Origin: Sulfurimonas sp. hsl 1-7
GTDB lineage: Bacteria; Campylobacterota; Campylobacteria; Campylobacterales; Sulfurimonadaceae
Assembly: GCF_030577135.1 (NCBI RefSeq)
Contig: NZ_JAUIRR010000001.1
Span: 372,001-436,000, forward strand
Direction: 5' to 3'
DNA length: 64,000 nucleotides
Of the stretch, positions 1 to 64,000 are shown one piece after another. Under the pieces are notes generated by a model. That model was not told the DNA's origin. It did not search any database and was given only the letters and a program-made list of their open reading frames with translations. The position numbers and the translations under genes are program-made. Numbering within the stretch: the first letter of the stretch is position 1; every line of letters begins with the position of its first letter.

Positions 1-2293
1 TCGCTAATCCTAAACCTGTACCGCCATATTTTCGACTTGTAGTTCCGTCAACTTGTTCAAAGCTGTTAAACACACTCTCTATTTTATCTTCCGGAATTCC
101 TATACCTGTGTCTTCAACAGAAATAGCCACACTATATTCAGGTTTGTCACTAGAAGAGATAGTTACATTTACTTCTCCGTTAGTATGTGTAAATTTGAGT
201 GCATTTGAAATAAAGTTGCGAATGATTTGCATAACTTTATGCGTATCGGTGTAAATTATTGTATCGATATCGTTAGAGATTTGTATGCCCATAGCTATAT
301 TTTTCTCTTGTGCAACCGGTTGAAAAAGTTGGTTTAGAGAATTTACTAAATCCTGAAAAATTAAATTATTAAGATGTAATGAGGTCTTATTAGCTTCTAT
401 TTTTGATAAATCTAAAATATCATTTATTAAGAGTAAAAGGTCATTACCTGCATGATGTATTACATTGAGTTGTTCTAGCTGCTTGCTTGTTAAGTTATTG
501 TTTGAATTATGCATTAATAATTCAGAGAGAATATTTATTGAATTAAGGGGTGTTCTTAGCTCATGTGTCATGTTTGCTAGAAACTGGCTTTTTGATATAT
601 TTGCTTTTTCTGCTTTCTCTTTTGCTCTATGAAGATTTTCTTCATATTGCTTTCTCTCTGAAATATCACGCCATAAACATAATAATGTAGTACTGTCTTT
701 ATCTCCAATCAAGCCCAAACTGACTTCAATATCTACAATGTTACCACTAGGATCGAGATGTTGCCATTCAAAAAGTCTAGATATTCCATTTAATGCATCT
801 TCATTTTGTGATAGCACTTTTTCTAGTGAAAGTGTTCCGTCTTTTTGTTGTAAAGGAGAGATTTGATCTGGAGATTTTCCAATAATATAATCCTTCTCAC
901 ATCTGAGCATCTGCAACGCTTTTTCATTACATGAAGTAAAAACTCCATTTTCTATAATAAGGATGCCATCATTAGCTTGTTCAAAAATTCTACGAAATTT
1001 TAGTTCATTTACTTTCAGGTCATGATGAGCTTTACTGAGTTCAGTGATATTTTGTACAACAGACCAGATATATTCATCACCATCATTATTTACATTCTTT
1101 ACACCGTTTAGCAATACTGGAAAACGGTGGCCGTCTTTATGGATATACTCCTTTTCATATGGACCATATTTTCCTTCTACTCTAAGAGATTCTAACTGGA
1201 GGGCTTCTTGTTCTTCATATTCAATAGGTGTAAGATCCCAGTATGACAGTTTTGTAAACTCCTCTTTTGTATAGCCGCACATTTCATGTAGTGTACTGTT
1301 TACATCTATAAACTCTCCACTCATTTTATTTAGAGCAATCCCTACCGGTGAAATATCAAAAAGTTCTTTATACCATCTATTTCTTTGCAAAAGCTCATTT
1401 TGAGTAGCAGCTAAATTTATAGCGTTATTTAAAGACTCTTCTCTTTCTCTGAAAATAGTTATCATAAGTAAAATTATGACTGATAGAAAACCGATAAAAC
1501 TTTGTAATAGTAATAACGACTGGTTTGGTTCAGTACGTAAAAATGGTCCATACTCCAATATAGTTCCATAGATTGCAACTAGACTGATATACAATAACAT
1601 AGAAACAGAGATTACAGTTGTAAATCTAAATACTCCCCATATAAGTGGTAATAACAAAAAATACACAACAGGATATTGAACTGTATCGAATAACTCCAGA
1701 GGTCCAAAAAATATTAAACTGCTTGTTACCAATAACAGAAGCAGTGATATCCCCTCTATAGAAAATAGATGTTTAAATGGTTCCTCTTCTGAAAATATGG
1801 ATATAACAAGTGAAGTAATTAATAAAAATCCTATAAGATCACCTAAAAACCATGACGACCATACATTCATAAAAGCTTGTGTCGTTATGAATTGATGCAA
1901 CAATAGTGTAAAAGAACCACTAAGAGAAGTAACAAGTGAAGCAACAACTATGGCAACAAAAAATAAAAGCATAGATCTAAGAGATGTAAATATCTTTTTA
2001 TCAGTAAATTTATTTAAAATCCAAAATCCTATTAATGGCCCAATAGTGTTAGTTATTGCAATCTGTATGGATGGTAGTAAAGGTGTTAGAGTTAAATTTA
2101 AAATCAATGCCCCAATGAAAATTCCCGGCCAAATACGATATCCAAAAATTATTAAAGCAGATAATGCGATTCCGGTAGGTGGCCAAATTGCAAAGACACT
2201 TTCACTCTCAACTAAAGATAGCATTGAAACTGATTTTGCTGACCAATAATAAAGGATAGAGACAAAAAGAATTTTCAATATTAACGAAATCAT
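1..2293 (-). CDS. MASE1-PAS-PAS sensor histidine kinase, C-terminus cut by window start
   Basis: The reading frame opens with ATG at 2293 behind an AGGTG-type ribosome site and stays open to position 2, giving about 764 visible residues. The first ~270 residues are strongly hydrophobic with the WPPTGIALSALIIFGYR signature of a MASE1 membrane sensor domain. Two PAS domains follow (around 300-410 and 420-540), then a HisKA box with MTHELRTPLN and an HATPase_c domain with DTGIGIPED and YGGTGLGLA at the window edge. The rest of the ATPase domain, and any receiver, lie outside the window. It starts 9 bases after the stop of the receiver-kinase upstream, so the two are probably co-transcribed. The membrane-embedded MASE1 ligand is unknown. 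Domain calls are firm; the signal is not known. Confidence 0.9.
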   Translation of the reverse strand, partial: MISLILKILFVSILYYWSAKSVSMLSLVESESVFAIWPPTGIALSALIIFGYRIWPGIFIGALILNLTLTPLLPSIQIAITNTIGPLIGFWILNKFTDKKIFTSLRSMLLFFVAIVVASLVTSLSGSFTLLLHQFITTQAFMNVWSSWFLGDLIGFLLITSLVISIFSEEEPFKHLFSIEGISLLLLLVTSSLIFFGPLELFDTVQYPVVYFLLLPLIWGVFRFTTVISVSMLLYISLVAIYGTILEYGPFLRTEPNQSLLLLQSFIGFLSVIILLMITIFREREESLNNAINLAATQNELLQRNRWYKELFDISPVGIALNKMSGEFIDVNSTLHEMCGYTKEEFTKLSYWDLTPIEYEEQEALQLESLRVEGKYGPYEKEYIHKDGHRFPVLLNGVKNVNNDGDEYIWSVVQNITELSKAHHDLKVNELKFRRIFEQANDGILIIENGVFTSCNEKALQMLRCEKDYIIGKSPDQISPLQQKDGTLSLEKVLSQNEDALNGISRLFEWQHLDPSGNIVDIEVSLGLIGDKDSTTLLCLWRDISERKQYEENLHRAKEKAEKANISKSQFLANMTHELRTPLNSINILSELLMHNSNNNLTSKQLEQLNVIHHAGNDLLLLINDILDLSKIEANKTSLHLNNLIFQDLVNSLNQLFQPVAQEKNIAMGIQISNDIDTIIYTDTHKVMQIIRNFISNALKFTHTNGEVNVTISSSDKPEYSVAISVEDTGIGIPEDKIESVFNSFEQVDGTTSRKYGGTGLGLA

Positions 2294-2302
2294 ATACAAC
2301 AC

Positions 2303-3451
2303 CTATTGTAGTGGTAATTTTATTGTAAAACATGCACCTTCAGAATTATTGACAACTTTGATAGAACCTTTACAATGTTCTTCAATAATCGTTTTACTCA
2401 TGTATAAACCAAGTCCTGTTCCATTTTTCGATTTTGTCGAGAAGTAAGGGTCAAAAACATTATTGATTATTTTCTCGGGTATTCCACCTGCATTATCTTC
2501 TATAGTAAGAACTGCATAATTATTTTCTTGTTGGAAGATTTTTATTAAAATTTTTCCATTGAGTGTATCAGTTTCTTTAAGAGCATCAATTGAATTCCAC
2601 AAAACATTTAAAAAAACATGCATAAGCTCATTTTTATAACTATATATCTCTATGTTTTTTTCTGCAATAATTTTAAAATCAATCCCATGCAGCTGTGATT
2701 CTATCATATGTTTAGTGGCATTTACGGCATCTGCTAAAAGAAATTTTTCTTTATTTTTTGCCGGCTTAAAAAAATTTCTAAAATCATCAATCGTATTTGA
2801 AAGCTGTTGTGTCGTATCAGACATCTCATTTAGTTTTTCAAGTAAATAATCTTTTTCAAGTTGGTCAAGTTCAGCGTCGATAACAAGAATACCTATGACT
2901 GAGGATATGGATGCCAAAGGTTGGCGCCATTGGTGTGCTAGCATAGAGATCATTTCACCTATTTGGGCTAATTTAGATTGTTTTATTATATGATCTTTAT
3001 GTTCTTTTAGTGTTTTATATTGCTGTTGTAATTGTTTATTGGCCAGTTCTAGACTTTTCTTTGTCTCGTATAAATTGATAAAAACTTTTAGTTTAGATGT
3101 AAAAATAGACAAGTTTATAGGCTTTACTATATAGTCAGATGCCCCAAGTTTTAAACCTTTTTGTATAGACTCATCGTTTATATTCATAGCCGTTATAAAT
3201 ATAAATGGGATATCCTTATATTTTTTATTTCGTTTTAGTATTTTAATAAACTCAAAACCATCCATTACGGGCATCTGTACATCTGAAAGTATCAGGTCTA
3301 CTTTGTTTTGTACTATAGCTTTGAGTCCCTCTTCACCATTCATCGCTTTTATGATGTTTACGTCAAAATATTCTAAAATTAATGCCTCAACAGATAAAAG
3401 GTTTCTCTCTATATCATCTAATAATAAAATTGTAAATTTATTGATATTCAT
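2303..3451 (-). CDS. receiver-histidine kinase (REC-HisKA-HATPase_c)
   Basis: This is a 382-residue cytoplasmic protein with the receiver at the N-terminus and a kinase as output. Receiver residues are D12/D13, phospho-acceptor D57 in LSDVQMPVMDG, T87 and K110. A coiled segment (~125-165) leads to the phosphorylation box LAHQWRQP with H173, followed by an N box around NVLWNSIDAL, DNAGGIP and GTGLGL. There is no membrane segment. The kinase is therefore likely driven by phosphorylation of its own receiver, which makes it a relay protein rather than a direct sensor. It lies just upstream of the MASE1 kinase and is probably its partner, which is inference from spacing. It reads away from the lone receiver gene to the right, with a 246-base AT-rich shared upstream region. 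Confidence 0.9.
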   Translation of the reverse strand: MNINKFTILLLDDIERNLLSVEALILEYFDVNIIKAMNGEEGLKAIVQNKVDLILSDVQMPVMDGFEFIKILKRNKKYKDIPFIFITAMNINDESIQKGLKLGASDYIVKPINLSIFTSKLKVFINLYETKKSLELANKQLQQQYKTLKEHKDHIIKQSKLAQIGEMISMLAHQWRQPLASISSVIGILVIDAELDQLEKDYLLEKLNEMSDTTQQLSNTIDDFRNFFKPAKNKEKFLLADAVNATKHMIESQLHGIDFKIIAEKNIEIYSYKNELMHVFLNVLWNSIDALKETDTLNGKILIKIFQQENNYAVLTIEDNAGGIPEKIINNVFDPYFSTKSKNGTGLGLYMSKTIIEEHCKGSIKVVNNSEGACFTIKLPLQ

Positions 3452-3697
3452 ATTGATCGTTGATGCTCCTCATTGTTGTTAGGATAGTTCTTTCGTAATT
3501 GTATTGAATATCATAATATATAAATATTTATTATTTATTGAAATTTTTTTTAGAGTCATAATAATATGATTATATAAAAGAAATATGATATGATAGTATC
3601 AAAAATATCTGATATTTAAAGTAAATTATGAAGTTTCAATTGGAAATACTGCTTCAATACTCAAATGGACTTAATATAATTATTCAAGGAGAAGTGT

Positions 3698-4129
3698 ATG
3701 GAAACAATGATGAAAACAATATTGACATTTTCAAAAAATCTTCGTTTGCTATATATAGAAGACAATGAACAATCACGTACTTTTACATTGGAACTACTTA
3801 CACGTTTTTTTGATGATATTATAGTTGCTAAAGATGGTTTTGAAGGATTACAAAAGGTTCAGGAAAATTTTATCGATCTTATTTTGACAGATATTAATAT
3901 GCCTAATTTAGATGGTATAAAGATGACTTTGCAAATAAAGTCAATGAATAAAAATATTAAGGTTTTTGCTCTTACTGCACATAATGAAGATGATATAAAA
4001 GAAAGTTCCTATAATGCCGGTATAGATGTTTACTTGGAAAAACCGCTCCGTCTTAATCAGTTTATAGAAGCTATATATACATTTGTAACAGAGAACAATA
4101 ATTTATCTGATGTTGAAAATGGGAAGTAA
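3698..4129 (+). CDS. single-domain response regulator (CheY-like receiver)
   Basis: This is a 143-residue protein made of one receiver domain with no output domain. Acidic pair E21/D22 sits in LLYIEDNEQ, phospho-acceptor D65 in LTDINMPNLDG, and the conserved K lies in YLEKPL. The ATG at 3698 has a good AAGGAG ribosome site at 3686-3691. It is divergent from the receiver-kinase at 2303-3451 and is a natural phospho-acceptor for one of the nearby kinases, which is inference. The receiver resembles the N-terminal domain of the receiver-PilZ protein at 30308-31837 (both have LLY[IV]EDN and a FFD[DE]I stretch), a style common in Campylobacterota. The target protein is unknown. Confidence 0.85.
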   Translation: METMMKTILTFSKNLRLLYIEDNEQSRTFTLELLTRFFDDIIVAKDGFEGLQKVQENFIDLILTDINMPNLDGIKMTLQIKSMNKNIKVFALTAHNEDDIKESSYNAGIDVYLEKPLRLNQFIEAIYTFVTENNNLSDVENGK

Positions 4130-4161
4130 AGGAAAAGAGCAAGAAAAGATATATTAAAGAT

Positions 4162-4830
4162 TTATAAACAACTCTTTATAGTTTTTAAATCATTTAGTGT
4201 GATCTTTTTAGATTCGGGATTTCTCAGGAGATATTGAGGGTGATAGATAGGGATGAGTTTATATCCTTTAAAGTCTATTACATGCCCTCTGACACTCTCA
4301 AAGTTATTTGTATCACCTGTGAGGTGGATATATGCATCTTCCCCTAGCGTGACTATAATTTTCGGTGCAACAAATTCAAGCTGAGAAAAAAGGTAATGTT
4401 TGCAAGAACTCCATTCAGATTCCGATGGTTTATTACTTTGAAGCGGTTTACATTTGATCGCATGTGTCATATAGATAGAATCGGTACTCAGCTCCAGTAC
4501 ATTTTCAATCATCTTTTTTAAAGTCTCTCCGCTTCTGCCTGCAAAGTAGTTGTTCGCCGTATCCTGAGCTTGGGAAACGACATAGTCGAGTATAAACAGC
4601 GAAGCGTTTTGATTGCCGAAACCACTCATACTTTGCGTTCTTGATTTGCTGAGATCGCAAAGATAACAGGAACGAATGTTTGAAACGAGTTCCTCTAAAG
4701 TTCTTGCTTTCTCGTAGTTTTTTTTCTCATTTACTTCAAAATGGTCAATATATTCAAACCCAATATGTTTTAATCTGTATAGATTTTGTAATAAAACAAG
4801 ATTTTGGAAAGATTTCAATGTTACCACCAT
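4162..4830 (-). CDS. uracil-DNA glycosylase family 4-like Fe-S protein with altered active site
   Basis: This 222-residue protein has the layout of family 4 uracil-DNA glycosylases. Cysteines 55, 58, 127 and 143 match the four [4Fe-4S] ligands. FAGRSGETL (96-104) matches the FVGRAGQ-type segment, and HPQ at 197-199 matches the HPS motif. The first catalytic motif, normally GEAPGxxED, reads LDYVVSQAQD (81-90) here, so the usual catalytic acidic residues are missing. It may be a divergent glycosylase, a non-catalytic uracil binder or a different DNA-processing enzyme. It is convergent with the lone receiver gene and is a single gene on its strand. The fold is fairly certain; activity is not. 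Confidence 0.75.
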   Translation of the reverse strand: MVVTLKSFQNLVLLQNLYRLKHIGFEYIDHFEVNEKKNYEKARTLEELVSNIRSCYLCDLSKSRTQSMSGFGNQNASLFILDYVVSQAQDTANNYFAGRSGETLKKMIENVLELSTDSIYMTHAIKCKPLQSNKPSESEWSSCKHYLFSQLEFVAPKIIVTLGEDAYIHLTGDTNNFESVRGHVIDFKGYKLIPIYHPQYLLRNPESKKITLNDLKTIKSCL

Positions 4831-4881
4831 ACACGTAAAAAGATTTTATAGAGTATATAGAAACTGCTATTAAAATATACT

Positions 4882-4908
4882 TTGATATTTTTAGAAATAT
4901 GTTATGAT
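4882..4908 (+). promoter_or_regulatory. possible sigma70 promoter for the GGDEF-EAL gene
   Basis: A TTGATA hexamer at 4882-4887 and TATGAT at 4903-4908 are separated by 15 bases, which is shorter than ideal. Transcription from it would start about 10-15 bases before the ATG at 4930. This supports 4930 over the in-frame TTG at 4882 as the start of the next gene. It is by-eye evidence only. Confidence 0.3.
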
Positions 4909-4929
4909 TACAAATCGATAGGGACATTT

Positions 4930-6513
4930 ATGGCAAAAACAAATGAAAAATTAAAATTAAATCGTTTTAAGATCAAATCCTCGACGGAAGTAATGGATGT
5001 GATCGATGAAGTAAAAAGGTGTTGCAACACGGTACCGTTGTTTCATATCACCTCATATATACATAATACTGTTTTAGTACAAAACTTAATTCGGGAACTT
5101 GATAAAAACTTTCCAGATGCCAAAGTTGTTCTTTTAAAGCATGATGATAGAAATACAACAAACTTGAGTGTGTATGATTATGATGTAAAAGATAGCGAGC
5201 ATAGTAGTGATGAGATTTTAGATGAACTATATACCATGTACGATAAGACACACAACAATATTGACGAGTATAGAAACCAACTCTTTTTAAGATATTTTAC
5301 AGATCATTTAACTAATCTTCCAAACTTATATCAACTACGAAAAGATCTTCAAAATGATGATGATAATAACACTTTAGTACTTATAAAAATCGATAATTTT
5401 CAAACGATCAATAATTTTTACGGTTTTGTAGTCGGTGATTATGTGATCGAGTATGTAAGTACATTTTTAAAAGAGATTTTTGAAGAAACTTCGATATATA
5501 GACTTTCAGGAACAGAATTTTCGGTAATTTTAGACGATACGTACGATTTTTACAGATTAAAAACCTACTTGAACGACCTCTATAAATCTTTACAAAATCT
5601 GATAATTACATATCAAGATATTCATATCTTTGTTAACTTTACTTTGTCATCTTCAGTCTCACAAGATAACACGAACCTTTTTTCAAAAGTATCTATGGCA
5701 TTAAAATATGCAGAAGACCATTCACTGCCGTTTTGGATCTATGAAGACTCTATGAACTTTGAAAATGAATATGAAAAAAATCTACAACTTTCACAAGTTG
5801 TACGAGAAGCAATCTATAACAATAGAGTCGTGCCATATTATCAAGCTATTTATGACAACAATCAAGGGGTTGTAAATAAGTATGAGTGTTTAGCTCGTTT
5901 AGTAGATAAAGATAATAATGTTATCTCTCCTCAGGTCTTTATACCGGTTGCCAAGAGTTTGAAGATCTATAACAGAGTAACAGAAATAATAATCGAGAAA
6001 GCTTTTAAAGAGTTTGAAAACAATGATCATGAGGTGAGTATAAATCTCTCAATAGAAGATATTATGAACAATGAAGTTTTTGAATATATTGTTGAAAAAA
6101 TTAAAAATTTCCCTGAACCGTCTCGAATCACTTTTGAACTTTTAGAATCAGAAGCTATTTTGGATTTTAGAAAAGTTGGCAGATTTATAGAGGAGATTAA
6201 AAGAAGAGGGGCTAAAATCGCCATTGATGATTTTGGAAGCGGGTACTCTAACTTCTCACACATTATTAATCTCAAAGTCGATTACATCAAAATCGACGGC
6301 TCTTTAATTGAAAAAATAAGTACAGATAAAACTTCTCTCATTGCAGTTGAAACTATCGTAGCACTTGCTAAAAAGCTTGGTGTACAAACAGTAGCCGAGT
6401 ATGTAGTTTCCAGTACTATTTTTACACAGGTAAAAAATCTCGGTATTGATTATTCTCAAGGTTTTTATATTGATCGACCGTCTCTTACTTACGCGGAGGC
6501 TTCACCGGTATAG
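4930..6513 (+). CDS. degenerate GGDEF plus EAL c-di-GMP phosphodiesterase
   Basis: This is a 527-residue soluble protein. I start it at ATG 4930 (MAKTNEK); an in-frame TTG at 4882 adds 16 residues but overlaps a promoter-like sequence. After ~130 residues of unrecognised N-terminal domain comes a GGDEF domain whose signature reads SGTEF, so cyclase activity is unlikely and the domain may only bind GTP. The EAL domain keeps the key residues: ECLARL in place of EALLR, ELLES, the metal-binding IDDFGSGYS, DYIKIDG, VAEYV and SQGFYIDRP. It is therefore probably a c-di-GMP-degrading enzyme, possibly tuned by GTP on the dead GGDEF domain, as described for other proteins of this kind. It is followed 73 bases later by the large hybrid kinase. 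Confidence 0.88.
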   Translation: MAKTNEKLKLNRFKIKSSTEVMDVIDEVKRCCNTVPLFHITSYIHNTVLVQNLIRELDKNFPDAKVVLLKHDDRNTTNLSVYDYDVKDSEHSSDEILDELYTMYDKTHNNIDEYRNQLFLRYFTDHLTNLPNLYQLRKDLQNDDDNNTLVLIKIDNFQTINNFYGFVVGDYVIEYVSTFLKEIFEETSIYRLSGTEFSVILDDTYDFYRLKTYLNDLYKSLQNLIITYQDIHIFVNFTLSSSVSQDNTNLFSKVSMALKYAEDHSLPFWIYEDSMNFENEYEKNLQLSQVVREAIYNNRVVPYYQAIYDNNQGVVNKYECLARLVDKDNNVISPQVFIPVAKSLKIYNRVTEIIIEKAFKEFENNDHEVSINLSIEDIMNNEVFEYIVEKIKNFPEPSRITFELLESEAILDFRKVGRFIEEIKRRGAKIAIDDFGSGYSNFSHIINLKVDYIKIDGSLIEKISTDKTSLIAVETIVALAKKLGVQTVAEYVVSSTIFTQVKNLGIDYSQGFYIDRPSLTYAEASPV

Positions 6514-6586
6514 ATAACACTGGATTTTAACTTTTTTAGTTATTTTATGATACAATGGGTGCAGCTCTACATATAAGAAGATGCAC

Positions 6587-9500
6587 ATGTTGAGATTTAA
6601 GTCCTTAAAAAATAATTTAATCGTCAGTATGATCTTATTGTTTATCCTTATGGGGATAACTATCGGTGCAAAAATATTGTCTGATGCAAAAAACACTTTG
6701 ATACAACAAAGGTATCAAGAGCTGGAGATTGCAACGCAGATAAAAAAAAGTTCTATAGAACGTTATATAAAATTTAAAGCAATTGAGTTAGAACTTCTTA
6801 CCAAAAACACTCAACTTACAGATTTTACTTCATCTCTTTTAAATACCCCTTCAAAACAAACAAACAATCTATATGAAGAAAATGATAGCTATTTCAAAAA
6901 TTATACACGTTTGCATGAACTCTACGATCTTTTTATAATCGATGCCAAAGATGGACAAATTGTATATACTGCTCTTAAAGAATCGGATTTGGGTAAAAAT
7001 GTACTTTCTTCTTCCGCTTTAAAGACTACAAAGCTTGCAACGGCATACATACAGGCATTAGAGACAAAAAAAGTTTATATGAGTGATATGGGGATATATA
7101 CTATTAGCGGCAATAGACCTTTTCTTTTTTGTGCAATGCCTGTAATTGATAAAGATGGAAAAAACTTAGCAGTAGTCGTTATGCAAATATCGTATGAAAA
7201 TATTTCACGTTTTGTGAATATTGTCGGAGATGAACTGATCAGTAAAGAAGCATATCTGGTAGGTGAAGATTATGTAGTAAAAAGTTCCACACTTCATAAT
7301 GGAGCCCAGTCCTCTCTTTTTAATACTTTTGGTAAAGCAAAAAATTTTAAAATTCATTCTGAGATTGTTGAACAGGCAGTAAAAAGTGAAAGGCTGAAGT
7401 TAATACGGGGTCTAGATTATGATTATCAAGAGGTTATAGCTGTCAGTGTGCCTGTTAATGTACTGGGATTACATTATCACCTGATCACAAAAGTGGACCT
7501 TGATGAAGTTTTAACTCCATATCATAATGATGTCAAAAAAGTTGTTCTTCTAATTTTTCTTACTATTTTAGGTGCAACCTTTTTAATGACTATGATCGTA
7601 AATGAGATCATGAAAAATGTTTCATATATTAATGAAAATGCCAAAAATATTTCACAAGGGAATTTTACAACTAAGAGCCCTCCAAAGCTTTATATGGAAC
7701 TAGAACCGATAAATGAAATGCTTCTTCATCAGAGAGATGTACTGCAATCTCTTACAAATTCTGTAACAGAGATAAAAAATGCTATTGAAGAGTTGGAGTA
7801 TGAAAAACGGATAGATTCCAGAGGATTTGAAGGTGCATATGCCGAGACGGTGGAGACAATAAATGTACTTTTAGAAAAACTATACGACGCTATATGGTTT
7901 CAAAGCGGTGTTGCAAATATGATGAATGAAACAGCCTTGGTTGAAGATGTAGAGAGCATCTCAAAAACCGCTTTAGAGTTTTTATCCTCTTATCTCAATA
8001 TCCCGATGGCGGCACTCTACATTTATGACGACGTAAATGAAATTCTTACACTTAGAGCTTCTTATGCTTATCAAAAATCATCATATTTTAAAGAGTTTTT
8101 TGAGTTAGGTGAGGGGAGTGTCGGCGAGAGTGCTTTAGAGAAAAAACGTTTAACGTTACATATAGACGATATAAAAAGTTTAAAAATAAATACTGCAATA
8201 CTCTCTGTAACTCCAAGAACTATTCTTTGTGAACCGATTATCTATAAATATCAACTGATTGGAGTGATAGAGTTTGCTTTACTTGAAGATCTATCGCACC
8301 GTGAGTTGCATTTTTTATCTGAAGCTATACACTCTTTTGCTTCGCTCTTGTATCCGGCTATACAATCCGATCTCACAAAAGAGCTGCTTGCTCAGACACA
8401 AGACCAAAAAGCGGAATTGCAAAACCAAAGCGAAGAGTTAAAACAGTCCAATGTAATGTTGGAGGAACAACAACAAAATCTTGAGGTTTTAGCACAGGAT
8501 TTACAAATTAAAAATGGTGAATTGCAACAAACACAAGATCAACTCTTATTTAAAAATACTGAACTAGAGCGTGCAAATCGTTATAAGAGTGAATTTTTCG
8601 CAAATATGAGTCATGAGTTACGTACTCCGCTTAATGCAATTATATTGTTGTCAAAACTCCTTAGCGATGATCTTAAAGCTACTGAGGATGAAGAGGTTGT
8701 TAAAAAAATAGGGATAATTCATAAGTCCGGAAATGATCTGCTTCGCTTAATCAATGATATTTTAGATTTTGCAAAGAGCGAAGCCGGAAAACTGGAACTT
8801 CACAATAGTGTTTTTACAATTGATACTCTTGTATCTGAATTGCATCAAGAGTTTGATTATTTGGCACAAGAAAGATCGCTTGAATTTTCAGTCTCTAATG
8901 AGTATGAAGGCGAGTTTGAAGCTGATTATGACAAACTTCTTCAGGTGTTGCGTAATTTACTCTCCAATGCATTCAAATTTACAGAGAAGGGTTCGGTATC
9001 TGTAACTATACTTCAAGATGAAACTCGAAAGAATTTAGTATTTTTGGTCACAGATACGGGGATAGGTATCTCTAAAGAGCAGCAATATATTATTTTTGAT
9101 CCGTTTCGTCAAGCGGATGGTTCAAGTAGTAGAAAGTATGGAGGTACAGGATTAGGTCTTTCAATCAGTAAAGAGTTTGTTGCTATGATGGGTGGTGAGA
9201 TTATACTGGAGAGTTCATCAGAACAGGGGAGTCAGTTTAAAATCACAATTCCATTGCAACAAATCAAAACAACTTCAATCCCATTAACAAATAGCTCTGA
9301 AAACAGCTTTGAGAAAAACATAACCGAAACGACTATACTTGAAAAACCTGGTCAGAAAAATCCTAAAGCATCTGTCAATCTAGTGGGAAAAAATATTTTA
9401 ATTGTTGATGACGATGTTAGAAATATTTTCGCACTCTCAGCCCTCTTTGAAAAAACAGGTGCCGGTGTTAAAAATGCTTTTAATGGTACAGAGGCTTTAG

Positions 9501-9754
9501 AGGTTCTCAAAAAAGAGAAAATAGACCTTGTATTGATCGATATTATGATGCCTGAAATGGATGGGTATGAAACGGTTAAACAGATTCGTAAAGAGTTGGG
9601 ACTTGAAACTTTGCCGATTATAGTTATTAGTGCTAAGGCTATGAAAGAGGACAGGGAACGTGCCCTTGAAGTTGGAGCCAATGATTATCTGGCAAAACCG
9701 ATAGAGTTTGAGAACTTAGAGCGTATGGTTGAAAGCTGGTTATACAAAAGATGA
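6587..9754 (+). CDS. transmembrane hybrid histidine kinase (Cache-like sensor, GAF, HisKA, HATPase_c, REC)
   Basis: About 1055 residues. ATG 6587 is preferred over ATG 6581 because the AAGAAG ribosome site ends at 6580. Counting from 6581, a membrane helix at ~12-31 and a second at ~320-342 flank a ~285-residue periplasmic region of Cache-like character. A HAMP-like linker follows, then a GAF domain at ~440-595 and a glutamine-rich coiled coil at ~600-665. The kinase core has H678 in NMSHELRTPLN, DTGIGI and YGGTGLGLS, and the C-terminal receiver has D987 in LIDIMMPEMDG. Its stop overlaps the start of the CheB-CheR gene (ATGA), so the products are translationally coupled. The kinase probably controls the methylation enzyme and c-di-GMP regulators behind it. 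The ligand is unknown. Confidence 0.92.
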   Translation: MLRFKSLKNNLIVSMILLFILMGITIGAKILSDAKNTLIQQRYQELEIATQIKKSSIERYIKFKAIELELLTKNTQLTDFTSSLLNTPSKQTNNLYEENDSYFKNYTRLHELYDLFIIDAKDGQIVYTALKESDLGKNVLSSSALKTTKLATAYIQALETKKVYMSDMGIYTISGNRPFLFCAMPVIDKDGKNLAVVVMQISYENISRFVNIVGDELISKEAYLVGEDYVVKSSTLHNGAQSSLFNTFGKAKNFKIHSEIVEQAVKSERLKLIRGLDYDYQEVIAVSVPVNVLGLHYHLITKVDLDEVLTPYHNDVKKVVLLIFLTILGATFLMTMIVNEIMKNVSYINENAKNISQGNFTTKSPPKLYMELEPINEMLLHQRDVLQSLTNSVTEIKNAIEELEYEKRIDSRGFEGAYAETVETINVLLEKLYDAIWFQSGVANMMNETALVEDVESISKTALEFLSSYLNIPMAALYIYDDVNEILTLRASYAYQKSSYFKEFFELGEGSVGESALEKKRLTLHIDDIKSLKINTAILSVTPRTILCEPIIYKYQLIGVIEFALLEDLSHRELHFLSEAIHSFASLLYPAIQSDLTKELLAQTQDQKAELQNQSEELKQSNVMLEEQQQNLEVLAQDLQIKNGELQQTQDQLLFKNTELERANRYKSEFFANMSHELRTPLNAIILLSKLLSDDLKATEDEEVVKKIGIIHKSGNDLLRLINDILDFAKSEAGKLELHNSVFTIDTLVSELHQEFDYLAQERSLEFSVSNEYEGEFEADYDKLLQVLRNLLSNAFKFTEKGSVSVTILQDETRKNLVFLVTDTGIGISKEQQYIIFDPFRQADGSSSRKYGGTGLGLSISKEFVAMMGGEIILESSSEQGSQFKITIPLQQIKTTSIPLTNSSENSFEKNITETTILEKPGQKNPKASVNLVGKNILIVDDDVRNIFALSALFEKTGAGVKNAFNGTEALEVLKKEKIDLVLIDIMMPEMDGYETVKQIRKELGLETLPIIVISAKAMKEDRERALEVGANDYLAKPIEFENLERMVESWLYKR

Positions 9755-11421
9755 AAACGATGTTCCTTAATAGATGTGATGATGAGACACATAAAGTGGT
9801 TATCAAGGGTGAGATAGATGAAGAGACAATCTCACAATTGGATATATTTTTAGAAACAACGTGTATAGACCATAAAATAGAGTTGATATTTGAGAATGTT
9901 TATATTGTACCGCGAGAAATGGTGGAGTGGTTGAAAAAGTTATTTGCTACAAAAAAATATCCGATCATCAAAGTAGATGTAACACAAGAGAGACTTTATT
10001 CATATCTACACTCTTTAGGTATTAAGGTGAACATCTTCTGTGATAAGGAGGGGTATAGCGATATTAAAGTTATAGCTTTGGGTGGGAGTGCCGGAAGTAC
10101 GTCTATGTTTCAAAAAATGCTTTCATGCATAGTATCTACCGATGTGAGTGTTTTTCTTGTGCAACATGCTAGTTATGAGGGAGAAAGTTTACTCCCTAGT
10201 GTCTTACAACGTTTTACCTCTTTAGAAGTTATATCTCCAAAACATTTGCAAAAAGTAGAAAAGGCAAAAGTGTATGTTGCTCCTCCAAACTATCATATGA
10301 AAGTTGAAAATGGACATATTGTGCTGGACCAAAGTGCAAGAGTCAATTACTCTAGACCCTCGGTGAGTGTACTTTACAAATCAATCGCACAAGAGTATGG
10401 CCCGCATGCCGTATGTATAACAAGTTGTGGATACGGACATGACGGAAGTGACGTTGTTGAGGATGTATTATCAAAAGGGACTTATATAATTGCACAGGAA
10501 CCTCTGGAGTGCGAAGCAAGGCTCATGCCCTCAAGCATCTCCCAGTCAGGAAAAATTTCCCATATCTTATCTGTAGATGTGATATGTGAGCTTTTAAGAA
10601 TTTTAAATGACAGTAGCTTTGTAAACAAAGAGCTCCTGTTTTTTAGATTGCTTAAAAAAATTTACGGATACGATTTTACCCATTATAATCTTCAAAGCCT
10701 TAAACGACTTCTCAATATTGAGATACAAAGATGTACTAAGGAGAATGAAAATGGTTTTTACCATAGTGTGATTTTGAATAAAGATCGTTTTGAAAAGCTT
10801 TTGTTCGCATTAACAGTGAATGTCACGGAGTTTTTTAGAAAACCACACTCTTTTAAAGGTTTAAATCGATTTATACAACAGGAACAAAGCGTCTCTCCTC
10901 ATTTAAAATTTTGGGTTGCAGGGTGTGCAAGCGGTGAAGAAGCATACTCGTTAGGGATGATGTTGCATGAAGATGAACTCTTGGAAAACTCATTAATCTA
11001 TGCAACCGACATCAACGAGATGATGGTTCAGATCGCCAGAAACGGTTTATATTCTGTAGAACATCTTGCTACAAATCGTTTAAATGCTCAAGCAGTGCTG
11101 CAAAATAAACCTTTTGATGAAAATATACAACTTGAAGATACATTTTTTTCTATCAAAGAGGAGATTAGAAGAAAGATACTGTTCTTTCATCATAACCTCG
11201 CTACAGATAGTTCGTTTAATGAGTTTAACTTTATTTTATGTAAAAACGTACTAATATATTTTGATGATGAATTGCAAAATCAAGTTTTTCAACTATTTTA
11301 CGATTCTTTATCTTTAGGCGGTTATTTACAATTAGGTACAAGTGAAACATTATTATTTGAGTTTAGGGACAGGTTTAAAGTTGTTGACATAGAGAGCAGG
11401 ATTTTTCAAAAGGTAGTATAA
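9751..11421 (+). CDS. CheB methylesterase-CheR methyltransferase fusion with STAS-like N-terminus
   Basis: This 556-residue protein joins both chemoreceptor modification activities. Residues 1-100 look like a STAS-type fold (weak call) rather than the receiver that normally controls CheB. The CheB domain (~105-285) has the serine-histidine-aspartate triad at S113 (GGSAGST), H139 (VQHASYEGE) and D231 (GHDGSD). The CheR domain (~295-556) has NVTEFFRKP at 357, the SAM-binding GCASGEEAYS at 391-400, ATDIN and CKNVLIYF. It is expected to add and remove methyl groups on receptor glutamates, or on another protein. It is coupled to the kinase upstream and the receiver-GGDEF gene downstream, not to che genes, so it may belong to a dedicated non-flagellar pathway. 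Confidence 0.9.
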   Translation: MKTMFLNRCDDETHKVVIKGEIDEETISQLDIFLETTCIDHKIELIFENVYIVPREMVEWLKKLFATKKYPIIKVDVTQERLYSYLHSLGIKVNIFCDKEGYSDIKVIALGGSAGSTSMFQKMLSCIVSTDVSVFLVQHASYEGESLLPSVLQRFTSLEVISPKHLQKVEKAKVYVAPPNYHMKVENGHIVLDQSARVNYSRPSVSVLYKSIAQEYGPHAVCITSCGYGHDGSDVVEDVLSKGTYIIAQEPLECEARLMPSSISQSGKISHILSVDVICELLRILNDSSFVNKELLFFRLLKKIYGYDFTHYNLQSLKRLLNIEIQRCTKENENGFYHSVILNKDRFEKLLFALTVNVTEFFRKPHSFKGLNRFIQQEQSVSPHLKFWVAGCASGEEAYSLGMMLHEDELLENSLIYATDINEMMVQIARNGLYSVEHLATNRLNAQAVLQNKPFDENIQLEDTFFSIKEEIRRKILFFHHNLATDSSFNEFNFILCKNVLIYFDDELQNQVFQLFYDSLSLGGYLQLGTSETLLFEFRDRFKVVDIESRIFQKVV

Positions 11422-11422
11422 G

Positions 11423-12676
11423 ATGAAAAAGTATCATTTATTATGTGTTGATGATGATGAGGTAAATCTTATTTCCCTGAGAGCTGTTCTTGACAAAGTA
11501 CCTGAGTTTGAAATCCATTGTGCAAAGTCTGCGCAAGAAGGATTGAAATGGCTTTTAGAGCATAAAGTCGATCTCCTCTTACTCGATATTATGATGCCGG
11601 AAATCGACGGATTTGAGATGGCATCTTTAATCAGAAAAAAGCCCTCCTTATCCCATATCCCAATAATCTATGTAACTGCAAGAGATGATGATACGGTTGT
11701 CAAAGAAGCCTTTAACAGAGGTGGGAACGATTATGTATCAAAACCTATCCGAACAGAGGAATTAATAGCCCGTATCTGGATGCAGATACGGCTGATGACA
11801 AAAAAGCAAGAGATTCGTCAAAAGTTAAGTTTGATCGAATATATGATGGAAATACAACCCAATATGGTTATTGTTACGGACGGTCATAAACTCATTAAAG
11901 CAAATAAGCCTTTTTTTGAGTGTTCAGGTTATGATTCTGAAGAGAGTTTTAATATTCACTATCATGATATCTCATCTTGTTTTGATGAACACGGAGACTC
12001 TCAAGAGTCCTTGTCACAATTTATAGAAAAAACAAGAGAATCTAAACATGCTTCTACCATTATGAATCTGAAGTTTGAACAACAAGAAGAGTCGATAACG
12101 GTCAAAGCAGATGCCGTATGCATGGGAAATGACAATGATGTTTTAATAACTTTTACAGATATAAGTGAGCTCCAAGAAGAGAACGATATGTTATGGCATG
12201 ATGTTCTACACGACTCGCTTACGGGACTTTATAATCGCCGTAGATGTAATGAAGAGTTACAACATCAATGTGCTCAGGCAAAAAGGTATGGACACACTTT
12301 TTCGGTACTCTTTTTTGATATCGATAATTTTAAAGATGTAAATGATACCTACGGACACCCAAAAGGGGATGATGTTTTGCGTACTATAGCAAAAAACATC
12401 AGCTCATTAAGACAAAGTGATTTAGTATGCCGTTTCGGTGGTGAAGAGTTTTTAATTATACTACCGCAGACACACCTTAAAGATGCTGTCTCGGTGGCTC
12501 AAGAGATTCGAAAAAGTATTGAAGGTGATACTTCCCATGGACTTGAACGTGTTACATGTAGTTTTGGAGTTGTCGAGTATCAAAAAGGGGATACACCTAT
12601 TACTTTGTTGGAAAAAGTAGATAAAGCTTTATATCAAGCGAAATCCCGTGGAAAAAATTGCGTGGAACATCTATGA
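11423..12676 (+). CDS. response regulator diguanylate cyclase (REC-PAS-GGDEF)
   Basis: A 417-residue soluble regulator. The receiver (1-120) has DDDE near residue 10 and the phospho-acceptor in LLDIMMPEIDG. A PAS domain follows (~135-255) that shares wording with PAS domains elsewhere in this window (TDGHKLIKANKPFFE). The GGDEF domain (~262-417) has the active signature GGEEF, preceded by RQSD five residues upstream, an intact RxxD product-inhibition I-site. It should make c-di-GMP when its receiver is phosphorylated. The gene starts 2 bases after CheB-CheR stops and overlaps the HD-GYP gene by ATGA. A cyclase and a phosphodiesterase are thus encoded back to back under one kinase. Confidence 0.93.
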   Translation: MKKYHLLCVDDDEVNLISLRAVLDKVPEFEIHCAKSAQEGLKWLLEHKVDLLLLDIMMPEIDGFEMASLIRKKPSLSHIPIIYVTARDDDTVVKEAFNRGGNDYVSKPIRTEELIARIWMQIRLMTKKQEIRQKLSLIEYMMEIQPNMVIVTDGHKLIKANKPFFECSGYDSEESFNIHYHDISSCFDEHGDSQESLSQFIEKTRESKHASTIMNLKFEQQEESITVKADAVCMGNDNDVLITFTDISELQEENDMLWHDVLHDSLTGLYNRRRCNEELQHQCAQAKRYGHTFSVLFFDIDNFKDVNDTYGHPKGDDVLRTIAKNISSLRQSDLVCRFGGEEFLIILPQTHLKDAVSVAQEIRKSIEGDTSHGLERVTCSFGVVEYQKGDTPITLLEKVDKALYQAKSRGKNCVEHL

Positions 12677-14484
12677 AAAAGCATCTCTATAATATACTGT
12701 GTATTGATGATGTGGAAGATAACCTCTATGCATATGAGTTGATATTGTCTAAAATAGAGGAGGTTAAAGTATTTAAGGCCTCTAGCGGAAACGATGCACT
12801 CAAAATGTTGTTACGCCAAGAGATTGACCTTATACTCTTAGATATTCAAATGCCTGAGATGGATGGGTATGAGGTTGCTAAACTTCTTAAAAGTACACAT
12901 CAAACGCAACATATCCCTATTGTATTTATTACAGCGGTTTTTAAATCTGAAGAGTTTATTGCAAAAGGGTTTGAAGTAGGGGCAGTGGATTATCTTACAA
13001 AACCTTTGGATGACAACTTACTTATAAACCGCATCTATCTTTACCTCTCAATCTTTAAACAAAAAAGACAGGCTGAAGAAAATCTTGAACTGTTTTACAT
13101 GATCGCTCAAGGGATAGGTGATGGGCTTTATGTAACTAACAAAAACGGAATTTTAGAGTTTATCAATGATACAGCGCTCGATATTTTAGGGTATACACAA
13201 GAGGAGCTTTCAAACCTCTCTATACATGAGAAAATACATGCCTACGATATAAGGGGACATAAAGTCCCGCAATCTGAATGCCCTATACATAGTGTTGGAC
13301 TTATTAACGGTGTAAGCAGAATAGATGAAGATATCGTTCGCACTAAAAATGGGACTTTACTACCGGTGATGAGCATCTCCTCTATAATACAAGGCTCGGA
13401 TCATCAACCAAAGATAGTGACACTCTTTCGTGATCGAACAAAAGACCTTGAATATAAAAACTTGCAGAAGCATATAATAGATTCTAAAAATGAGATGCTC
13501 TGGATGCTTATCGATGCCATAGATAAACGCGATCCTTATACTGCCGGACATACAAAACGTGTAGCCATCTACTGTGAACTTATAGCAAAAGGGATGGATT
13601 ACTCAAAAGAGGATATTGACTTACTTATAGATGCAGCCCATTTACATGATATAGGAAAGATATCAACTCCTGATGTTATCTTGTTAAAGCCTACACACTT
13701 TGAGGCTGACGAATATGAGATAATGAAACTGCATTTGCAAACCGGATATGAACTTTTAATGCAAACCGATGATTATAAAGAGATTGCCGAAGTGATGAGA
13801 TATCATCATGAGCGGTGTGACGGGACAGGGTACCCAATGGGGATCTCAGGAGATGCAATACCGCCACTTGCCAGAATAATGATGGTTGCAGATGCATTTG
13901 ATGCAATGACGACTAATAGAATCTATAAAAAGTCTAAAAGTGTCTCAGAAGCATTAGCTGAAATCAAACAGTGCTCAGGTAAACAGTTTCATCCAGAAGT
14001 GGCGGAAACTGCCCAAAGAGTCTTAAAAGATATAAATATACAGCAGTATCATGATCAAACGCCTAATACACCTATAGAAGAGAAACGTTTTGCATTCTTT
14101 TACCATGACAGGTTAACGGGGAGTTATAATGCCGAGTATCTTCCTGTTGTTCTTGAAAGTGATTATGTAGATCAAAAAGTTTATATTTATAAACTAAATA
14201 CACATAAGATGAATCAATACAATAGAGAGCATGGTTGGGAAGCGGGGAATTTGCTTTTAAAATCTCTATGTAATGAAATCGTAAAAAAATTTAAACATAA
14301 ACATGTTTTTAGAATCTCCGGAGATGATTTTTTGGTGATATCAAAAGAGAACGATATTAATGAGATTTTATCTTTAAGTGCATACTTGAAGAAACAAGCT
14401 CTTTATCTTGAGATATCTTTAGCAAAATACACTCTTGAAAAAGAGGATAGAGACTATTCTAAACTGCTTTTAGAATTACAGTAA
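12673..14484 (+). CDS. response regulator with HD-GYP phosphodiesterase and degenerate GGDEF (REC-PAS-HD-GYP-GGDEF)
   Basis: About 603 residues. I start it at ATG 12673, inside the ATGA overlap with the gene before; an earlier in-frame start at 12658 would overlap more. The receiver has DDVEDN and LLDIQMPEMDG. A PAS domain follows at ~140-265. The HD-GYP domain (~280-450) carries HLHDIGK, RYHHERCDGTGYP and ADAFDAMTT, so c-di-GMP hydrolysis is expected. The last ~140 residues are a GGDEF-like domain reading SGDDF, with most nucleotide-binding residues weakened, so it is probably a regulatory or docking module. HD-GYP domains are known to contact GGDEF domains. Its end overlaps the convergent gene by 9 bases. 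Confidence 0.92.
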   Translation: MKKHLYNILCIDDVEDNLYAYELILSKIEEVKVFKASSGNDALKMLLRQEIDLILLDIQMPEMDGYEVAKLLKSTHQTQHIPIVFITAVFKSEEFIAKGFEVGAVDYLTKPLDDNLLINRIYLYLSIFKQKRQAEENLELFYMIAQGIGDGLYVTNKNGILEFINDTALDILGYTQEELSNLSIHEKIHAYDIRGHKVPQSECPIHSVGLINGVSRIDEDIVRTKNGTLLPVMSISSIIQGSDHQPKIVTLFRDRTKDLEYKNLQKHIIDSKNEMLWMLIDAIDKRDPYTAGHTKRVAIYCELIAKGMDYSKEDIDLLIDAAHLHDIGKISTPDVILLKPTHFEADEYEIMKLHLQTGYELLMQTDDYKEIAEVMRYHHERCDGTGYPMGISGDAIPPLARIMMVADAFDAMTTNRIYKKSKSVSEALAEIKQCSGKQFHPEVAETAQRVLKDINIQQYHDQTPNTPIEEKRFAFFYHDRLTGSYNAEYLPVVLESDYVDQKVYIYKLNTHKMNQYNREHGWEAGNLLLKSLCNEIVKKFKHKHVFRISGDDFLVISKENDINEILSLSAYLKKQALYLEISLAKYTLEKEDRDYSKLLLELQ

Positions 14485-15717
14485 CGTTATCTTGTTTCTT
14501 CCATCACTTTTAGATTGATATAAAGCAGTATCTGCACGTTTAATAGCTGTATAAATATTTTCATCATCTTGCAGTAATGTTGCCCCTATACTACATGTAA
14601 TTTGCCCGGCAGTTGTAAAACTGTAGTTTTTAATGGCATTTCTTAGTTTTTCAAGTACTGTAGTGATAAGTGAGCTCTCCTGTAAGGAGATAATTAAAAT
14701 AAACTCTTCTCCACCCCAACGTATGAGTGTATCGCTCTCTCTTATAGAGTTTTGGATAACTTTAACAAACTCTTGTAAAATAACATCCCCTACATCATGT
14801 CCATAAGTATCGTTCACTTTTTTAAAGTAATCAATGTCTAAAAAAGCGACTGCTTTGAGCATATCATTATGGCGATTGTTTTTTGTAAATTTATCGATAT
14901 TTTGATGAAAATAGGTACGATTATATGTTCCCGTTAAAGGGTCATGCGTTACTTGTTCTTCAAGAAGTCGCTGCTGCTCAATAGATTCTGTTATGTCATT
15001 AAAATCGATGATAAACATTTTCGAAGCTGCTATTGATTGTACAGATACTTGGAATATAGTTAGTTTGTCATCTTTAGAACGAATCGCTACATTTCTCTCT
15101 TTTTGAGGAAGTTTTTGAATATCTTCTATCCATTTTGAATTTTCATCAGGACCTGGATAAAAGACCCCTTTAATATTGACAAAAGTATCACAGATGCATG
15201 AAAAATGTTTAAAAAATTGATCACTGTCTCCAAAATTAAAAAAATCTAAGCCGGTTTTATTAATGAATGTGAGATCCTCGCCGTCACTAAGCACAATAAT
15301 AGTAGATTGCATATTGAGCATCATCTCTAGAAATTTTTGTAACTGGTGTACATGAAGGTGGGTCTGTACCCTTGCTATAAGCTCTTTGGGATTAAAAGGT
15401 TTAGTAATATAATCATTTCCCCCTACATCAAATCCTGTAACGATGGAGTCCTCATTTTTTTGAGAGGTAAGAAATATAATAGGGATGTGATCGTATTTTT
15501 TTTGTTCACGAATCTTCTTTGCTACTTCAAAACCATTTATACCGGGCATTTGAATATCTAGGAGTATAAGGTCTATATCAAACTTTTCGACTGCCATCAG
15601 TGCTTTTGTACCGTTATGTGCAACACGGAGATCATATCTGTCGGTTAAAATATTTGAAACAATATCCACATTTGTTTGTTCATCATCTACAACAAGAACA
15701 ATGGGTTTATTATCCAT
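14476..15717 (-). CDS. response regulator diguanylate cyclase (REC-PAS-GGDEF)
   Basis: A 413-residue soluble protein. The receiver has VVDDEQTN and phospho-acceptor in LLDIQMPGINGFE. The PAS domain (~130-255) contains the paired cysteines of CICDTF, also seen in the cyclase at 25896-28274. The GGDEF domain carries GGEEF with RESD five residues ahead, so it is an active-looking cyclase with an I-site. Its start overlaps the stop of the six-PAS hybrid kinase by 8 bases, making it the likely output of that kinase's phosphorelay. The final 9 bases overlap tail to tail with the HD-GYP gene, which is the best evidence that both stops are real. Confidence 0.93.
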   Translation of the reverse strand: MDNKPIVLVVDDEQTNVDIVSNILTDRYDLRVAHNGTKALMAVEKFDIDLILLDIQMPGINGFEVAKKIREQKKYDHIPIIFLTSQKNEDSIVTGFDVGGNDYITKPFNPKELIARVQTHLHVHQLQKFLEMMLNMQSTIIVLSDGEDLTFINKTGLDFFNFGDSDQFFKHFSCICDTFVNIKGVFYPGPDENSKWIEDIQKLPQKERNVAIRSKDDKLTIFQVSVQSIAASKMFIIDFNDITESIEQQRLLEEQVTHDPLTGTYNRTYFHQNIDKFTKNNRHNDMLKAVAFLDIDYFKKVNDTYGHDVGDVILQEFVKVIQNSIRESDTLIRWGGEEFILIISLQESSLITTVLEKLRNAIKNYSFTTAGQITCSIGATLLQDDENIYTAIKRADTALYQSKSDGRNKITLL

Positions 15718-18700
15718 TTGAGATCTCCTTTGCTATTTCCGGTAAAGCTGTCTGTAACTCTTCTTCGTTAAATGTCTCAAAAAGTTTTTTAATATGTTCG
15801 GTTTTGTTTTCTGAAAGATAGAATTGTAACGTATTTAATAAAGTCGTAATCTCTTTTTGATCTATATATTGCATCTTTTCAATCTGTTTTGTGATTTTAT
15901 TGATCAGCTCTAGCACCTCATTTTGAGTTAATTTTTCTCTATCTGTAGTAGTTACAAGAGGTATGATCTTTGTTTTTATCTCATATAAAACATTTTGGAG
16001 CGTATCGATGTATGTTGATACACGTTCGGAAGTCACTCCTGCTTCTTCAATATCTACAGCTTGTTGATAGAGTGTATCTATATGAAGATTTCCACTTGCT
16101 CCTTTGATTTTATGTATCAAAGCATAGAACTCAGTAAGGTCATTTTTATAAAGCTTCTCAATGATTGTAGGCGTATTTTCATAGGAGTTATAAAAATTTT
16201 GGTAGAGAGAATAAAGAGTTGACGTATCTATTGTAAGCGTTTGTTGGAGTTTCTCAATATTGATCCCCTCAAGTTGCAGTGCCGGTTCCTCTTGAATCTC
16301 CTCCGGTGCTTTCGTATTTACCGAAAAATAGAGTTTAACTATATTGTCAAGTGCTGTTTTATCTATCGGTTTTGCAAGGTGTCCATTCATACCGGATGTA
16401 AGTGTTAACTCTTTGTCTTTTTCTAAAACAGCAGCACTTAGGGCAATAATCGGTGTAATAAAATCAAATGTTCGTATCTTTTTAGTAGCATTAAACCCAT
16501 CCATAACAGGCATCTGTAAATCCATAAAGATAATATCATAGTGATTTGCTTTTGCCATTTCAACAGCTTCTGCACCGTTATTGGCTATAGTAACGTCAAA
16601 GCCGTACGCTTGTAGGTAGATAGAAGCAACAAGCTGGTTTACTTGATTGTCCTCTACAAGTAAAGCGTTTTTTGGAGTATTGAGTTTTAACTGAAGATTG
16701 TTAAGATCTTTTTGTTGTTGAGCAGCAGTTTTTATATCATGAACAGTATTCTCTTGATCTAGCTCTTCATGATATTTAAAAGTGATGATAAAGTAAAAAC
16801 TACTTCCTTCATTCTCATGGCTTTCTACCCATATATCTCCGCCCATGAGTGATACTAATCTTTTACAGATCTTAAGTCCTAGTCCAGTACCTCCATATTT
16901 TCTTGTAGTAGAACTATCCCCTTGCTCAAATGCTTTAAAAAGTTTTGATTGGTGCTCTTCAGGGATCCCTATACCGCTATCTTGGATGATAAACTCAAGG
17001 GTAATATCGCTATCTGTTTTGTTGAGATTTTTAATATCTAAACGTATAAAACCTTTAGGCGTAAACTTTATTGCATTACCGATTAAGTTATTTAGTACTT
17101 GTGTAAGTCTTAGTGAGTCACCGATAAGATGATTTGGAATATCTTCATCTATATTAACTATAAAATTTAAACCTTTTTCATGTATCTGTAAACTGAAAAG
17201 ATCGCTAATAGTTTTGAGCAGTGTATTTAGTTGGAAATCAACCGGTAATATATCTACTTTACCCGCTTCTATTTTTGAGTAGTCCAAAATATCATTAATA
17301 ACATGTAAGAGTGCATGAGATGAAGAGTGCACTTTATTGAGATAATCCCGTTGCGTATGATTTAGATCTGAATTTAGCACAACATCAGTAAGTCCGATGA
17401 TACCATTAAGCGGCGTACGGATCTCGTGAGACATATTTGCTAAAAATTCCGATTTTGCCTGATTGGCTTTATCTGCAGTTTGTTTTGCTTGCAGGAGTGC
17501 TATCTCACCCTCTTTTTGTTCTGTTACATCTGTAATATAGCCGATAAAGTGAGTTATATTTCCCTCTTTGTCTTTTTGTGTAACAGTATAGTCAAGTACC
17601 CAGCGGATCTCTCCTGACTTTGTAATGATACGGTAAGGTTGGTGCCTAAAGAAATCAAGGTTTTTTTCGACAGCTTCTTTTACTTCATCAGTTACTCTTT
17701 GTATATCCTCTTTATGGATACATTCTGCATAAATAATATCGTTGGCCAAGAAGTTCTCTTTATCGTATCCAAGGAGTCGTTTAACATTTTCTGAAGCATA
17801 TACGATACTCCACGATTTATCGTTTTCCCATTTAAAAAGAACAGAGTCCCCTTTGTCAAAAAGTGAAAGTAAAGAGTTCTGTTCTGCAAGTAATTCCTCT
17901 TGTTGTTGTTGTAGTCTCTTCTCTTGTGTAATATTTCTTGCGGATGCATAGATATAATCTTGGTTATCAATATGGATCTTTACCGCAGAAATAGATGCGA
18001 GATAAGTAAAACCGTCTTTTCGTGTATGTGTTCTTTCAATGTTGATAGGTGTTGTACTAAGTTGTTTAACTATCTCTTGAAATTGTTCCATAGTAAAGTC
18101 TTTATCCCAATCAAAGACAGTTAAGTTTTGCATCTCTTCATCACTATACCCAAGTAGTTTTTTGCTGACCTCACTATACTGTAACAGTTTTCCCGTCTCA
18201 ACATCAAGAATGAAAATCCCGTCGGATGCTAAATCCATAAGACTTTTATAACGGTTTCTTTCTTGATTAATCTTGTTTGTTAACTCTTGAATGTATGAGA
18301 TGTCATATACAGTTCCAAGAGAACGTACAGGGTTGCCTAATGTATCATACTCGGTATCACATTGTTCTTGAACGTATTTGACTTTTCCATCACTAAGTAA
18401 AAGGCGGTGTTCAATTTTATAACCTTTTTTATTCTCTAAAGATTGGATGTATGCATTGTTTACCCGCTCTCTGTCATCTGGATGGATAATTTCTAAAAAG
18501 GCTTCGTAAGAGGGTTGAAACTTCTCTTTGTCTAATTCAAAGATATCATATATCTCATCAGACCATGTCAACTCGTTTTTAGCGATATTGTATTCCCATA
18601 TACCCAGTTTTGCTATCTTTTTTGCTTGGGAGAGTTGGTCAAGGGCTTTGTTTAGCTTGATCTTGTTTTCTTTCTCTTGAGTGATATCTATAATGATCGA

Positions 18701-19849
18701 AAAGAGCAGTTCACCTATGTCTGTTTTAATAGGGGAAGAGTGAACCTCTACAGTCCGAATCTCACCTGATTTTAGTTGATGCTCAAATATGAAAAAGTTT
18801 TCATCATTATTATAAGCTTCGTTTTGTTTACGCTTTATATGATCATCACTTAAAGTATTTATTTGTCCTATGCTCATACTGCAGAGTTCATCATGTTTAT
18901 ATCCGTAAAAACTTTCTGCACTTTTATTTGCATCTATAATCGCTCCGTTTGTTGGATCGATAAGGAGCATAACAGCGTCATGGTTTTGGAACATATTGTT
19001 AAAACGTTTATTGAGTTGTTGGAGTTTACCTTGCAGTTTTTTATCATCATCTATATCAACATGTGTTCCGGCAATAAGTAAAGGACGGCCGTATTCATCT
19101 TTTGTAATCATTTTAGCACGTGAAAGGATCCATTTGTAACTACCGTCTTTACATCGTAAACGAAACTCTATCTTAAAGTCTGTCGTAGCATTTCGAGCCA
19201 GCTTCTGTGCCTCTTCTTTAGCAAAACTATCATCAGGGTGTAAAAGTTCTTCCCATACACTGAAGTTGTTGTCAATCTCATCATCTTCATAGCCAAGCAT
19301 CGCTTTCCAAGAGGGACTGAAATAAACTTCATTTGTTTGTAAGTTCCACTCCCAGTAACCGTCTTTTGTAACGGATAGTACATTTTGCAGGCGGTTAAGG
19401 GTTGTCTCCGTTAGATCATTTGAGCGCATAACGGTTTGCTCCAGTGTGTACCTTTCGGTAATATCGATATGTGTACCCGTCACTAAGGTAACATTGCCAT
19501 CTTTATCTGTTTGAGCAATTTGTCCGCGATCGAGTAACCAGGCATATGTACCGTCTTTACGCTGGACTCTTATCTCGGAATGATAGTGTGGTATTTTCCC
19601 CTCAAGCATAGAGACAAATTGTTTCGAGGCTTTTTCAAAATCTTGCGGATGGACGATTTTTTTCCATAAAGTAAGATCAAGTAGAATTTCATTCGGCTTA
19701 TATCCGAGAATTTTATATATCTGGTCAGAGATGTAAAGTTTTTGCGTTGTCGGATAAAACTCCCAGTAAGTATCACCGTTAGCCTCCATAAACTGAATCA
19801 TTTTTTTTGTTGCTTCTGAAAAATTAGGAGGGGTGTTTTGGTTATCCAT
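15710..19849 (-). CDS. six-PAS hybrid histidine kinase with receiver and HPt domain
   Basis: A 1379-residue soluble phosphorelay kinase. Six PAS repeats span residues ~20-780 (boundaries near 135, 275, 400, 525 and 660). Several are PAS_3-like, with HPQD or HPDD and a closing D-I/V-T motif. The kinase core has H808 in NMSHEIRTPLNG, DSGIGIPEE and YGGTGLGLK. The receiver has VEDNQVN and D1110 in FMDLQMPVMDG, and the C-terminal HPt domain has H1246 in IHKIKGASGN. Phosphate could therefore pass H808 to D1110 to H1246 and on to the receiver of the co-transcribed cyclase. No membrane helix is present, so the PAS array would sense cytoplasmic cues such as redox state or small ligands, which is inference. 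Confidence 0.94.
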   Translation of the reverse strand: MDNQNTPPNFSEATKKMIQFMEANGDTYWEFYPTTQKLYISDQIYKILGYKPNEILLDLTLWKKIVHPQDFEKASKQFVSMLEGKIPHYHSEIRVQRKDGTYAWLLDRGQIAQTDKDGNVTLVTGTHIDITERYTLEQTVMRSNDLTETTLNRLQNVLSVTKDGYWEWNLQTNEVYFSPSWKAMLGYEDDEIDNNFSVWEELLHPDDSFAKEEAQKLARNATTDFKIEFRLRCKDGSYKWILSRAKMITKDEYGRPLLIAGTHVDIDDDKKLQGKLQQLNKRFNNMFQNHDAVMLLIDPTNGAIIDANKSAESFYGYKHDELCSMSIGQINTLSDDHIKRKQNEAYNNDENFFIFEHQLKSGEIRTVEVHSSPIKTDIGELLFSIIIDITQEKENKIKLNKALDQLSQAKKIAKLGIWEYNIAKNELTWSDEIYDIFELDKEKFQPSYEAFLEIIHPDDRERVNNAYIQSLENKKGYKIEHRLLLSDGKVKYVQEQCDTEYDTLGNPVRSLGTVYDISYIQELTNKINQERNRYKSLMDLASDGIFILDVETGKLLQYSEVSKKLLGYSDEEMQNLTVFDWDKDFTMEQFQEIVKQLSTTPINIERTHTRKDGFTYLASISAVKIHIDNQDYIYASARNITQEKRLQQQQEELLAEQNSLLSLFDKGDSVLFKWENDKSWSIVYASENVKRLLGYDKENFLANDIIYAECIHKEDIQRVTDEVKEAVEKNLDFFRHQPYRIITKSGEIRWVLDYTVTQKDKEGNITHFIGYITDVTEQKEGEIALLQAKQTADKANQAKSEFLANMSHEIRTPLNGIIGLTDVVLNSDLNHTQRDYLNKVHSSSHALLHVINDILDYSKIEAGKVDILPVDFQLNTLLKTISDLFSLQIHEKGLNFIVNIDEDIPNHLIGDSLRLTQVLNNLIGNAIKFTPKGFIRLDIKNLNKTDSDITLEFIIQDSGIGIPEEHQSKLFKAFEQGDSSTTRKYGGTGLGLKICKRLVSLMGGDIWVESHENEGSSFYFIITFKYHEELDQENTVHDIKTAAQQQKDLNNLQLKLNTPKNALLVEDNQVNQLVASIYLQAYGFDVTIANNGAEAVEMAKANHYDIIFMDLQMPVMDGFNATKKIRTFDFITPIIALSAAVLEKDKELTLTSGMNGHLAKPIDKTALDNIVKLYFSVNTKAPEEIQEEPALQLEGINIEKLQQTLTIDTSTLYSLYQNFYNSYENTPTIIEKLYKNDLTEFYALIHKIKGASGNLHIDTLYQQAVDIEEAGVTSERVSTYIDTLQNVLYEIKTKIIPLVTTTDREKLTQNEVLELINKITKQIEKMQYIDQKEITTLLNTLQFYLSENKTEHIKKLFETFNEEELQTALPEIAKEISNG

Positions 19850-19944
19850 GATTATATTTCTCTTTTATCACTTTTTATATACTATTTATTATACTCAGTG
19901 TTTTTATAAATGTTATATTCTGTGGAAGTGTTTTGGAGGATTTA

Positions 19945-21303
19945 TCACAGAGTAGGATTTAATGTAGCAAATTTTCCCACTTGTGCATTTAATTCCTCTT
20001 TTAATAGAAGATAGTTGAGTTTGTATTGTAAAACTTTTTTCTTTATCTCAAGAGTCTGTATCTCCCTTTGATTGAGAACAAAAAGGTTGCTGCTGCCTAC
20101 AAGATATTTTTTATTTTCCGCATTTTCAAGCTGTGTAGCGAGAGTAAGTTCTGTTTGTGCATTGTCTATATTTTGTTTGAGCAGATTTAAAGAGTTGATA
20201 ATATTTGTTAAAGAAGTTTTAATTTCACGCTCTTTTTGTTGTTGGAGCTTTTCTATGTTTGTTAAAGATTTTCCAATAGTTCCCAGTTGCGCTTTGTATC
20301 TGTTTCGCTCGATAGGAAAAGCAAGATCGAAAGAGAGTTTAAAACCGTTGTCGTATTTAAAATCATGTACACCGTACAAAGCGACATTAACCTCCGGGTA
20401 TTGCAGCAGATTGGCATTCTTTTTTTCTAAAAACAGTTTCTCTTTCTCATACTCCAACATTTTTAGATCGGGTCTGTTCTGTTTAGCCTCATTGATCGCA
20501 TTACTCAGCAATATATTTTCAACAGGTGTTTTTAGAACATCAACAAAATCGTATTTTTGCAAAAATGTTTCTTTTGAGATATTGAGATATTTTACAAAGT
20601 TTTCAAAACTGTTCTCATACTCTGTACCAATTGCCAGATACCTCTGTTTTCTATTTATAAGCTGTTGCTCCGCTTCGATCAGAGCTATCTTTGGAAATAA
20701 ACCGGAATCTATCTTCTGCTCTATAAAGCTTTTTCGTTTTTGTGCTTTTTGTAAAAGCTCTTTTTCATACTTAACAAGAAGTTTATTGTAAAGTACACGA
20801 TGGTAGTTATTTAAAACTTTGAGGTAAAAGAGGCGTAGATTATTGTTTGAACTATATTCTGTCCTTGAACTCTCAATCAGTGCCAGATCCAAGTTTGTCT
20901 TTTTTGTATTGGTGCCTTGGAGCAGGGCGTTTATCGGCATTTTAACACCAACTAAAACCTCACCCTCATCACCTGTTTTGATATTGTTATACTCTTGAGT
21001 CCCTTCTGCTTTTCTGTATGTAGCTATAAACTCCATCCCATTCTCGATCGGTTTTTTTACCGCAATATCATAGTACTCTCCGGTACTTGCAGGGTATTCT
21101 TTATGATCGTACTTTGCACTTAGTGTCGTATCGAACGCACTTTGGTGATAGTTCACTCTCTCTTTTGCTACATACTCCTGGTTTAAGAGCGGGTAGACAA
21201 AAGGGTTTGTCTCGTTGAGATATTGTGTAATAGTCGTAGATTTAAAGAGCTCTTTTGCATCTAAAAAAGAGATAGCGACTAAAAAAAGTAGTAATCTTCT
21301 CAT
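19945..21303 (-). CDS. TolC-family outer membrane channel protein
   Basis: A 452-residue protein with a signal peptide (MRRLLLFLVAISFLDA) followed by two long helical halves typical of outer membrane efflux proteins. Features include a central coiled coil (~175-215) and a second (~350-440) with a glutamine- and leucine-rich pattern. It is the last gene of a three-gene export operon and its ATG shares one base with the stop of the adaptor gene. It should form the periplasm-spanning duct that carries the substrate of the ABC/HlyD pair across the outer membrane. The substrate is unknown. The family is fairly clear from architecture and context; sequence motifs alone would be weaker. Confidence 0.82.
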   Translation of the reverse strand: MRRLLLFLVAISFLDAKELFKSTTITQYLNETNPFVYPLLNQEYVAKERVNYHQSAFDTTLSAKYDHKEYPASTGEYYDIAVKKPIENGMEFIATYRKAEGTQEYNNIKTGDEGEVLVGVKMPINALLQGTNTKKTNLDLALIESSRTEYSSNNNLRLFYLKVLNNYHRVLYNKLLVKYEKELLQKAQKRKSFIEQKIDSGLFPKIALIEAEQQLINRKQRYLAIGTEYENSFENFVKYLNISKETFLQKYDFVDVLKTPVENILLSNAINEAKQNRPDLKMLEYEKEKLFLEKKNANLLQYPEVNVALYGVHDFKYDNGFKLSFDLAFPIERNRYKAQLGTIGKSLTNIEKLQQQKEREIKTSLTNIINSLNLLKQNIDNAQTELTLATQLENAENKKYLVGSSNLFVLNQREIQTLEIKKKVLQYKLNYLLLKEELNAQVGKFATLNPTL

Positions 21304-22580
21304 TAGTACTTCTCTCTATCCGGGTGCACCATCTGTGGCGGCAGGGCATTCATTAAACGCCATAACTGATACCAAATAGGCACTGTTGAGAGTCTCACCC
21401 ATGCACTTGCTTGTGTTCCGATGCGCAGCTCATCACCTTTTGGCCAAGGCTCTTTTGGATCTTCAACTACATATGCGTAGTAGTACCCTTGTTCGTGAGA
21501 GATATGCTCAACTTTTTTGACAATTCCGCTAAATGAACCAAACTGTATCTTCGGCCATCCGCTGATCTGCAGTGCAGGCCAACCGTAGAACATAATTCGG
21601 ACAGGCAGACCCTCTTTGATCAAAGGCATATTAAAGTCAGATACTTTTAACCGGAGTGCTTTTTGTGTCACGCTCGGAGAGAAGTGTAGAATCTCTTCCC
21701 CTTTTTTAAGATATCTGTTTTTGTCATTTTTAAATACTCTTACAACATAGCCGTCTTTTTGTGCGATTACTTCTGCATTTTTATAACGTTCTATGGCAAT
21801 CGATTGTGTACTAAGCTGTTGGTTGAGATTTTTGAGCTTACTTTTTACCGTTAACGTCGTGTTCTCAATTGTATGGAGCTTATTAGTTGTTTGACTGAGA
21901 AATTTTGCTTTCTCTTTTTCTAATATACCCATATTTTTTTTCTCAATCTCAATATCGAGATCGATTTTTTTGAACTCTGCATTTGCTTTTATATAGCTGT
22001 TTTCAACCTTTTCAAAAGTACGTTTAGACTCTATCCCCTCATTATAAAGAGTTTTAATTCTCTCATAGTTTGCTTTTTCGATCTCATGGTTTTTTTCCAG
22101 AGATACTTTTTTAAACTCCAAGCTCTTTATCTTGTTTTGAACCTGTTTTACCTTCTCTTCATAAACCTCTAAACCATGCTCAAGGTAGTTTTGGGTTTGA
22201 TGGTGTTGTTTTTCAAGGTTTTTGATCTCAAATGTTGTGTTTTCTATCTGATGCTCTAAATTTTGTTCAATCTGTTCAAGTTTATGTAGATAGTTTGTAT
22301 CGAGATCCACCATCTTAAAAAGGGACTCACCTTTTTTTACAAACTGATTCTCCCCAACATAAAACTTCTCTACAAAACCGTCAACAGGTGCTAAGATCGA
22401 GTAATCTCTTTGTGTTGGGTCTAGGGCGATTATGCTCCCTTTGCCTTTTACCGTTTGTTGCCAAGGTAAAAAGAGCATAGAAAAAAGGATGAGTACTATA
22501 GTAAAACTAAATATCCATATCTTTTTAACAACAGGGCTGAGTTCAACTTTATTGACAACGTTAAACTGATACTTATCCAT
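21303..22580 (-). CDS. HlyD-family periplasmic adaptor (membrane fusion) protein
   Basis: About 425 residues from ATG 22580; a GTG at 22592 would add four residues. One membrane helix lies near residues 22-44 (WIFSFTIVLILFSMLFLPW). A biotinyl-lipoyl-like half-motif follows (APVDGFVEKFYVGENQFVKKGE), then a long coiled coil (~100-260) and the second lipoyl half (AQKDGYVVRVFKNDKNRYLKKGE). A beta-barrel region (~290-390) ends in PQMVHPDREKY. It bridges the inner-membrane ABC subunit and the TolC-like channel. It overlaps the upstream ABC gene by 8 bases and abuts the TolC-like gene. The long coiled coil fits a type I secretion or large-efflux adaptor. Confidence 0.87.
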   Translation of the reverse strand: MDKYQFNVVNKVELSPVVKKIWIFSFTIVLILFSMLFLPWQQTVKGKGSIIALDPTQRDYSILAPVDGFVEKFYVGENQFVKKGESLFKMVDLDTNYLHKLEQIEQNLEHQIENTTFEIKNLEKQHHQTQNYLEHGLEVYEEKVKQVQNKIKSLEFKKVSLEKNHEIEKANYERIKTLYNEGIESKRTFEKVENSYIKANAEFKKIDLDIEIEKKNMGILEKEKAKFLSQTTNKLHTIENTTLTVKSKLKNLNQQLSTQSIAIERYKNAEVIAQKDGYVVRVFKNDKNRYLKKGEEILHFSPSVTQKALRLKVSDFNMPLIKEGLPVRIMFYGWPALQISGWPKIQFGSFSGIVKKVEHISHEQGYYYAYVVEDPKEPWPKGDELRIGTQASAWVRLSTVPIWYQLWRLMNALPPQMVHPDREKY

Positions 22581-23532
22581 TTTGCTGCTCACTTAACGAT
22601 AAAGATAGTTTGTCTACTTTGTAGAGACCTTCAACGATGTCGTAAATATAGTCTATCTGTTTTACAAATCCTTTGAGGGCATTTGTAATAGAGACTACAA
22701 TAATTTCAGCCGCTACAAATTCACCAAGGGGTAAATGACCGTTGATTACCAGATAACCACCTAGAATCAGGAAACTGCTAAATACGATTCCCTCCATAAT
22801 AAATGTGAGTGTAAGTTGTCTGATAATCACTCTAAACATATTGATTCTTGAATCTACAAAATCACTAAGATAGCCGTCAAACTCTTCTAGAACCTCTTTT
22901 GGAGTTCCCTCTTTGTATGGAATATGCTGAAGATAGTAGATCGAAGAGTGTTTTGCATCTGAACGGGCAATAGCATAGTTAATCCCGTTACGTCCAAGCA
23001 GAATAATCAGCACAAAAAATAGAAAAAATAAAAAAAATCCTGCACTAAAAAGGTAGGGATTAAAAGCAAGAAGTAGCAGTAAACTTACTATTACTTTAAT
23101 AATAAGACCTGTTCCGTCAAGGAGTAAAACCGGGAAAACCTTTTGGATTGAAGTGATGTCAAAAAAGTAGTTCATCAGTTTATCCATAGAGTGCTTTGTC
23201 TCCAGCGCCGCTTTTTGCAAAGCAGTAGCCATTGTAGATATCTTTATACCGCTGCTGACAAAGATTTTTTGTTGAAACTTTTCAATGATGTACTCTTTCA
23301 TGATTTGTAACATCGTTGTAAGTATAAAAATTACAATTACGATCAAACCTAGTATAAATACGGAAATAGAACTATGTGCTAACACGCTGTTGATGATAAA
23401 CACGGATGCAAGGGGAATTGATAAAACCAAAATTGCTTCAATAGCAGAATAGTATAAAAGATAAAATATATTTTTTTTATCTTGGGTAACTATTTCGGCA
23501 ATATTTTTGAAAATTTTTTTTTCTATACTCAT
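22573..23532 (-). CDS. ABC exporter transmembrane domain without ATPase domain
   Basis: A 319-residue membrane protein with about six hydrophobic helices (near 25-50, 57-75, 130-155, 160-180, 240-265 and 270-295). It has the intracellular-loop character of type I ABC exporters such as HlyB/PrtD transmembrane regions (the 75-110 loop, and LPLGEFVAAEIIVVSI near the end). The usual nucleotide-binding domain is absent: no Walker A, LSGGQ or Walker B occurs before the stop, which lies inside the overlap with the next gene. No stray ATPase frame follows it. Either a separate ATPase encoded elsewhere partners it, or it is a naturally minimal subunit. The intact overlaps with hlyD argue against a recent truncation. 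Confidence 0.75.
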   Translation of the reverse strand: MSIEKKIFKNIAEIVTQDKKNIFYLLYYSAIEAILVLSIPLASVFIINSVLAHSSISVFILGLIVIVIFILTTMLQIMKEYIIEKFQQKIFVSSGIKISTMATALQKAALETKHSMDKLMNYFFDITSIQKVFPVLLLDGTGLIIKVIVSLLLLLAFNPYLFSAGFFLFFLFFVLIILLGRNGINYAIARSDAKHSSIYYLQHIPYKEGTPKEVLEEFDGYLSDFVDSRINMFRVIIRQLTLTFIMEGIVFSSFLILGGYLVINGHLPLGEFVAAEIIVVSITNALKGFVKQIDYIYDIVEGLYKVDKLSLSLSEQQNG

Positions 23533-23750
23533 TTAGTATACAACCTTTAAAAAAGTTTATTATTATATTGTCAAATAGAAAATATCATTTAAACAAATGG
23601 AACTATTATGATTTTTTAAAAATAAAATGAACTTTAAAAATTGTAGCATAAATACAGAGTGTATATTTGTTAATAATAATTATTTTTAATAAAAATAAAA
23701 TAAAAATGTGATACCATTCAAGCGAAAATTTTTACGGAGTGTATTGATAA

Positions 23751-24869
23751 ATGTTATTTGGAAACAGTAAAGAGCTTGAATTAGAGTTGGCCAAAAAAGA
23801 GAATCGAATTAAAGAATTAGAGTTAGCCTTGAAAAAGTCAGAGACTCAGATAGAGGAGTTAAAATATAAAGCGAATAACTCCGAAACAGACAAAATAATG
23901 AATGAGTTGATAAAGTCATTGACGGGTAATCTGACTGAAGGGTGTAACAGAGATCTTCATTATCTGCAAAATGACTTGACAGACAATGTATCGGCACTCG
24001 AAGATATCACGGTGAAAAATCAAGAAAGTTTGGATTTTACTTCAGAGTGTTCTACTGAAATCGACAAGCTTGTTGAGATTTTACATACTTTGCTTGAACA
24101 TATTACACATACCTATACACAAGTTGAGACACTTAACAATAGTGTTGAAAATATTACAGATGTTATTAACCTAATTAAAGATATTTCCGATCAAACAAAT
24201 CTCTTAGCACTTAATGCTGCTATTGAAGCTGCTCGTGCCGGTGAACACGGTCGTGGTTTTGCCGTGGTTGCCGATGAAGTAAGAAAACTGGCTGAGCGTA
24301 CGCAAAAAGCAACTTCAGAAGTAGAAATTACCGTTCAGGGACTTAAACAAAACACTCAAGAGGTACATGAACACTCTCGTGCTATGGAGACGTTATCACA
24401 CCAGTCAAATGATCAGATGAACCTTTTTCAGCAAAAAATGGTGCACCTAAAAGAGAATGCAACGGTGATAGAACAAGAAACAACTGATGTTACATATGCC
24501 ATCTTTACAATCCTTAGTAAACTCGATCATCTTCTGTTTAAAGCAAACGGTTATAAAACGGTATTTAGACAAGAGGTTCATACAGATTTTGCAAGTGAAA
24601 AAGAGTGTAGACTTGGAAAATGGTATGACAACGGTATCGGATTTGAAAAATTCAGTAAGTGCCCGAGTTATGCACAAATGGCAGAGCCGCATAAAGAGGT
24701 ACACGATAGTATTAAAAAAGCTGTTGAGTGTGTAGAAAAAGGAACTTGTACGCAAGAATCGCAAAATGTAATGACATATTTTAATCAAGCTGAAGAGGCA
24801 AGTAAAAAGGTTATAGAACTCTTAACAAAGCTTCTAAAAGAGGAAAAAAGTATAAGACATACCCTTTAA
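23751..24869 (+). CDS. soluble methyl-accepting chemotaxis protein with C-terminal CZB zinc domain
   Basis: A 372-residue cytoplasmic chemoreceptor with no membrane helix. An N-terminal coiled coil (1-60) leads to the signalling hairpin with the highly conserved tip around residues 143-180 ([24 protein letters not shown], quoted in part: [18 protein letters not shown]). The last ~110 residues form a chemoreceptor zinc-binding domain, seen as the helix with [12 protein letters not shown], the cysteine in CRLGKWY and the histidines of PHKEVH. The layout matches Helicobacter TlpD, a cytosolic receptor linked to reactive oxygen and energy taxis. Role here by analogy: redox or hypochlorite-type sensing through the zinc thiolate. 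It has its own upstream region and is divergent from the export operon. Confidence 0.93.
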
Positions 24870-24931
24870 TCACTTTTTAAACAAATACTTAGGATAATAG
24901 GCACATATCAAGTAGAGAAGAAAGGTATCTA

Positions 24932-25906
24932 ATGCATATTATTCGATATTTAATTATTCTTGTGATAATCAGTGCATTAAATGGTAATGAGCCTCAAAAA
25001 GTATCTCAAAATAAAAAGATAGCTTATTTAGTATCTGATTTAAAAATCCCTTTTTGGGATATTATGAGAAAAGGGATTGTATACAAAACAAATACACTCG
25101 GTTATGAACTTCAAATATATGATGCTCAAAACAGTTTAGAAAAAGAGTTGAAAAATACCGTAAAAGCAATTAAAAGCAAAGTAGACGGTATTATTGTTTC
25201 ACCTCTAAACTCCTCCTCCTGCGTCACAATTTTAAAACTGGCAAAGCGTGCAAATATTCCGGTAGTTATCTCTGATATTGGAACCGACAAGGGGGAGTAT
25301 GTCTCCTATGTCGCATCGAACAATCAGCAGGGTGCTTATGCTATAGCAAAAGTTTTAGTTAAACAGATGAAAGCATTGGGCTGGGAAAATGGAACTGTCG
25401 GCATTATAGCGATTCCTCAAAAACGTTCAAACGGAAAAGCCAGAACAGCAGGCTTTTTAAAAGGACTTTACGAAAACAACATCAGAAGCAGCAGTCTAAA
25501 ACAGCAAGTAGATTTTTCTTACAAAGAGACTTACGATTACACTATGCAAATGATAAAAGCAGATCCAAACTTAAGAGCTATATGGCTCCAAGGATCAGAT
25601 AAGTACACGGGAGCACTCGATGCTATCAAAGATGCGAGAAAAAGTGGTGAAATTTTACTCGTTACATTCGATGCCGAGCCTGTCTTTTTAGAGTTGATAC
25701 CAAAAGGTGTAGTGATAGGTGCAGCTATGCAACAGCCATTTTTAATGGGTGAGAAAGCGATGTCTTTGTTAGATAAACACCTCAAAGGCAAGGTTGTTAA
25801 AAAGAGCATAGAATTACCGGTACTTGCAATTTCTAAAGAAAATATAGGTGCAAAGTTAGATGTAATAAAGAGAAATGTTTTAGGATTAGATTCAGATGAT
25901 AGATAG
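24932..25906 (+). CDS. periplasmic sugar-binding-protein-like sensor (Peripla_BP_4 / TorT type)
   Basis: A 324-residue protein with an N-terminal signal peptide (~1-18). Its fold is that of type I periplasmic binding proteins: KKIAYLVSDLKIPFWDIMRKG near the N-terminus, VDGIIVSPLNSS, IPVVISDIG, SNNQQGAYAIAK and LLVTFDAEP. No ABC permease or ATPase is nearby. Instead it overlaps by 11 bases the start of a transmembrane diguanylate cyclase, so it most likely acts as the periplasmic ligand-sensing partner of that cyclase, as TorT does for the TorS kinase. The ligand cannot be told from sequence. An AAAGG ribosome site precedes the ATG. Confidence 0.85.
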   Translation: MHIIRYLIILVIISALNGNEPQKVSQNKKIAYLVSDLKIPFWDIMRKGIVYKTNTLGYELQIYDAQNSLEKELKNTVKAIKSKVDGIIVSPLNSSSCVTILKLAKRANIPVVISDIGTDKGEYVSYVASNNQQGAYAIAKVLVKQMKALGWENGTVGIIAIPQKRSNGKARTAGFLKGLYENNIRSSSLKQQVDFSYKETYDYTMQMIKADPNLRAIWLQGSDKYTGALDAIKDARKSGEILLVTFDAEPVFLELIPKGVVIGAAMQQPFLMGEKAMSLLDKHLKGKVVKKSIELPVLAISKENIGAKLDVIKRNVLGLDSDDR

Positions 25907-28274
25907 GTTAAGATTTAATTCATTACATGTACACCTGAGTATCATTATTGTTGTAACTGTTTCGATCTTCTTTGGTTTTTACTCTTTATACCTTTATTCG
26001 CAAACAAAAGAAGAGGTTGATCACCAGATGAAGAGTGAGCTTACCAGAAACATTGAGTCCGTTTCTGGAAGTATTGCAAGGTATATGGATGCATATTCTC
26101 CAAATGAGTATCAAAAAATTGTTATTGATTTAGTCAAAAAGCAAAATATTGCAGCAATAATTATTGATGATTATAAGATGAAAAAGATTCTAGGGGAAAA
26201 AGATTACAAAGTGGGGTATATTAAAGAGAAAAATGTAACTGCTGAGATAGATTTTAACGATCGTAAGCAATTATCCTTACTTAATCATCCATATTATAAA
26301 GAGACTATTGAACTTAAAAATATAAATGGTCAAAAGCTGGGAGAGATCACTTTTTTCTTATCGAATGAGGTGATAAAAAAAGAGATTGAAAAGATTATTG
26401 AACAAAATCTTTTTTTAGCTATTTTAACTTCCCTATTTATGATCTTTATACTTTTTATCTCTATCAAGTATTTTATTTTAAATCATTTAACACGTATAGT
26501 TGATGTTATTAGTTACTATGACCAAGATGGTATCCCTATCGGTGAAATAGAGAGTGAAGGCTCTTTTGAGATCCGTTATATTATTGACAGAATCAATACA
26601 ATGATTAAATTGATCAAGAAATCGCGAGAAGAACTTCAAACAAACTATGAACTTTTACAAACTGAAAAAGATAGATTTCAGCTCACTATTAAAGCTACAA
26701 ATGACGGTATCTGGGATTGGAATCTTAAAACTGATGAAGTGTTTTTTTCAAAACGCTGGAAAAGTATGTTAGGTTACTCTGAAGATGAGATTACCAACGA
26801 TGTAAACGAGTGGGAGAAAAGAGTCCACCCTGATGATCTGGAAAAAGCACTCTCTGACCTTGATGCACATCTTAACGGCAAGACACCTGTATATGAAAAT
26901 GAGCACAGAGTACAGCATAAAGATGGACACTGGTTATGGATTCTAGATAGAGGGAAAGCTTTATTTGATGAAGAGGGTAAGCCATATAGAATGTTGGGGT
27001 TTCATACCGATATGACACAACGCCATAAGTTTATAGAGTCTTTAAAGGTGGAGCAAGAAAGATATAAAAGCTTACTTGAGTTATCGAGTGACGGGATCCA
27101 TTTAATCGATCATGACGGTAAGCTGTATGAGTATAGTGAGTCATTTTTGAAAATGTTGGGATATACAAGAGAGGAAGCAAAAAATTTAAATGTGAGTGAC
27201 TGGGATGCTAAAATCCCTAAAGAAGAGATCAAAGCATTTATTCAAAAACTAATAAAAGAACCTCAATCTTTTGAAACGATACATAAACGTAAAGATGGTT
27301 CAACATTTATTGTCAGTATCAATGCTAAAGGGATAGAAATAGGTGGGGAACAATATATCTATGCATCTGCAAGAGATGTCACAAAAGAGAAACAGCATCA
27401 ACTGGAGATAAGAAGAAAATTACAAAGGTTCGTAGATACTCAAAGTTCTATTGTAATTTTAACAAACGGTAAAGATTTGAAATTTGCCAACAATACTTTC
27501 TTAGACTTTTTCGGTTGTAAAAATATTGAAGAGTTCTTAGAAACATATAGATGTATCTGCGATAAATTTATAGAACAAGAGAAGTTTTTTCATTTAGGAA
27601 AAGTACAAGAAGGTGAGAAGGATTGGATAGATAGCTTATTGCATCTTAGCGGCAGACAAAGAGTTGTTGCCATGAAAAACAGTGAAGGTGTAATACATGC
27701 ATTTAATGTTGCAATTAATAAGTATGAAGGTGATGAGTATATTGTAAACTTTACAGATATTAGTGACACTATGAGTGAAAAATTTGAATTAGCACAACAA
27801 GCATCTGTAGATACACTGACAAATGCGTACAATAGAATGTATTTTAATCAAAATATAGAGTATATAGTAAACCATCATACAAAAAATAATATGAATACCG
27901 GCATTATCATGTTCGATATCGATAAGTTTAAAGATGTTAACGATACATATGGGCATGACGTAGGTGATTATGTATTAAAAACATTAGTACAGATAGTACA
28001 AAGATATACAAGGACAAACGATAAAGTGATCCGTTGGGGTGGTGAAGAGTTTATTATTGTATGTGCTACAAGCGGAGAAGATACGTTAGAGAAGATAGCC
28101 GAGTATCTCCGCAGTACAATTGAAAACTATAAGTTTGACTATGTTGAGAAAGTTACGTGTAGTTTTGGTTGTGCCGTTCATGAACTTGACAGAGATATAT
28201 TAAAAACTATCAAAGAAGCGGACCAAAAACTTTATCAGGCAAAAGAGCAGGGTAGAAACAGGGTTGTATGTTAA
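25896..28274 (+). CDS. transmembrane diguanylate cyclase (periplasmic domain-PAS x3-GGDEF)
   Basis: A 792-residue inner membrane protein. Helix 1 lies at ~14-34 and helix 2 at ~168-190, flanking a ~130-residue periplasmic domain that could dock the binding protein encoded just upstream. Three PAS domains follow (~265-385, ~387-500 and ~505-620); the third has the cysteine pair of CICDKF. The GGDEF domain ends the protein with GGEEF, preceded by RTND five residues upstream, so catalysis and I-site feedback both look intact. The gene overlaps the binding-protein gene by 11 bases. It is predicted to turn a periplasmic ligand signal into c-di-GMP. It is convergent with the superoxide reductase gene. 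Confidence 0.93.
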   Translation: MIDRLRFNSLHVHLSIIIVVTVSIFFGFYSLYLYSQTKEEVDHQMKSELTRNIESVSGSIARYMDAYSPNEYQKIVIDLVKKQNIAAIIIDDYKMKKILGEKDYKVGYIKEKNVTAEIDFNDRKQLSLLNHPYYKETIELKNINGQKLGEITFFLSNEVIKKEIEKIIEQNLFLAILTSLFMIFILFISIKYFILNHLTRIVDVISYYDQDGIPIGEIESEGSFEIRYIIDRINTMIKLIKKSREELQTNYELLQTEKDRFQLTIKATNDGIWDWNLKTDEVFFSKRWKSMLGYSEDEITNDVNEWEKRVHPDDLEKALSDLDAHLNGKTPVYENEHRVQHKDGHWLWILDRGKALFDEEGKPYRMLGFHTDMTQRHKFIESLKVEQERYKSLLELSSDGIHLIDHDGKLYEYSESFLKMLGYTREEAKNLNVSDWDAKIPKEEIKAFIQKLIKEPQSFETIHKRKDGSTFIVSINAKGIEIGGEQYIYASARDVTKEKQHQLEIRRKLQRFVDTQSSIVILTNGKDLKFANNTFLDFFGCKNIEEFLETYRCICDKFIEQEKFFHLGKVQEGEKDWIDSLLHLSGRQRVVAMKNSEGVIHAFNVAINKYEGDEYIVNFTDISDTMSEKFELAQQASVDTLTNAYNRMYFNQNIEYIVNHHTKNNMNTGIIMFDIDKFKDVNDTYGHDVGDYVLKTLVQIVQRYTRTNDKVIRWGGEEFIIVCATSGEDTLEKIAEYLRSTIENYKFDYVEKVTCSFGCAVHELDRDILKTIKEADQKLYQAKEQGRNRVVC

Positions 28275-28289
28275 AACGATTGTAGGGAA

Positions 28290-28337
28290 AAAGTAAAAAA
28301 GAAAGATTCTGCAGAAGCTAAAGGCCTCTACAGATTC
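28290..28337 (-). terminator. rho-independent-like terminator for the superoxide reductase gene
   Basis: Arms 28306-28318 and 28324-28336 pair at 10 of 13 positions around a 5-base loop. On the minus strand the hairpin is followed by a T-rich run (TTTCTTTTTT, 28304-28295). It sits 22 bases after the superoxide reductase stop. No comparable T run follows on the plus strand, so it serves the leftward gene. Confidence 0.55.
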
Positions 28338-28357
28338 GAAATAAAAGAGCGTATAGC

Positions 28358-28744
28358 TTATTCAGCTACTTCAACAACAACTGGAGTTGATTCCCAGATA
28401 CCGTGTTTAGTACAGTAACCGTGAGCAACTAGGTTTAGTTTTTTACCCATTGGACGGATGTTGAAAGTTACTTCAGCGTGAGATTTTTCATTTCCTAATG
28501 TACCTGGTACGAAAGAAGCAGAAGCTAATTTAGTTTCACCGTTGAAAAGAGTGATAGATTCGATGAAGTGATCGAAATCATCAGGGTGAGTATATTCTTG
28601 ACCCATTTTTACATTTACTGCAAGCATTTCACCTTTTTTAGCTTCACCTTCTACTGTGATGAATGGAGAGTGACGATCAATAAGGTCTTTTTTCGCTTCT
28701 CTTTCTACTGTATCAATATCAACATATTTGTTAATTGTTGGCAT
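28358..28744 (-). CDS. superoxide reductase (neelaredoxin/desulfoferrodoxin iron domain)
   Basis: A 128-residue cytoplasmic protein formed by the single iron-binding domain of class II superoxide reductases. The expected non-haem iron ligands are visible: H25 in RHSPFI, H53 in THPDDF, H59 in DHFIES, C111 in YCTKHG and H114. It reduces superoxide to hydrogen peroxide without forming oxygen, using rubredoxin-type donors in known members. The lysine usually found just before the first histidine (EKH) is replaced by arginine (DRH), and the N-terminus is about 20 residues longer than the core. It is transcribed alone, with an AAAGGA ribosome site, a dyad in its upstream region and a hairpin terminator behind it. 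Confidence 0.85.
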   Translation of the reverse strand: MPTINKYVDIDTVEREAKKDLIDRHSPFITVEGEAKKGEMLAVNVKMGQEYTHPDDFDHFIESITLFNGETKLASASFVPGTLGNEKSHAEVTFNIRPMGKKLNLVAHGYCTKHGIWESTPVVVEVAE

Positions 28745-28805
28745 TTTCTATCCTTTTTTTAATTTAATTGTAGTATTGTAACCATAAAAACTTTTAGCAA
28801 AACAT

Positions 28806-28830
28806 AAATAAGAGTATATTTGTCTTATTT
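28806..28830. promoter_or_regulatory. perfect 8-bp dyad upstream of superoxide reductase
   Basis: AAATAAGA at 28806-28813 and TCTTATTT at 28823-28830 form a perfect inverted repeat with a 9-base spacer, about 60-85 bases upstream of the superoxide reductase ATG. It also lies just after the stop of the OB-fold gene. It could be an operator for an oxidative-stress or iron regulator or a weak terminator of the gene upstream. A TACAAT -10-like hexamer lies nearer the gene (28780-28775, minus strand). Confidence 0.35.
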
Positions 28831-28840
28831 AAGTCTTTTT

Positions 28841-29473
28841 TTATTTTTTAAAGTTACTTTCCTCTATTATAACAGGATAAAAGTAACCGTATCCAAAATC
28901 TTTATCTTTTTCCAATTTTCCCGATGCATACACAATATCTCCGGGTTTAGGTGTATTTTGTGTTGTTGTAAAGACAAGGTCATCCATATTTTTAAATCTG
29001 CTGCCATCTTGGATATGTACCCAGTTTTTTCCCATAATTCCCGAAGAAACTTTAGTGACTTTTCCCCTTACGGTTACCTTCTTAGCTACATATTTCTCAC
29101 GGTTTTTAAACATTTCAGCTACTGTAAGCGTGTTTTTCATTTTGTATTGTGATGTCAAAATATCGGGTTTAAATTGGATTGTTTCTTGTGTATGTCCGGA
29201 AGTCGAAGTATCCCCTGCAAACAAGATGTTGTCAAAAGTACGGTTGAGTGTTTTTGAGTGAAAGTTTTTCATCCACCCTTGTTCAGTAAAAGAGATCTTA
29301 GAGCCTTTTTTGACGTCTCTTTGTGTCATTGCGATCCAGTAAGTGTTTTTTCCGTCATCAACTTTCATGTATGTATAGCCGCCGCTATTCATACTCTCTA
29401 GTACTTTTGCTGTGTGTGGAGTTGCAGCATAAAGTGAAACCCCAAGCAGCAGGGCAAGTGCAATCTTTTTCAT
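28841..29473 (-). CDS. periplasmic OB-fold protein (NrfJ-like/nucleic-acid-binding-fold)
   Basis: A 210-residue exported protein with signal peptide MKKIALALLLGVSLYAA. Two similar halves follow. The first contains GGYTYMKVDDGKNTYWIA and the second VTVRGKVTKVSSGIMGKNWVHIQDGS with VYASGKLEKDKDFGYGY. Both look like OB-fold modules of the type found in NrfJ-like and related periplasmic proteins. Function is not established. It stands between the superoxide reductase and the diiron-protein operon, all leftward, but with gaps of about 100 bases on either side, so it may have its own promoter. I am confident of the export and fold type only. Confidence 0.7.
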   Translation of the reverse strand: MKKIALALLLGVSLYAATPHTAKVLESMNSGGYTYMKVDDGKNTYWIAMTQRDVKKGSKISFTEQGWMKNFHSKTLNRTFDNILFAGDTSTSGHTQETIQFKPDILTSQYKMKNTLTVAEMFKNREKYVAKKVTVRGKVTKVSSGIMGKNWVHIQDGSRFKNMDDLVFTTTQNTPKPGDIVYASGKLEKDKDFGYGYFYPVIIEESNFKK

Positions 29474-29494
29474 CTTTTAAACCTTTTTTATTAA

Positions 29495-29527
29495 ATTGTA
29501 CATCAGTTTGAATAACAGGTGTACAAT
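29495..29527 (-). promoter_or_regulatory. promoter-like dyad upstream of the OB-fold gene
   Basis: ATTGTAC at 29495-29501 and GTACAAT at 29521-29527 form a perfect 7-bp inverted repeat with a 19-base spacer. On the minus strand it presents TTGTAC and TACAAT 20 bases apart, which is the long spacing seen in MerR-type promoters. It lies 22-54 bases upstream of the OB-fold gene start at 29473. This may be coincidence in AT-rich DNA. Confidence 0.25.
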
Positions 29528-29574
29528 ATAAGTATTTAAAATATTAAATAGGTAAAAAATGGGTGAAGAAAAGG

Positions 29575-30318
29575 TTACATTATATCTCCACCACATTGTA
29601 ACTCTTCAAACCATGTTAGAAACTTATTTACATCTTCCCCTTTAAAAACTGCACCGTGTTGGGGAGCGATCATATCTACGTCATATTTTCGTACATTGTG
29701 GACCCATTTTTTTGTGAAGTGGTTTCCTGCCATATAGCGTTTATGAAATGCTTCAAGAAGTGTTAGGTGACTTTCAAAGTCATTAACCTCTTTGTAAATA
29801 TCGTGTACCGGCATTACGGCCGCACCTATATCTCCGCTAAAGAGAATTTTTGAACGACTGTCGTATACTGTGAAGTTCCCCGGTGAATGGAGAAAGTGTG
29901 CCGGTATAAATTGCAAATAGTTTTCACCAAAACTAATTTTTGCGCCAGGATCAGGTAAAGGCATAATACGCTCTAAGTCCATAAGTCCGTAATGACTCAT
30001 AAATCTACTCCAAAGACCTGAAATAATTATTTTTGCCGTAGATGATACACTCCATTCTGCAATGGAACCTGCAACATCCGGATCTTGGTGAGAATAAAAA
30101 ACATATTTTAGTTTATCTACACCTAAATGGCGTTCTACTGCATCATACATCTCATTAAAAGCTGACTGACTTCCCGGATCGATTAAAATACCGCTGTTGT
30201 TTTGAATGATCAAAAACTGGTTAACTGCAAGATAACTTTCTTCTTGTTCTTCGTCATCAAAACTAAACATAATGCACTTATGCACACCGTCATCGTAAAG
30301 TATTGTTTCATTTTCCAT
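29575..30318 (-). CDS. stand-alone flavodiiron-like diiron domain (oxygen-binding diiron protein type)
   Basis: A 247-residue metallo-beta-lactamase-fold protein matching the diiron half of flavodiiron proteins, without flavodoxin or rubredoxin. All six expected iron ligands can be placed with the right spacing: H77, D79 and D81 (SHQDPDV), H144 (HSPGN), D163 (SGDIG) and H221 (PQHGA). The usual HxExDH reads HxDxDV. The family includes the oxygen-binding diiron protein (ODP) of Treponema, which binds O2 and signals to chemotaxis, so an O2 or NO sensing role is plausible. It overlaps by 11 bases with the receiver-PilZ gene, suggesting the two products act together. No electron donor gene is adjacent. 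Confidence 0.82.
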   Translation of the reverse strand: MENETILYDDGVHKCIMFSFDDEEQEESYLAVNQFLIIQNNSGILIDPGSQSAFNEMYDAVERHLGVDKLKYVFYSHQDPDVAGSIAEWSVSSTAKIIISGLWSRFMSHYGLMDLERIMPLPDPGAKISFGENYLQFIPAHFLHSPGNFTVYDSRSKILFSGDIGAAVMPVHDIYKEVNDFESHLTLLEAFHKRYMAGNHFTKKWVHNVRKYDVDMIAPQHGAVFKGEDVNKFLTWFEELQCGGDIM

Positions 30319-31837
30319 ATTGTAATCCTTTAAATTCTCTGATTAACGCCATTTGACGTTTTGATAAATAGTTAATCAAATTTTTTTGTGTAGTAGGCTT
30401 TGGCTCAAGTTTAACCACGACGTGAAATTCATGCTTCTCCTCTGTAATGTACAGTATCTTACCTTCACAGTTTATGATCAACGGTTGTCGTCCTCCGGAA
30501 GTAAAAACCATATCAACAATCACTTTCTCTTCCGATTTAAAACCTGCAGGGAGTGAAAGAAGAGCAAGACGTGCAGCATCTACAGAGATATTGAGTATTT
30601 TGACGTTGTCGCCAAACTTATGTCCTTCATAAAAAAGTGAAACTTTATGATCATCTTCCGGAGTAAGACGGATCGATTTACGTTGTGTAGGGGATGCTGT
30701 TAAAAATTTGAAACTAGCGACACTTATACTTTGTTCTTCATAATTGACACTTTTTATTGACTGACAGAGAATATCTGCAGGGAATAGAGAGTGTGAAAGT
30801 ATTAACTTACCTTCATGATGGGCACATCTTTGTTGCAGGTATGTAGTTTGAAGAGCAACTCTGTTCTCATCAGCCTGTACAATAATCCCCTTATTTGTTA
30901 CGGTCAGACCCTTATACAAATTAAACAATTTTATCTCTGTATGGTTTCTTTGTATAGATTGCAATAGATTGATGAATGTTGATTGGTTTGTTTCCTCTTC
31001 GTCAAGCTGGGACTGCTTTTCATCAAAAAGTTTTAACAGATTGAGATCGGTAATATCATCTAAAGAGACAAGGTAGTAATTGTCCTGACCTTCAATTTTC
31101 GTCATTCTAAAAACAAAATGGTGAAATTCATGTTCATGATTGATCAACTTAACATGATAAAGCTTATTTAGATTTTCAAGAGCTTCTTCGTACCAGCTAC
31201 GCTCTTGCGTATTGTAAAGAAAGTTTTTATGTTCAAGAAAAGTATCTCCAATAGAATGGTGCTCTATGTTAAAACTTTCTATATCATCAACTTGGAAAAA
31301 ATTTAAAAACGTTTCATTAACAATGATAGGCTGGTCTTCTTTATAAAGCATAAGGAGATTATGTTGAGAGTTAAAAATAGTCTCTACATAAAAGTCAAAG
31401 AGCTTTTGCTCTGTTAGAAGTTTGACCTCATTCAGGGCATCCAAAAGTGCTTGAAGGAGTTTATCAGTAGCAAGCGGTTTTTTTAAAAAACGATAAACAC
31501 CAATATCCAAAGCTTTGTGTAAAGTTTCAGAATTTTCATTAGGAGCTGTTACAATAACCTTTGTATGGGGTGCTAGCTTATGAATACTGCTTGCCATCTC
31601 AAAACCGTCCATATAGGGCATTTCAATATCTGTCACTACAATAGACGGATGAATAGTACGAAAAGTTTCTAATCCTTCTTTGCCATTACCGGCAGTATAA
31701 ATTTCATCGAAGAATTGTTCAAAAAAATGGGTTGCTTTCTCACGTAAACGTTGGTTATCCTCTACGTATAACAACTTTACGTTTTTTGTCAGTTCTTTAA
31801 GTTCCAATAACTTATGTTTATCTATATTCAAACTCAT
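30308..31837 (-). CDS. response regulator with PAS-like region and C-terminal PilZ c-di-GMP receptor
   Basis: A 509-residue protein. The receiver (1-130) has LLYVEDNQ, D70 in VTDIEMPYMDG and KKPL. A PAS-like domain (~155-270) resembles those of the GGDEF regulators here but lacks their cysteine pair. A YcgR-N-like beta domain (~295-380) precedes a PilZ domain starting at R386-KSI-R390, the RxxxR c-di-GMP motif, with NISVDA (416-421) where NxSxxG is usual (Ala for Gly). It should read both phosphorylation and c-di-GMP. It is flanked by the HD-GYP regulator upstream and the diiron protein downstream. The ATG at 31837 has no visible ribosome site and a TATGAT hexamer ends 6 bases before it. Confidence 0.88.
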   Translation of the reverse strand: MSLNIDKHKLLELKELTKNVKLLYVEDNQRLREKATHFFEQFFDEIYTAGNGKEGLETFRTIHPSIVVTDIEMPYMDGFEMASSIHKLAPHTKVIVTAPNENSETLHKALDIGVYRFLKKPLATDKLLQALLDALNEVKLLTEQKLFDFYVETIFNSQHNLLMLYKEDQPIIVNETFLNFFQVDDIESFNIEHHSIGDTFLEHKNFLYNTQERSWYEEALENLNKLYHVKLINHEHEFHHFVFRMTKIEGQDNYYLVSLDDITDLNLLKLFDEKQSQLDEEETNQSTFINLLQSIQRNHTEIKLFNLYKGLTVTNKGIIVQADENRVALQTTYLQQRCAHHEGKLILSHSLFPADILCQSIKSVNYEEQSISVASFKFLTASPTQRKSIRLTPEDDHKVSLFYEGHKFGDNVKILNISVDAARLALLSLPAGFKSEEKVIVDMVFTSGGRQPLIINCEGKILYITEEKHEFHVVVKLEPKPTTQKNLINYLSKRQMALIREFKGLQYGK

Positions 31838-31900
31838 GTGATAATCATATCAAAAAAATCTTCAAAATTTTACTCAAAACAGCATCCGGTTTAATATAAG

Positions 31901-32953
31901 TTATCGTAATAACGTAATTAGTTTATTTACATAGTTTTCATTTATTTCGCTGGACATCTTTTTTTTCATTATCATTAATGCATCAAAGCTTGAATAGTTT
32001 TCTCTAAAAGTTCTTTTCGTTGTTAATGCATCAAAAATGTCACATACACATAAAATCTGTGCATAGATAGAGATCTGTTGTCCAATGAGATAATTTGGGT
32101 ACCCGGTACCGTCTAATTTTTCATGATGAGATTCAATAGCTTGTAAAATCTCTCTCTTTTTAATCCCTAACTCCTTAACAAGCTCTACACTTTTAAGCGG
32201 ATGGGATTGCATCTCATCGATCTCATTTTGCTGTAAATCAGACGGTTTATCTAAAATCTCTTTGGCAATATTTAGTTTACCGATATCGTGTAAAACAGCA
32301 GCCATTGCGATCTCTATTAACTGTGAATGTTGCATTCTCAGCTGACGTCCTAAGAGAACTGAAAGTACGCAAACATTTACATTATGTGATGCAACCGTAT
32401 AGGTGTCTTGAAACAGACTGATAAGTTTCCCTATAGAGATGTTTGATTGCTCTATGGTTGAAACAAGTTCTTCAGCCCAATGAAGCAACTCCTCTTTTGT
32501 AATACCTGAAATCCCCTGTGCAAAAAAAGAATCCATCAGTTTTACACCTTCTTTATAAACTTTTTTTAGTTCAAGGTGAGATGTTTTTTGAAGAGTGCTT
32601 TTTACCTTTGCTTGTATGATAGATGAAGCAAAAGGTTTGACAATATAGTCATACGCACCTAGTGATAACGCTTTTTTTACCGATTCTACTTCATTGGATC
32701 CGGAGACAAAAATAATTGGAATTTCAAGTTCAAGTTCCTTATTTAAATATTCGGCAACTTCAAAGCCGTTTTTATCAGGCATCCGAATATCGAGTAATAT
32801 CAAATCGGGGTGTATTGATTGTGCAGATTCAATTGCTTTAGAAGCATTATCTGAAAGGTAAACATCATAGTCATTTCCCAGGATTACATTTAAAAAGTGT
32901 AAGTTAGTACTTTCATCATCGACAACAAGGATCTTTTTTTGTGTATATTTCAT
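31901..32953 (-). CDS. response regulator HD-GYP phosphodiesterase (REC-HD-GYP)
   Basis: A 350-residue soluble regulator. The receiver has VVDDESTN, phospho-acceptor in LLDIRMPDKNGFE and VKPF. The output domain (~150-350) carries the HD-GYP signatures HDIGKLN, ESHHEKLDGTGYP and CDIFDALTT. It should hydrolyse c-di-GMP to pGpG or GMP under control of a cognate kinase. It is first in a leftward run with the receiver-PilZ and diiron-protein genes (63-base gap to the next), giving a turnover enzyme and a receptor for the same messenger. It is divergent from glyS across a 135-base region. Confidence 0.93.
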   Translation of the reverse strand: MKYTQKKILVVDDESTNLHFLNVILGNDYDVYLSDNASKAIESAQSIHPDLILLDIRMPDKNGFEVAEYLNKELELEIPIIFVSGSNEVESVKKALSLGAYDYIVKPFASSIIQAKVKSTLQKTSHLELKKVYKEGVKLMDSFFAQGISGITKEELLHWAEELVSTIEQSNISIGKLISLFQDTYTVASHNVNVCVLSVLLGRQLRMQHSQLIEIAMAAVLHDIGKLNIAKEILDKPSDLQQNEIDEMQSHPLKSVELVKELGIKKREILQAIESHHEKLDGTGYPNYLIGQQISIYAQILCVCDIFDALTTKRTFRENYSSFDALMIMKKKMSSEINENYVNKLITLLR

Positions 32954-33088
32954 TAACTGTTGAACTCTTCTAGTTTTAATCTAATATGAGTTAATTGTAT
33001 CATATATTTGAATCCCCTATGATTAATTAACGAGAGTTTAACCAACAAAAGGGTAAAATCGCGGTAATTTAATAAAAGAGTATGGATT

Positions 33089-35110
33089 ATGTTAAAAACT
33101 TTACTAATTGAGATAGGTGTTGAAGAGCTTCCGGCTGTTCCACTGTTAAAAGAGCTTAAAAATATAGAGAAAAAATATGCTGATATTTTAGAGAAAAACA
33201 ATCTTTTATGTGAGTTTGAATTTTACTATACACCTCGCCGTTTAGTACTTTGGCACAGAGAGTTTAAAACATCTCAAGACGATTCGGTTGAAGAGTTTTT
33301 CGGTGCACCTTTAGCTGTTGCATATAAAGATGGTGAACCTACACCTGCGGCAAACGGTTTTGCAAAAAAATGCGGTGTTTCTTTAGATGAGTTAACTACG
33401 GCTGACAAAGACGGTAAAGAAGTACTTTACTATAAAAAAGACGTACAGGGAAAACCTTCTACTGAATTACTTCCTGAAATTATAGATACTTGGATCAAGT
33501 CACTTGATTTCGGTAAGTCTATGAGATGGGGTTCGCTAGATGAGAGTTTTATCCGTCCTATCCGTTGGGTAAATGTACTCTTGGGTGATGAGCTTGTAGA
33601 TATGGAGCTTTACGGTGTAAAATCTTCTAAAACTACATTTGTACACCGTATTGCAAACTTTGATGCTATGGCAATTGAAGGGGCAAAAGACTACTTTAAT
33701 AAGTTAGAGACAAACGGTGTCCTTCTTTTCCAGGAAGAGCGTGCGAAAAAGATCTTAAATGACATCAAAACACTAGAATCAGACAATGGTATTACTGTTG
33801 AGATCGATGAGGAATTATTTGATGAAGTTGTTGCTATCAACGAACATCCGACTGCACTTTTAGGTTCGTTTGATGAAGAGTTCTTAGCACTTCCTCCTGA
33901 GGTTATCATCACTTCAATGAAAGAACATCAAAGATATTTCCCAGTATTTAAAGATGGGAAGCTGACAAATAAATTTGTAGTAGTTGCAAACGCTTATACA
34001 AATGATTTTTCAGATGTAATCGCAGGAAACGAAAGAGTACTTCGTCCGCGTTTAGCTGATGGTATGTTCTTCTGGGAAAACGATCTTAAAAATGGTCTGA
34101 GCACTGCCGGTTTAGAGAAGATTACATTCTTCAAAGGTCTTGGAAGCGTAGCTGATAAGATCCAAAGAGAAGCTAAAATCGCTTCAGTTTTATTTGACAA
34201 GTTTGCTCTAGATGCTTCTAAAGAGGACTTAACTACAGCTGTTGAGCTTGCAAAAGCAGATCTTATGAGTGAAATGGTGTATGAATTTACTGAGCTACAG
34301 GGGATTATGGGTTACTACTATGCACAAAAAGGTGGATACTCTGACGCAGTTGCAGTTGCGATCAAAGAGCAGTATCTTCCAGACGGTGAAGAGAGTGAGC
34401 TTCCATCAAATCCGCTTAGTGCTGTAGTAGCACTCAGTTTAAAACTAGATACTCTTTTAGCACTCTTTAGCATTGAGCAGATTCCGACAGGTTCACGTGA
34501 CCCGTTTGCACTTCGCCGTGCGGTAAACGGGATCGCAAGAATTGTAAATGAGTTTGGATTCAACTTTGATATCGATACAGACATAAAAGAGTTAGCTGCG
34601 ATCTATGAAAAACAGATTGATTTTGAAAAACTTGAGGGCTTTATCTTAGAGCGTATTAAACGTTACTACAAAGTAAATCCTTCGATCATTGAAGCTGTAC
34701 TGGCTTCTGGTGAGAGAGAACTGCTTGCACTCGGACAAAAAATCGATGCACTGAACAACCTTGTAAACTCTGACGGATTCTCAGAGGTTAGTTCAACATT
34801 TAAAAGGGTTGCAAACATCACTAAAGATGTTGATATGTCTGAAGAATTTGCGATCAATGAAGCATTATTTGAAGATGATAGCGAAAGAAAATTATTGTCT
34901 CGTTTCAATGAAGTAAGTGCAAAATCTTACGAAAACTACGAGTATGAACTTGATGCTCTTTTAGGATTAAAACCTGAACTAGACAAGTTCTTTGATTCTG
35001 TTATGGTAAACGCTGAAGATGAAGCGGTTAAAAACAACCGTAAAGCTCTTGTAAGTGCAATCTACAAAGCTATCTTCAAAATAGCAGATATTAAAGAGGT
35101 AAGTATATAA
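33089..35110 (+). CDS. glyS: glycyl-tRNA synthetase beta subunit
   Basis: A 673-residue protein typical in length for the beta chain of the heterotetrameric bacterial glycyl-tRNA synthetase. Recognisable stretches are LLIEIGVEELPA at the N-terminus, YYTPRRLVLW, the MRWGSLDESFIRPIRW segment, MKEHQRYFPVF, and RDPFALRRAVNGIARI near residue 475. The beta subunit carries tRNA-recognition elements and works with GlyQ, which is not in this window. The FAD oxidoreductase gene begins 4 bases after its stop. The annotation is secure. Confidence 0.97.
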   Translation: MLKTLLIEIGVEELPAVPLLKELKNIEKKYADILEKNNLLCEFEFYYTPRRLVLWHREFKTSQDDSVEEFFGAPLAVAYKDGEPTPAANGFAKKCGVSLDELTTADKDGKEVLYYKKDVQGKPSTELLPEIIDTWIKSLDFGKSMRWGSLDESFIRPIRWVNVLLGDELVDMELYGVKSSKTTFVHRIANFDAMAIEGAKDYFNKLETNGVLLFQEERAKKILNDIKTLESDNGITVEIDEELFDEVVAINEHPTALLGSFDEEFLALPPEVIITSMKEHQRYFPVFKDGKLTNKFVVVANAYTNDFSDVIAGNERVLRPRLADGMFFWENDLKNGLSTAGLEKITFFKGLGSVADKIQREAKIASVLFDKFALDASKEDLTTAVELAKADLMSEMVYEFTELQGIMGYYYAQKGGYSDAVAVAIKEQYLPDGEESELPSNPLSAVVALSLKLDTLLALFSIEQIPTGSRDPFALRRAVNGIARIVNEFGFNFDIDTDIKELAAIYEKQIDFEKLEGFILERIKRYYKVNPSIIEAVLASGERELLALGQKIDALNNLVNSDGFSEVSSTFKRVANITKDVDMSEEFAINEALFEDDSERKLLSRFNEVSAKSYENYEYELDALLGLKPELDKFFDSVMVNAEDEAVKNNRKALVSAIYKAIFKIADIKEVSI

Positions 35111-35114
35111 AACT

Positions 35115-36233
35115 ATGCCGACATATGATATAGCGGTAATTGGAGCTGGAATAAACGGCTGTACAACCGCATATCATCTTCATAAGGCAGGTAAAAAAGT
35201 TGCTATCTTTGACAGTAAAGGCATAGCATCTGGCGGCAGTGGAGCTGCCGGTGCTTTTTTATCACCGAAATTTGCAAAAGGCGGGGAGTTAAAAGAGCTT
35301 ATAAACTCTTCGCTTGATATTGCACTTGATTTCTACACAACAAACTTTCCCGAGCATATAAATCATCATAACCTTTTACATATTGCAAAAGAGGAGAACG
35401 ATGCAAAAATTCTTCACTACTTTAAAGAACACACTGATATTGAGCTTTTAGATAATCCTCCGTTTATTCCTGAAAATGAATATGTTTATACCTCAAAAAG
35501 TGCCCTTGTAGATGCACAAAGTATGTGTAAAGCATTGATCGAGGGAATTGAATTTTATACTCAAGAGATAGACTCTTTAGAGTTTCAAGATGGTGTATGG
35601 ATTTTAAATGAGAGTTTCAGAGCTAAAAAGGTAGTGATTGCAACCGGTGCCTATGAGCATCAGTTTTTTACACAGCCATATCAGATGCTTCGAGGTATCT
35701 GGGGGCATCGTATAGATATAAAAACTTCTACAAAAAATGACATTTCAATCCATCAGTTTGTTTCCATCTCAGCTGCAACTAACAGAATGTTGTCTATTGG
35801 TGCGACACACAATGTGCACTATCATCCCCAAAGAAGTAAAGAGCCTTACAACTTGGAAGAGGGGAGAGAGGAACTGCTTGAAAAAGCCTCTCGAACTTTG
35901 GAACTTCAAGATGTAGAGGTTATTAAAGACTATGTGGGGCTTCGCAGCGGGAGTTTTGATTATCTTCCGATCGTAGGTGAAGTTGTAGATATTGAACAAT
36001 CTTTAAAGCTGTTGAATAAAAAAGATATCTATCAAAAAAAGCCCGATCTCAGCAAAGCGATCGCATTTGAAAATCTGTACATGATCAACGGGAGTGCAGG
36101 GTATGGATATGTACTAGCCCCTTATCTGGCGCAAACACTGGCAAAAAATATTTTAGAGGAAGAGAGTATCCCATCTTCATTAAATCCTGCGAGATTTTTT
36201 TTCAGATGGGCAAAGGGTGAGAGAAAAGATTAA
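35115..36233 (+). CDS. FAD-dependent oxidoreductase, DAO family (MnmC oxidase-domain-like)
   Basis: A 372-residue protein with an N-terminal dinucleotide-binding motif (IAVIGAGINGCTTAYHLHKAG), the GASGGSGAAGAFLSP-like stretch (residues 38-52), an ATGAY motif near 175, and a C-terminal GLRSGSFDYLPIVG plus NGSAGYGYVLAP that closes the FAD site. Among DAO-family enzymes it most resembles the oxidase half of MnmC, which removes the carboxymethyl group of cmnm5U34 in tRNA. The methyltransferase half is absent, and amine or amino-acid oxidase activity remains possible. It follows glyS by 4 bases and overlaps the next, convergent gene by 4 bases. Confidence 0.72.
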   Translation: MPTYDIAVIGAGINGCTTAYHLHKAGKKVAIFDSKGIASGGSGAAGAFLSPKFAKGGELKELINSSLDIALDFYTTNFPEHINHHNLLHIAKEENDAKILHYFKEHTDIELLDNPPFIPENEYVYTSKSALVDAQSMCKALIEGIEFYTQEIDSLEFQDGVWILNESFRAKKVVIATGAYEHQFFTQPYQMLRGIWGHRIDIKTSTKNDISIHQFVSISAATNRMLSIGATHNVHYHPQRSKEPYNLEEGREELLEKASRTLELQDVEVIKDYVGLRSGSFDYLPIVGEVVDIEQSLKLLNKKDIYQKKPDLSKAIAFENLYMINGSAGYGYVLAPYLAQTLAKNILEEESIPSSLNPARFFFRWAKGERKD

Positions 36234-36961
36234 GGAAGTCTCACCATTTTTGGTGTACCGTCTGCAAATATCTCTTTAAAAGCGTTTGCAACAAGTTCTC
36301 TGTTTTTTCCACCCATAAGCGGAGAGATAAAGTAAGCGATATCCATCGCCTCGTCAATATCATGATTTCTATCGTAGATAAAAACTATCTGCTTATCAAG
36401 TTTTTTGATATGTTCTGTTAAATCTCTTGCATAATAGTTTATAGCAGTGTGTTCTCTCTCATACTTGTGACCAATACCGAAATATACAAATTTACCGCTG
36501 AGGCGGATATTTGGAATATCTATGTAGTTAAGCTCTTTATCGTGGCGTGTAAGCTGCATAGATTTTACTTTTTCAAGATCTTTTTCAAACTCGTCAAATA
36601 CAAAGCTCGGAGCATTCTCTCTATTGTAATTAAAAAGATATCTAATCTCTACAAGTTTCCCTTTATATGGGTGTTTGAGCCCTGCATTTAAAACATGGCT
36701 TATAGGATTATCGTTTAATTCTACAAACTCGTCATATTGCTCAAAACCCTCTTCTTGCAAAAATTTGCTTGGTTTAAACCCTTTTGGTGATGTTTCAGGG
36801 TGGTATAAAAAGATAGTTCCTGCAACAGTTTTTCTTTTTTTCTTTAACATGTTTTCAAGATCTTCTACCGTGATAGATTCACCCTCTTCATTAAAATAAA
36901 TATAATGCTCTACAAGATAGTCCATATCGAAGTTTGTTTTATATTTTCCAAATATTTGCAT
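36230..36961 (-). CDS. conserved-looking protein of unknown function
   Basis: A 243-residue soluble protein that I do not recognise. It has no signal peptide or membrane helix. It is rich in aromatic and charged residues, with VEIRYLFNYNRENAPSF and VYFGIGHKYEREHT as distinctive stretches, and ends in PKMVRLP. Its single-copy position between the glyS pair (convergent, 4-base overlap) and the hydrolase gene (divergent, 51-base gap) gives no functional clue. Length, normal codon use and the overlap support it as a real gene. A structure prediction would be the most useful lead. Confidence 0.7.
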   Translation of the reverse strand: MQIFGKYKTNFDMDYLVEHYIYFNEEGESITVEDLENMLKKKRKTVAGTIFLYHPETSPKGFKPSKFLQEEGFEQYDEFVELNDNPISHVLNAGLKHPYKGKLVEIRYLFNYNRENAPSFVFDEFEKDLEKVKSMQLTRHDKELNYIDIPNIRLSGKFVYFGIGHKYEREHTAINYYARDLTEHIKKLDKQIVFIYDRNHDIDEAMDIAYFISPLMGGKNRELVANAFKEIFADGTPKMVRLP

Positions 36962-37012
36962 TATAATTCCTTGATCGTCGTATTGTTTAGCGAATTATAC
37001 TAAAATAACGTT

Positions 37013-37780
37013 ATGATTTATATAGCATTTACCCTCTTTACATTTTTTATCCTCTTTTTTGTATTTTATCAGTGGCAATATTTCCTGATCTTCTCCCCTA
37101 CATATATAAAAGAGAGACGTTTATGCGATCAGTGTGAGCCTTTAGAGATAGTAACAAATGACGGTATCTCTTTAGAAGGTGTAGTCTATGAACCTAAAGA
37201 GTTTCAAGCAACGCTTCTGTTTTTTGCCGGAAGAAGTCATGACAGCGTAGCACTGATCCAAAAGCTTCAAGCTACTTATCCAAAAAGCAGAATCATCACT
37301 TTTAATTACCGTTCTTACGGAAGAAACAAGGGAAGTGTCACTGAAAAAAATATGCTTGAAGATGCTTTGCATATTGCAAAAATAGTAGAAAAAAATTATG
37401 GGGAATTTTACCTTTTAGGGTTTTCTATAGGCTCATCGCTTTGTGCCTATATCGCTTCACAGATGAAAGTAAAAGGGGTGTTTTTAATCGGAGCATTTGA
37501 TTCTATCCCTTTAATTTCTCAGAGAAAATTTAACCTCTCAATTCCGGATATTTTCATAAAATACAAATTTCCGACAATAGAGTTTGTGCAAAATATAGAG
37601 AGTGCTACTTACATCTTTTTAAGTCAGGATGATGAGATAACTTACATAGAAAACGGACGTAACTTATCTAAAAGTGTTAAAAATCTCACTTTTTACAAAG
37701 AGTACGAAAATCTTTCCCACAAAGAATTGTTATGGGATGAAGAGGTTGTAGGCTATATTAACGGGGTGGTAAACAGATGA
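37013..37780 (+). CDS. membrane-anchored alpha/beta hydrolase
   Basis: A 255-residue protein with one N-terminal membrane helix (residues 2-24) and an alpha/beta hydrolase domain. It shows TLLFFAGRSHDS (oxyanion region), the nucleophile elbow GFSIGSS (Ser ~140), and a late DDE...H arrangement (LSQDDEIT at ~205 and NLSHKELL at ~240) that can supply Asp and His. It belongs to the YfhR/BEM46-like serine hydrolases; the substrate is unknown. It overlaps the ElyC-like gene by 4 bases (ATGA), so both envelope-facing proteins are likely made together. Confidence 0.82.
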   Translation: MIYIAFTLFTFFILFFVFYQWQYFLIFSPTYIKERRLCDQCEPLEIVTNDGISLEGVVYEPKEFQATLLFFAGRSHDSVALIQKLQATYPKSRIITFNYRSYGRNKGSVTEKNMLEDALHIAKIVEKNYGEFYLLGFSIGSSLCAYIASQMKVKGVFLIGAFDSIPLISQRKFNLSIPDIFIKYKFPTIEFVQNIESATYIFLSQDDEITYIENGRNLSKSVKNLTFYKEYENLSHKELLWDEEVVGYINGVVNR

Positions 37781-38532
37781 GTTTTGGATTGTTAATAAAA
37801 AAGTTCATAAGCTTCTTTTTTGAGCCTATAGGGATAGTGACAACACTGCTTCTTTTAGGACTCTATTATCTTTACAGAAAAAAAGAAAAAAGAGCAAAGA
37901 ATTTTTTTCTTGGAACTGTTGTAACTCTCCTGTTTTTTTCCTATCCTCCCTTTGCAAACTTTTTAATAAGTAACTTGGAAAACCGCTATCAAAAGTATGA
38001 CTATACACAAGAGATACAATATATCCATATTCTTGGAAACGGACACACTACAGATCAAACACAGCCCATATCTTCTCAAATTTCCAATGATGGAACAAAG
38101 AGAGTTTTAGAAGGGGTAATACTGCATAGAAACATTCCTGATTCTAAGATCATTTTTACAGGGTTTGCAGGACGGACAGATACGCCAAATGCGATTATGA
38201 ATGCAAAACTTGCTTTGGCTTTAGGTGTAGATGAGAACTCTACGATCGTGAATTCTCTACCCGAAGATACAAGAGAAGAGGCGGAATTTACAAAAACAGT
38301 TGTGGGAGACAAACCATTTGTTCTAGTTACATCGGCATCACATATGCCCCGTGCTATGATGCTGTTTGAATCACTCGGTATGCATCCCATAGCAGCACCT
38401 ACGGCTTTTTATAAAGATGATGCTATCAGTTGGCTCAAAGCACCGAGTGCTCATGCATTTTTTGTTTCAACATTAGCAATGCATGAGTATGTCGGCATCC
38501 TATATGCAAAACTTAAAGCAGTTTTTTCATAA
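37777..38532 (+). CDS. ElyC/SanA/YdcF-family envelope protein (DUF218)
   Basis: A 251-residue protein with two N-terminal membrane helices (~10-30 and ~40-62). A DUF218 domain follows, with YIHILGNGHT, a glycine-rich FTGFAGRTDTPN, the EDTREEAEFT motif and VTSASHMPRAMMLF. E. coli ElyC and SanA, of this family, affect peptidoglycan and lipid-carrier-dependent polymer synthesis; the biochemical role is not settled. It overlaps the upstream hydrolase gene by 4 bases. Its 3' end overlaps the convergent all-helical gene by 20 bases. Confidence 0.87.
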   Translation: MSFGLLIKKFISFFFEPIGIVTTLLLLGLYYLYRKKEKRAKNFFLGTVVTLLFFSYPPFANFLISNLENRYQKYDYTQEIQYIHILGNGHTTDQTQPISSQISNDGTKRVLEGVILHRNIPDSKIIFTGFAGRTDTPNAIMNAKLALALGVDENSTIVNSLPEDTREEAEFTKTVVGDKPFVLVTSASHMPRAMMLFESLGMHPIAAPTAFYKDDAISWLKAPSAHAFFVSTLAMHEYVGILYAKLKAVFS

Positions 38533-39316
38533 GTTCGATGTGGTAAGATTCCTGGAAGTTGATAAAGTCGAAAAACTTACTCAGTTTCTCATCTTTGATA
38601 GCGTTACTTAACTCTTTACACATCTCTTTTGCAGCTTCCTCCTCCTCTATACCGTCATGAACAAACTGTTCAAGGTCTTTTACAATATAAGTTAGTTCGT
38701 GAAGTTGACGAGGCAGTGCTAGTATGCCGAGCTTTGCCATCATATTTCCAAACGATTTGAGATGGAAGTGTGACTCATCTATAAGGTCTTGAAACACATT
38801 GAAATGTAGAGAATTATTCGTACGTGCTTGCATATAGGCATAGACTAAAATAAGCTCATACTCTTTGTATGACTCTTCAAATAAAAAGAGTGTTAAAGCA
38901 TCTAAACTAGCTTGGTCAAGAGCATCCCATTTACGCTCTTTATTAAAAGCAGTAATCTTTTGGTCATTTGAAAAATCTGCCAGAAGCTGTTCAAGATATT
39001 CTAACAGGTAAGCATCATCAGTTTTTAGACGTTCACCCAAGATTGAAGCAGGGTAGTGTTGTATTGTAGTGATTGCTTTATTTTTTATATTGTTGAGTAC
39101 TTCAAAAACTGTTGTATGTTGTAACAGTTTTAATTCTCGATCGTAGTTATAATCATCCCCACTTGCTAGAATATCACTCCCCAGCCATTTCATATGGCGA
39201 AATGCTATTTGAGAAAAGTCATAGAGGCGTGATTTAATTGCTTCATCGTTGATCGCAAACGAGCCAAAGAGTATTACCAGCCAGAGTTCATGTTTTTGTT
39301 GATATATTTTATTCAT
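38513..39316 (-). CDS. all-helical protein, possibly ferritin-like, next to NifU-like gene
   Basis: About 267 residues from ATG 39316; an upstream in-frame start at 39331 adds five residues. It is predicted helical throughout and unrecognised by name. Carboxylate/histidine pairs that fit a four-helix metal site occur: EESYKEYE (~165), DESHFHLKSF (~190) and QESYHIELMKK at the C-terminus. This suggests a ferritin-like or rubrerythrin-like bundle, but it is only a pattern-level inference. It overlaps the end of the NifU-like gene by 8 bases and is the last gene of the leftward run, so a link to iron or Fe-S handling is plausible. Confidence 0.6.
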   Translation of the reverse strand: MNKIYQQKHELWLVILFGSFAINDEAIKSRLYDFSQIAFRHMKWLGSDILASGDDYNYDRELKLLQHTTVFEVLNNIKNKAITTIQHYPASILGERLKTDDAYLLEYLEQLLADFSNDQKITAFNKERKWDALDQASLDALTLFLFEESYKEYELILVYAYMQARTNNSLHFNVFQDLIDESHFHLKSFGNMMAKLGILALPRQLHELTYIVKDLEQFVHDGIEEEEAAKEMCKELSNAIKDEKLSKFFDFINFQESYHIELMKKLL

Positions 39317-39764
39317 CCTCTTGTACCTCACAACTATCTTTCATTTTCAGAACATGCAGCTCTTCATCTGCCCCATTAAGTCTGTTTTCATAGTTTTTGA
39401 TCGAAGCAATAAAAGCAGAAAAAACGATCTCTGCACATACTTTTTGCTGCGGAGTCATAGCTCCCAGTTTTTCGTTCATTTTTTGAATTGCTTTGTTTGC
39501 ATATTCGATATCATTTGTTTTGATCATCTCAGAGTACATAGAACCAATAACAACGGTGTCTTGACAACCGTTAGTCGCAAAACGTACATCAGTGATAGTT
39601 TCACCCTCAAGCTTTGTATAGAAGACCACATACTCTTTTGTTTTCTCATCAAGTGCTACACCTACACCGTCTGCATCATCAAGTTTCCCATAGTTTTTCG
39701 GGTCCATTAAATGCTCCAGTGTTTCAGGGTTTACACCCTCAGGCATCTTTACATCTTCAAACAT
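39309..39764 (-). CDS. NifU/IscU-like Fe-S scaffold homologue lacking the first cysteine
   Basis: A 151-residue protein with the NifU N-terminal/IscU fold. DPKNYGKLDDADGVGV matches the N-terminal region, VRFATNGCQDTV the second-cysteine loop (C67), and KVCAEIVFSAF the third-cysteine helix (C110). The first IscU cysteine, in the GAPACGD loop, is missing: the region reads DGVGVALDEKTKEY. An extra cysteine occurs near the C-terminus (C145). With two of three cluster ligands it may bind a cluster differently, act in delivery, or have lost scaffold function. It lies 12 bases after truA and overlaps the helical gene downstream. Confidence 0.78.
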   Translation of the reverse strand: MFEDVKMPEGVNPETLEHLMDPKNYGKLDDADGVGVALDEKTKEYVVFYTKLEGETITDVRFATNGCQDTVVIGSMYSEMIKTNDIEYANKAIQKMNEKLGAMTPQQKVCAEIVFSAFIASIKNYENRLNGADEELHVLKMKDSCEVQEDE

Positions 39765-39776
39765 TACAACTCCTTT

Positions 39777-40487
39777 TTAATATTTTACTTTCGCCAGATA
39801 AAGCCCGTTTGCAGGAGCGGGTTTGAGTCTATGGTTTTTTGTACACTCAAGCTTCTCTATAATCTGCTGCGCACTTAAATCCAGAAGTGCACCTGCCATA
39901 AAACGAATCTGTGTGCGTAAAAAACCGTTTGCTTCAAAGTTGAGGACAATCAGATCTTTATGTTGATATGCAAACGCTTTATAGATCTCCCTGACACTGC
40001 TTTTGGTATCGCTTCCCATTTTCATAAAGTTTGCAAAATCGTGTTCACCGATAAAGAGCTTGATGTTTTGTTGGAGGGTGTTGAAGTTTACCTGATCTAT
40101 AAAGGTGATGAAATCGTTCTCAAAAGGGTTTGATTCACCCACTTTGATCACGTATCTGTAAACTCTCGATTTTGCTCCATAGCGGGCATGAAAATCATCT
40201 GCGACCCGGAAGATACGTTTGACGTGTATTGTTTTTGGAAGCATCTCATTAAGAACCCGTTTGAGTTTTGTAAGATCATCCCAAAAAGGGGGCAGATCAA
40301 AGTGTGCTACCTGGTAAGAAGCATGTACACCTTTGTCTGTTCTCCCGCTTGCAACAGTTTTAGAGGTAATTCCCAGTTGCTTTAACACATTTTCCAGCTG
40401 TCCGAAGATAGTATTTTGAGAGCTTTTTTGGATCTGTGAACCCAGAAAGTGGGTTCCGTTATAAGAGAGAACTACAGCAACCCGCAT
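39777..40487 (-). CDS. truA: tRNA pseudouridine(38-40) synthase
   Basis: A 236-residue enzyme, close to the usual TruA length. The catalytic aspartate is in SGRTDKGVHA (D52), with YRYVI and the FLRTQIRFMAGALLDL segment near the C-terminus also typical. It isomerises uridines 38-40 in the anticodon stem of many tRNAs. It starts one base after the LptF-type permease stops, within the long leftward run. Confidence 0.96.
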   Translation of the reverse strand: MRVAVVLSYNGTHFLGSQIQKSSQNTIFGQLENVLKQLGITSKTVASGRTDKGVHASYQVAHFDLPPFWDDLTKLKRVLNEMLPKTIHVKRIFRVADDFHARYGAKSRVYRYVIKVGESNPFENDFITFIDQVNFNTLQQNIKLFIGEHDFANFMKMGSDTKSSVREIYKAFAYQHKDLIVLNFEANGFLRTQIRFMAGALLDLSAQQIIEKLECTKNHRLKPAPANGLYLAKVKY

Positions 40488-41510
40488 CTAAAATCTTTTG
40501 GCTATAGTTTTTCTGTAGATAAGGTAGGTACTAAGTATCCAGGCAAGAGCTACTAGATAGATAGTATGGTATCCGAGTGTACGGTGCAGAGACATGGCCG
40601 CACCGTAGTAGATGATGATTCCTAAAAATATATAGAGATAAATTTTAGACTTTTGATGTCTTGCATGAACCACCCCGATAGATACAATCAAAAAGATAGA
40701 AAGGAGTGGAAACAGACTTAAAAGAGTATCTGTTATAAGGAGTCTGTCTTTTTTCTTTCTTCCCTCGTCATTACTCCAAAACTCTAATGGCATCTGGTAT
40801 GTTTTCAGGGATGCTTGGAGTGTATCGTAGATAGTCATCTCTTCAAAGTTGATCTGAGTAAACTTATCTTTTGAGTAGCTGTACCCCTCACCGTTTTTAA
40901 GCTCTAGCTGCAATACACCGCCGTCATTGATTACATTTGCTTGTTGTGCAGAGATTAGGATCTCTTCATCGTTTTGTTTGTTAAATAAAAAGACATCTTC
41001 GTAGCGCTTTTTCTCTTTATCCTCTTTACCGATGTATAAAAGCCAGTCTCCGAAATTATTTCCAAATTCGCTTGCGGAAAGGTTGAATTTCGCTTCACTT
41101 TTTTTCTGATCTATAAAGTTGTCAGAGAGGTTGTCCGTATGCGGGTACAACATAAAAAAGTTGATAAACAAAAGCATAGAGAGTAGAAATGCCGGAACAA
41201 AAAGTGTTTTTACTAAAAATGAAGGCTTTATCCCAAGGGCAAAAATAACTACGATTTCATTATCGTTTGAGAGTTTAAAAATAGACAAAACGGCTGCAAT
41301 GAAAAAAGAGATAGGCAGGGTATAAAACAGGATGTCCGGCAATACAAACATATAGAGTTTTACCATGTCTAAAAGTGAGAGTTTAATGATCGCCGTATAG
41401 GTTGCTAGCTTGATCGAGAAGATCATTGACGCAATGACAAACAGCGGTAAAAACATCGATAAAAATACCGATGAAAGGTTTGAAAGTATATAACGTCTAA
41501 GTTTATTCAT
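40488..41510 (-). CDS. lptF: LptF/LptG-family lipopolysaccharide export permease
   Basis: A 340-residue membrane protein with helices near the N-terminus (~12-35, 50-75 and 95-120), a central periplasmic jellyroll region (~125-255) and helices at the C-terminus (~265-335). This is the YjgP/YjgQ layout. FVLPDILFYTLPISFFIAA is a recognisable family stretch. It forms the inner-membrane part of the LPS extraction machine with LptB and a second permease. I chose lptF over lptG from general resemblance only. It abuts truA and shares one base with the prepilin peptidase stop. Confidence 0.85.
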   Translation of the reverse strand: MNKLRRYILSNLSSVFLSMFLPLFVIASMIFSIKLATYTAIIKLSLLDMVKLYMFVLPDILFYTLPISFFIAAVLSIFKLSNDNEIVVIFALGIKPSFLVKTLFVPAFLLSMLLFINFFMLYPHTDNLSDNFIDQKKSEAKFNLSASEFGNNFGDWLLYIGKEDKEKKRYEDVFLFNKQNDEEILISAQQANVINDGGVLQLELKNGEGYSYSKDKFTQINFEEMTIYDTLQASLKTYQMPLEFWSNDEGRKKKDRLLITDTLLSLFPLLSIFLIVSIGVVHARHQKSKIYLYIFLGIIIYYGAAMSLHRTLGYHTIYLVALAWILSTYLIYRKTIAKRF

Positions 41511-42328
41511 TAAAAGTTTGCCTCAATATATGCATAAATTTGTGTGTCGTAAACAAAAGTGATAAGTGTTGCAAGTGCCAAAAACGGTACGAAAGGGACA
41601 CGTTGTTCCTCTGCCGGTCTGTTTAAAAGCAAAAGCATAACAGGGAGTGCTAAAAGTGCCGATAAAAATACAGCAAAAAGTCCAAGCTTGATCCCTAAAA
41701 GTGCACCCATAGTAGCTGCAACCATAATGTCGCCTTCACCCATCGCTTCGATCATAGGTGTACGATCGTAGTGTTTGTTCCATGATGTTTTAGATTTCAG
41801 TCCTGCACGATATACCGATGATGTAAGGTAGTATGAAAGGGCAAAACGAAGCAGGGTAAAACCACCTGCGAATAAAAGAGCATTTTGGGCATTTTCTAAA
41901 AATGAAGGGATTGAAAAAGCTCCGAAAATTGCAAAAATGATCGCTAAAAGGTTCAGTGAATCGGGAACCATTTTGTACTTAAAATCGATCATAGAAAGAG
42001 CCAGTAGCATTAAAAAACTCATAGCTACCGAAAATGCAGGGAAATTAAGCCCATATTTGAGTGCTACTAAGAAAAATATCGCTCCGGATGCAAGCTCAAT
42101 TAAAGGGTACTGAATCGATATTTTTGTTTTACAATAAGCACATTTTCCGCCAAGAAAAAGCCACGAAAATAAAGGGATGTTATGCCAAGGTTTTAGAGGT
42201 GTGTTGCATGATGTACAGTGTGAAGGGGTAAAAACGACACTTTCACCTTCTGGGATACGTAAAATGACAACATTTAAAAATGATCCAAATAAAATTCCAA
42301 ACAGTGATGCTATGAGTAACTCTATCAT
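41510..42328 (-). CDS. pilD: prepilin peptidase/N-methyltransferase (type IV leader peptidase)
   Basis: A 272-residue polytopic membrane protein. The N-terminal GSFLNVVILRIPEGE, two CxxC pairs (CTSC and CAYC) of the methyltransferase zinc region, and the two aspartate motifs SMIDFKYKMVPD and GEGDIM (GxGD protease type) identify it. It cleaves and N-methylates type IV pilin-like or type II secretion pseudopilin precursors. No pilin gene is in the window. It overlaps uppS by 4 bases (ATGA) and lptF by one base. Confidence 0.93.
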   Translation of the reverse strand: MIELLIASLFGILFGSFLNVVILRIPEGESVVFTPSHCTSCNTPLKPWHNIPLFSWLFLGGKCAYCKTKISIQYPLIELASGAIFFLVALKYGLNFPAFSVAMSFLMLLALSMIDFKYKMVPDSLNLLAIIFAIFGAFSIPSFLENAQNALLFAGGFTLLRFALSYYLTSSVYRAGLKSKTSWNKHYDRTPMIEAMGEGDIMVAATMGALLGIKLGLFAVFLSALLALPVMLLLLNRPAEEQRVPFVPFLALATLITFVYDTQIYAYIEANF

Positions 42329-43002
42329 TTTAGTCCGCCAAATCGTCTTTCAACTTTTTTAAATTTTTTGATTATTTTATCCAACTCTTTTGCACTGAAA
42401 TCCGGCCAGAGTGTATCTGTAAAAAAGAGTTCGGCATACGCTGCCTGCCATAGTAAAAAGTTGGAGAGTCTGTGATCTCCCCCTGTTCTTATAAGCAGAT
42501 CAACATCTGTTTTACAATCGAGTGCATTTTCCAGCATCTCCTGTGTAATGTCGCCATCAGACTCTTTTAGGGAATTAAAAGCACGAAGAATCTCATCCTG
42601 TGCACCATAATTAAGTGCCAAAGATTGTACCAAGCCGTCACAGTGTGCAGTTTTTTCTTTTACCGATTGGATCGTCGTTTGGAGTTGTTTTGAGAATGCT
42701 CTTAAATCTCCGATCGGTTCAAAGCGTATATTGTGTTGCAGATATGTTTCTAATTCCTGCTTGAGATATTTATCGAGCAGTTTCATCAAAAATTCAACCT
42801 CTAAACGCGGACGTTTCCAGTTTTCAGTTGAAAAAGCATATAGGGTTAAACGCTCAATCTCTTCATGAGCTGCACAAAAAGATGTGATCTCACGCACGAT
42901 CTTTGCTCCGGCTTCATGACCTGTTGAACGTTTTTTCCCACGCTCTTCAGCCCATCTGCCGTTGCCGTCCATAATGATCGCTATATGCCCAAGTTTATTC
43001 AT
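42325..43002 (-). CDS. uppS: isoprenyl transferase (undecaprenyl diphosphate synthase)
   Basis: A 225-residue cis-prenyltransferase. HIAIIMDGNGRWAEERG contains the catalytic aspartate and glycine-arginine motif, followed by GHEAGAK, LTLYAFSTENWKRP, ALNYGAQDE and DLLIRTGGDHRLSNFLLWQ. It makes the C55 lipid carrier for peptidoglycan and other wall polymers. It overlaps coaBC by 8 bases and the prepilin peptidase by 4. Confidence 0.97.
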   Translation of the reverse strand: MNKLGHIAIIMDGNGRWAEERGKKRSTGHEAGAKIVREITSFCAAHEEIERLTLYAFSTENWKRPRLEVEFLMKLLDKYLKQELETYLQHNIRFEPIGDLRAFSKQLQTTIQSVKEKTAHCDGLVQSLALNYGAQDEILRAFNSLKESDGDITQEMLENALDCKTDVDLLIRTGGDHRLSNFLLWQAAYAELFFTDTLWPDFSAKELDKIIKKFKKVERRFGGLK

Positions 43003-44278
43003 TTGCAGTTTCTAACTCTTTCGCATTTTCTAAAATATCAAACGATAGATCAAGTTTTGCTGCTCTAGGTAATAATGTTGCATCTTCTTTTGTAATAAAC
43101 TCTATCTCGTTCGTATCTGTCCCGAAACTAGAAGAGTTTTTTAGGATGTTTAAACAAACGGCGTCTATCCCTTTGTTGTTTAACATATTGGTTGCATTTG
43201 CTTTTGCAGTTTGTGGATCCATCTCAGCTTTAAAGCCTACAACTTTGATCCCCTCTTTGTTGATTGAACCCAAAATATCTACATTTTTCTTTAATGAAAG
43301 TTCCCACTCATCACCCAATATATCTTTTTTTAGTTTCCCGCTTTGTGTAAATGCCGGGATATAGTCGCTTACTGCTGCAGCCATAAACAGATAAGGTGTC
43401 TTTTCAATACGATGGATATGCTCGTCACGCATTAAGGTCGCTTTAGAGATTTTCCCTTTTTTCGCAATGCGGATAGAGTCTACTAGATACTCCATCATCT
43501 CTGCACTATCTTCAACGTGAATTTTATGCATATTTTTCGGCAGATCAGCACTCAGTTTTGTTGCAATCAGGTTGACATCCGCACCTTTTAAATAGAGTGC
43601 AGTTGCAACAGCTGAAGCCATCTTTCCGCTTGAAAAGTTAGAGAGATAACGTACATCATCGATCTTCTCGATAGTACCGCCGCCTGTAACCATCACCATG
43701 CGATCACTCCAGAAATCATCTTTTAAAAGCTCGCGAGCCGTTGCGTAAAAGATATCGAGCGGTTCAGCCATAGCACCGTCACCCGTTGTTTTACATGCGA
43801 GTTCTTTTGTCTGTGTATCTACCATTGTAAAGTTAGCTATAGCAAGCATTTTCAGGTTCGCCTGGCTAATTGGATGTTGCAGCATATTTGTATTTGCCGA
43901 AGGAGCTAGGATCTTAACATCAGGATAGGCAAGGGCTACTTGAAGCAGGATATTGTCAGCTATAGCGTTAGCGAGTTTTGCAATCGTATTTGCAGTTGCG
44001 GGTGCAATCACCATAATATCTGCCCATTGTGCAAGTTTTATATGGTTGTGATCATTAGTCCAGTCTTCGTTAGTATCGTCAAGAACTTTGTTTGAAGTGA
44101 GTGTCTCAAATGTAAGAGGTGTTACAAACTTCTTTGCAGCTTCACTCATCACTACACGAACTTCTGCACCCGATTTTACAAACAGACGTGCAAGTTCAAG
44201 TGACTTATAGACTGCTATTGAGCCAGTGACCGCTAAAATGATTTTTTTATTTTTTAGTAAATTTTGTGAAATTTCCAT
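42995..44278 (-). CDS. coaBC: bifunctional phosphopantothenoylcysteine decarboxylase/phosphopantothenate-cysteine ligase
   Basis: A 427-residue fusion that makes 4'-phosphopantetheine for coenzyme A. The CoaC flavoprotein half (1-190) shows ILAVTGSIAVYKSLELAR, LAQWADIMVIAPATANTIAK and ANTNMLQHP. The CoaB half (~195-420) shows MVTGGGTIEKIDDVRYLSN, FMAAAVSDYIPA and VGFKAE. A lysine-rich insertion near residues 275-300 is somewhat longer than usual. It lies 63 bases after glmU and overlaps uppS. Confidence 0.96.
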   Translation of the reverse strand: MEISQNLLKNKKIILAVTGSIAVYKSLELARLFVKSGAEVRVVMSEAAKKFVTPLTFETLTSNKVLDDTNEDWTNDHNHIKLAQWADIMVIAPATANTIAKLANAIADNILLQVALAYPDVKILAPSANTNMLQHPISQANLKMLAIANFTMVDTQTKELACKTTGDGAMAEPLDIFYATARELLKDDFWSDRMVMVTGGGTIEKIDDVRYLSNFSSGKMASAVATALYLKGADVNLIATKLSADLPKNMHKIHVEDSAEMMEYLVDSIRIAKKGKISKATLMRDEHIHRIEKTPYLFMAAAVSDYIPAFTQSGKLKKDILGDEWELSLKKNVDILGSINKEGIKVVGFKAEMDPQTAKANATNMLNNKGIDAVCLNILKNSSSFGTDTNEIEFITKEDATLLPRAAKLDLSFDILENAKELETANE

Positions 44279-44341
44279 ATTTTATCTTTAGTATTTATAA
44301 TTTTATGTATTTTACCCTAAAATGCTTATAGTTTTTAGAGT

Positions 44342-45646
44342 TTATTTTTTCCCAAAAAATTTATAATAAAAATCTTTTACAAGTCTCATCTTTGTACGAC
44401 TGATAACTAAGTTGCCACTTGTAATCTCACCGCTTGTTACCGTAGTTCCAGCTGCAATCATCACATCATCTTCTATAGTAACAGGGGCTACAAGTTGTGA
44501 GTCACTCCCTACAAAAACGTTTTTCCCTATTTTTGTTTTATACTTTTTAAGACCGTCATAGTTACATGTAATAGTTCCCGCACCGATGTTCGTACCCTCA
44601 TCGATCTCTGCATCTCCAAGGTAGCTTAGATGTCCTGCTTTTACACCTTTAAGTGTCGCTTTTTTTACCTCTACAAAGTTACCTATATGGGTATCTTCGA
44701 TCGAAGAAGCCGGACGGAGGTGTGCAAGTGGTCCAACATCGGAATTTTTAACAATGCTATCTTCAATTACCGAATGTGCTTTGATAATAGAGTTTATAAT
44801 TTGAGAATTTCCTGTGATTCTTACACCGTTTTCTAGGGTACATTCCCCTTCAAATACAACATCATCTTCTATATAAACAGTTGAAGGCAGCTGCATACTG
44901 ACACCTGCATTCATCCATTTTGTTCTAATACGATCTTGCATAATCGCCTCAGAATCGGCTAAATCTTTTTTAGAATTTACCCCTTTAAAATGTTCTTCGT
45001 CAACTAAAAGAGGTGATATTGTAAGTCCATCTTTTTTTGCCATAGCAATCAGGTCTGTAAGGTAGTACTCCTCTTGGGCATTATCGTTTGAAAGAAGGGG
45101 GATATATTTTTCTAAAACATCTTTTTTAAAGGCATAGATACCTGCATTTACTGTTGTAACGTTAAGCTCGGCACGATTTGCGTCTTTTTGTTCAACAATG
45201 TATTGCACTTCATTATTGTCGATAACAACACGCCCGTATCCGTTTGGATCTTGTAAGTCAAAGATACTCATGATGATATCTGCATCGTTATGTAAAAATC
45301 CGTGAAGCGATTCTGCAGTAATTAAAGGCATATCCCCGTTTAATACCAATACTTTTTCATTCTTCGGTGCTACATTTTTCATTGCACCTCCGGTTCCAGG
45401 AAAATTTACGGCATCTTGCTCAACAAAAGTAATATCATCAAAATAGTTTTGCATCGTCTCTTTTACTTGCTCTTTTTGGTGTGCAATAACTACAGATACA
45501 TCGTTTGAGAGTTCTTTAGAGGCTTTTATAATATGGTAAAGCATCGGTTTTCCTGAGATCTCATGTAAAACCTTTGCCTTGTTTGATTTCATACGGCTAC
45601 CTTTTCCCGCCGCTAATATCACTATACTAATACTATTTAAATTCAT
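44342..45646 (-). CDS. glmU: bifunctional N-acetylglucosamine-1-phosphate uridyltransferase/glucosamine-1-phosphate acetyltransferase
   Basis: About 434 residues from ATG 45646; a GTG at 45658 would add four. The N-terminal nucleotidyltransferase has [29 protein letters not shown] and GYGRVV. The C-terminal left-handed beta-helix has repeated hexapeptides, [24 protein letters not shown] and [11 protein letters not shown]. It makes UDP-GlcNAc for peptidoglycan and LPS. It is first in the leftward run and divergent from motA. Confidence 0.97.
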
Positions 45647-45710
45647 TATAATTTTCACTTTCTGTTTAATTTCAAAATTTTACCATAAATGTTAATTTAA
45701 TTTGTGGTAT

Positions 45711-45716
45711 TATAAT
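45711..45716 (+). promoter_or_regulatory. -10 hexamer of likely motA promoter
   Basis: A perfect TATAAT sits 28 bases before the motA ATG, in the short glmU-motA divergent region. I see no convincing FliA (TAAA/CGAT-type) or sigma54 (GG/GC) elements, so vegetative sigma70 control is the simplest reading. Confidence 0.45.
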
Positions 45717-45744
45717 GTGTTTATAAAATTTTATAAGGTTTGTG

Positions 45745-46509
45745 ATGGATTTAGGTACGGTCATTGGTCTAGTGTTGATTTTGGCTCTTTTATTTGGAGC
45801 TATGGCGATGGGTGTTGGTATCGGTGCCTACATAGATATTCCTTCTGTTTTAATTGTTATCGGTGGTTCAATAGGTTCATTAATGATCGCTTTTAAACCG
45901 GCGCAGATGAAAAAGTTTACGAAAATTTTCATGATAGCTGTTAAGCCGACTGAAGAGGATGTAAACGATCTTATAAAAAAACTGGTCGAATTTGCGACAA
46001 AAGCTAGAAAAGAGGGGATCCTCGCTTTAGAAGGTGATGTTAATAACGAAGAGAACGAGTTTTTAAGAAAAGGCCTCTCTATGGCAATTGACGGGAGTGA
46101 ACCCGATACTATTCGTGATCTTTTAGAGATAGATATGGAGCAAACAAGTACACGCCATAAGTCGTATGCTTCTATATTTTCAACATGGGCGGGGCTTGCC
46201 GGAGCAATGGGTATGATCGGTACACTTATCGGTCTGGTTGCGATGCTTTTAAATATGGCTGATCCTTCAGCGATTGGTCCGTCTATGGCAGTTGCTTTAC
46301 TTACGACAATGTACGGTGCGATGATCGGAAATATTTTCGGTGCACCGATTGCGAATGTTTTAAATATTAGAGATGATGATGAAACAATGGTTAAGCAGAT
46401 TGTTTTAGAGGGTATTATGTCTATTCAAGCGGGTGATGCTCCAAGAGTTTTAGAAGCAAAACTTCTTGCATACTTAGCTCCGTCTGAGCGTTCAAGCCAG
46501 TTTGATTAA
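45745..46509 (+). CDS. motA: flagellar motor stator protein MotA
   Basis: A 254-residue inner membrane protein. I start it at ATG 45745 with TAAGG just upstream; an in-frame GTG at 45742 is one codon earlier. Four membrane helices are visible: MDLGTVIGLVLILALLF and IPSVLIVIGGSIG at the N-terminus, then AGAMGMIGTLIGLVAML and VALLTTMYGAMIGNIFGAP. The cytoplasmic loop carries charged residues for rotor contact. Together with MotB it forms the ion-conducting stator. The motB gene follows 10 bases later. Confidence 0.96.
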   Translation: MDLGTVIGLVLILALLFGAMAMGVGIGAYIDIPSVLIVIGGSIGSLMIAFKPAQMKKFTKIFMIAVKPTEEDVNDLIKKLVEFATKARKEGILALEGDVNNEENEFLRKGLSMAIDGSEPDTIRDLLEIDMEQTSTRHKSYASIFSTWAGLAGAMGMIGTLIGLVAMLLNMADPSAIGPSMAVALLTTMYGAMIGNIFGAPIANVLNIRDDDETMVKQIVLEGIMSIQAGDAPRVLEAKLLAYLAPSERSSQFD

Positions 46510-46519
46510 CGGATAACTG

Positions 46520-47293
46520 ATGGCAAAAAAGCATAAGTGTCCTGAATGTGAAAAGTGTATGCCGGCATGGCTAGCTGCCTTTGGAGACTTAATGTCTCTG
46601 CTCCTTTGTTTCTTTGTTCTGCTTCTCTCTATGTCAAGTATGGATGCAAAAAAGATCTCTGAAGCTATCGGATCTCTTAGCGGTGCGATGAGTGTTCTAG
46701 AGGGTGGGGTAAAAACCGAAATCTCTAAGCAGCGTATTCAAGAATCAACTCCGATTGAAACAAAAGATGAAACAAGCCAGACGGTAAATAGAATTCAGCA
46801 AGCGATAGCTGAAGCTAATGAGATGGTTAAAAAAGAACAGGGCCCTGAGATTACATTAGAAGAAGCACAGGAAGGTTTTGTGATTAAACTTCCTGCTACA
46901 CTGTTATTTAAACCGGGAAGTGCAACTATAGATAATCAAGATGCATTACTTTTCCTTAAACGTATGTCTCTTCTAATTGATGAGATGCCAAACGATGTAG
47001 AGATGAGTGTTCAAGGTCATACTGACGATACAGGACCCGGTGTAAACTCTCCTTTTAAAGATAATTGGGAACTCTCAACTGCAAGAGCCATTTCAGTACT
47101 TAAAGAGTTGGTAATTGACGGTGTGGATCCAAAACGGATGAATGCAACAGGATATGCAGAGTTTAGACCTGTCGCTACCAATGTAACTAGATTAGGTAGA
47201 GAGCAAAACCGTAGAGTTGAACTCCATTTCTTTGGTGCAAAGAATAAACCTGCAAAAGAGAAGAACTCTATACTAGATAAGGCAGAGATGTAA
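46520..47293 (+). CDS. motB: flagellar motor stator protein MotB
   Basis: A 257-residue protein. A cytoplasmic N-terminus with cysteines 7, 10 and 13 (CPECEKC) precedes the single membrane helix that carries the ion-binding D23 (AFGDLMSLLLCFFVLLLS). A plug/linker (~60-115) leads to an OmpA-like peptidoglycan-binding domain (LFKPGSATID, VQGHTDDTG and NRRVELHFFG). It anchors the stator to the wall. The cysteine cluster is common in epsilonproteobacterial MotB. It is followed 3 bases later by fliP. Confidence 0.96.
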   Translation: MAKKHKCPECEKCMPAWLAAFGDLMSLLLCFFVLLLSMSSMDAKKISEAIGSLSGAMSVLEGGVKTEISKQRIQESTPIETKDETSQTVNRIQQAIAEANEMVKKEQGPEITLEEAQEGFVIKLPATLLFKPGSATIDNQDALLFLKRMSLLIDEMPNDVEMSVQGHTDDTGPGVNSPFKDNWELSTARAISVLKELVIDGVDPKRMNATGYAEFRPVATNVTRLGREQNRRVELHFFGAKNKPAKEKNSILDKAEM

Positions 47294-47296
47294 ATA

Positions 47297-48034
47297 ATGG
47301 TAAAATTTTTTACATTATTTGTGCTTTTTGTAGCTACATCATTCGGAGCAGAAAGTGTAACTATACCTACGGTTAATTTATCCCTTTCTGCTCCTGATAC
47401 TCCTCAGCAGTTAGTATCTTCACTCAATGTTTTACTTGTTTTAACATTACTGTTTTTAGCACCGTCAATGGTGATGGTAATGACTACTTTTACACGTTTT
47501 GTAATTGTATTTGGTTTTTTAAGACAAGCTCTTGGTACACAGCAAGTACCACCTACACAGGTTTTAGTATTACTGGCAATGATTCTTACGTTCTTTGTAA
47601 TGGAACCTGTGGGAACTAAGGCATATGAGCAGGGAATTAAGCCTTATGTAGAGGAAAAAATAGGTTATGAAGAGGCATTTGAGAAAACAACATTGCCTTT
47701 TAAAAACTTTATGATTAGAAACACAAGAGAGAAAGACCTCGCTTTGTTTTTAAGAATACGTGAGATGGAAAACCCTCAAACAGTTGCAGATGTACCACTT
47801 TCAGTTGTAATTCCTGCTTTTGTTATTAGTGAGTTAAAAACTGCATTTGAGATAGGTTTTTTGATCTTCTTACCGTTTTTGGTAATAGATATGGTAGTCG
47901 CATCTATCCTTATGTCGATGGGTATGATGATGTTACCGCCTGTAATGATATCCTTGCCGTTTAAGATACTTATATTTGTCTTGATAGACGGCTGGAATCT
48001 TTTAATTGGAAATTTAATAGCGAGTATAAAATAG
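47297..48034 (+). CDS. fliP: flagellar type III export gate protein FliP
   Basis: A 245-residue protein with a cleavable signal peptide (MVKFFTLFVLFVATSFGA) and four membrane segments. Signature stretches are VMVMTTFTRFVIVFGFLRQALGTQ, PLSVVIPAFVISELKTAF and LMSMGMMMLPPVMISLPFKI (each quoted in part). It builds the core of the export gate with FliQ and FliR. Its placement right after motAB ties stator and export genes into one transcript; the other gate genes are not in the window. Confidence 0.96.
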   Translation: MVKFFTLFVLFVATSFGAESVTIPTVNLSLSAPDTPQQLVSSLNVLLVLTLLFLAPSMVMVMTTFTRFVIVFGFLRQALGTQQVPPTQVLVLLAMILTFFVMEPVGTKAYEQGIKPYVEEKIGYEEAFEKTTLPFKNFMIRNTREKDLALFLRIREMENPQTVADVPLSVVIPAFVISELKTAFEIGFLIFLPFLVIDMVVASILMSMGMMMLPPVMISLPFKILIFVLIDGWNLLIGNLIASIK

Positions 48035-48041
48035 GATAAAG

Positions 48042-49151
48042 ATGAATTGTAAACATTTTGGTGAGTGTGGTGCTTGTAGAGTATATGAAGGTGGTTATGA
48101 ATCACAATTAAAACAAAAAGTAGATATAAATCAAGAGCGCTTTGTAAAGTTTTTTAGCAACCCGATAGAGGTGTTCGAATCTCCTACACAAAATTACCGT
48201 TCAAGAAGTGAGTTTAAAATCTGGCATGTGGGTGATGAAATCCATTATGCAATGAACCATATTGAGCATAAAGGTGTAGTACTGATAGACACGTGTCCAC
48301 AGGTAAACACTTACATAAATGAACTTATGCCAAAGCTTATAAAAGCTATAGATGAAAAAGGGTTGGGGTTTAAACTTTTTGGAGCCGACTTTTTAAGTTC
48401 TAGCAACGGAGAGATAGTTGTATCGCTTCTCTACCACAGACAGCTCGATCAGGCGTGGCAAGATACAGCTGCTGAGATTGCTAAAGATCTTGGGATCTAT
48501 ATAATAGGGCGTGCTAGAAAACAAAAGCTTGTAATTGGGCAGGACTATATAACAGAAAAATTAGATATAAAAGGGCAAAATTATATATTTAACTATATAG
48601 AAAATTCTTTTACACAGCCAAACTCAAGAGTCAATGAAAAGATGATTGCATGGGCTATGGATGCCTTTAGTGATCACAAAGGTGATCTCTTAGAGCTTTA
48701 CTGTGGTGCAGGAAACTTTACAATCCCTTTTGCAAAAATATTTGACAAGGTCTTAGCTACGGAGATATCTAAAAGCTCTATTAATGCGGCAAAAGCGAAT
48801 ATGGCACTTAACAGTGTAGAAAACATCGAATTTATCCGTATGAGTGTTGAAGAGTTTGTAGATGCTTTAAACGGTGTTCGTGAGTTTAATAGAATGCAGC
48901 ATATAAATATAGAGGATTACAACATAAACTCTATCTTTGTTGATCCGCCTCGTTCTGGTATGGATGAGTTTACTTGTAAATTTAGTTCTCAGTTTGATAA
49001 TATTGTATATATATCTTGTAACCCTGAAACATTAGCAAGAGATTTAGATATACTCACTCAAACACATGAGATCAAATCTATGGCACTTTTTGATCAATTC
49101 CCATATACACATCATGCAGAGATGGGTGTAAAACTTGTAAAAAAGGTTTAG
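48042..49151 (+). CDS. trmA: tRNA (uracil-5-)-methyltransferase
   Basis: A 369-residue SAM-dependent enzyme that makes m5U54 in the tRNA T-loop. It shows QNYRSRSEFKIWH, NSFTQPNSRVNEKM, the SAM motif LLELYCGAGNFTIPFA, VDPPRSGMD and the catalytic-cysteine motif YISCNPETLARDL. The N-terminal cysteines C3, C9 and C12 are extra relative to E. coli TrmA. It is inserted between fliP and a periplasmic protein gene, with gaps of 7 and 1 bases. Confidence 0.95.
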   Translation: MNCKHFGECGACRVYEGGYESQLKQKVDINQERFVKFFSNPIEVFESPTQNYRSRSEFKIWHVGDEIHYAMNHIEHKGVVLIDTCPQVNTYINELMPKLIKAIDEKGLGFKLFGADFLSSSNGEIVVSLLYHRQLDQAWQDTAAEIAKDLGIYIIGRARKQKLVIGQDYITEKLDIKGQNYIFNYIENSFTQPNSRVNEKMIAWAMDAFSDHKGDLLELYCGAGNFTIPFAKIFDKVLATEISKSSINAAKANMALNSVENIEFIRMSVEEFVDALNGVREFNRMQHINIEDYNINSIFVDPPRSGMDEFTCKFSSQFDNIVYISCNPETLARDLDILTQTHEIKSMALFDQFPYTHHAEMGVKLVKKV

Positions 49152-49152
49152 G

Positions 49153-49794
49153 ATGAAGTTAGTTTTATCTTTATTTATTGTTTTATCTTTAAGTAATGCC
49201 GATGAGATGCAGAGGCTTGATTCTATTGTTAAAGATATTGAAAACCTAAGAGTAAACTATGACCATTCACAAGAGAAGCTTCAAGAGTGTCAAGTAAAAC
49301 TTTTAGATGAACAACAAAAAGCTGCATTATTACAGACGGAATTAAAAAACAGCGGTTCTCAAAATAAAGAGAACAAGAACTATGTTGACAAGATAAATAA
49401 TTTGGAAAACCAAATAAAATATATGAATAGTATATTGAAAGACAAAGAAAAAGAGATAGCAAGATTAAAGCTTCCAAAAAAAGAAATAGTAAAAACCAAA
49501 ATAAATGATAAGTGTAATTTGGAAAGTCAAATAAATCCTTTTCCAGAATTAAAAATGAGAGAATCTGGACAAAGAACTACAAAAGCGACTACTTACAGAC
49601 TAAAACAAGAGAGTGTCATCTACTCAGATATAAATGGAAAAGAGATAGCCAGATGGGAAAAACTCACCTCTTTTACATCAACGTTAGCTGTAGAGGGTTG
49701 GATCAAAATTACCGGGTATTTTGTAGATAGGAAGTGGCAAAAAGCAAAAAGATCGATGTGGATAAAAGCTTCACACGCCTTGAAAAGAGACTAA
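49153..49794 (+). CDS. exported coiled-coil protein with C-terminal SH3-like region
   Basis: A 213-residue protein with a signal peptide (1-16) and a coiled coil at ~18-105 rich in Lys, Glu, Gln and Asn. A beta-rich C-terminal part (~140-213) follows, with TTYRLKQESVIYSDINGKEI and WIKITGYFVDRKW, resembling a bacterial SH3 module. No catalytic motif is seen. It may bind the cell wall, which is inference. It is in the motA-fliP-trmA run, one base after trmA and 3 bases before the RCK-like gene. Confidence 0.72.
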   Translation: MKLVLSLFIVLSLSNADEMQRLDSIVKDIENLRVNYDHSQEKLQECQVKLLDEQQKAALLQTELKNSGSQNKENKNYVDKINNLENQIKYMNSILKDKEKEIARLKLPKKEIVKTKINDKCNLESQINPFPELKMRESGQRTTKATTYRLKQESVIYSDINGKEIARWEKLTSFTSTLAVEGWIKITGYFVDRKWQKAKRSMWIKASHALKRD

Positions 49795-49797
49795 ACA

Positions 49798-51204
49798 ATG
49801 AAAAAGATACTGATTATAAGCGACGGCATAATAGGACAACACTTTATCCAAAGGGTAAGTGAAACATATACTACCGAAAATATCTATTATATTGTTCAAA
49901 CAAAAGCTCTCACTTATGAAGGTGTCAATCCTGCAAGATTTAAATTTTTTGAATTTGATCCGACAAGTTTTTACAAGTTGGCCAACATTTTAAAAATGGA
50001 GTTTATCCAAGTTGTTATAGCTATGGATAATCAGGCTGATGTTGAAAATACTATCAAAAATATCCGAAACATTAAAAAACAGTTGCGTATTATTGTTTTA
50101 AATCAGTGGAACATGATCAATCATGATGCCAATGTGGTTTTGGTAAACTCAAATGAGATTTTAGCTTCCCGTTTACAAGATTATCTTCCAAATGTTCCCG
50201 TAATCGCTCAAAACGTTGGAATAGGTGAGGGTGAAATTATGGAAGTGCTCGTCCCTTTTGGAAGTTCTTTTGTATATCGTCATATGGGTGTTATTGAGCA
50301 GAAAAACTGGCGTATTGTTGCGATCTATAGAAACAGAAAATTGATCATGCCTTCGCGCCGTAGAATGATTCAGCCAAATGATTTATTATTACTTGTTGGT
50401 GAGCCTGCCGTACTGAAGTCTGTATACCGTGCGATTAAACAGGAGCTCGGACAATTCCCTGAGCCGTTTGGTTCAAATATTTTACTTTTTATCGATATGA
50501 ATATCGTAGCAAAAGAGAACATTAAAAAGTTGGTACGCCGTGCGATTTACGTTCATAACAAGCTCAAGCACAATCTCGTCATTAAGATTGTAAACCCATC
50601 AGATATAGAACTTTTACAGTATATAAAAGATTACAGAAGTATGGATGTTTCAATAGAGATAGACTATGAGAGCGTCGATCTGAAACAAAATTTTCTTTCC
50701 GATATAAAAGCATATCATGTCGGTTTAGTACTTGTTGCAGGTGAGATGTTTGCCGATTATTATGTTAGAAAAGCCCTCTATGAAGCACATGTACCTGTTT
50801 TAAAACTTGCAAATCGGGATTTCAGTACACTTAAAGATGCTTCGCTGATCTTGTCTGACAATAGAGACCTTGAAAAGATCTCGGCAACTATTTTCGATAT
50901 CTCCGAGCAGATGAACTTCAACCTTGAACTTTACAACTATCTCCAAGAGCACCAAGATGATAAAGAACAGGTTATTGAGCATTTTAATAACCTTTCAACT
51001 ATCTTCTCAAAATCGATTAAAGTGTTTAAAGAGAAAGAGAATCCGATCAAAGTATTAAAGCAAAAAGAGAACTTTATTCAGATCCTTCCGTTTACGGCAA
51101 AACTTACAAAACACCGTATGAGTTCTTTGTTCTCTACAGATAGCGAAAGACTCTATTTTAAACTTGATGATTATCATCAAATATTTATCCCGGTACAGCT
51201 CTAA
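49798..51204 (+). CDS. RCK/TrkA-C-like cytoplasmic protein (COG3400 type)
   Basis: A 468-residue soluble protein. The first ~130 residues have a Rossmann-like beginning (KKILIISDGIIGQHFIQRV) that differs from the standard GxGxxG NAD motif. Residues ~145-215 match a TrkA-C/RCK_C domain (EVLVPFGSSFVYRHMG and MIQPNDLLLLVGEP). The second half repeats nucleotide-fold features (NLVIKIVNPSDIE and VLVAGEMFADYY). It probably gates or regulates ion transport by binding a nucleotide, but no channel gene is adjacent. It ends the motA transcript, before a 73-base gap to aroB. Confidence 0.72.
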   Translation: MKKILIISDGIIGQHFIQRVSETYTTENIYYIVQTKALTYEGVNPARFKFFEFDPTSFYKLANILKMEFIQVVIAMDNQADVENTIKNIRNIKKQLRIIVLNQWNMINHDANVVLVNSNEILASRLQDYLPNVPVIAQNVGIGEGEIMEVLVPFGSSFVYRHMGVIEQKNWRIVAIYRNRKLIMPSRRRMIQPNDLLLLVGEPAVLKSVYRAIKQELGQFPEPFGSNILLFIDMNIVAKENIKKLVRRAIYVHNKLKHNLVIKIVNPSDIELLQYIKDYRSMDVSIEIDYESVDLKQNFLSDIKAYHVGLVLVAGEMFADYYVRKALYEAHVPVLKLANRDFSTLKDASLILSDNRDLEKISATIFDISEQMNFNLELYNYLQEHQDDKEQVIEHFNNLSTIFSKSIKVFKEKENPIKVLKQKENFIQILPFTAKLTKHRMSSLFSTDSERLYFKLDDYHQIFIPVQL

Positions 51205-51277
51205 AATTTACTCAATTTAGCGCTTTTTTAGTAAAAATTAAGTATTATCTAACATAATTAATAATTTTGGATAGATA

Positions 51278-52327
51278 ATGCAAGTAAACATACCCCTTAA
51301 ACAAGTAATAGACAACTCTTACTCAATCACAATTGATCAATTACCGCAAATTGAATTAGATACAAAAGTAGCGATTGTTACCAATCCAAAGGTAGCAGGA
51401 TTACACCTTTCGTACCTTCTTTCAAAGATCTCTGCAAAAGAGTTATATATCATCACGGTTCCAGACGGTGAAGAGTATAAAAATCAAGCAAGTATAGATA
51501 CTATTTTAGAATCACTTTTTAACCACCGTTTCAACAGAAAATCGATGTTAATAGCTTTTGGCGGTGGTGTTATTGGAGATATGGTTGGTTATGCAGCGAG
51601 TATCTACCAAAGAGGGATCGATTTTATTCAGATTCCTACAACACTTTTATCTCAAGTTGATGCAAGTGTAGGCGGAAAAACAGGTATGAATAATAAATAC
51701 GGTAAAAACCTTGTAGGTGCTTTTCACCAACCAAAAGCGGTTTATATCGATCCTCACTTTTTAACTACACTTCCAAGTCGTGAATTTGGTGCAGGTGTTG
51801 CCGAGATAGTGAAGATGGCAGTAACGTTTAATAAAGAGTTTTTTGAGTATCTGGAGAGTGCTGATCTTAAAGATCCTAAAGTACTGCAAGAGGCAATTAA
51901 GCAGGCAGTAGAGACGAAAGCTTCGGTAGTAGCTCAAGATGAAAAAGAGCGTGGTCTTCGTGCAGCACTTAACTACGGGCATACTTTCGGGCATGTAATT
52001 GAAAATGAAACGCAGTATAAAACATATCTCCACGGAGAAGCTGTAGCTATCGGGATCATTATGGCAAATCAACTCGCTATAAAACTTGGACTTATGAGTG
52101 AAGATGAAGCATTAAGAGTTGCAAATGTACTTAAAAAGTATAACCTCCCGACAAGTTATCCTATCAGCAATACAGAGGCTTTTTACGAAACATTCTTTTT
52201 AGATAAAAAAAGTTCAGATGCAAATATAACTTTTATCTTGGCTGATGGTATCGGCGGGGTACAAATGCTTGATGATATTGCTAAAGAAACTGTAGTAGCA
52301 GTTTTAGAACAATTTGGAGCTCGCTAA
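51278..52327 (+). CDS. aroB: 3-dehydroquinate synthase
   Basis: A 349-residue enzyme of the shikimate pathway. Typical motifs are VPDGEEYKN, FGGGVIGDMVGYAAS, IPTTLLSQVDASVGGKTG, LRAALNYGHTFGHVIE (metal-binding histidines) and HGEAVAIG. It converts DAHP to 3-dehydroquinate using NAD and a divalent metal. It heads a five-gene run with the MscS channel, mtaB, the FtsH-like ATPase and bioV; its TAA shares a base with the next ATG. Confidence 0.97.
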   Translation: MQVNIPLKQVIDNSYSITIDQLPQIELDTKVAIVTNPKVAGLHLSYLLSKISAKELYIITVPDGEEYKNQASIDTILESLFNHRFNRKSMLIAFGGGVIGDMVGYAASIYQRGIDFIQIPTTLLSQVDASVGGKTGMNNKYGKNLVGAFHQPKAVYIDPHFLTTLPSREFGAGVAEIVKMAVTFNKEFFEYLESADLKDPKVLQEAIKQAVETKASVVAQDEKERGLRAALNYGHTFGHVIENETQYKTYLHGEAVAIGIIMANQLAIKLGLMSEDEALRVANVLKKYNLPTSYPISNTEAFYETFFLDKKSSDANITFILADGIGGVQMLDDIAKETVVAVLEQFGAR

Positions 52328-53979
52328 TGAAAAAAAGTTTATTGTTCTGTAGTGTATTATTACTATTACAAAGTGTATTAGTTAGTGCAGATAATGTGAC
52401 TGTTCCAACAACCAATATTCAGGTACAAGGAGAAGAGGTCTCTGAGAATGGTATGACCCTTGATAAGGAACAACAAATCTTAAACTACGAGCAAGAACTT
52501 AAAGATTTGGACTCTTCAATCTCAGATGCCAATGTTTGGATCAAAAGTTATGCAACATATCTTGCAGCGCTTCGGGTAAAAGATGACTTGGATAAAATCA
52601 AACAGAGAATCAAATGGCTCTCTAAAAATGCAAAAAGTGCAAAAGAGAGAGATGAGCTTAACGGCCTTATTGCAAAAGAGAGTATCTTAACAAGTCAGAT
52701 CGGACAACTCAAAGATGAACACTATACACCGTTTTCAGAGTTAATTACACCTCCGAAGATAGAAGAAATTCCTGAGATCAACAACCCGTTTGATATCTTT
52801 ACGGGTTTATCGCTTATTAAAACACTCAATAATAACCTAGACGAGTATAAAAAGAAAAAAGAGAATCTCTCAGAACTTATTACAATTTTGAAAAAAGAGG
52901 TTGAAATTCATCAGAAACTTGCAGAGGTTGGTAACCAAGAGTATCGGGATGAACTAAAAGAGATTCAACTGCAGCTTTTACGATTTGAGCGAGCACTTGA
53001 TACAATGAGCTCTACACTTGAAGTGTACCAAAAACGTTTAGATATTACGGCAGTTAATATCAATAAGTCTGTAGAGACTCAGGTATACAGACTTGCAAAA
53101 ATCGGTATTGCTATTTTAATTGTCTTTTTTATCTTTTTTGTGTTGAAGTTAATCGTTAAAAAATATATCACTGACAATGAACGATTTTATATGGCAAATA
53201 AGATCATTACATTTACAAACTTTACGATTATTCTTTTGATCGTATTTTTTAACTATATTGAAAATGCTTCTTATCTTGTAACTATCCTAGGTTTTGCCTC
53301 AGCCGGTATCGCCATTGCGATGAAAGACTGGTTTATGAGTATCCTTGGATGGCTTGTGATCGTATTTGGAGGTAGTATCCACGTAGGCGACAGAATCCGT
53401 GTAGATATGGACGGGATGCAGTATGTCGGAGATGTACTTGATATTTCACTTTTGCGTATAACAATACTCGAAGATGTGACGTTAACATCTGTAATGACAA
53501 ACAGACGTGCGGGAAGAATTATCTTCATTCCGAACAACTATGTATTTACAAAGATGATTGCAAACTATACGCACAACTCTTTAAAAACTGTTTGGGACGG
53601 AGTTAAAATCACTATCACTTTTGATTCAAACCATAAAAAAGCGATGTACCTGGTAAAAGAGATCACAAAGAAATACTCAAAAGGGTATACTGATATTACA
53701 AGAAAACAGTTAAACAGACTGCGTCAGCACTATAGTCTGAAAAACACGAATGTTGAACCGAGAATCTACTCTTTTATAGCAGATAACGGTTTAGAGGTAG
53801 AAGCTTGGTACTTAACAAATGCATATGCGACGTTAACGTTAAGAAGTGTGATCTCAACAGAGATAGTTGACGCTTTTAATAAAGAGGATGACATTACTAT
53901 TGCATACCCAACACAAAAACTACATGTAGATATGAGAAGTGCTAAACCGACAGCTCTACATGAAAATGAGTTAGTATAA
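52327..53979 (+). CDS. MscS-family mechanosensitive channel with periplasmic coiled-coil domain
   Basis: A 550-residue protein. A signal peptide (1-21) and a mostly helical periplasmic region (~35-250) precede membrane helices at ~258-280, 295-315 and the pore helix ~318-345 (GFASAGIAIAMKDWFMSILGW), matching the glycine/alanine-rich MscS TM3. The beta domain follows (HVGDRIRVDMDGMQYVGDV and MTNRRAGRIIFIPN). It is expected to open on membrane tension and release solutes. It is larger than E. coli MscS and closer to the MscK/YbdG style. It sits between aroB and mtaB with one-base overlaps. Confidence 0.92.
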   Translation: MKKSLLFCSVLLLLQSVLVSADNVTVPTTNIQVQGEEVSENGMTLDKEQQILNYEQELKDLDSSISDANVWIKSYATYLAALRVKDDLDKIKQRIKWLSKNAKSAKERDELNGLIAKESILTSQIGQLKDEHYTPFSELITPPKIEEIPEINNPFDIFTGLSLIKTLNNNLDEYKKKKENLSELITILKKEVEIHQKLAEVGNQEYRDELKEIQLQLLRFERALDTMSSTLEVYQKRLDITAVNINKSVETQVYRLAKIGIAILIVFFIFFVLKLIVKKYITDNERFYMANKIITFTNFTIILLIVFFNYIENASYLVTILGFASAGIAIAMKDWFMSILGWLVIVFGGSIHVGDRIRVDMDGMQYVGDVLDISLLRITILEDVTLTSVMTNRRAGRIIFIPNNYVFTKMIANYTHNSLKTVWDGVKITITFDSNHKKAMYLVKEITKKYSKGYTDITRKQLNRLRQHYSLKNTNVEPRIYSFIADNGLEVEAWYLTNAYATLTLRSVISTEIVDAFNKEDDITIAYPTQKLHVDMRSAKPTALHENELV

Positions 53980-55226
53980 TGAAAAAAGTTTATTTTAAAA
54001 CATTTGGATGTAGAACAAACCTTTACGATTCTCAGGTAATGATGAGTGCTTTAAAAGAGTATGAGATTACGGAAAATGAATCTGAAGCAGATATGATCGT
54101 AATCAACTCTTGTACCGTTACAAACGGGGCAGATACACATGTGCGCTCATATATCTCTCAAGTGGAAAAAAGCGGCAGCGGTGCCAAACTTTTTTTAACT
54201 GGTTGCGGGGCGCACACAAAAGGGGAATCTCTTTTAAAAGAGAACCGTATCCACGGTGTTTTTGGACAGAGTGAGAAACAAAAGATCGATTTTCTACTTA
54301 ACCAAGAGCAGCCTTTTTATGAGAAGGGTGATCTAAATCATATTGATGATGCCGTAGTTGGTGAATTTGTAGGAAAATCTCGTGCATTTATCAAGATCCA
54401 AGAGGGGTGTAACTTTAGATGTTCTTACTGTATCATCCCTTACGTTCGCGGTGATGCAAGAAGCATGGATGAAGAGCGTATTATTGAACAGGTTTCAAAA
54501 CTGGCACTCAACGGTTTTGGAGAGTTTATCTTAACGGGGACAAACCTTGGCTCATACGGACAAGATACAAAAACATCTTTGGCAAAACTGCTAAAGCGTA
54601 TGGGAATGATCAGAGGTGTAAGACGCATCCGTTTAGGAAGTGTGGAACCAATTCAAATCACAGATGAGTTTAAAGAGATTTTGGATGAACCTTGGTTAGA
54701 GAGACACTTGCATATCGCTCTGCAACACACGTCACCTCAAATGCTGAAAATTATGAACAGACGTAATGTATATAAACAAGACAAAGAACTTTTTGAGTTC
54801 TTAAGTGATAAAGGGTATACAATAGGGACTGACTTTATTACAGGGCATCCAGGAGAAAGCGCTGAGCTATGGAAAGAGGCGATGGAGAATGTAAAAAATC
54901 TTCCTTTAACTCACCTGCATGCGTTTACATACTCTAAACGTGACGGTACACCTTCAGCTACAATGAAACCGGAGGTAAACGGTAAAATTGCCAAAGAGAG
55001 ACTTCATGAGTTGGAGAGCTTGGTAAATCAAAAAAATTACGATTTTAGAAAAGCTTTTAACGGCGAGCTTGACGTTCTTGTAGAGTCTTTTAAAGATGGA
55101 TATTATCACGGGCTTGATCAACACTTCAATAAAATTGTGATAGACTCAGATGAAGATCTGCTTGGTAACTGGATCACTGTGAGCGATTATCAAGTAAAAG
55201 AGGAGTTTAATTTTGCTAGAGTCTAA
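53979..55226 (+). CDS. mtaB: tRNA t6A37 methylthiotransferase
   Basis: A 415-residue radical-SAM enzyme. The N-terminal Fe-S cysteines are C11 (TFGCRTN), C45 (NSCTVTNGADTHVR) and C76 (TGCGAHT). The radical-SAM triad is C144, C148 and C151 (EGCNFRCSYC). The RxYxxQ-like and THLHAFTYSKRDGTPS stretches fit MtaB rather than MiaB. It converts t6A37 to ms2t6A37. It overlaps the FtsH-like gene by 14 bases, consistent with coupled translation. Confidence 0.94.
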   Translation: MKKVYFKTFGCRTNLYDSQVMMSALKEYEITENESEADMIVINSCTVTNGADTHVRSYISQVEKSGSGAKLFLTGCGAHTKGESLLKENRIHGVFGQSEKQKIDFLLNQEQPFYEKGDLNHIDDAVVGEFVGKSRAFIKIQEGCNFRCSYCIIPYVRGDARSMDEERIIEQVSKLALNGFGEFILTGTNLGSYGQDTKTSLAKLLKRMGMIRGVRRIRLGSVEPIQITDEFKEILDEPWLERHLHIALQHTSPQMLKIMNRRNVYKQDKELFEFLSDKGYTIGTDFITGHPGESAELWKEAMENVKNLPLTHLHAFTYSKRDGTPSATMKPEVNGKIAKERLHELESLVNQKNYDFRKAFNGELDVLVESFKDGYYHGLDQHFNKIVIDSDEDLLGNWITVSDYQVKEEFNFARV

Positions 55227-56850
55227 AAAAAATCGTATAGCACTTTTTGTTTCAGCATTTTTTATTATTGCCTTGGTTCTTTTTGCAATCCTTCGTGATA
55301 ATGCTGATAGTATCACACTCTCACAAGCTACACAACTTTTACAGGATAGAGATGTAACAAAAGTTGTAGCGACAGAGGAGTATGTGTACCTAAAAACAGA
55401 TAGTGGATACTTTAAAATAGCCTCTTCGCAAGTTACCCCTCAAATGTTTACAGATTATAGAGTGGAAGTGGGAAGCGAATCAAACATACTGATCTACATT
55501 CTCTTCTTAGTTCTGTTTTTAGGTCTGGGAACTATGGGATTAAGATTTTTACAAAAAAGGGATGGATTTCAGATCTCCAAAGAGGGGATAAGTCGTAACA
55601 CATCTAGCAAACCTGAGATCTCTGCACCGATAGAAGCGATAAAATCGGATGTAAGTTTTGATGATATCGGCGGAATCAGCGATGTAAAGATTGAACTTGA
55701 AGAGATCATAGACTTTATGAGAAATCCGAAACGCTATAAAAGTTTCGGTGCACGCCTGCCTCGCGGTGTATTACTTGTAGGACCTCCTGGTGTGGGTAAA
55801 ACTATGATCGCAAAAGCTGTGGCAAATGCTGCAGGTGTACCGTTTTACTACCAAAGTGGTGCATCGTTTGTACAGATCTATGTGGGAATGGGTGCAAAAC
55901 GTGTTCATGAACTCTTTGCAGCTGCGAAGAAAAATGCTCCAAGTATCATCTTTATAGACGAGATAGATGCCGTTGGGAAAAAGCGTGACGGACAGAGAAA
56001 CGATGAAAGGGAAGCGACACTTAACCAGCTTTTAACTGAGATGGACGGTTTTGAAGCTTCAAGCAGTGTAATAGTTATTGCCGCAACAAACAACATCGGT
56101 GTACTTGATCCTGCACTTCTTCGTGCCGGACGTTTTGATCGTAGAGTTTTTGTTGAACTCCCAACTAAAAGAGAGCGTGCGTCTATTTTAGAGAAATATC
56201 TCTCAAAAGTACCTCACAGTGTAGACACACTGCAAGTTGCAGATATGACTGTAGGTTTTAACGGTGCAGCTTTAGCCGCTTTAGTGAATGAAGCGGCACT
56301 TTTAGCACTTCGTCAAAATGAGTTTCAGGTAAATATCGAGCATTTTTATCAGGTAAAAGATAAGGTGATGTTTGGAAAGAAAAAGTTACAGATGCTTAAC
56401 GATAAACAAAAGTCGTATCTCGTAACATATCAAGCAGGAAAAGCATTAATAGCGACATATTTTGATCTTCCGTTTGAGAAGTTAATGCTTTCAAATGAAA
56501 AGCTTTTACCTGTTAGCAATGAAGCTTTTTTACAACAAGATCTTGAAGCGCAGGTGAAGATGCATTTAGCAGGTGTAGTAACATGTGATCTAAAATATCA
56601 ACAACATGCAAGCAGTGCAAAGCAAGACCTTGATGAAGCAAAAGAGCTTGTAAGAAAGATGTGTGATGAGTACGGTATGAGTACATCTATCCTTGGTGAT
56701 GCAAACGAGCAGCAAAATGTTTTAGACAGACTTTATGGAGAGTGTAAAACACTTTTAGAATCAAACAGTGACTTGATCGAGCAGATAGAGAGTGTTTTAT
56801 ATGAGAGAGAAAGCATCACTAAAAATGAGATCAAAAAGTTATTTCGTTAG
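55213..56850 (+). CDS. FtsH-like AAA+ membrane ATPase with degenerate protease site
   Basis: A 545-residue protein starting at TTG 55213, backed by a GAGGAG ribosome site, inside the end of mtaB. Two membrane helices (~9-28 and ~92-110) flank a short periplasmic domain, as in FtsH. The AAA module is intact: GPPGVGKT, pore loop SFVQIYVGMG, Walker B FIDEIDA, and RAGRFDRR. The zinc protease signature HEAGH is replaced by TYQAGKA (near residue 410), so both zinc histidines are gone. It could unfold or extract membrane proteins without cutting them. The same gene order is, as I recall, found in Helicobacter beside a second true FtsH. Confidence 0.9.
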   Translation: MLESKKNRIALFVSAFFIIALVLFAILRDNADSITLSQATQLLQDRDVTKVVATEEYVYLKTDSGYFKIASSQVTPQMFTDYRVEVGSESNILIYILFLVLFLGLGTMGLRFLQKRDGFQISKEGISRNTSSKPEISAPIEAIKSDVSFDDIGGISDVKIELEEIIDFMRNPKRYKSFGARLPRGVLLVGPPGVGKTMIAKAVANAAGVPFYYQSGASFVQIYVGMGAKRVHELFAAAKKNAPSIIFIDEIDAVGKKRDGQRNDEREATLNQLLTEMDGFEASSSVIVIAATNNIGVLDPALLRAGRFDRRVFVELPTKRERASILEKYLSKVPHSVDTLQVADMTVGFNGAALAALVNEAALLALRQNEFQVNIEHFYQVKDKVMFGKKKLQMLNDKQKSYLVTYQAGKALIATYFDLPFEKLMLSNEKLLPVSNEAFLQQDLEAQVKMHLAGVVTCDLKYQQHASSAKQDLDEAKELVRKMCDEYGMSTSILGDANEQQNVLDRLYGECKTLLESNSDLIEQIESVLYERESITKNEIKKLFR

Positions 56851-56856
56851 GTTTAT

Positions 56857-57381
56857 ATGAAGTTTTTTAGTGGTTTTTCGCTGCAAAATGAGCAGTATCT
56901 TTTTTCACCTTTTATCAAAAAGAGTGAAGTTTGTGTATGTGGTTTTAGTTACGGTGCTATAAAAGCGTTTGAGTATACTCAAAAGTGTTTAAAAGAGAGC
57001 AAAAGAGTAGATACTCTACAACTTTTCTCACCCGCTTTTTTTCAAACAAAAGATGAGAAGTTCAAGCGTTTACAGCTAATGTCATACAAAAAAAACAAAG
57101 AGTTATATTTAGAGAATTTTATAAGCTCTTGTTTTGCTCCTTATGAGAAAAAAATAGTTGAGCTAAATGACTATGACACGATCGATGATCTTCAAAAGTT
57201 ACTTGAGTATGAATGGGATTTAGAAGAGTTACAAAAGATTGTAGATGCAGGCGTTGTAATTGAAGTCTATTTAGGATTTGAAGATAAGATCATAGATGCA
57301 GAGGGTGCTTACCAGTTTTTTAGACAAGTTGCGAATGTGACTTCATTTAAAAAAGCAAATCATTTTTTACAGCTGTGTTAA
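56857..57381 (+). CDS. bioV: small alpha/beta hydrolase, BioV-type pimeloyl-ACP methyl ester esterase
   Basis: A 174-residue minimal alpha/beta hydrolase. The nucleophile elbow GFSYGAIKAFEY places the serine near residue 31, D148 region (GFEDKIID) can supply the acid, and the histidine is in ANHFLQLC at the C-terminus. Its short length and genomic place after the FtsH-like ATPase match the BioV family of Campylobacterota, which frees pimeloyl-ACP for biotin synthesis in place of BioH. No other biotin gene is in the window. It is the last gene of the aroB run, 6 bases after its neighbour. Confidence 0.7.
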   Translation: MKFFSGFSLQNEQYLFSPFIKKSEVCVCGFSYGAIKAFEYTQKCLKESKRVDTLQLFSPAFFQTKDEKFKRLQLMSYKKNKELYLENFISSCFAPYEKKIVELNDYDTIDDLQKLLEYEWDLEELQKIVDAGVVIEVYLGFEDKIIDAEGAYQFFRQVANVTSFKKANHFLQLC

Positions 57382-57383
57382 GT

Positions 57384-57456
57384 AATTTTTAGAGTCAAAA
57401 TTCCGAGGACAAATCCTCCCTGCGGTCTGAGCCTCTCCATTTAGACTCTAAAAATT
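57384..57456. repeat. hairpin A of a two-part inverted repeat element
   Basis: A perfect 13-bp inverted repeat (AATTTTTAGAGTC at 57384-57396 with its complement at 57444-57456) encloses a 47-base interior. The interior has a nested GAGGA/TCCTC stem with a CAAA loop (57404-57417). The 40 bases 57397-57436 recur in inverted orientation in hairpin B with 33 of 40 identical. It lies directly after bioV, before mog, and is not a standard terminator because no T run follows on either side. Confidence 0.75.
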
Positions 57457-57465
57457 TATGGGCTG

Positions 57466-57542
57466 TGTATTTATATTTTTAAAACGTAGAAGCTCAGAGC
57501 GAAGCGAGGATTCGTCTTCGGAGTTTTAATAATATAAATACA
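57466..57542. repeat. hairpin B of a two-part inverted repeat element
   Basis: Arms 57466-57485 and 57523-57542 pair at 19 of 20 positions and enclose a 37-base GC-richer interior with a nested GAAG/CTTC stem. Bases 57488-57527 are the inverted copy of 57397-57436 in hairpin A. The base composition is unlike the flanking AT-rich spacer. It ends 28 bases before the mog start and leaves the mog ribosome site (GAAGGA) free. The paired inverted layout recalls REP/BIME-type elements. Confidence 0.75.
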
Positions 57543-57569
57543 TATAAATTTATCTGAAGGAAACAATAT

Positions 57570-58103
57570 ATGAGTGAAATAAAAATAGGTGTTATAACGG
57601 CTAGTGACAGAGCTAGTAAAGGGATTTACGAAGATATTTCAGGTGTAGCTATTCAAGATACTATGAAAGATTATTTAAAAAGCGAATTTGAGATCGTTTA
57701 CAGATGTATCCCTGATGAACAAGATCATATTGAAGCGACAATGAAAGAGTTGTGTGATGATGAAGGGTGTTGTTTGGTTGTAACTACAGGTGGAACTGGT
57801 CCAGCACTTCGTGATGTAACTCCGGAAGCTACTGAAAACGTATGTCAGAAGATGATGCCAGGTTTTGGTGAATTAATGCGCCAAGTGAGTCTTCAGTATG
57901 TTCCAACGGCTATTTTATCTCGTCAAACGGCAGGGATTCGCGGAAAGTCTTTAATTATTAATTTACCGGGTAAACCAAAGTCTATTCGTGAGTGTTTAGA
58001 TGCAGTTTTTCCTGCTGTACCGTATTGTATTGACCTTATTGAAGGACCGTACATTGAAACAAACGAAGACGTGATCAAAGCATTTAGACCAAAGGCAAAA
58101 TAA
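57570..58103 (+). CDS. mog: molybdopterin adenylyltransferase (MogA/MoaB family)
   Basis: A 177-residue protein with the MoCF fold. IKIGVITASDRASKGIYED at the N-terminus, TTGGTGPALRDVTPEAT and LIINLPGKPKSIRECLDAV are family signatures. It activates molybdopterin with ATP before molybdenum insertion. The start has a GAAGGA site at 57556-57561. It is coupled to hemF by a one-base overlap and preceded by the two-hairpin element. Confidence 0.93.
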   Translation: MSEIKIGVITASDRASKGIYEDISGVAIQDTMKDYLKSEFEIVYRCIPDEQDHIEATMKELCDDEGCCLVVTTGGTGPALRDVTPEATENVCQKMMPGFGELMRQVSLQYVPTAILSRQTAGIRGKSLIINLPGKPKSIRECLDAVFPAVPYCIDLIEGPYIETNEDVIKAFRPKAK

Positions 58104-59146
58104 TGGTATATGCAAAGTCGGAGTTTGCTAAAGATGCTTTAGCGGTAGTAGAAGAGTTACAAAGTTATTTTGCAACGAAACTAGGAGATGTAAGTAAGCA
58201 GTTTGGCAGCGATAAACCGTTTGAAAGAGTTGAATGGTTAAGAGATAACGGTGCTCACGGTGGCGGAAGCCGTTATGAAGCACGTGATGAAGAGATCTTT
58301 AACCGCGGGTCTGTTAATGTCTCTCAAGTACATTATGATGACGATGCAACGAAAAAGCTGAGTTCAGCAACGGCTATCTCTACGATTATCCATCCAAAAA
58401 ATCCTCGTGTACCTTCAATGCATATGCATATCTCACTTACAGAGATGAGAGATGGGAAGATGTACTGGAGATTGATGGCAGACCTTAATCCTTCGATCGT
58501 AAATGAAGCCGATCAAGAAGCTTTTGATACAATGCTTCAAGATGCTAGCGGTCCGTTTTATGAAGAGGGGAGTGCTCAAGGTGATCGTTACTTTGCAATC
58601 CCTGTTTTAAATAGAACACGCGGAGTAAGTCATTTCTATCTTGAAAACTTTAGCAGCGGTGACTTTGTAATAGATAAAAACTTTGCTCTTTCATTTGGAA
58701 AAAAGGTAATAGATAAATATATTGAAATTATCTCAAATGCTATACAAAACAATCCGGAAGTATCTGAGGAAGATAAAAAAGAGCAGCTGGCATATCATAC
58801 AACCTATTTATTCCAGGTTTTAACGCTCGATCGCGGAACAACTTCGGGACTTTTGGTACATAACCAAAACGATGTGGGTATTATGGGTTCTATTCCTGCT
58901 CAAATAGATGTAGAGCTGTTAAAAAGCTGGATAGAGTTAATGCCAAAACCACAAGATCAACTTGTTGAGAATCTTGTAGAAGCATTAGGGGGCAGTGGTA
59001 TTGTTGATGTCGACGAAACAGTGAAAACTAAACTGGCAAATGCAGTACGCGAACATTATAAGAAAAATCCTGAAGCTATCTCAATGCAAGCTTCAGGTGC
59101 AATTATTCCTCCAACCGTTGCAAATCACGGATCGCTGTTAAATTAG
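58103..59146 (+). CDS. hemF: oxygen-dependent coproporphyrinogen III oxidase
   Basis: A 347-residue protein resembling HemF. Matching stretches are WLRDNGAHGGGSRYEARD, GSVNVSQVHYD, IIHPKNPRVPSMHMHISL (the histidine-rich catalytic segment), MYWRLMADLNP and TLDRGTTSGLLVHNQND near the C-terminal end. It is somewhat longer than typical HemF and divergent in the central part. It converts coproporphyrinogen III to protoporphyrinogen IX with O2, indicating that the host meets oxygen. It follows mog by a one-base overlap and meets the lipoprotein gene tail to tail with a 4-base overlap. Confidence 0.85.
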   Translation: MVYAKSEFAKDALAVVEELQSYFATKLGDVSKQFGSDKPFERVEWLRDNGAHGGGSRYEARDEEIFNRGSVNVSQVHYDDDATKKLSSATAISTIIHPKNPRVPSMHMHISLTEMRDGKMYWRLMADLNPSIVNEADQEAFDTMLQDASGPFYEEGSAQGDRYFAIPVLNRTRGVSHFYLENFSSGDFVIDKNFALSFGKKVIDKYIEIISNAIQNNPEVSEEDKKEQLAYHTTYLFQVLTLDRGTTSGLLVHNQNDVGIMGSIPAQIDVELLKSWIELMPKPQDQLVENLVEALGGSGIVDVDETVKTKLANAVREHYKKNPEAISMQASGAIIPPTVANHGSLLN

Positions 59147-59682
59147 CGTAAAAATTTTGTAACCCTTGGGTTACGTTTAATTGCTTCCTGCTTTGCTTCC
59201 TCTGTTGCATTAATGATGTTTTTAATAACAAACGGATTCACTTTTACCGCTTCTAATTGTACTTTGTCTGAAGGATAAGGGATAAACTGAATAATTTGAG
59301 GATTATGTTTTACAGCAGCTATTTGCGCTTCTTCAGTAAATGTATTTATCAATTTAGTTAATGCTATATTAAAACTGCCGTCTTTCATAATTTTATTAAC
59401 TGCAAGAACCTGGATCTCTTTAGTTGGATTGTTAATCTCTTCAATAGCTCTTGGAGAACTTTCCAGTGCTGCTTTTTGTACATTATAAGAAGGGTCCTGT
59501 ATAAATTGCACTTTCCACCAGTACTCTGTAACTGCTTTAATTTGTTCCTCTTCACTTAGTGCAGAATAGTATTTTGTTTTTTGTTCTATCTGCTGGGAAT
59601 AAGAAAGGTTTTTTTGCTGAGTACATCCAAAACTGAATAAAGTTATAGACAAAGCAATAAGAAGGTTGATTAAAGGTGCCAT
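59143..59682 (-). CDS. lipoprotein with DUF4116-like tandem helical repeats
   Basis: About 179 residues from ATG 59682 (MAPLINLL), which has a purine-rich AAGAGAG site; an earlier in-frame start at 59706 would spoil the signal peptide. A type II signal peptide ends at the lipobox SFGC. The remainder consists of ~20-residue helical repeats with a recurring EEAQ-AAVK-NPQIIQFI pattern (for example IQVLAVNKIM, AQIAAVKHNP, VQLEAVKVNP and AKQEAIKRNP), like DUF4116. It may be a binding scaffold on a membrane surface. It overlaps the thioredoxin-like gene by 13 bases, so the two are coupled. Confidence 0.72.
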   Translation of the reverse strand: MAPLINLLIALSITLFSFGCTQQKNLSYSQQIEQKTKYYSALSEEEQIKAVTEYWWKVQFIQDPSYNVQKAALESSPRAIEEINNPTKEIQVLAVNKIMKDGSFNIALTKLINTFTEEAQIAAVKHNPQIIQFIPYPSDKVQLEAVKVNPFVIKNIINATEEAKQEAIKRNPRVTKFLR

Positions 59683-60083
59683 AAGTAACTCTCTTCTTCC
59701 TGCCAACCATCAATCTCATCGATAATCTGCCCGCTAGGAGCGTCTATAATGTATGTGACTGGTTCAAACGGTCTTACTAGGTTTTTAGGATAGTTTTTAT
59801 CTGTATCTTTATTTATAATAAGTTTGATATATTTTTTGTTGATATATTCTCGTATCTCTTTTTTTGTAAGTATTGTATCTACAAGACGGTGACAAAAAGG
59901 GCAACCATCGCTTACTAAAATTACGAGAAGATCTTTCTTCTCTTTTTTAGCAATGGTAATTGCTTTATTGTAATCTCTTTCATATCCCATATATTTTGCA
60001 AAAAGGTTATAATCATCCCAATAATTGGCATATAAAGAAATTGACAATAATGGTAATAATAATAGTTTCTTATAAAAATTCAT
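59670..60083 (-). CDS. exported thioredoxin-fold protein (CPFC)
   Basis: A 137-residue protein with a signal peptide (MNFYKKLLLLPLLSISLYA). A thioredoxin-like domain carries the redox motif CPFC in VSDGCPFCHRLVD and the cis-proline region FEPVTYIID. The C-terminus is short. It resembles SoxW/thiol:disulfide interchange-type periplasmic proteins and probably reduces or isomerises disulfides outside the cytoplasm. The electron donor and partner are unknown. It overlaps the repeat lipoprotein gene. Confidence 0.82.
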   Translation of the reverse strand: MNFYKKLLLLPLLSISLYANYWDDYNLFAKYMGYERDYNKAITIAKKEKKDLLVILVSDGCPFCHRLVDTILTKKEIREYINKKYIKLIINKDTDKNYPKNLVRPFEPVTYIIDAPSGQIIDEIDGWQEEESYLWHL

Positions 60084-60151
60084 ATTTGCATTGTATCCTA
60101 AAATTATAAATTAAACTTAATATGTAATAACTGTACAAAACTATCAGTTAT

Positions 60152-60832
60152 TTACTTATTGGTCTCGATCTCTTCTTTAAGAGCTTCTCTTAAAAATTCA
60201 TACGTCGAACGGTTAAAGATATACTCTTTTGCATTAAAGAGTGTCTCAAACATAATTTTCCACAACAAAGAGAAGTTCTCCTCAGTTTTTATATTACAAA
60301 GAGTTTTTTGCATCTTTTGTTCAAGTTTTGCAATCTCTTTAGCATGTTTAATATACTCTTTTAAGATCTCGTAATCTAAACCAACCTCTAAGAAGTATTC
60401 AGCCAGTGTTATGATTGAAGCATCTTTTTTTGTAAAACTGTCTTCCTGAGCAGGGATAACGATACCGTCAGCCAATAATTTATCTAATAACTCTGTATCA
60501 ATCTCAAAGTTTTCTATGAAGTCTTGTTTAGTGTAGTGCTCAAGCCCATTGTCACCGCTGAGTGTACTCATAAGGGGTGCTAGCATAGTGTATGAACCTG
60601 AGAATGAGTCATTTTTCTTCTCTAGGGCTAGTTTAATCTCTTCTATTGAGCTTCCCATGCTCTCTTGCATATATTTAATGTATTTGATCAGTTCTATATG
60701 TTCATCGTTATATTTATGTACATTAGCTTTAATCTTTTTTGCTTCGGGAAGTAAACCCTCTTTAATATAATATAAAATAGTTGACTTAGGAACATTGGTT
60801 TTTGCAACCACTTCAGAGATCTTATACTCCAT
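60152..60832 (-). CDS. MerR-family transcriptional regulator
   Basis: A 226-residue regulator. The N-terminal winged helix has YKISEVVAKTNVPKSTILYYIKEGLLPEAKK (quoted in part: STILYYIKEGLLPEA) and a dimerisation coiled coil begins near residue 45. The remaining ~150 residues form a long helical effector domain of unknown ligand, with one cysteine only, which does not suggest a metal site. It is divergent from the AhpD-like gene across 98 bases that contain a palindrome, so it likely controls itself and that gene. Confidence 0.85.
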   Translation of the reverse strand: MEYKISEVVAKTNVPKSTILYYIKEGLLPEAKKIKANVHKYNDEHIELIKYIKYMQESMGSSIEEIKLALEKKNDSFSGSYTMLAPLMSTLSGDNGLEHYTKQDFIENFEIDTELLDKLLADGIVIPAQEDSFTKKDASIITLAEYFLEVGLDYEILKEYIKHAKEIAKLEQKMQKTLCNIKTEENFSLLWKIMFETLFNAKEYIFNRSTYEFLREALKEEIETNK

Positions 60833-60882
60833 ACACTGCCTTTAAATAAAAGTTAAGAATTATAGCATATAATTTTATCGTT

Positions 60883-60900
60883 AAGTGTAACTTGACACTT
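60883..60900. promoter_or_regulatory. palindrome in the MerR-ahpD divergent region
   Basis: AAGTGT at 60883-60888 and ACACTT at 60895-60900 form a perfect 6-bp inverted repeat with a 6-base spacer, located between the divergent MerR and AhpD-like genes. A minus-strand TATAAT lies at 60864-60859, and TTACAC at 60890-60885 lies 20 bases upstream of it, the long spacer preferred by MerR regulators. It is the best candidate operator in the region. Confidence 0.4.
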
Positions 60901-60930
60901 TTTATTTAAAAATGATTTGAAAGGAGAAAA

Positions 60931-61461
60931 ATGTCTTATATAGATTTACCGGAATTTGAAGATATGAGTCCTAAGATTCAAGACAAAGCAAGACCTATTT
61001 TAGAAAAAACAGGAAGCTTAGGTGAAATCTTCAAACTTCTAGCGATAGATGAAAAGATCTATTTTGCGACAGATGCAATGGTGCAGGGGTACCTTTTAGA
61101 TGAAACATATTTAAGTTATGACGTTAAAGAGGCTATCGCACTACTTATCTCTCAAGAAAATAGTTGTAAAATGTGCGTCGGAGTTCATAAAAACATCGCA
61201 AAAATGTTGGGTGTGAGTGAAGAGAAGATTGAAGCTGTTTTAAACGGCATTGACACTATGCCTGTTGATCAGAAAGAGAAAGATTTATTACATTTTTGTG
61301 TAAGAGCTTCTAAAAAAGACAACTACAAAATGCAACAAGAAGATCTTGAGAAACTGTTTCAGCTTGGCTGGAGTAAAAATGAGGTGATCGAGGCTGTTGC
61401 GATAGTAGGGTATTTTAATTACATCAATACACTTTCAAATGTTTTTGGTTTAGGAGAGTAA
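60931..61461 (+). CDS. AhpD-like alkylhydroperoxidase/carboxymuconolactone decarboxylase-family protein
   Basis: A 176-residue all-helical protein. The AhpD catalytic arrangement is visible in ISQENSCKMCVGVHKNIA: a glutamate, the CxxC pair and the histidine two residues after. Such proteins reduce peroxides through their thiols in some families; others have lost this role. It has an AAGGAG ribosome site and is divergent from the MerR regulator, its probable controller. The DUF1566 gene follows 4 bases later. Confidence 0.85.
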   Translation: MSYIDLPEFEDMSPKIQDKARPILEKTGSLGEIFKLLAIDEKIYFATDAMVQGYLLDETYLSYDVKEAIALLISQENSCKMCVGVHKNIAKMLGVSEEKIEAVLNGIDTMPVDQKEKDLLHFCVRASKKDNYKMQQEDLEKLFQLGWSKNEVIEAVAIVGYFNYINTLSNVFGLGE

Positions 61462-61465
61462 ATAT

Positions 61466-61864
61466 ATGCTGAGAAAGTTTGCGGCCGTTTTTCTTGTATT
61501 TAGCGCTATTGCTATGAGTGCACAAGAGAGTTATGTAGTGGACAAAAAGCATGACTTGATGTGGCAGGATAGTGATGAAAAAGTTATAGATATTTGGAAA
61601 ATGGCTAGAAGTCATTGTTCGCAGTTAACTCTAGGTGGGTATGACAACTGGAGATTACCTACCAAATGGGAATTAGTAGAGTTATCTAAAGACAGTAAAC
61701 TGAAACAAACTTTTCAATATATGAAGCATAATGTCTTTTGGAGTTCAGATGATGATCCAAAAGACCATTTTAATGCGATTACCGTTTATAGCGGTAACGG
61801 ATTTATCTCCAGCAGTGACAAGTGTGAAGAGTATGCTACGATATGTGTAAGAACAAACAGATAG
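61466..61864 (+). CDS. exported DUF1566 (Lcl C-terminal-like) protein
   Basis: A 132-residue protein with a signal peptide (1-19, cut after SAQ or nearby). It forms one DUF1566 domain: DLMWQD, a helix with ARSHCSQL, GGYDNWRLPTKWELVEL and FWSSDDD, ending in CVRTNR. Three cysteines in the mature part could form one disulfide. Function of the domain is unknown; it is frequent in secreted or surface proteins. The ribosome site AGGAGAG lies inside the end of the AhpD-like gene, so the two are co-expressed. Confidence 0.82.
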   Translation: MLRKFAAVFLVFSAIAMSAQESYVVDKKHDLMWQDSDEKVIDIWKMARSHCSQLTLGGYDNWRLPTKWELVELSKDSKLKQTFQYMKHNVFWSSDDDPKDHFNAITVYSGNGFISSSDKCEEYATICVRTNR

Positions 61865-61881
61865 TTTCTCTTACACGCTTG

Positions 61882-62406
61882 TTATTTTAACAAACTTTTC
61901 AAATAGAGAGAATCTTCATCTCTATGGAAAACAAATACTACATTTCTAATATAACGACATTTTTCTAACACTTCAGCCACCGTTACATATGCTATCTCGG
62001 CAGCTTCTTTTTTCGGATAACCGTATATACCTGTAGAGATTGCAGGAAATGCAATAGATGTACATTTATAGCTATCGGCAAGGAGTAATGAGTTTCTATA
62101 GCAAGCGCTTAATGATTGTTTTGGATCTGCATCATTACCGTAGATTGGTCCGACGGTATGGATTACATATTTTGCTTTTAAACGACCCGCTGTTGTTATT
62201 ACCGCTTCACCGGTCGCAAGACCGTTTGGATACTCTGTATCTCTTAGCGTTTTACACTCTTTGAGTATCTCCGAGCCTCCTGCTCTATGGATAGCCCCGT
62301 CAACGCCTCCGCCACCAAGCAAAGAGGAGTTTGCAGCATTCACTATTGCATCCGTATCGAGTGTTGTGATGTCACCTATGAAAATATCTATTTTATTATT
62401 TGCCAT
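61882..62406 (-). CDS. macrodomain protein, O-acetyl-ADP-ribose deacetylase type
   Basis: A 174-residue macrodomain. IFIGDITTLDTDAIVNAANSSLLGGGGVDGAIHRAGG (quoted in part: NAANSSLLGGGGVDGAIH) provides the ADP-ribose-binding loop with the catalytic Asn and Asp, and AISTGIYGYP the second loop, both as in YmdB/MacroD. It removes ADP-ribose or acetyl groups from ADP-ribose derivatives. It is convergent with the DUF1566 gene and starts 29 bases after the P-type ATPase stop. Confidence 0.92.
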   Translation of the reverse strand: MANNKIDIFIGDITTLDTDAIVNAANSSLLGGGGVDGAIHRAGGSEILKECKTLRDTEYPNGLATGEAVITTAGRLKAKYVIHTVGPIYGNDADPKQSLSACYRNSLLLADSYKCTSIAFPAISTGIYGYPKKEAAEIAYVTVAEVLEKCRYIRNVVFVFHRDEDSLYLKSLLK

Positions 62407-62435
62407 CTACTATGATATTTCATACTAAATAATAA

Positions 62436-64000
62436 TTAGCTTACAGAAGTAAGTTGTGTTTTTCTTAATTTTACATATTTGTAGGTTTCATGAGAAACTA
62501 GGACGAGTAGAGGGAAGGGTAAAAGGATCCATAAATCGGCAAGCGGTATATATGCAGTGTTAAAGATTTTTTGTATTGCTGTAACATTGAGCATCGCCCA
62601 TATCCATACAAAAACTGCAACATTAGAAAAGATCAGCATCTTGTTTGAAGTTAAACTCATACTCCAAATATTAAAATCCCAACTTCTCATAGTCCATACA
62701 TTAGCCAGCTGGCTCGTTACCGCTCCAAGAAGAGTCATCGTCATCGCCTGGGCGTGAAACACAGGATCGTCTAAATGCACCTCTCCATATTGCCAACCGT
62801 GGGCAAGTAAAAAAGTAATAAAGGCAAACATAGCGGCACTCGCTTCGATAATACCTACAAAAAAGTAACCGCGTTTAAATACTTCCCAATCGAGTATTTT
62901 CTCATTCTTTCCGACAGGTGGACGTTTCATGATATTTTTTTCCGGCTTTTCACTTCCAAGTGCTAGTCCCGGAAGCATATCTGAACCGAGATCGATGGAG
63001 AGAATTTGTATAACCGATAAAGGGTTTGGAATTTTTAGAAAAAAGGAGAGAATATAAGGGACGATCTCGGGAACATTGGAAGAGAGGATGTAGGTAACAA
63101 ACTTTTTAATATTAAAATAAACAGTTCGTCCCTCCTCAATGGCTGCTACGATCGAGTTGAAATTATCATCGAGTAAAACCATATCACTTGCTTCTTTGGC
63201 TACATCGGTTCCGCTTCCCATAGATATGCCGATATCGGCTCTTTTAAGTACAGGCGCATCGTTGACGCCGTCACCAGTCATCGCAACCACTTCACCGTTT
63301 GCCTGAAGAGCATCTGCTACTTTTAGTTTCTGATTACTCGCCATTCTGGCAAAAATATATGTTTTTTCCAGAAGCAGTTTTTGAAGCTCTTTATGGCTGA
63401 GTGTCGCGGCTTCATCTCCACTTATAACCCCGTCAAAACGTAAACCTATCTGTTTTGCAATAGCTGCAGCGGTATTTGGATTGTCTCCTGTGATCATAAT
63501 GGTTCGAATCCCTGCACTGTAACAGGTCTCAAGTGCTTCTTTTACTTCAGGGCGGGCAACATCCATAATAGCACTTAGTCCCAAAAGAGTTAAGTTCTCT
63601 TCATCGTTTTTGTCATTGATGGCAATAGCTAAAACTCTGTAAGCTTTGTTTTCCAGTTTTTCTAAAGCTTGCTCCATTACTTGTTGAGCATTTTGATCAA
63701 AAGGCTTCACTCCGTCACTGCTTCTGTAGTGGGAACATTTTTCAAAAACAATCTCTGCAGCCCCCTTAACAAAAAGAAGCTCTTTTGAGTCCACTTGCCC
63801 AAAAGTGGACATCATTTTTCGCTCACTCGTAAAAGGGTTTTCTGCTACTTTTTGAAATCTGTATTTGAGATTGTATTTGTGTGCAGCTACTACAAGTGCA
63901 AGTTCCGTAGGATCGCCTATAGGTTGATCTTCTTCTATAGTGGCACGCGAGTTAAACCAGCAGGCCTCTAGAAAATCTTTTAAAAGCTCTTTGGAGTTCT
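62436..64000 (-). CDS. P2-type cation-transporting ATPase, N-terminus outside window
   Basis: The frame is open to the window end, giving about 520 residues. It covers the nucleotide domain from GDPTELALVVAA and NPFTSERKMMS, the hinge MTGDGVNDAPVLK, and membrane helices 5-10. An ATG at 63815 lies within the nucleotide domain and is not the start. The phosphorylated DKTGT and helix 4 lie outside the window. Helix 5 reads SSNVPEIVPY and helix 6 IDLGSDMLPGLALG, closer to the LGTDMVPA of Na+/K+-type pumps than to the Ca2+ pump NLVTDG, so the ion is uncertain. The leftward neighbour is the macrodomain gene. Confidence 0.92.
   Translation of the reverse strand, partial: NSKELLKDFLEACWFNSRATIEEDQPIGDPTELALVVAAHKYNLKYRFQKVAENPFTSERKMMSTFGQVDSKELLFVKGAAEIVFEKCSHYRSSDGVKPFDQNAQQVMEQALEKLENKAYRVLAIAINDKNDEENLTLLGLSAIMDVARPEVKEALETCYSAGIRTIMITGDNPNTAAAIAKQIGLRFDGVISGDEAATLSHKELQKLLLEKTYIFARMASNQKLKVADALQANGEVVAMTGDGVNDAPVLKRADIGISMGSGTDVAKEASDMVLLDDNFNSIVAAIEEGRTVYFNIKKFVTYILSSNVPEIVPYILSFFLKIPNPLSVIQILSIDLGSDMLPGLALGSEKPEKNIMKRPPVGKNEKILDWEVFKRGYFFVGIIEASAAMFAFITFLLAHGWQYGEVHLDDPVFHAQAMTMTLLGAVTSQLANVWTMRSWDFNIWSMSLTSNKMLIFSNVAVFVWIWAMLNVTAIQKIFNTAYIPLADLWILLPFPLLVLVSHETYKYVKLRKTQLTSVS

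Follow-up and report, generated by a model that had tools for sequence, protein, structure and literature searches.

The window analysed here, a stretch of 64,000 nucleotides from Sulfurimonas sp. hsl 1-7, contains two hairpins lying side by side in the spacer between bioV and mog, the latter being followed by a gene encoding a coproporphyrinogen-oxidase-like protein (Table 1). A first-pass annotation of this DNA had described hairpin A as closed by a perfect 13-bp stem (57384-57396 with 57444-57456) and hairpin B by a 19/20-bp stem (57466-57485 with 57523-57542), with interiors (57397-57436 and 57488-57527) that are inverted copies of each other at 33/40 identity and richer in GC than the surrounding spacer. 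All these observations were reproduced: an identity of 33/40 was reached by none of 200,000 random inverted 40-mer pairs from the same window, and GC content was 0.53 and 0.50 in the two cores against 0.21 in the remaining spacer. When mismatches are allowed, the stems extend beyond the limits originally proposed, to 25 nt in unit A (84%) and 27 nt in unit B (85%). The two units are in opposite orientation; RNA folding of the two-hairpin region gave z = -5.05, and single units folded as DNA gave z of about -5 on either strand.

Table 1. Genes and hairpin features of the bioV-mog region (positions in the window).
Feature	Positions	Strand	Evidence
bioV, upstream flanking gene, outside the element	56857..57381	+	NF033854, E 1.9e-66
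Unit A, hairpin, core reads + strand towards mog	57384..57456	+	Covariance-model match G000:C1:429384-429456, 83.3 bits; inverted repeat
Unit A, locus-specific stem	57384-57408 / 57432-57456	+	Inverted repeat
Unit A, conserved 31-nt apical core, GAGGACAAATCCTCCCTGCGGTCTGAGCCTC	57405..57435	+	Alignment with 62 other units; column counts
Unit A, inner mini-hairpin CCTGCGG, covaries with GCTTCGC of other units	57419..57425	+	Helix 3 pair counts: CG 52, GC 8
Unit B, hairpin, inverted orientation (model match 57468-57540)	57466..57542	-	Covariance-model match G000:C1:429468-429540, 79.1 bits; inverted repeat
Unit B, stem	57466-57492 / 57516-57542	-	Inverted repeat
Unit B, conserved apical core, GAAGACGAATCCTCGCTTCGCTCTGAGCTTC on the - strand	57489..57519	-	Alignment
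Unit B, inner mini-hairpin GCTTCGC, complement GCGAAGC	57499..57505	-	Alignment and pair counts
mog, downstream flanking gene, outside the element	57570..58103	+	NF006932, E 1.1e-88

Hairpins A and B are members of a dispersed, previously unlisted family of short intergenic DNA hairpins present in Sulfurimonas and related bacteria. A BLAST search of the source genome (G000) with the spacer identified seven further places carrying the core, and a covariance-model search recovered 13 units. The earlier remark that no further copy occurs was thus correct for the window; the genome, however, holds 11 more units, which rules out a purely local leader structure. Within the genus, where S. autotrophica is one of the carriers, 44 of 135 Sulfurimonas genomes have units, with 1-19 copies each, and in an even sample of the order Campylobacterales they were found in 38 of 399 genomes and 14 of 87 genera. 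Inverted, BIME-like pairs occur in the window and also in G078, G014, G001, G302 and G270. The search against Rfam 15 yielded no gathering-level match, the sub-threshold matches being at chance level only, and IMG/VR, a plasmid collection and a phage collection returned 0 units at the sensitivity used, so that carriage on plasmids, phages or viral contigs was rejected. In a literature search restricted to main texts, the element was not mentioned and no Sulfurimonas family was described, palindromic repeats being treated generally in PMC3733652 and PMC12306157. A second core type, with CTCCCTTGCTCACGAG in place of CTCCCTTCGGTCTGAG, was observed in L023, L034, L112, L113, L114 and L167; L034 and L029 have identical arms and different core types.

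Every unit consists of a near-invariant 31-nt apical core (GAGGACAAATCCTCCCTTCGGTCTGAGCCTC) atop a stem of approximately 22-30 bp of locus-specific sequence. Starting at the foot, some 18 well-paired stem positions are followed in many units by an internal loop of about 3 positions, and then, towards the tip, by a 4-bp GAGG/CCTC helix, a one-sided 7-nt bulge (RCAAATC), a constant CTC/GAG helix, a TCT bulge, a 2-bp helix alternating between CC/GG and GC/GC, and a triloop. The CTC/GAG helix is almost invariant and, because it hardly varies, is inferred rather than demonstrated by covariation. In the unit alignment the covariation score reached 0.685, compared with 0.147 for shuffled and at most 0.159 for slid alignments; 90.5% of cells were paired, 531 cells had changed on both sides against 162, and most arm positions of the stem carry all pair types. 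Pairing in Sulfurimonas amounts to 0.86-0.97 at the outermost model positions and lies at chance level from position +3, while families f7b and f20 reach chance somewhat further out; within a lineage, stem length is near-constant. Given this drop to chance just outside the model together with the strong covariation, the stem is bounded in length and free in sequence. The identity of the family resides in the 31-nt apical core, and the stem is a structural part, constrained in pairing and roughly in length, not in sequence.

The two strands of the element are not equivalent. Among mismatched arm pairs, A-C is much more frequent than G-T, with counts of 95 and 30 for Sulfurimonas (p 5e-9) and of 29 and 5 for the other families (p 4e-5), and the ratio is still 11:3 in non-Sulfurimonas units facing away from the gene, the excess thus being independent of gene orientation; in families f7 and f7b, taken singly, mismatches are too rare for the bias to be seen. 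An A-C mismatch on one strand is a G-T (G-U) pair on the other, and for 100 of the 105 Sulfurimonas units the better RNA fold is that of the complement. From these sequence comparisons, the folding strand is judged to be the complement (5'-CTCAGACCGAAGGGAGGATTTGTCCTC), in Sulfurimonas mostly the strand opposite to the mRNA. The mutational strand asymmetry of coding strands usually favours the opposite excess, so the asymmetry belongs to the element and not to the transcript. Contrary to the general asymmetry, a small number of U-G pairs in the inner core helices fall on the other strand.

Sulfurimonas units typically lie a few bases past the upstream stop codon and approximately 20-60 nt ahead of a start codon. 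The core reads towards the next start codon in 12 of the 13 units of the source genome, and across Sulfurimonas 88 cores point towards the nearest start codon and 10 away from it; outside the genus, 27 units are sense and 18 antisense, and some convergent spacers are occupied. Replication as the determinant of orientation was rejected, since the thiG and moaD units, 7 kb apart on one contig, lie on opposite strands and each follows its own gene. Downstream genes in the source genome, named by reading their protein sequences, include hemN, mqnE, ribE, thiG, moaD, queD and pta. This first list (heme, molybdenum cofactor, thiamin, riboflavin and menaquinone) looked suggestive of a riboswitch-type leader with a metabolic theme, but the theme fails in other genomes, which add ppnP, glmM, tkt, gltX, dnaE, prfB and more.

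Comparison of the bioV-mog spacer across relatives revealed that it is occupied in several lineages and of near-zero length in most. On the mog tree the state of the spacer changes about six times, at least three of them on supported branches, the upstream sequence of two non-carrier rows (L048 and L057) being too short for certainty. Orthologous copies, such as those at mog in several lineages, have kept intact cores in spite of diverged arms and flanks, and this long retention suggests that the Sulfurimonas copies are also under selection at the level of the host. In element-free relatives the same spacer often holds unrelated hairpin-rich repeats (L030, L040, L047, L048, L069, L078, L083 and L100), for example repeats of the GGGAATAAAAAGGTTCC type, which are also present in L156/L159; the region upstream of mog consequently looks like a hot spot for palindromic insertions.

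Filled and empty versions of orthologous sites could be compared directly. The closely related genomes G014 and G000 are filled and empty, respectively, at xylB, DedA, ffh and tkt, where the empty sites of G000 are short spacers and, at xylB, the genes abut directly. Similarly, in family f20, G395 has approximately 81-87 extra nucleotides at three loci with respect to several relatives; its unit at L250 shares a stretch of 66 nt, 100% identical, with the ruvC-locus unit of G460, while the ruvC unit of G395 itself has different arms. The alignments of empty and filled sites contained no constant direct duplication. Homologous arms enclose cores of opposite orientation at nifS-nifU, at greA and at ruvC (G460 versus G470/G487), and the one unit that G014 has at mog can be aligned with A and, inverted, with B. 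Between G000 and G014, units and flanks are near-identical at thiG (L107/L145), queD (L111/L154) and S4 (L106/L146) and the arms are strongly changed at mog, hemN, ribE and mqnE, a contrast pointing to probably uneven histories along the genome. The right arm of the unit in the ruvC spacer of G460 (L379) is apparently interrupted by another short hairpin, GACTTGTT...AACAAGTC, representing a nested insertion. The convergent L250 spacer of G444 (L373) and G454 (L378) contains a further long hairpin, distinct in its loop (CACTGATAGAA...) and oriented oppositely in the two genomes, possibly a second family behaving alike.

The arms themselves appear to evolve in concert. Among 12 close copies of family f20, 38 deviations from the arm consensus are mirrored and 3 are one-sided; the inner 11 arm positions are common to the copies and the outer ones locus-specific, the outer stem still being 0.88-1.00 paired up to position 22. 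Because independent point mutation would give one-sided steps first, the two arms probably change together, through templated copying or through very strong selection for pairing. At one locus, L249, an arm falls within the 3' end of the gene upstream and can be aligned to coding sequence in element-free relatives (DDREILKLL versus DDREIIKQL at the peptide level); with one arm homologous to coding sequence at empty sites, the second has the appearance of a target copy in inverse orientation. No other locus places an arm within conserved coding sequence, and L269, L271 and L166 proved uninformative; this single clear case supports, but does not establish, inverted duplication of the target.

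The first-pass annotation had likened the two hairpins to REP/BIME elements mobilised by Y1 (RAYT) transposases. The resemblance stands in so far as the family is a dispersed palindromic repeat that is intergenic, sometimes forms inverted pairs and has a single-strand asymmetry, and the folding strand has GTAG, the tag of such elements, at its 5' foot in 11 of 105 units against 2 of 440 control windows. Mobilisation by RAYT, however, did not hold: Y1_Tnp (PF01797) is absent from six high-copy carriers (G000, G014, G016, G034, G035 and G074), none of the 10 Y1 loci inspected carries a unit, and GTAG is not general among the 105 units, the remaining feet having ATAG, ATAA and others. With stem sequence that is not conserved and a low copy number (1-19), the family also departs from classical REPs, whose membership was rejected on the RAYT gene, the GTAG/CGTC tag, sequence conservation and copy number; we therefore see little chance that it is a REP/BIME family moved by a Y1 transposase. 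Dependence on a reverse transcriptase was likewise rejected, as RVT_1 is absent from most carriers, including the richest.

Readings that place the function in RNA were also weighed. The units might constitute a new cis-regulatory RNA of 5' leaders and intercistronic spacers, in which the mRNA hairpin would offer the apical core to a protein or ligand and so control the downstream gene or intercistronic processing. The position and orientation of the units in the source genome, their vertical conservation with compensatory change and the dedicated inner helices are what such an RNA would give, and yet wobble pairs are tolerated on the opposite strand, units outside Sulfurimonas have no uniform orientation and occupy some convergent spacers, cores flip at orthologous sites, target genes share no common theme, many relatives have a spacer of near zero in place of the element, and no Rfam family matches. 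Neither a folded strand equal to the mRNA strand nor an orientation fixed to the gene was found, which makes the cis-regulatory reading unlikely. Its local version, an RNA structure in the mog-hemF leader as initially suggested, is disfavoured because the asymmetry belongs to the element: in most Sulfurimonas units the wobble-tolerant strand is opposite the mRNA, and the element stands next to unrelated genes. A small RNA, either antisense or independent, produced from the best-folding strand and starting near the beginning of the downstream gene, would agree with the better folding of the complement and with its purine-rich unpaired residues (AGA, GAA, GATTTGY), but we consider it improbable, in that the spacer between unit and start codon is often just 20-30 nt, inspection by eye found no conserved promoter on that strand, and the mixed gene orientation would require a promoter within many unrelated genes. 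Relic palindromes that no longer move, and whose perfection is due solely to cruciform resolution and to mutation bias through quasi-palindrome template switching, would be expected to display the mirrored changes and loop flips; we regard them as very improbable in view of a core conserved through strongly diverged arms, a bounded stem length and inner arms shared by homologous copies at different loci.

The explanation we favour, to which we give about an even chance, is that the family represents a RAYT-independent, strand-specific, non-autonomous mobile hairpin element of Campylobacterales. The active form would be a single strand folded on itself, 5'-arm-GAGGCTCAGACCGAAGGGAGGATTTGTCCTC-arm', most likely single-stranded DNA, handled by a putative trans-acting recombinase or transposase that is predicted to bind preferentially the 5'-CTCAGACC strand. 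At insertion or later, one arm may be rewritten with the other as template, by snap-back or hairpin-templated copying, and outer arm segments may derive from the target. What was observed directly is that the units are dispersed and cleanly present or absent, that cores flip between their arms, that the two strands differ, that stem length has a limit and that arm changes are mirrored. The weak points of the mobile-element reading are that no enzyme is tied to the family, that no copy was caught in the act of spreading, that a purely selfish element does not need the orientation bias seen in Sulfurimonas, and that cores are kept intact at individual loci, which implies some host-level use; the copying step, in turn, meets the objection that mirrored changes could also reflect very strong selection for pairing. 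A more specific version, tentative and on the whole doubtful, holds that transmission is limited to the tip, made up of the core and about 11 bp of inner arm. On insertion, the remaining stem would arise by hairpin-templated copying of a fixed length of the target flank, each copy would consequently be enclosed by its own target in inverted duplicate, and the two arms would later be rewritten together. If true, inverted target duplication would be an insertion mode unlike those of known bacterial elements. The data set is unusually clean, with orthologous filled and empty sites, flips, and stem pairing kept while sequence is replaced, and the family makes it testable how such elements spread without RAYT and whether it is selection or hairpin-templated copying that keeps long bacterial palindromes perfect.

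Several known systems share part of these features. Like REP, BIME and REPIN sequences with their TnpA-REP (RAYT) proteins (PMC8266576, PMC3116915, PMC3733652), the units are short, intergenic, non-autonomous palindromes occurring in inverted pairs with an apparent single-strand substrate, but their richest carriers have no RAYT, there is no general GTAG/CGTC tag, and a free stem sequence is combined with a conserved tip core and a low copy number. MITEs are equally small, non-autonomous and palindromic, with clean presence/absence; the arrangement is reversed here, the centre being constant and the ends not, as the outer arms are locus-specific and no constant direct target duplication was found. 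Riboswitch-type cis-regulatory RNAs likewise lie immediately upstream of genes and have variable, covarying stems beneath a conserved tip; the present family differs from them in the strand indicated by the wobble asymmetry, the mixed orientation in the families outside Sulfurimonas, and the lack of a common gene theme and of an Rfam match. In integron attC sites the folded single strand matters and the bottom strand is used (PMC2727003, PMC6393395). In our family, by contrast, conservation is found in the tip and not in basal R boxes (unit alignments contained no conserved R' or R'' foot boxes), units do not always lie at the 3' end of a gene, and no cassette arrays were seen; the likeness is that in both one folded strand matters, attC being recognised by structure with little sequence conservation.
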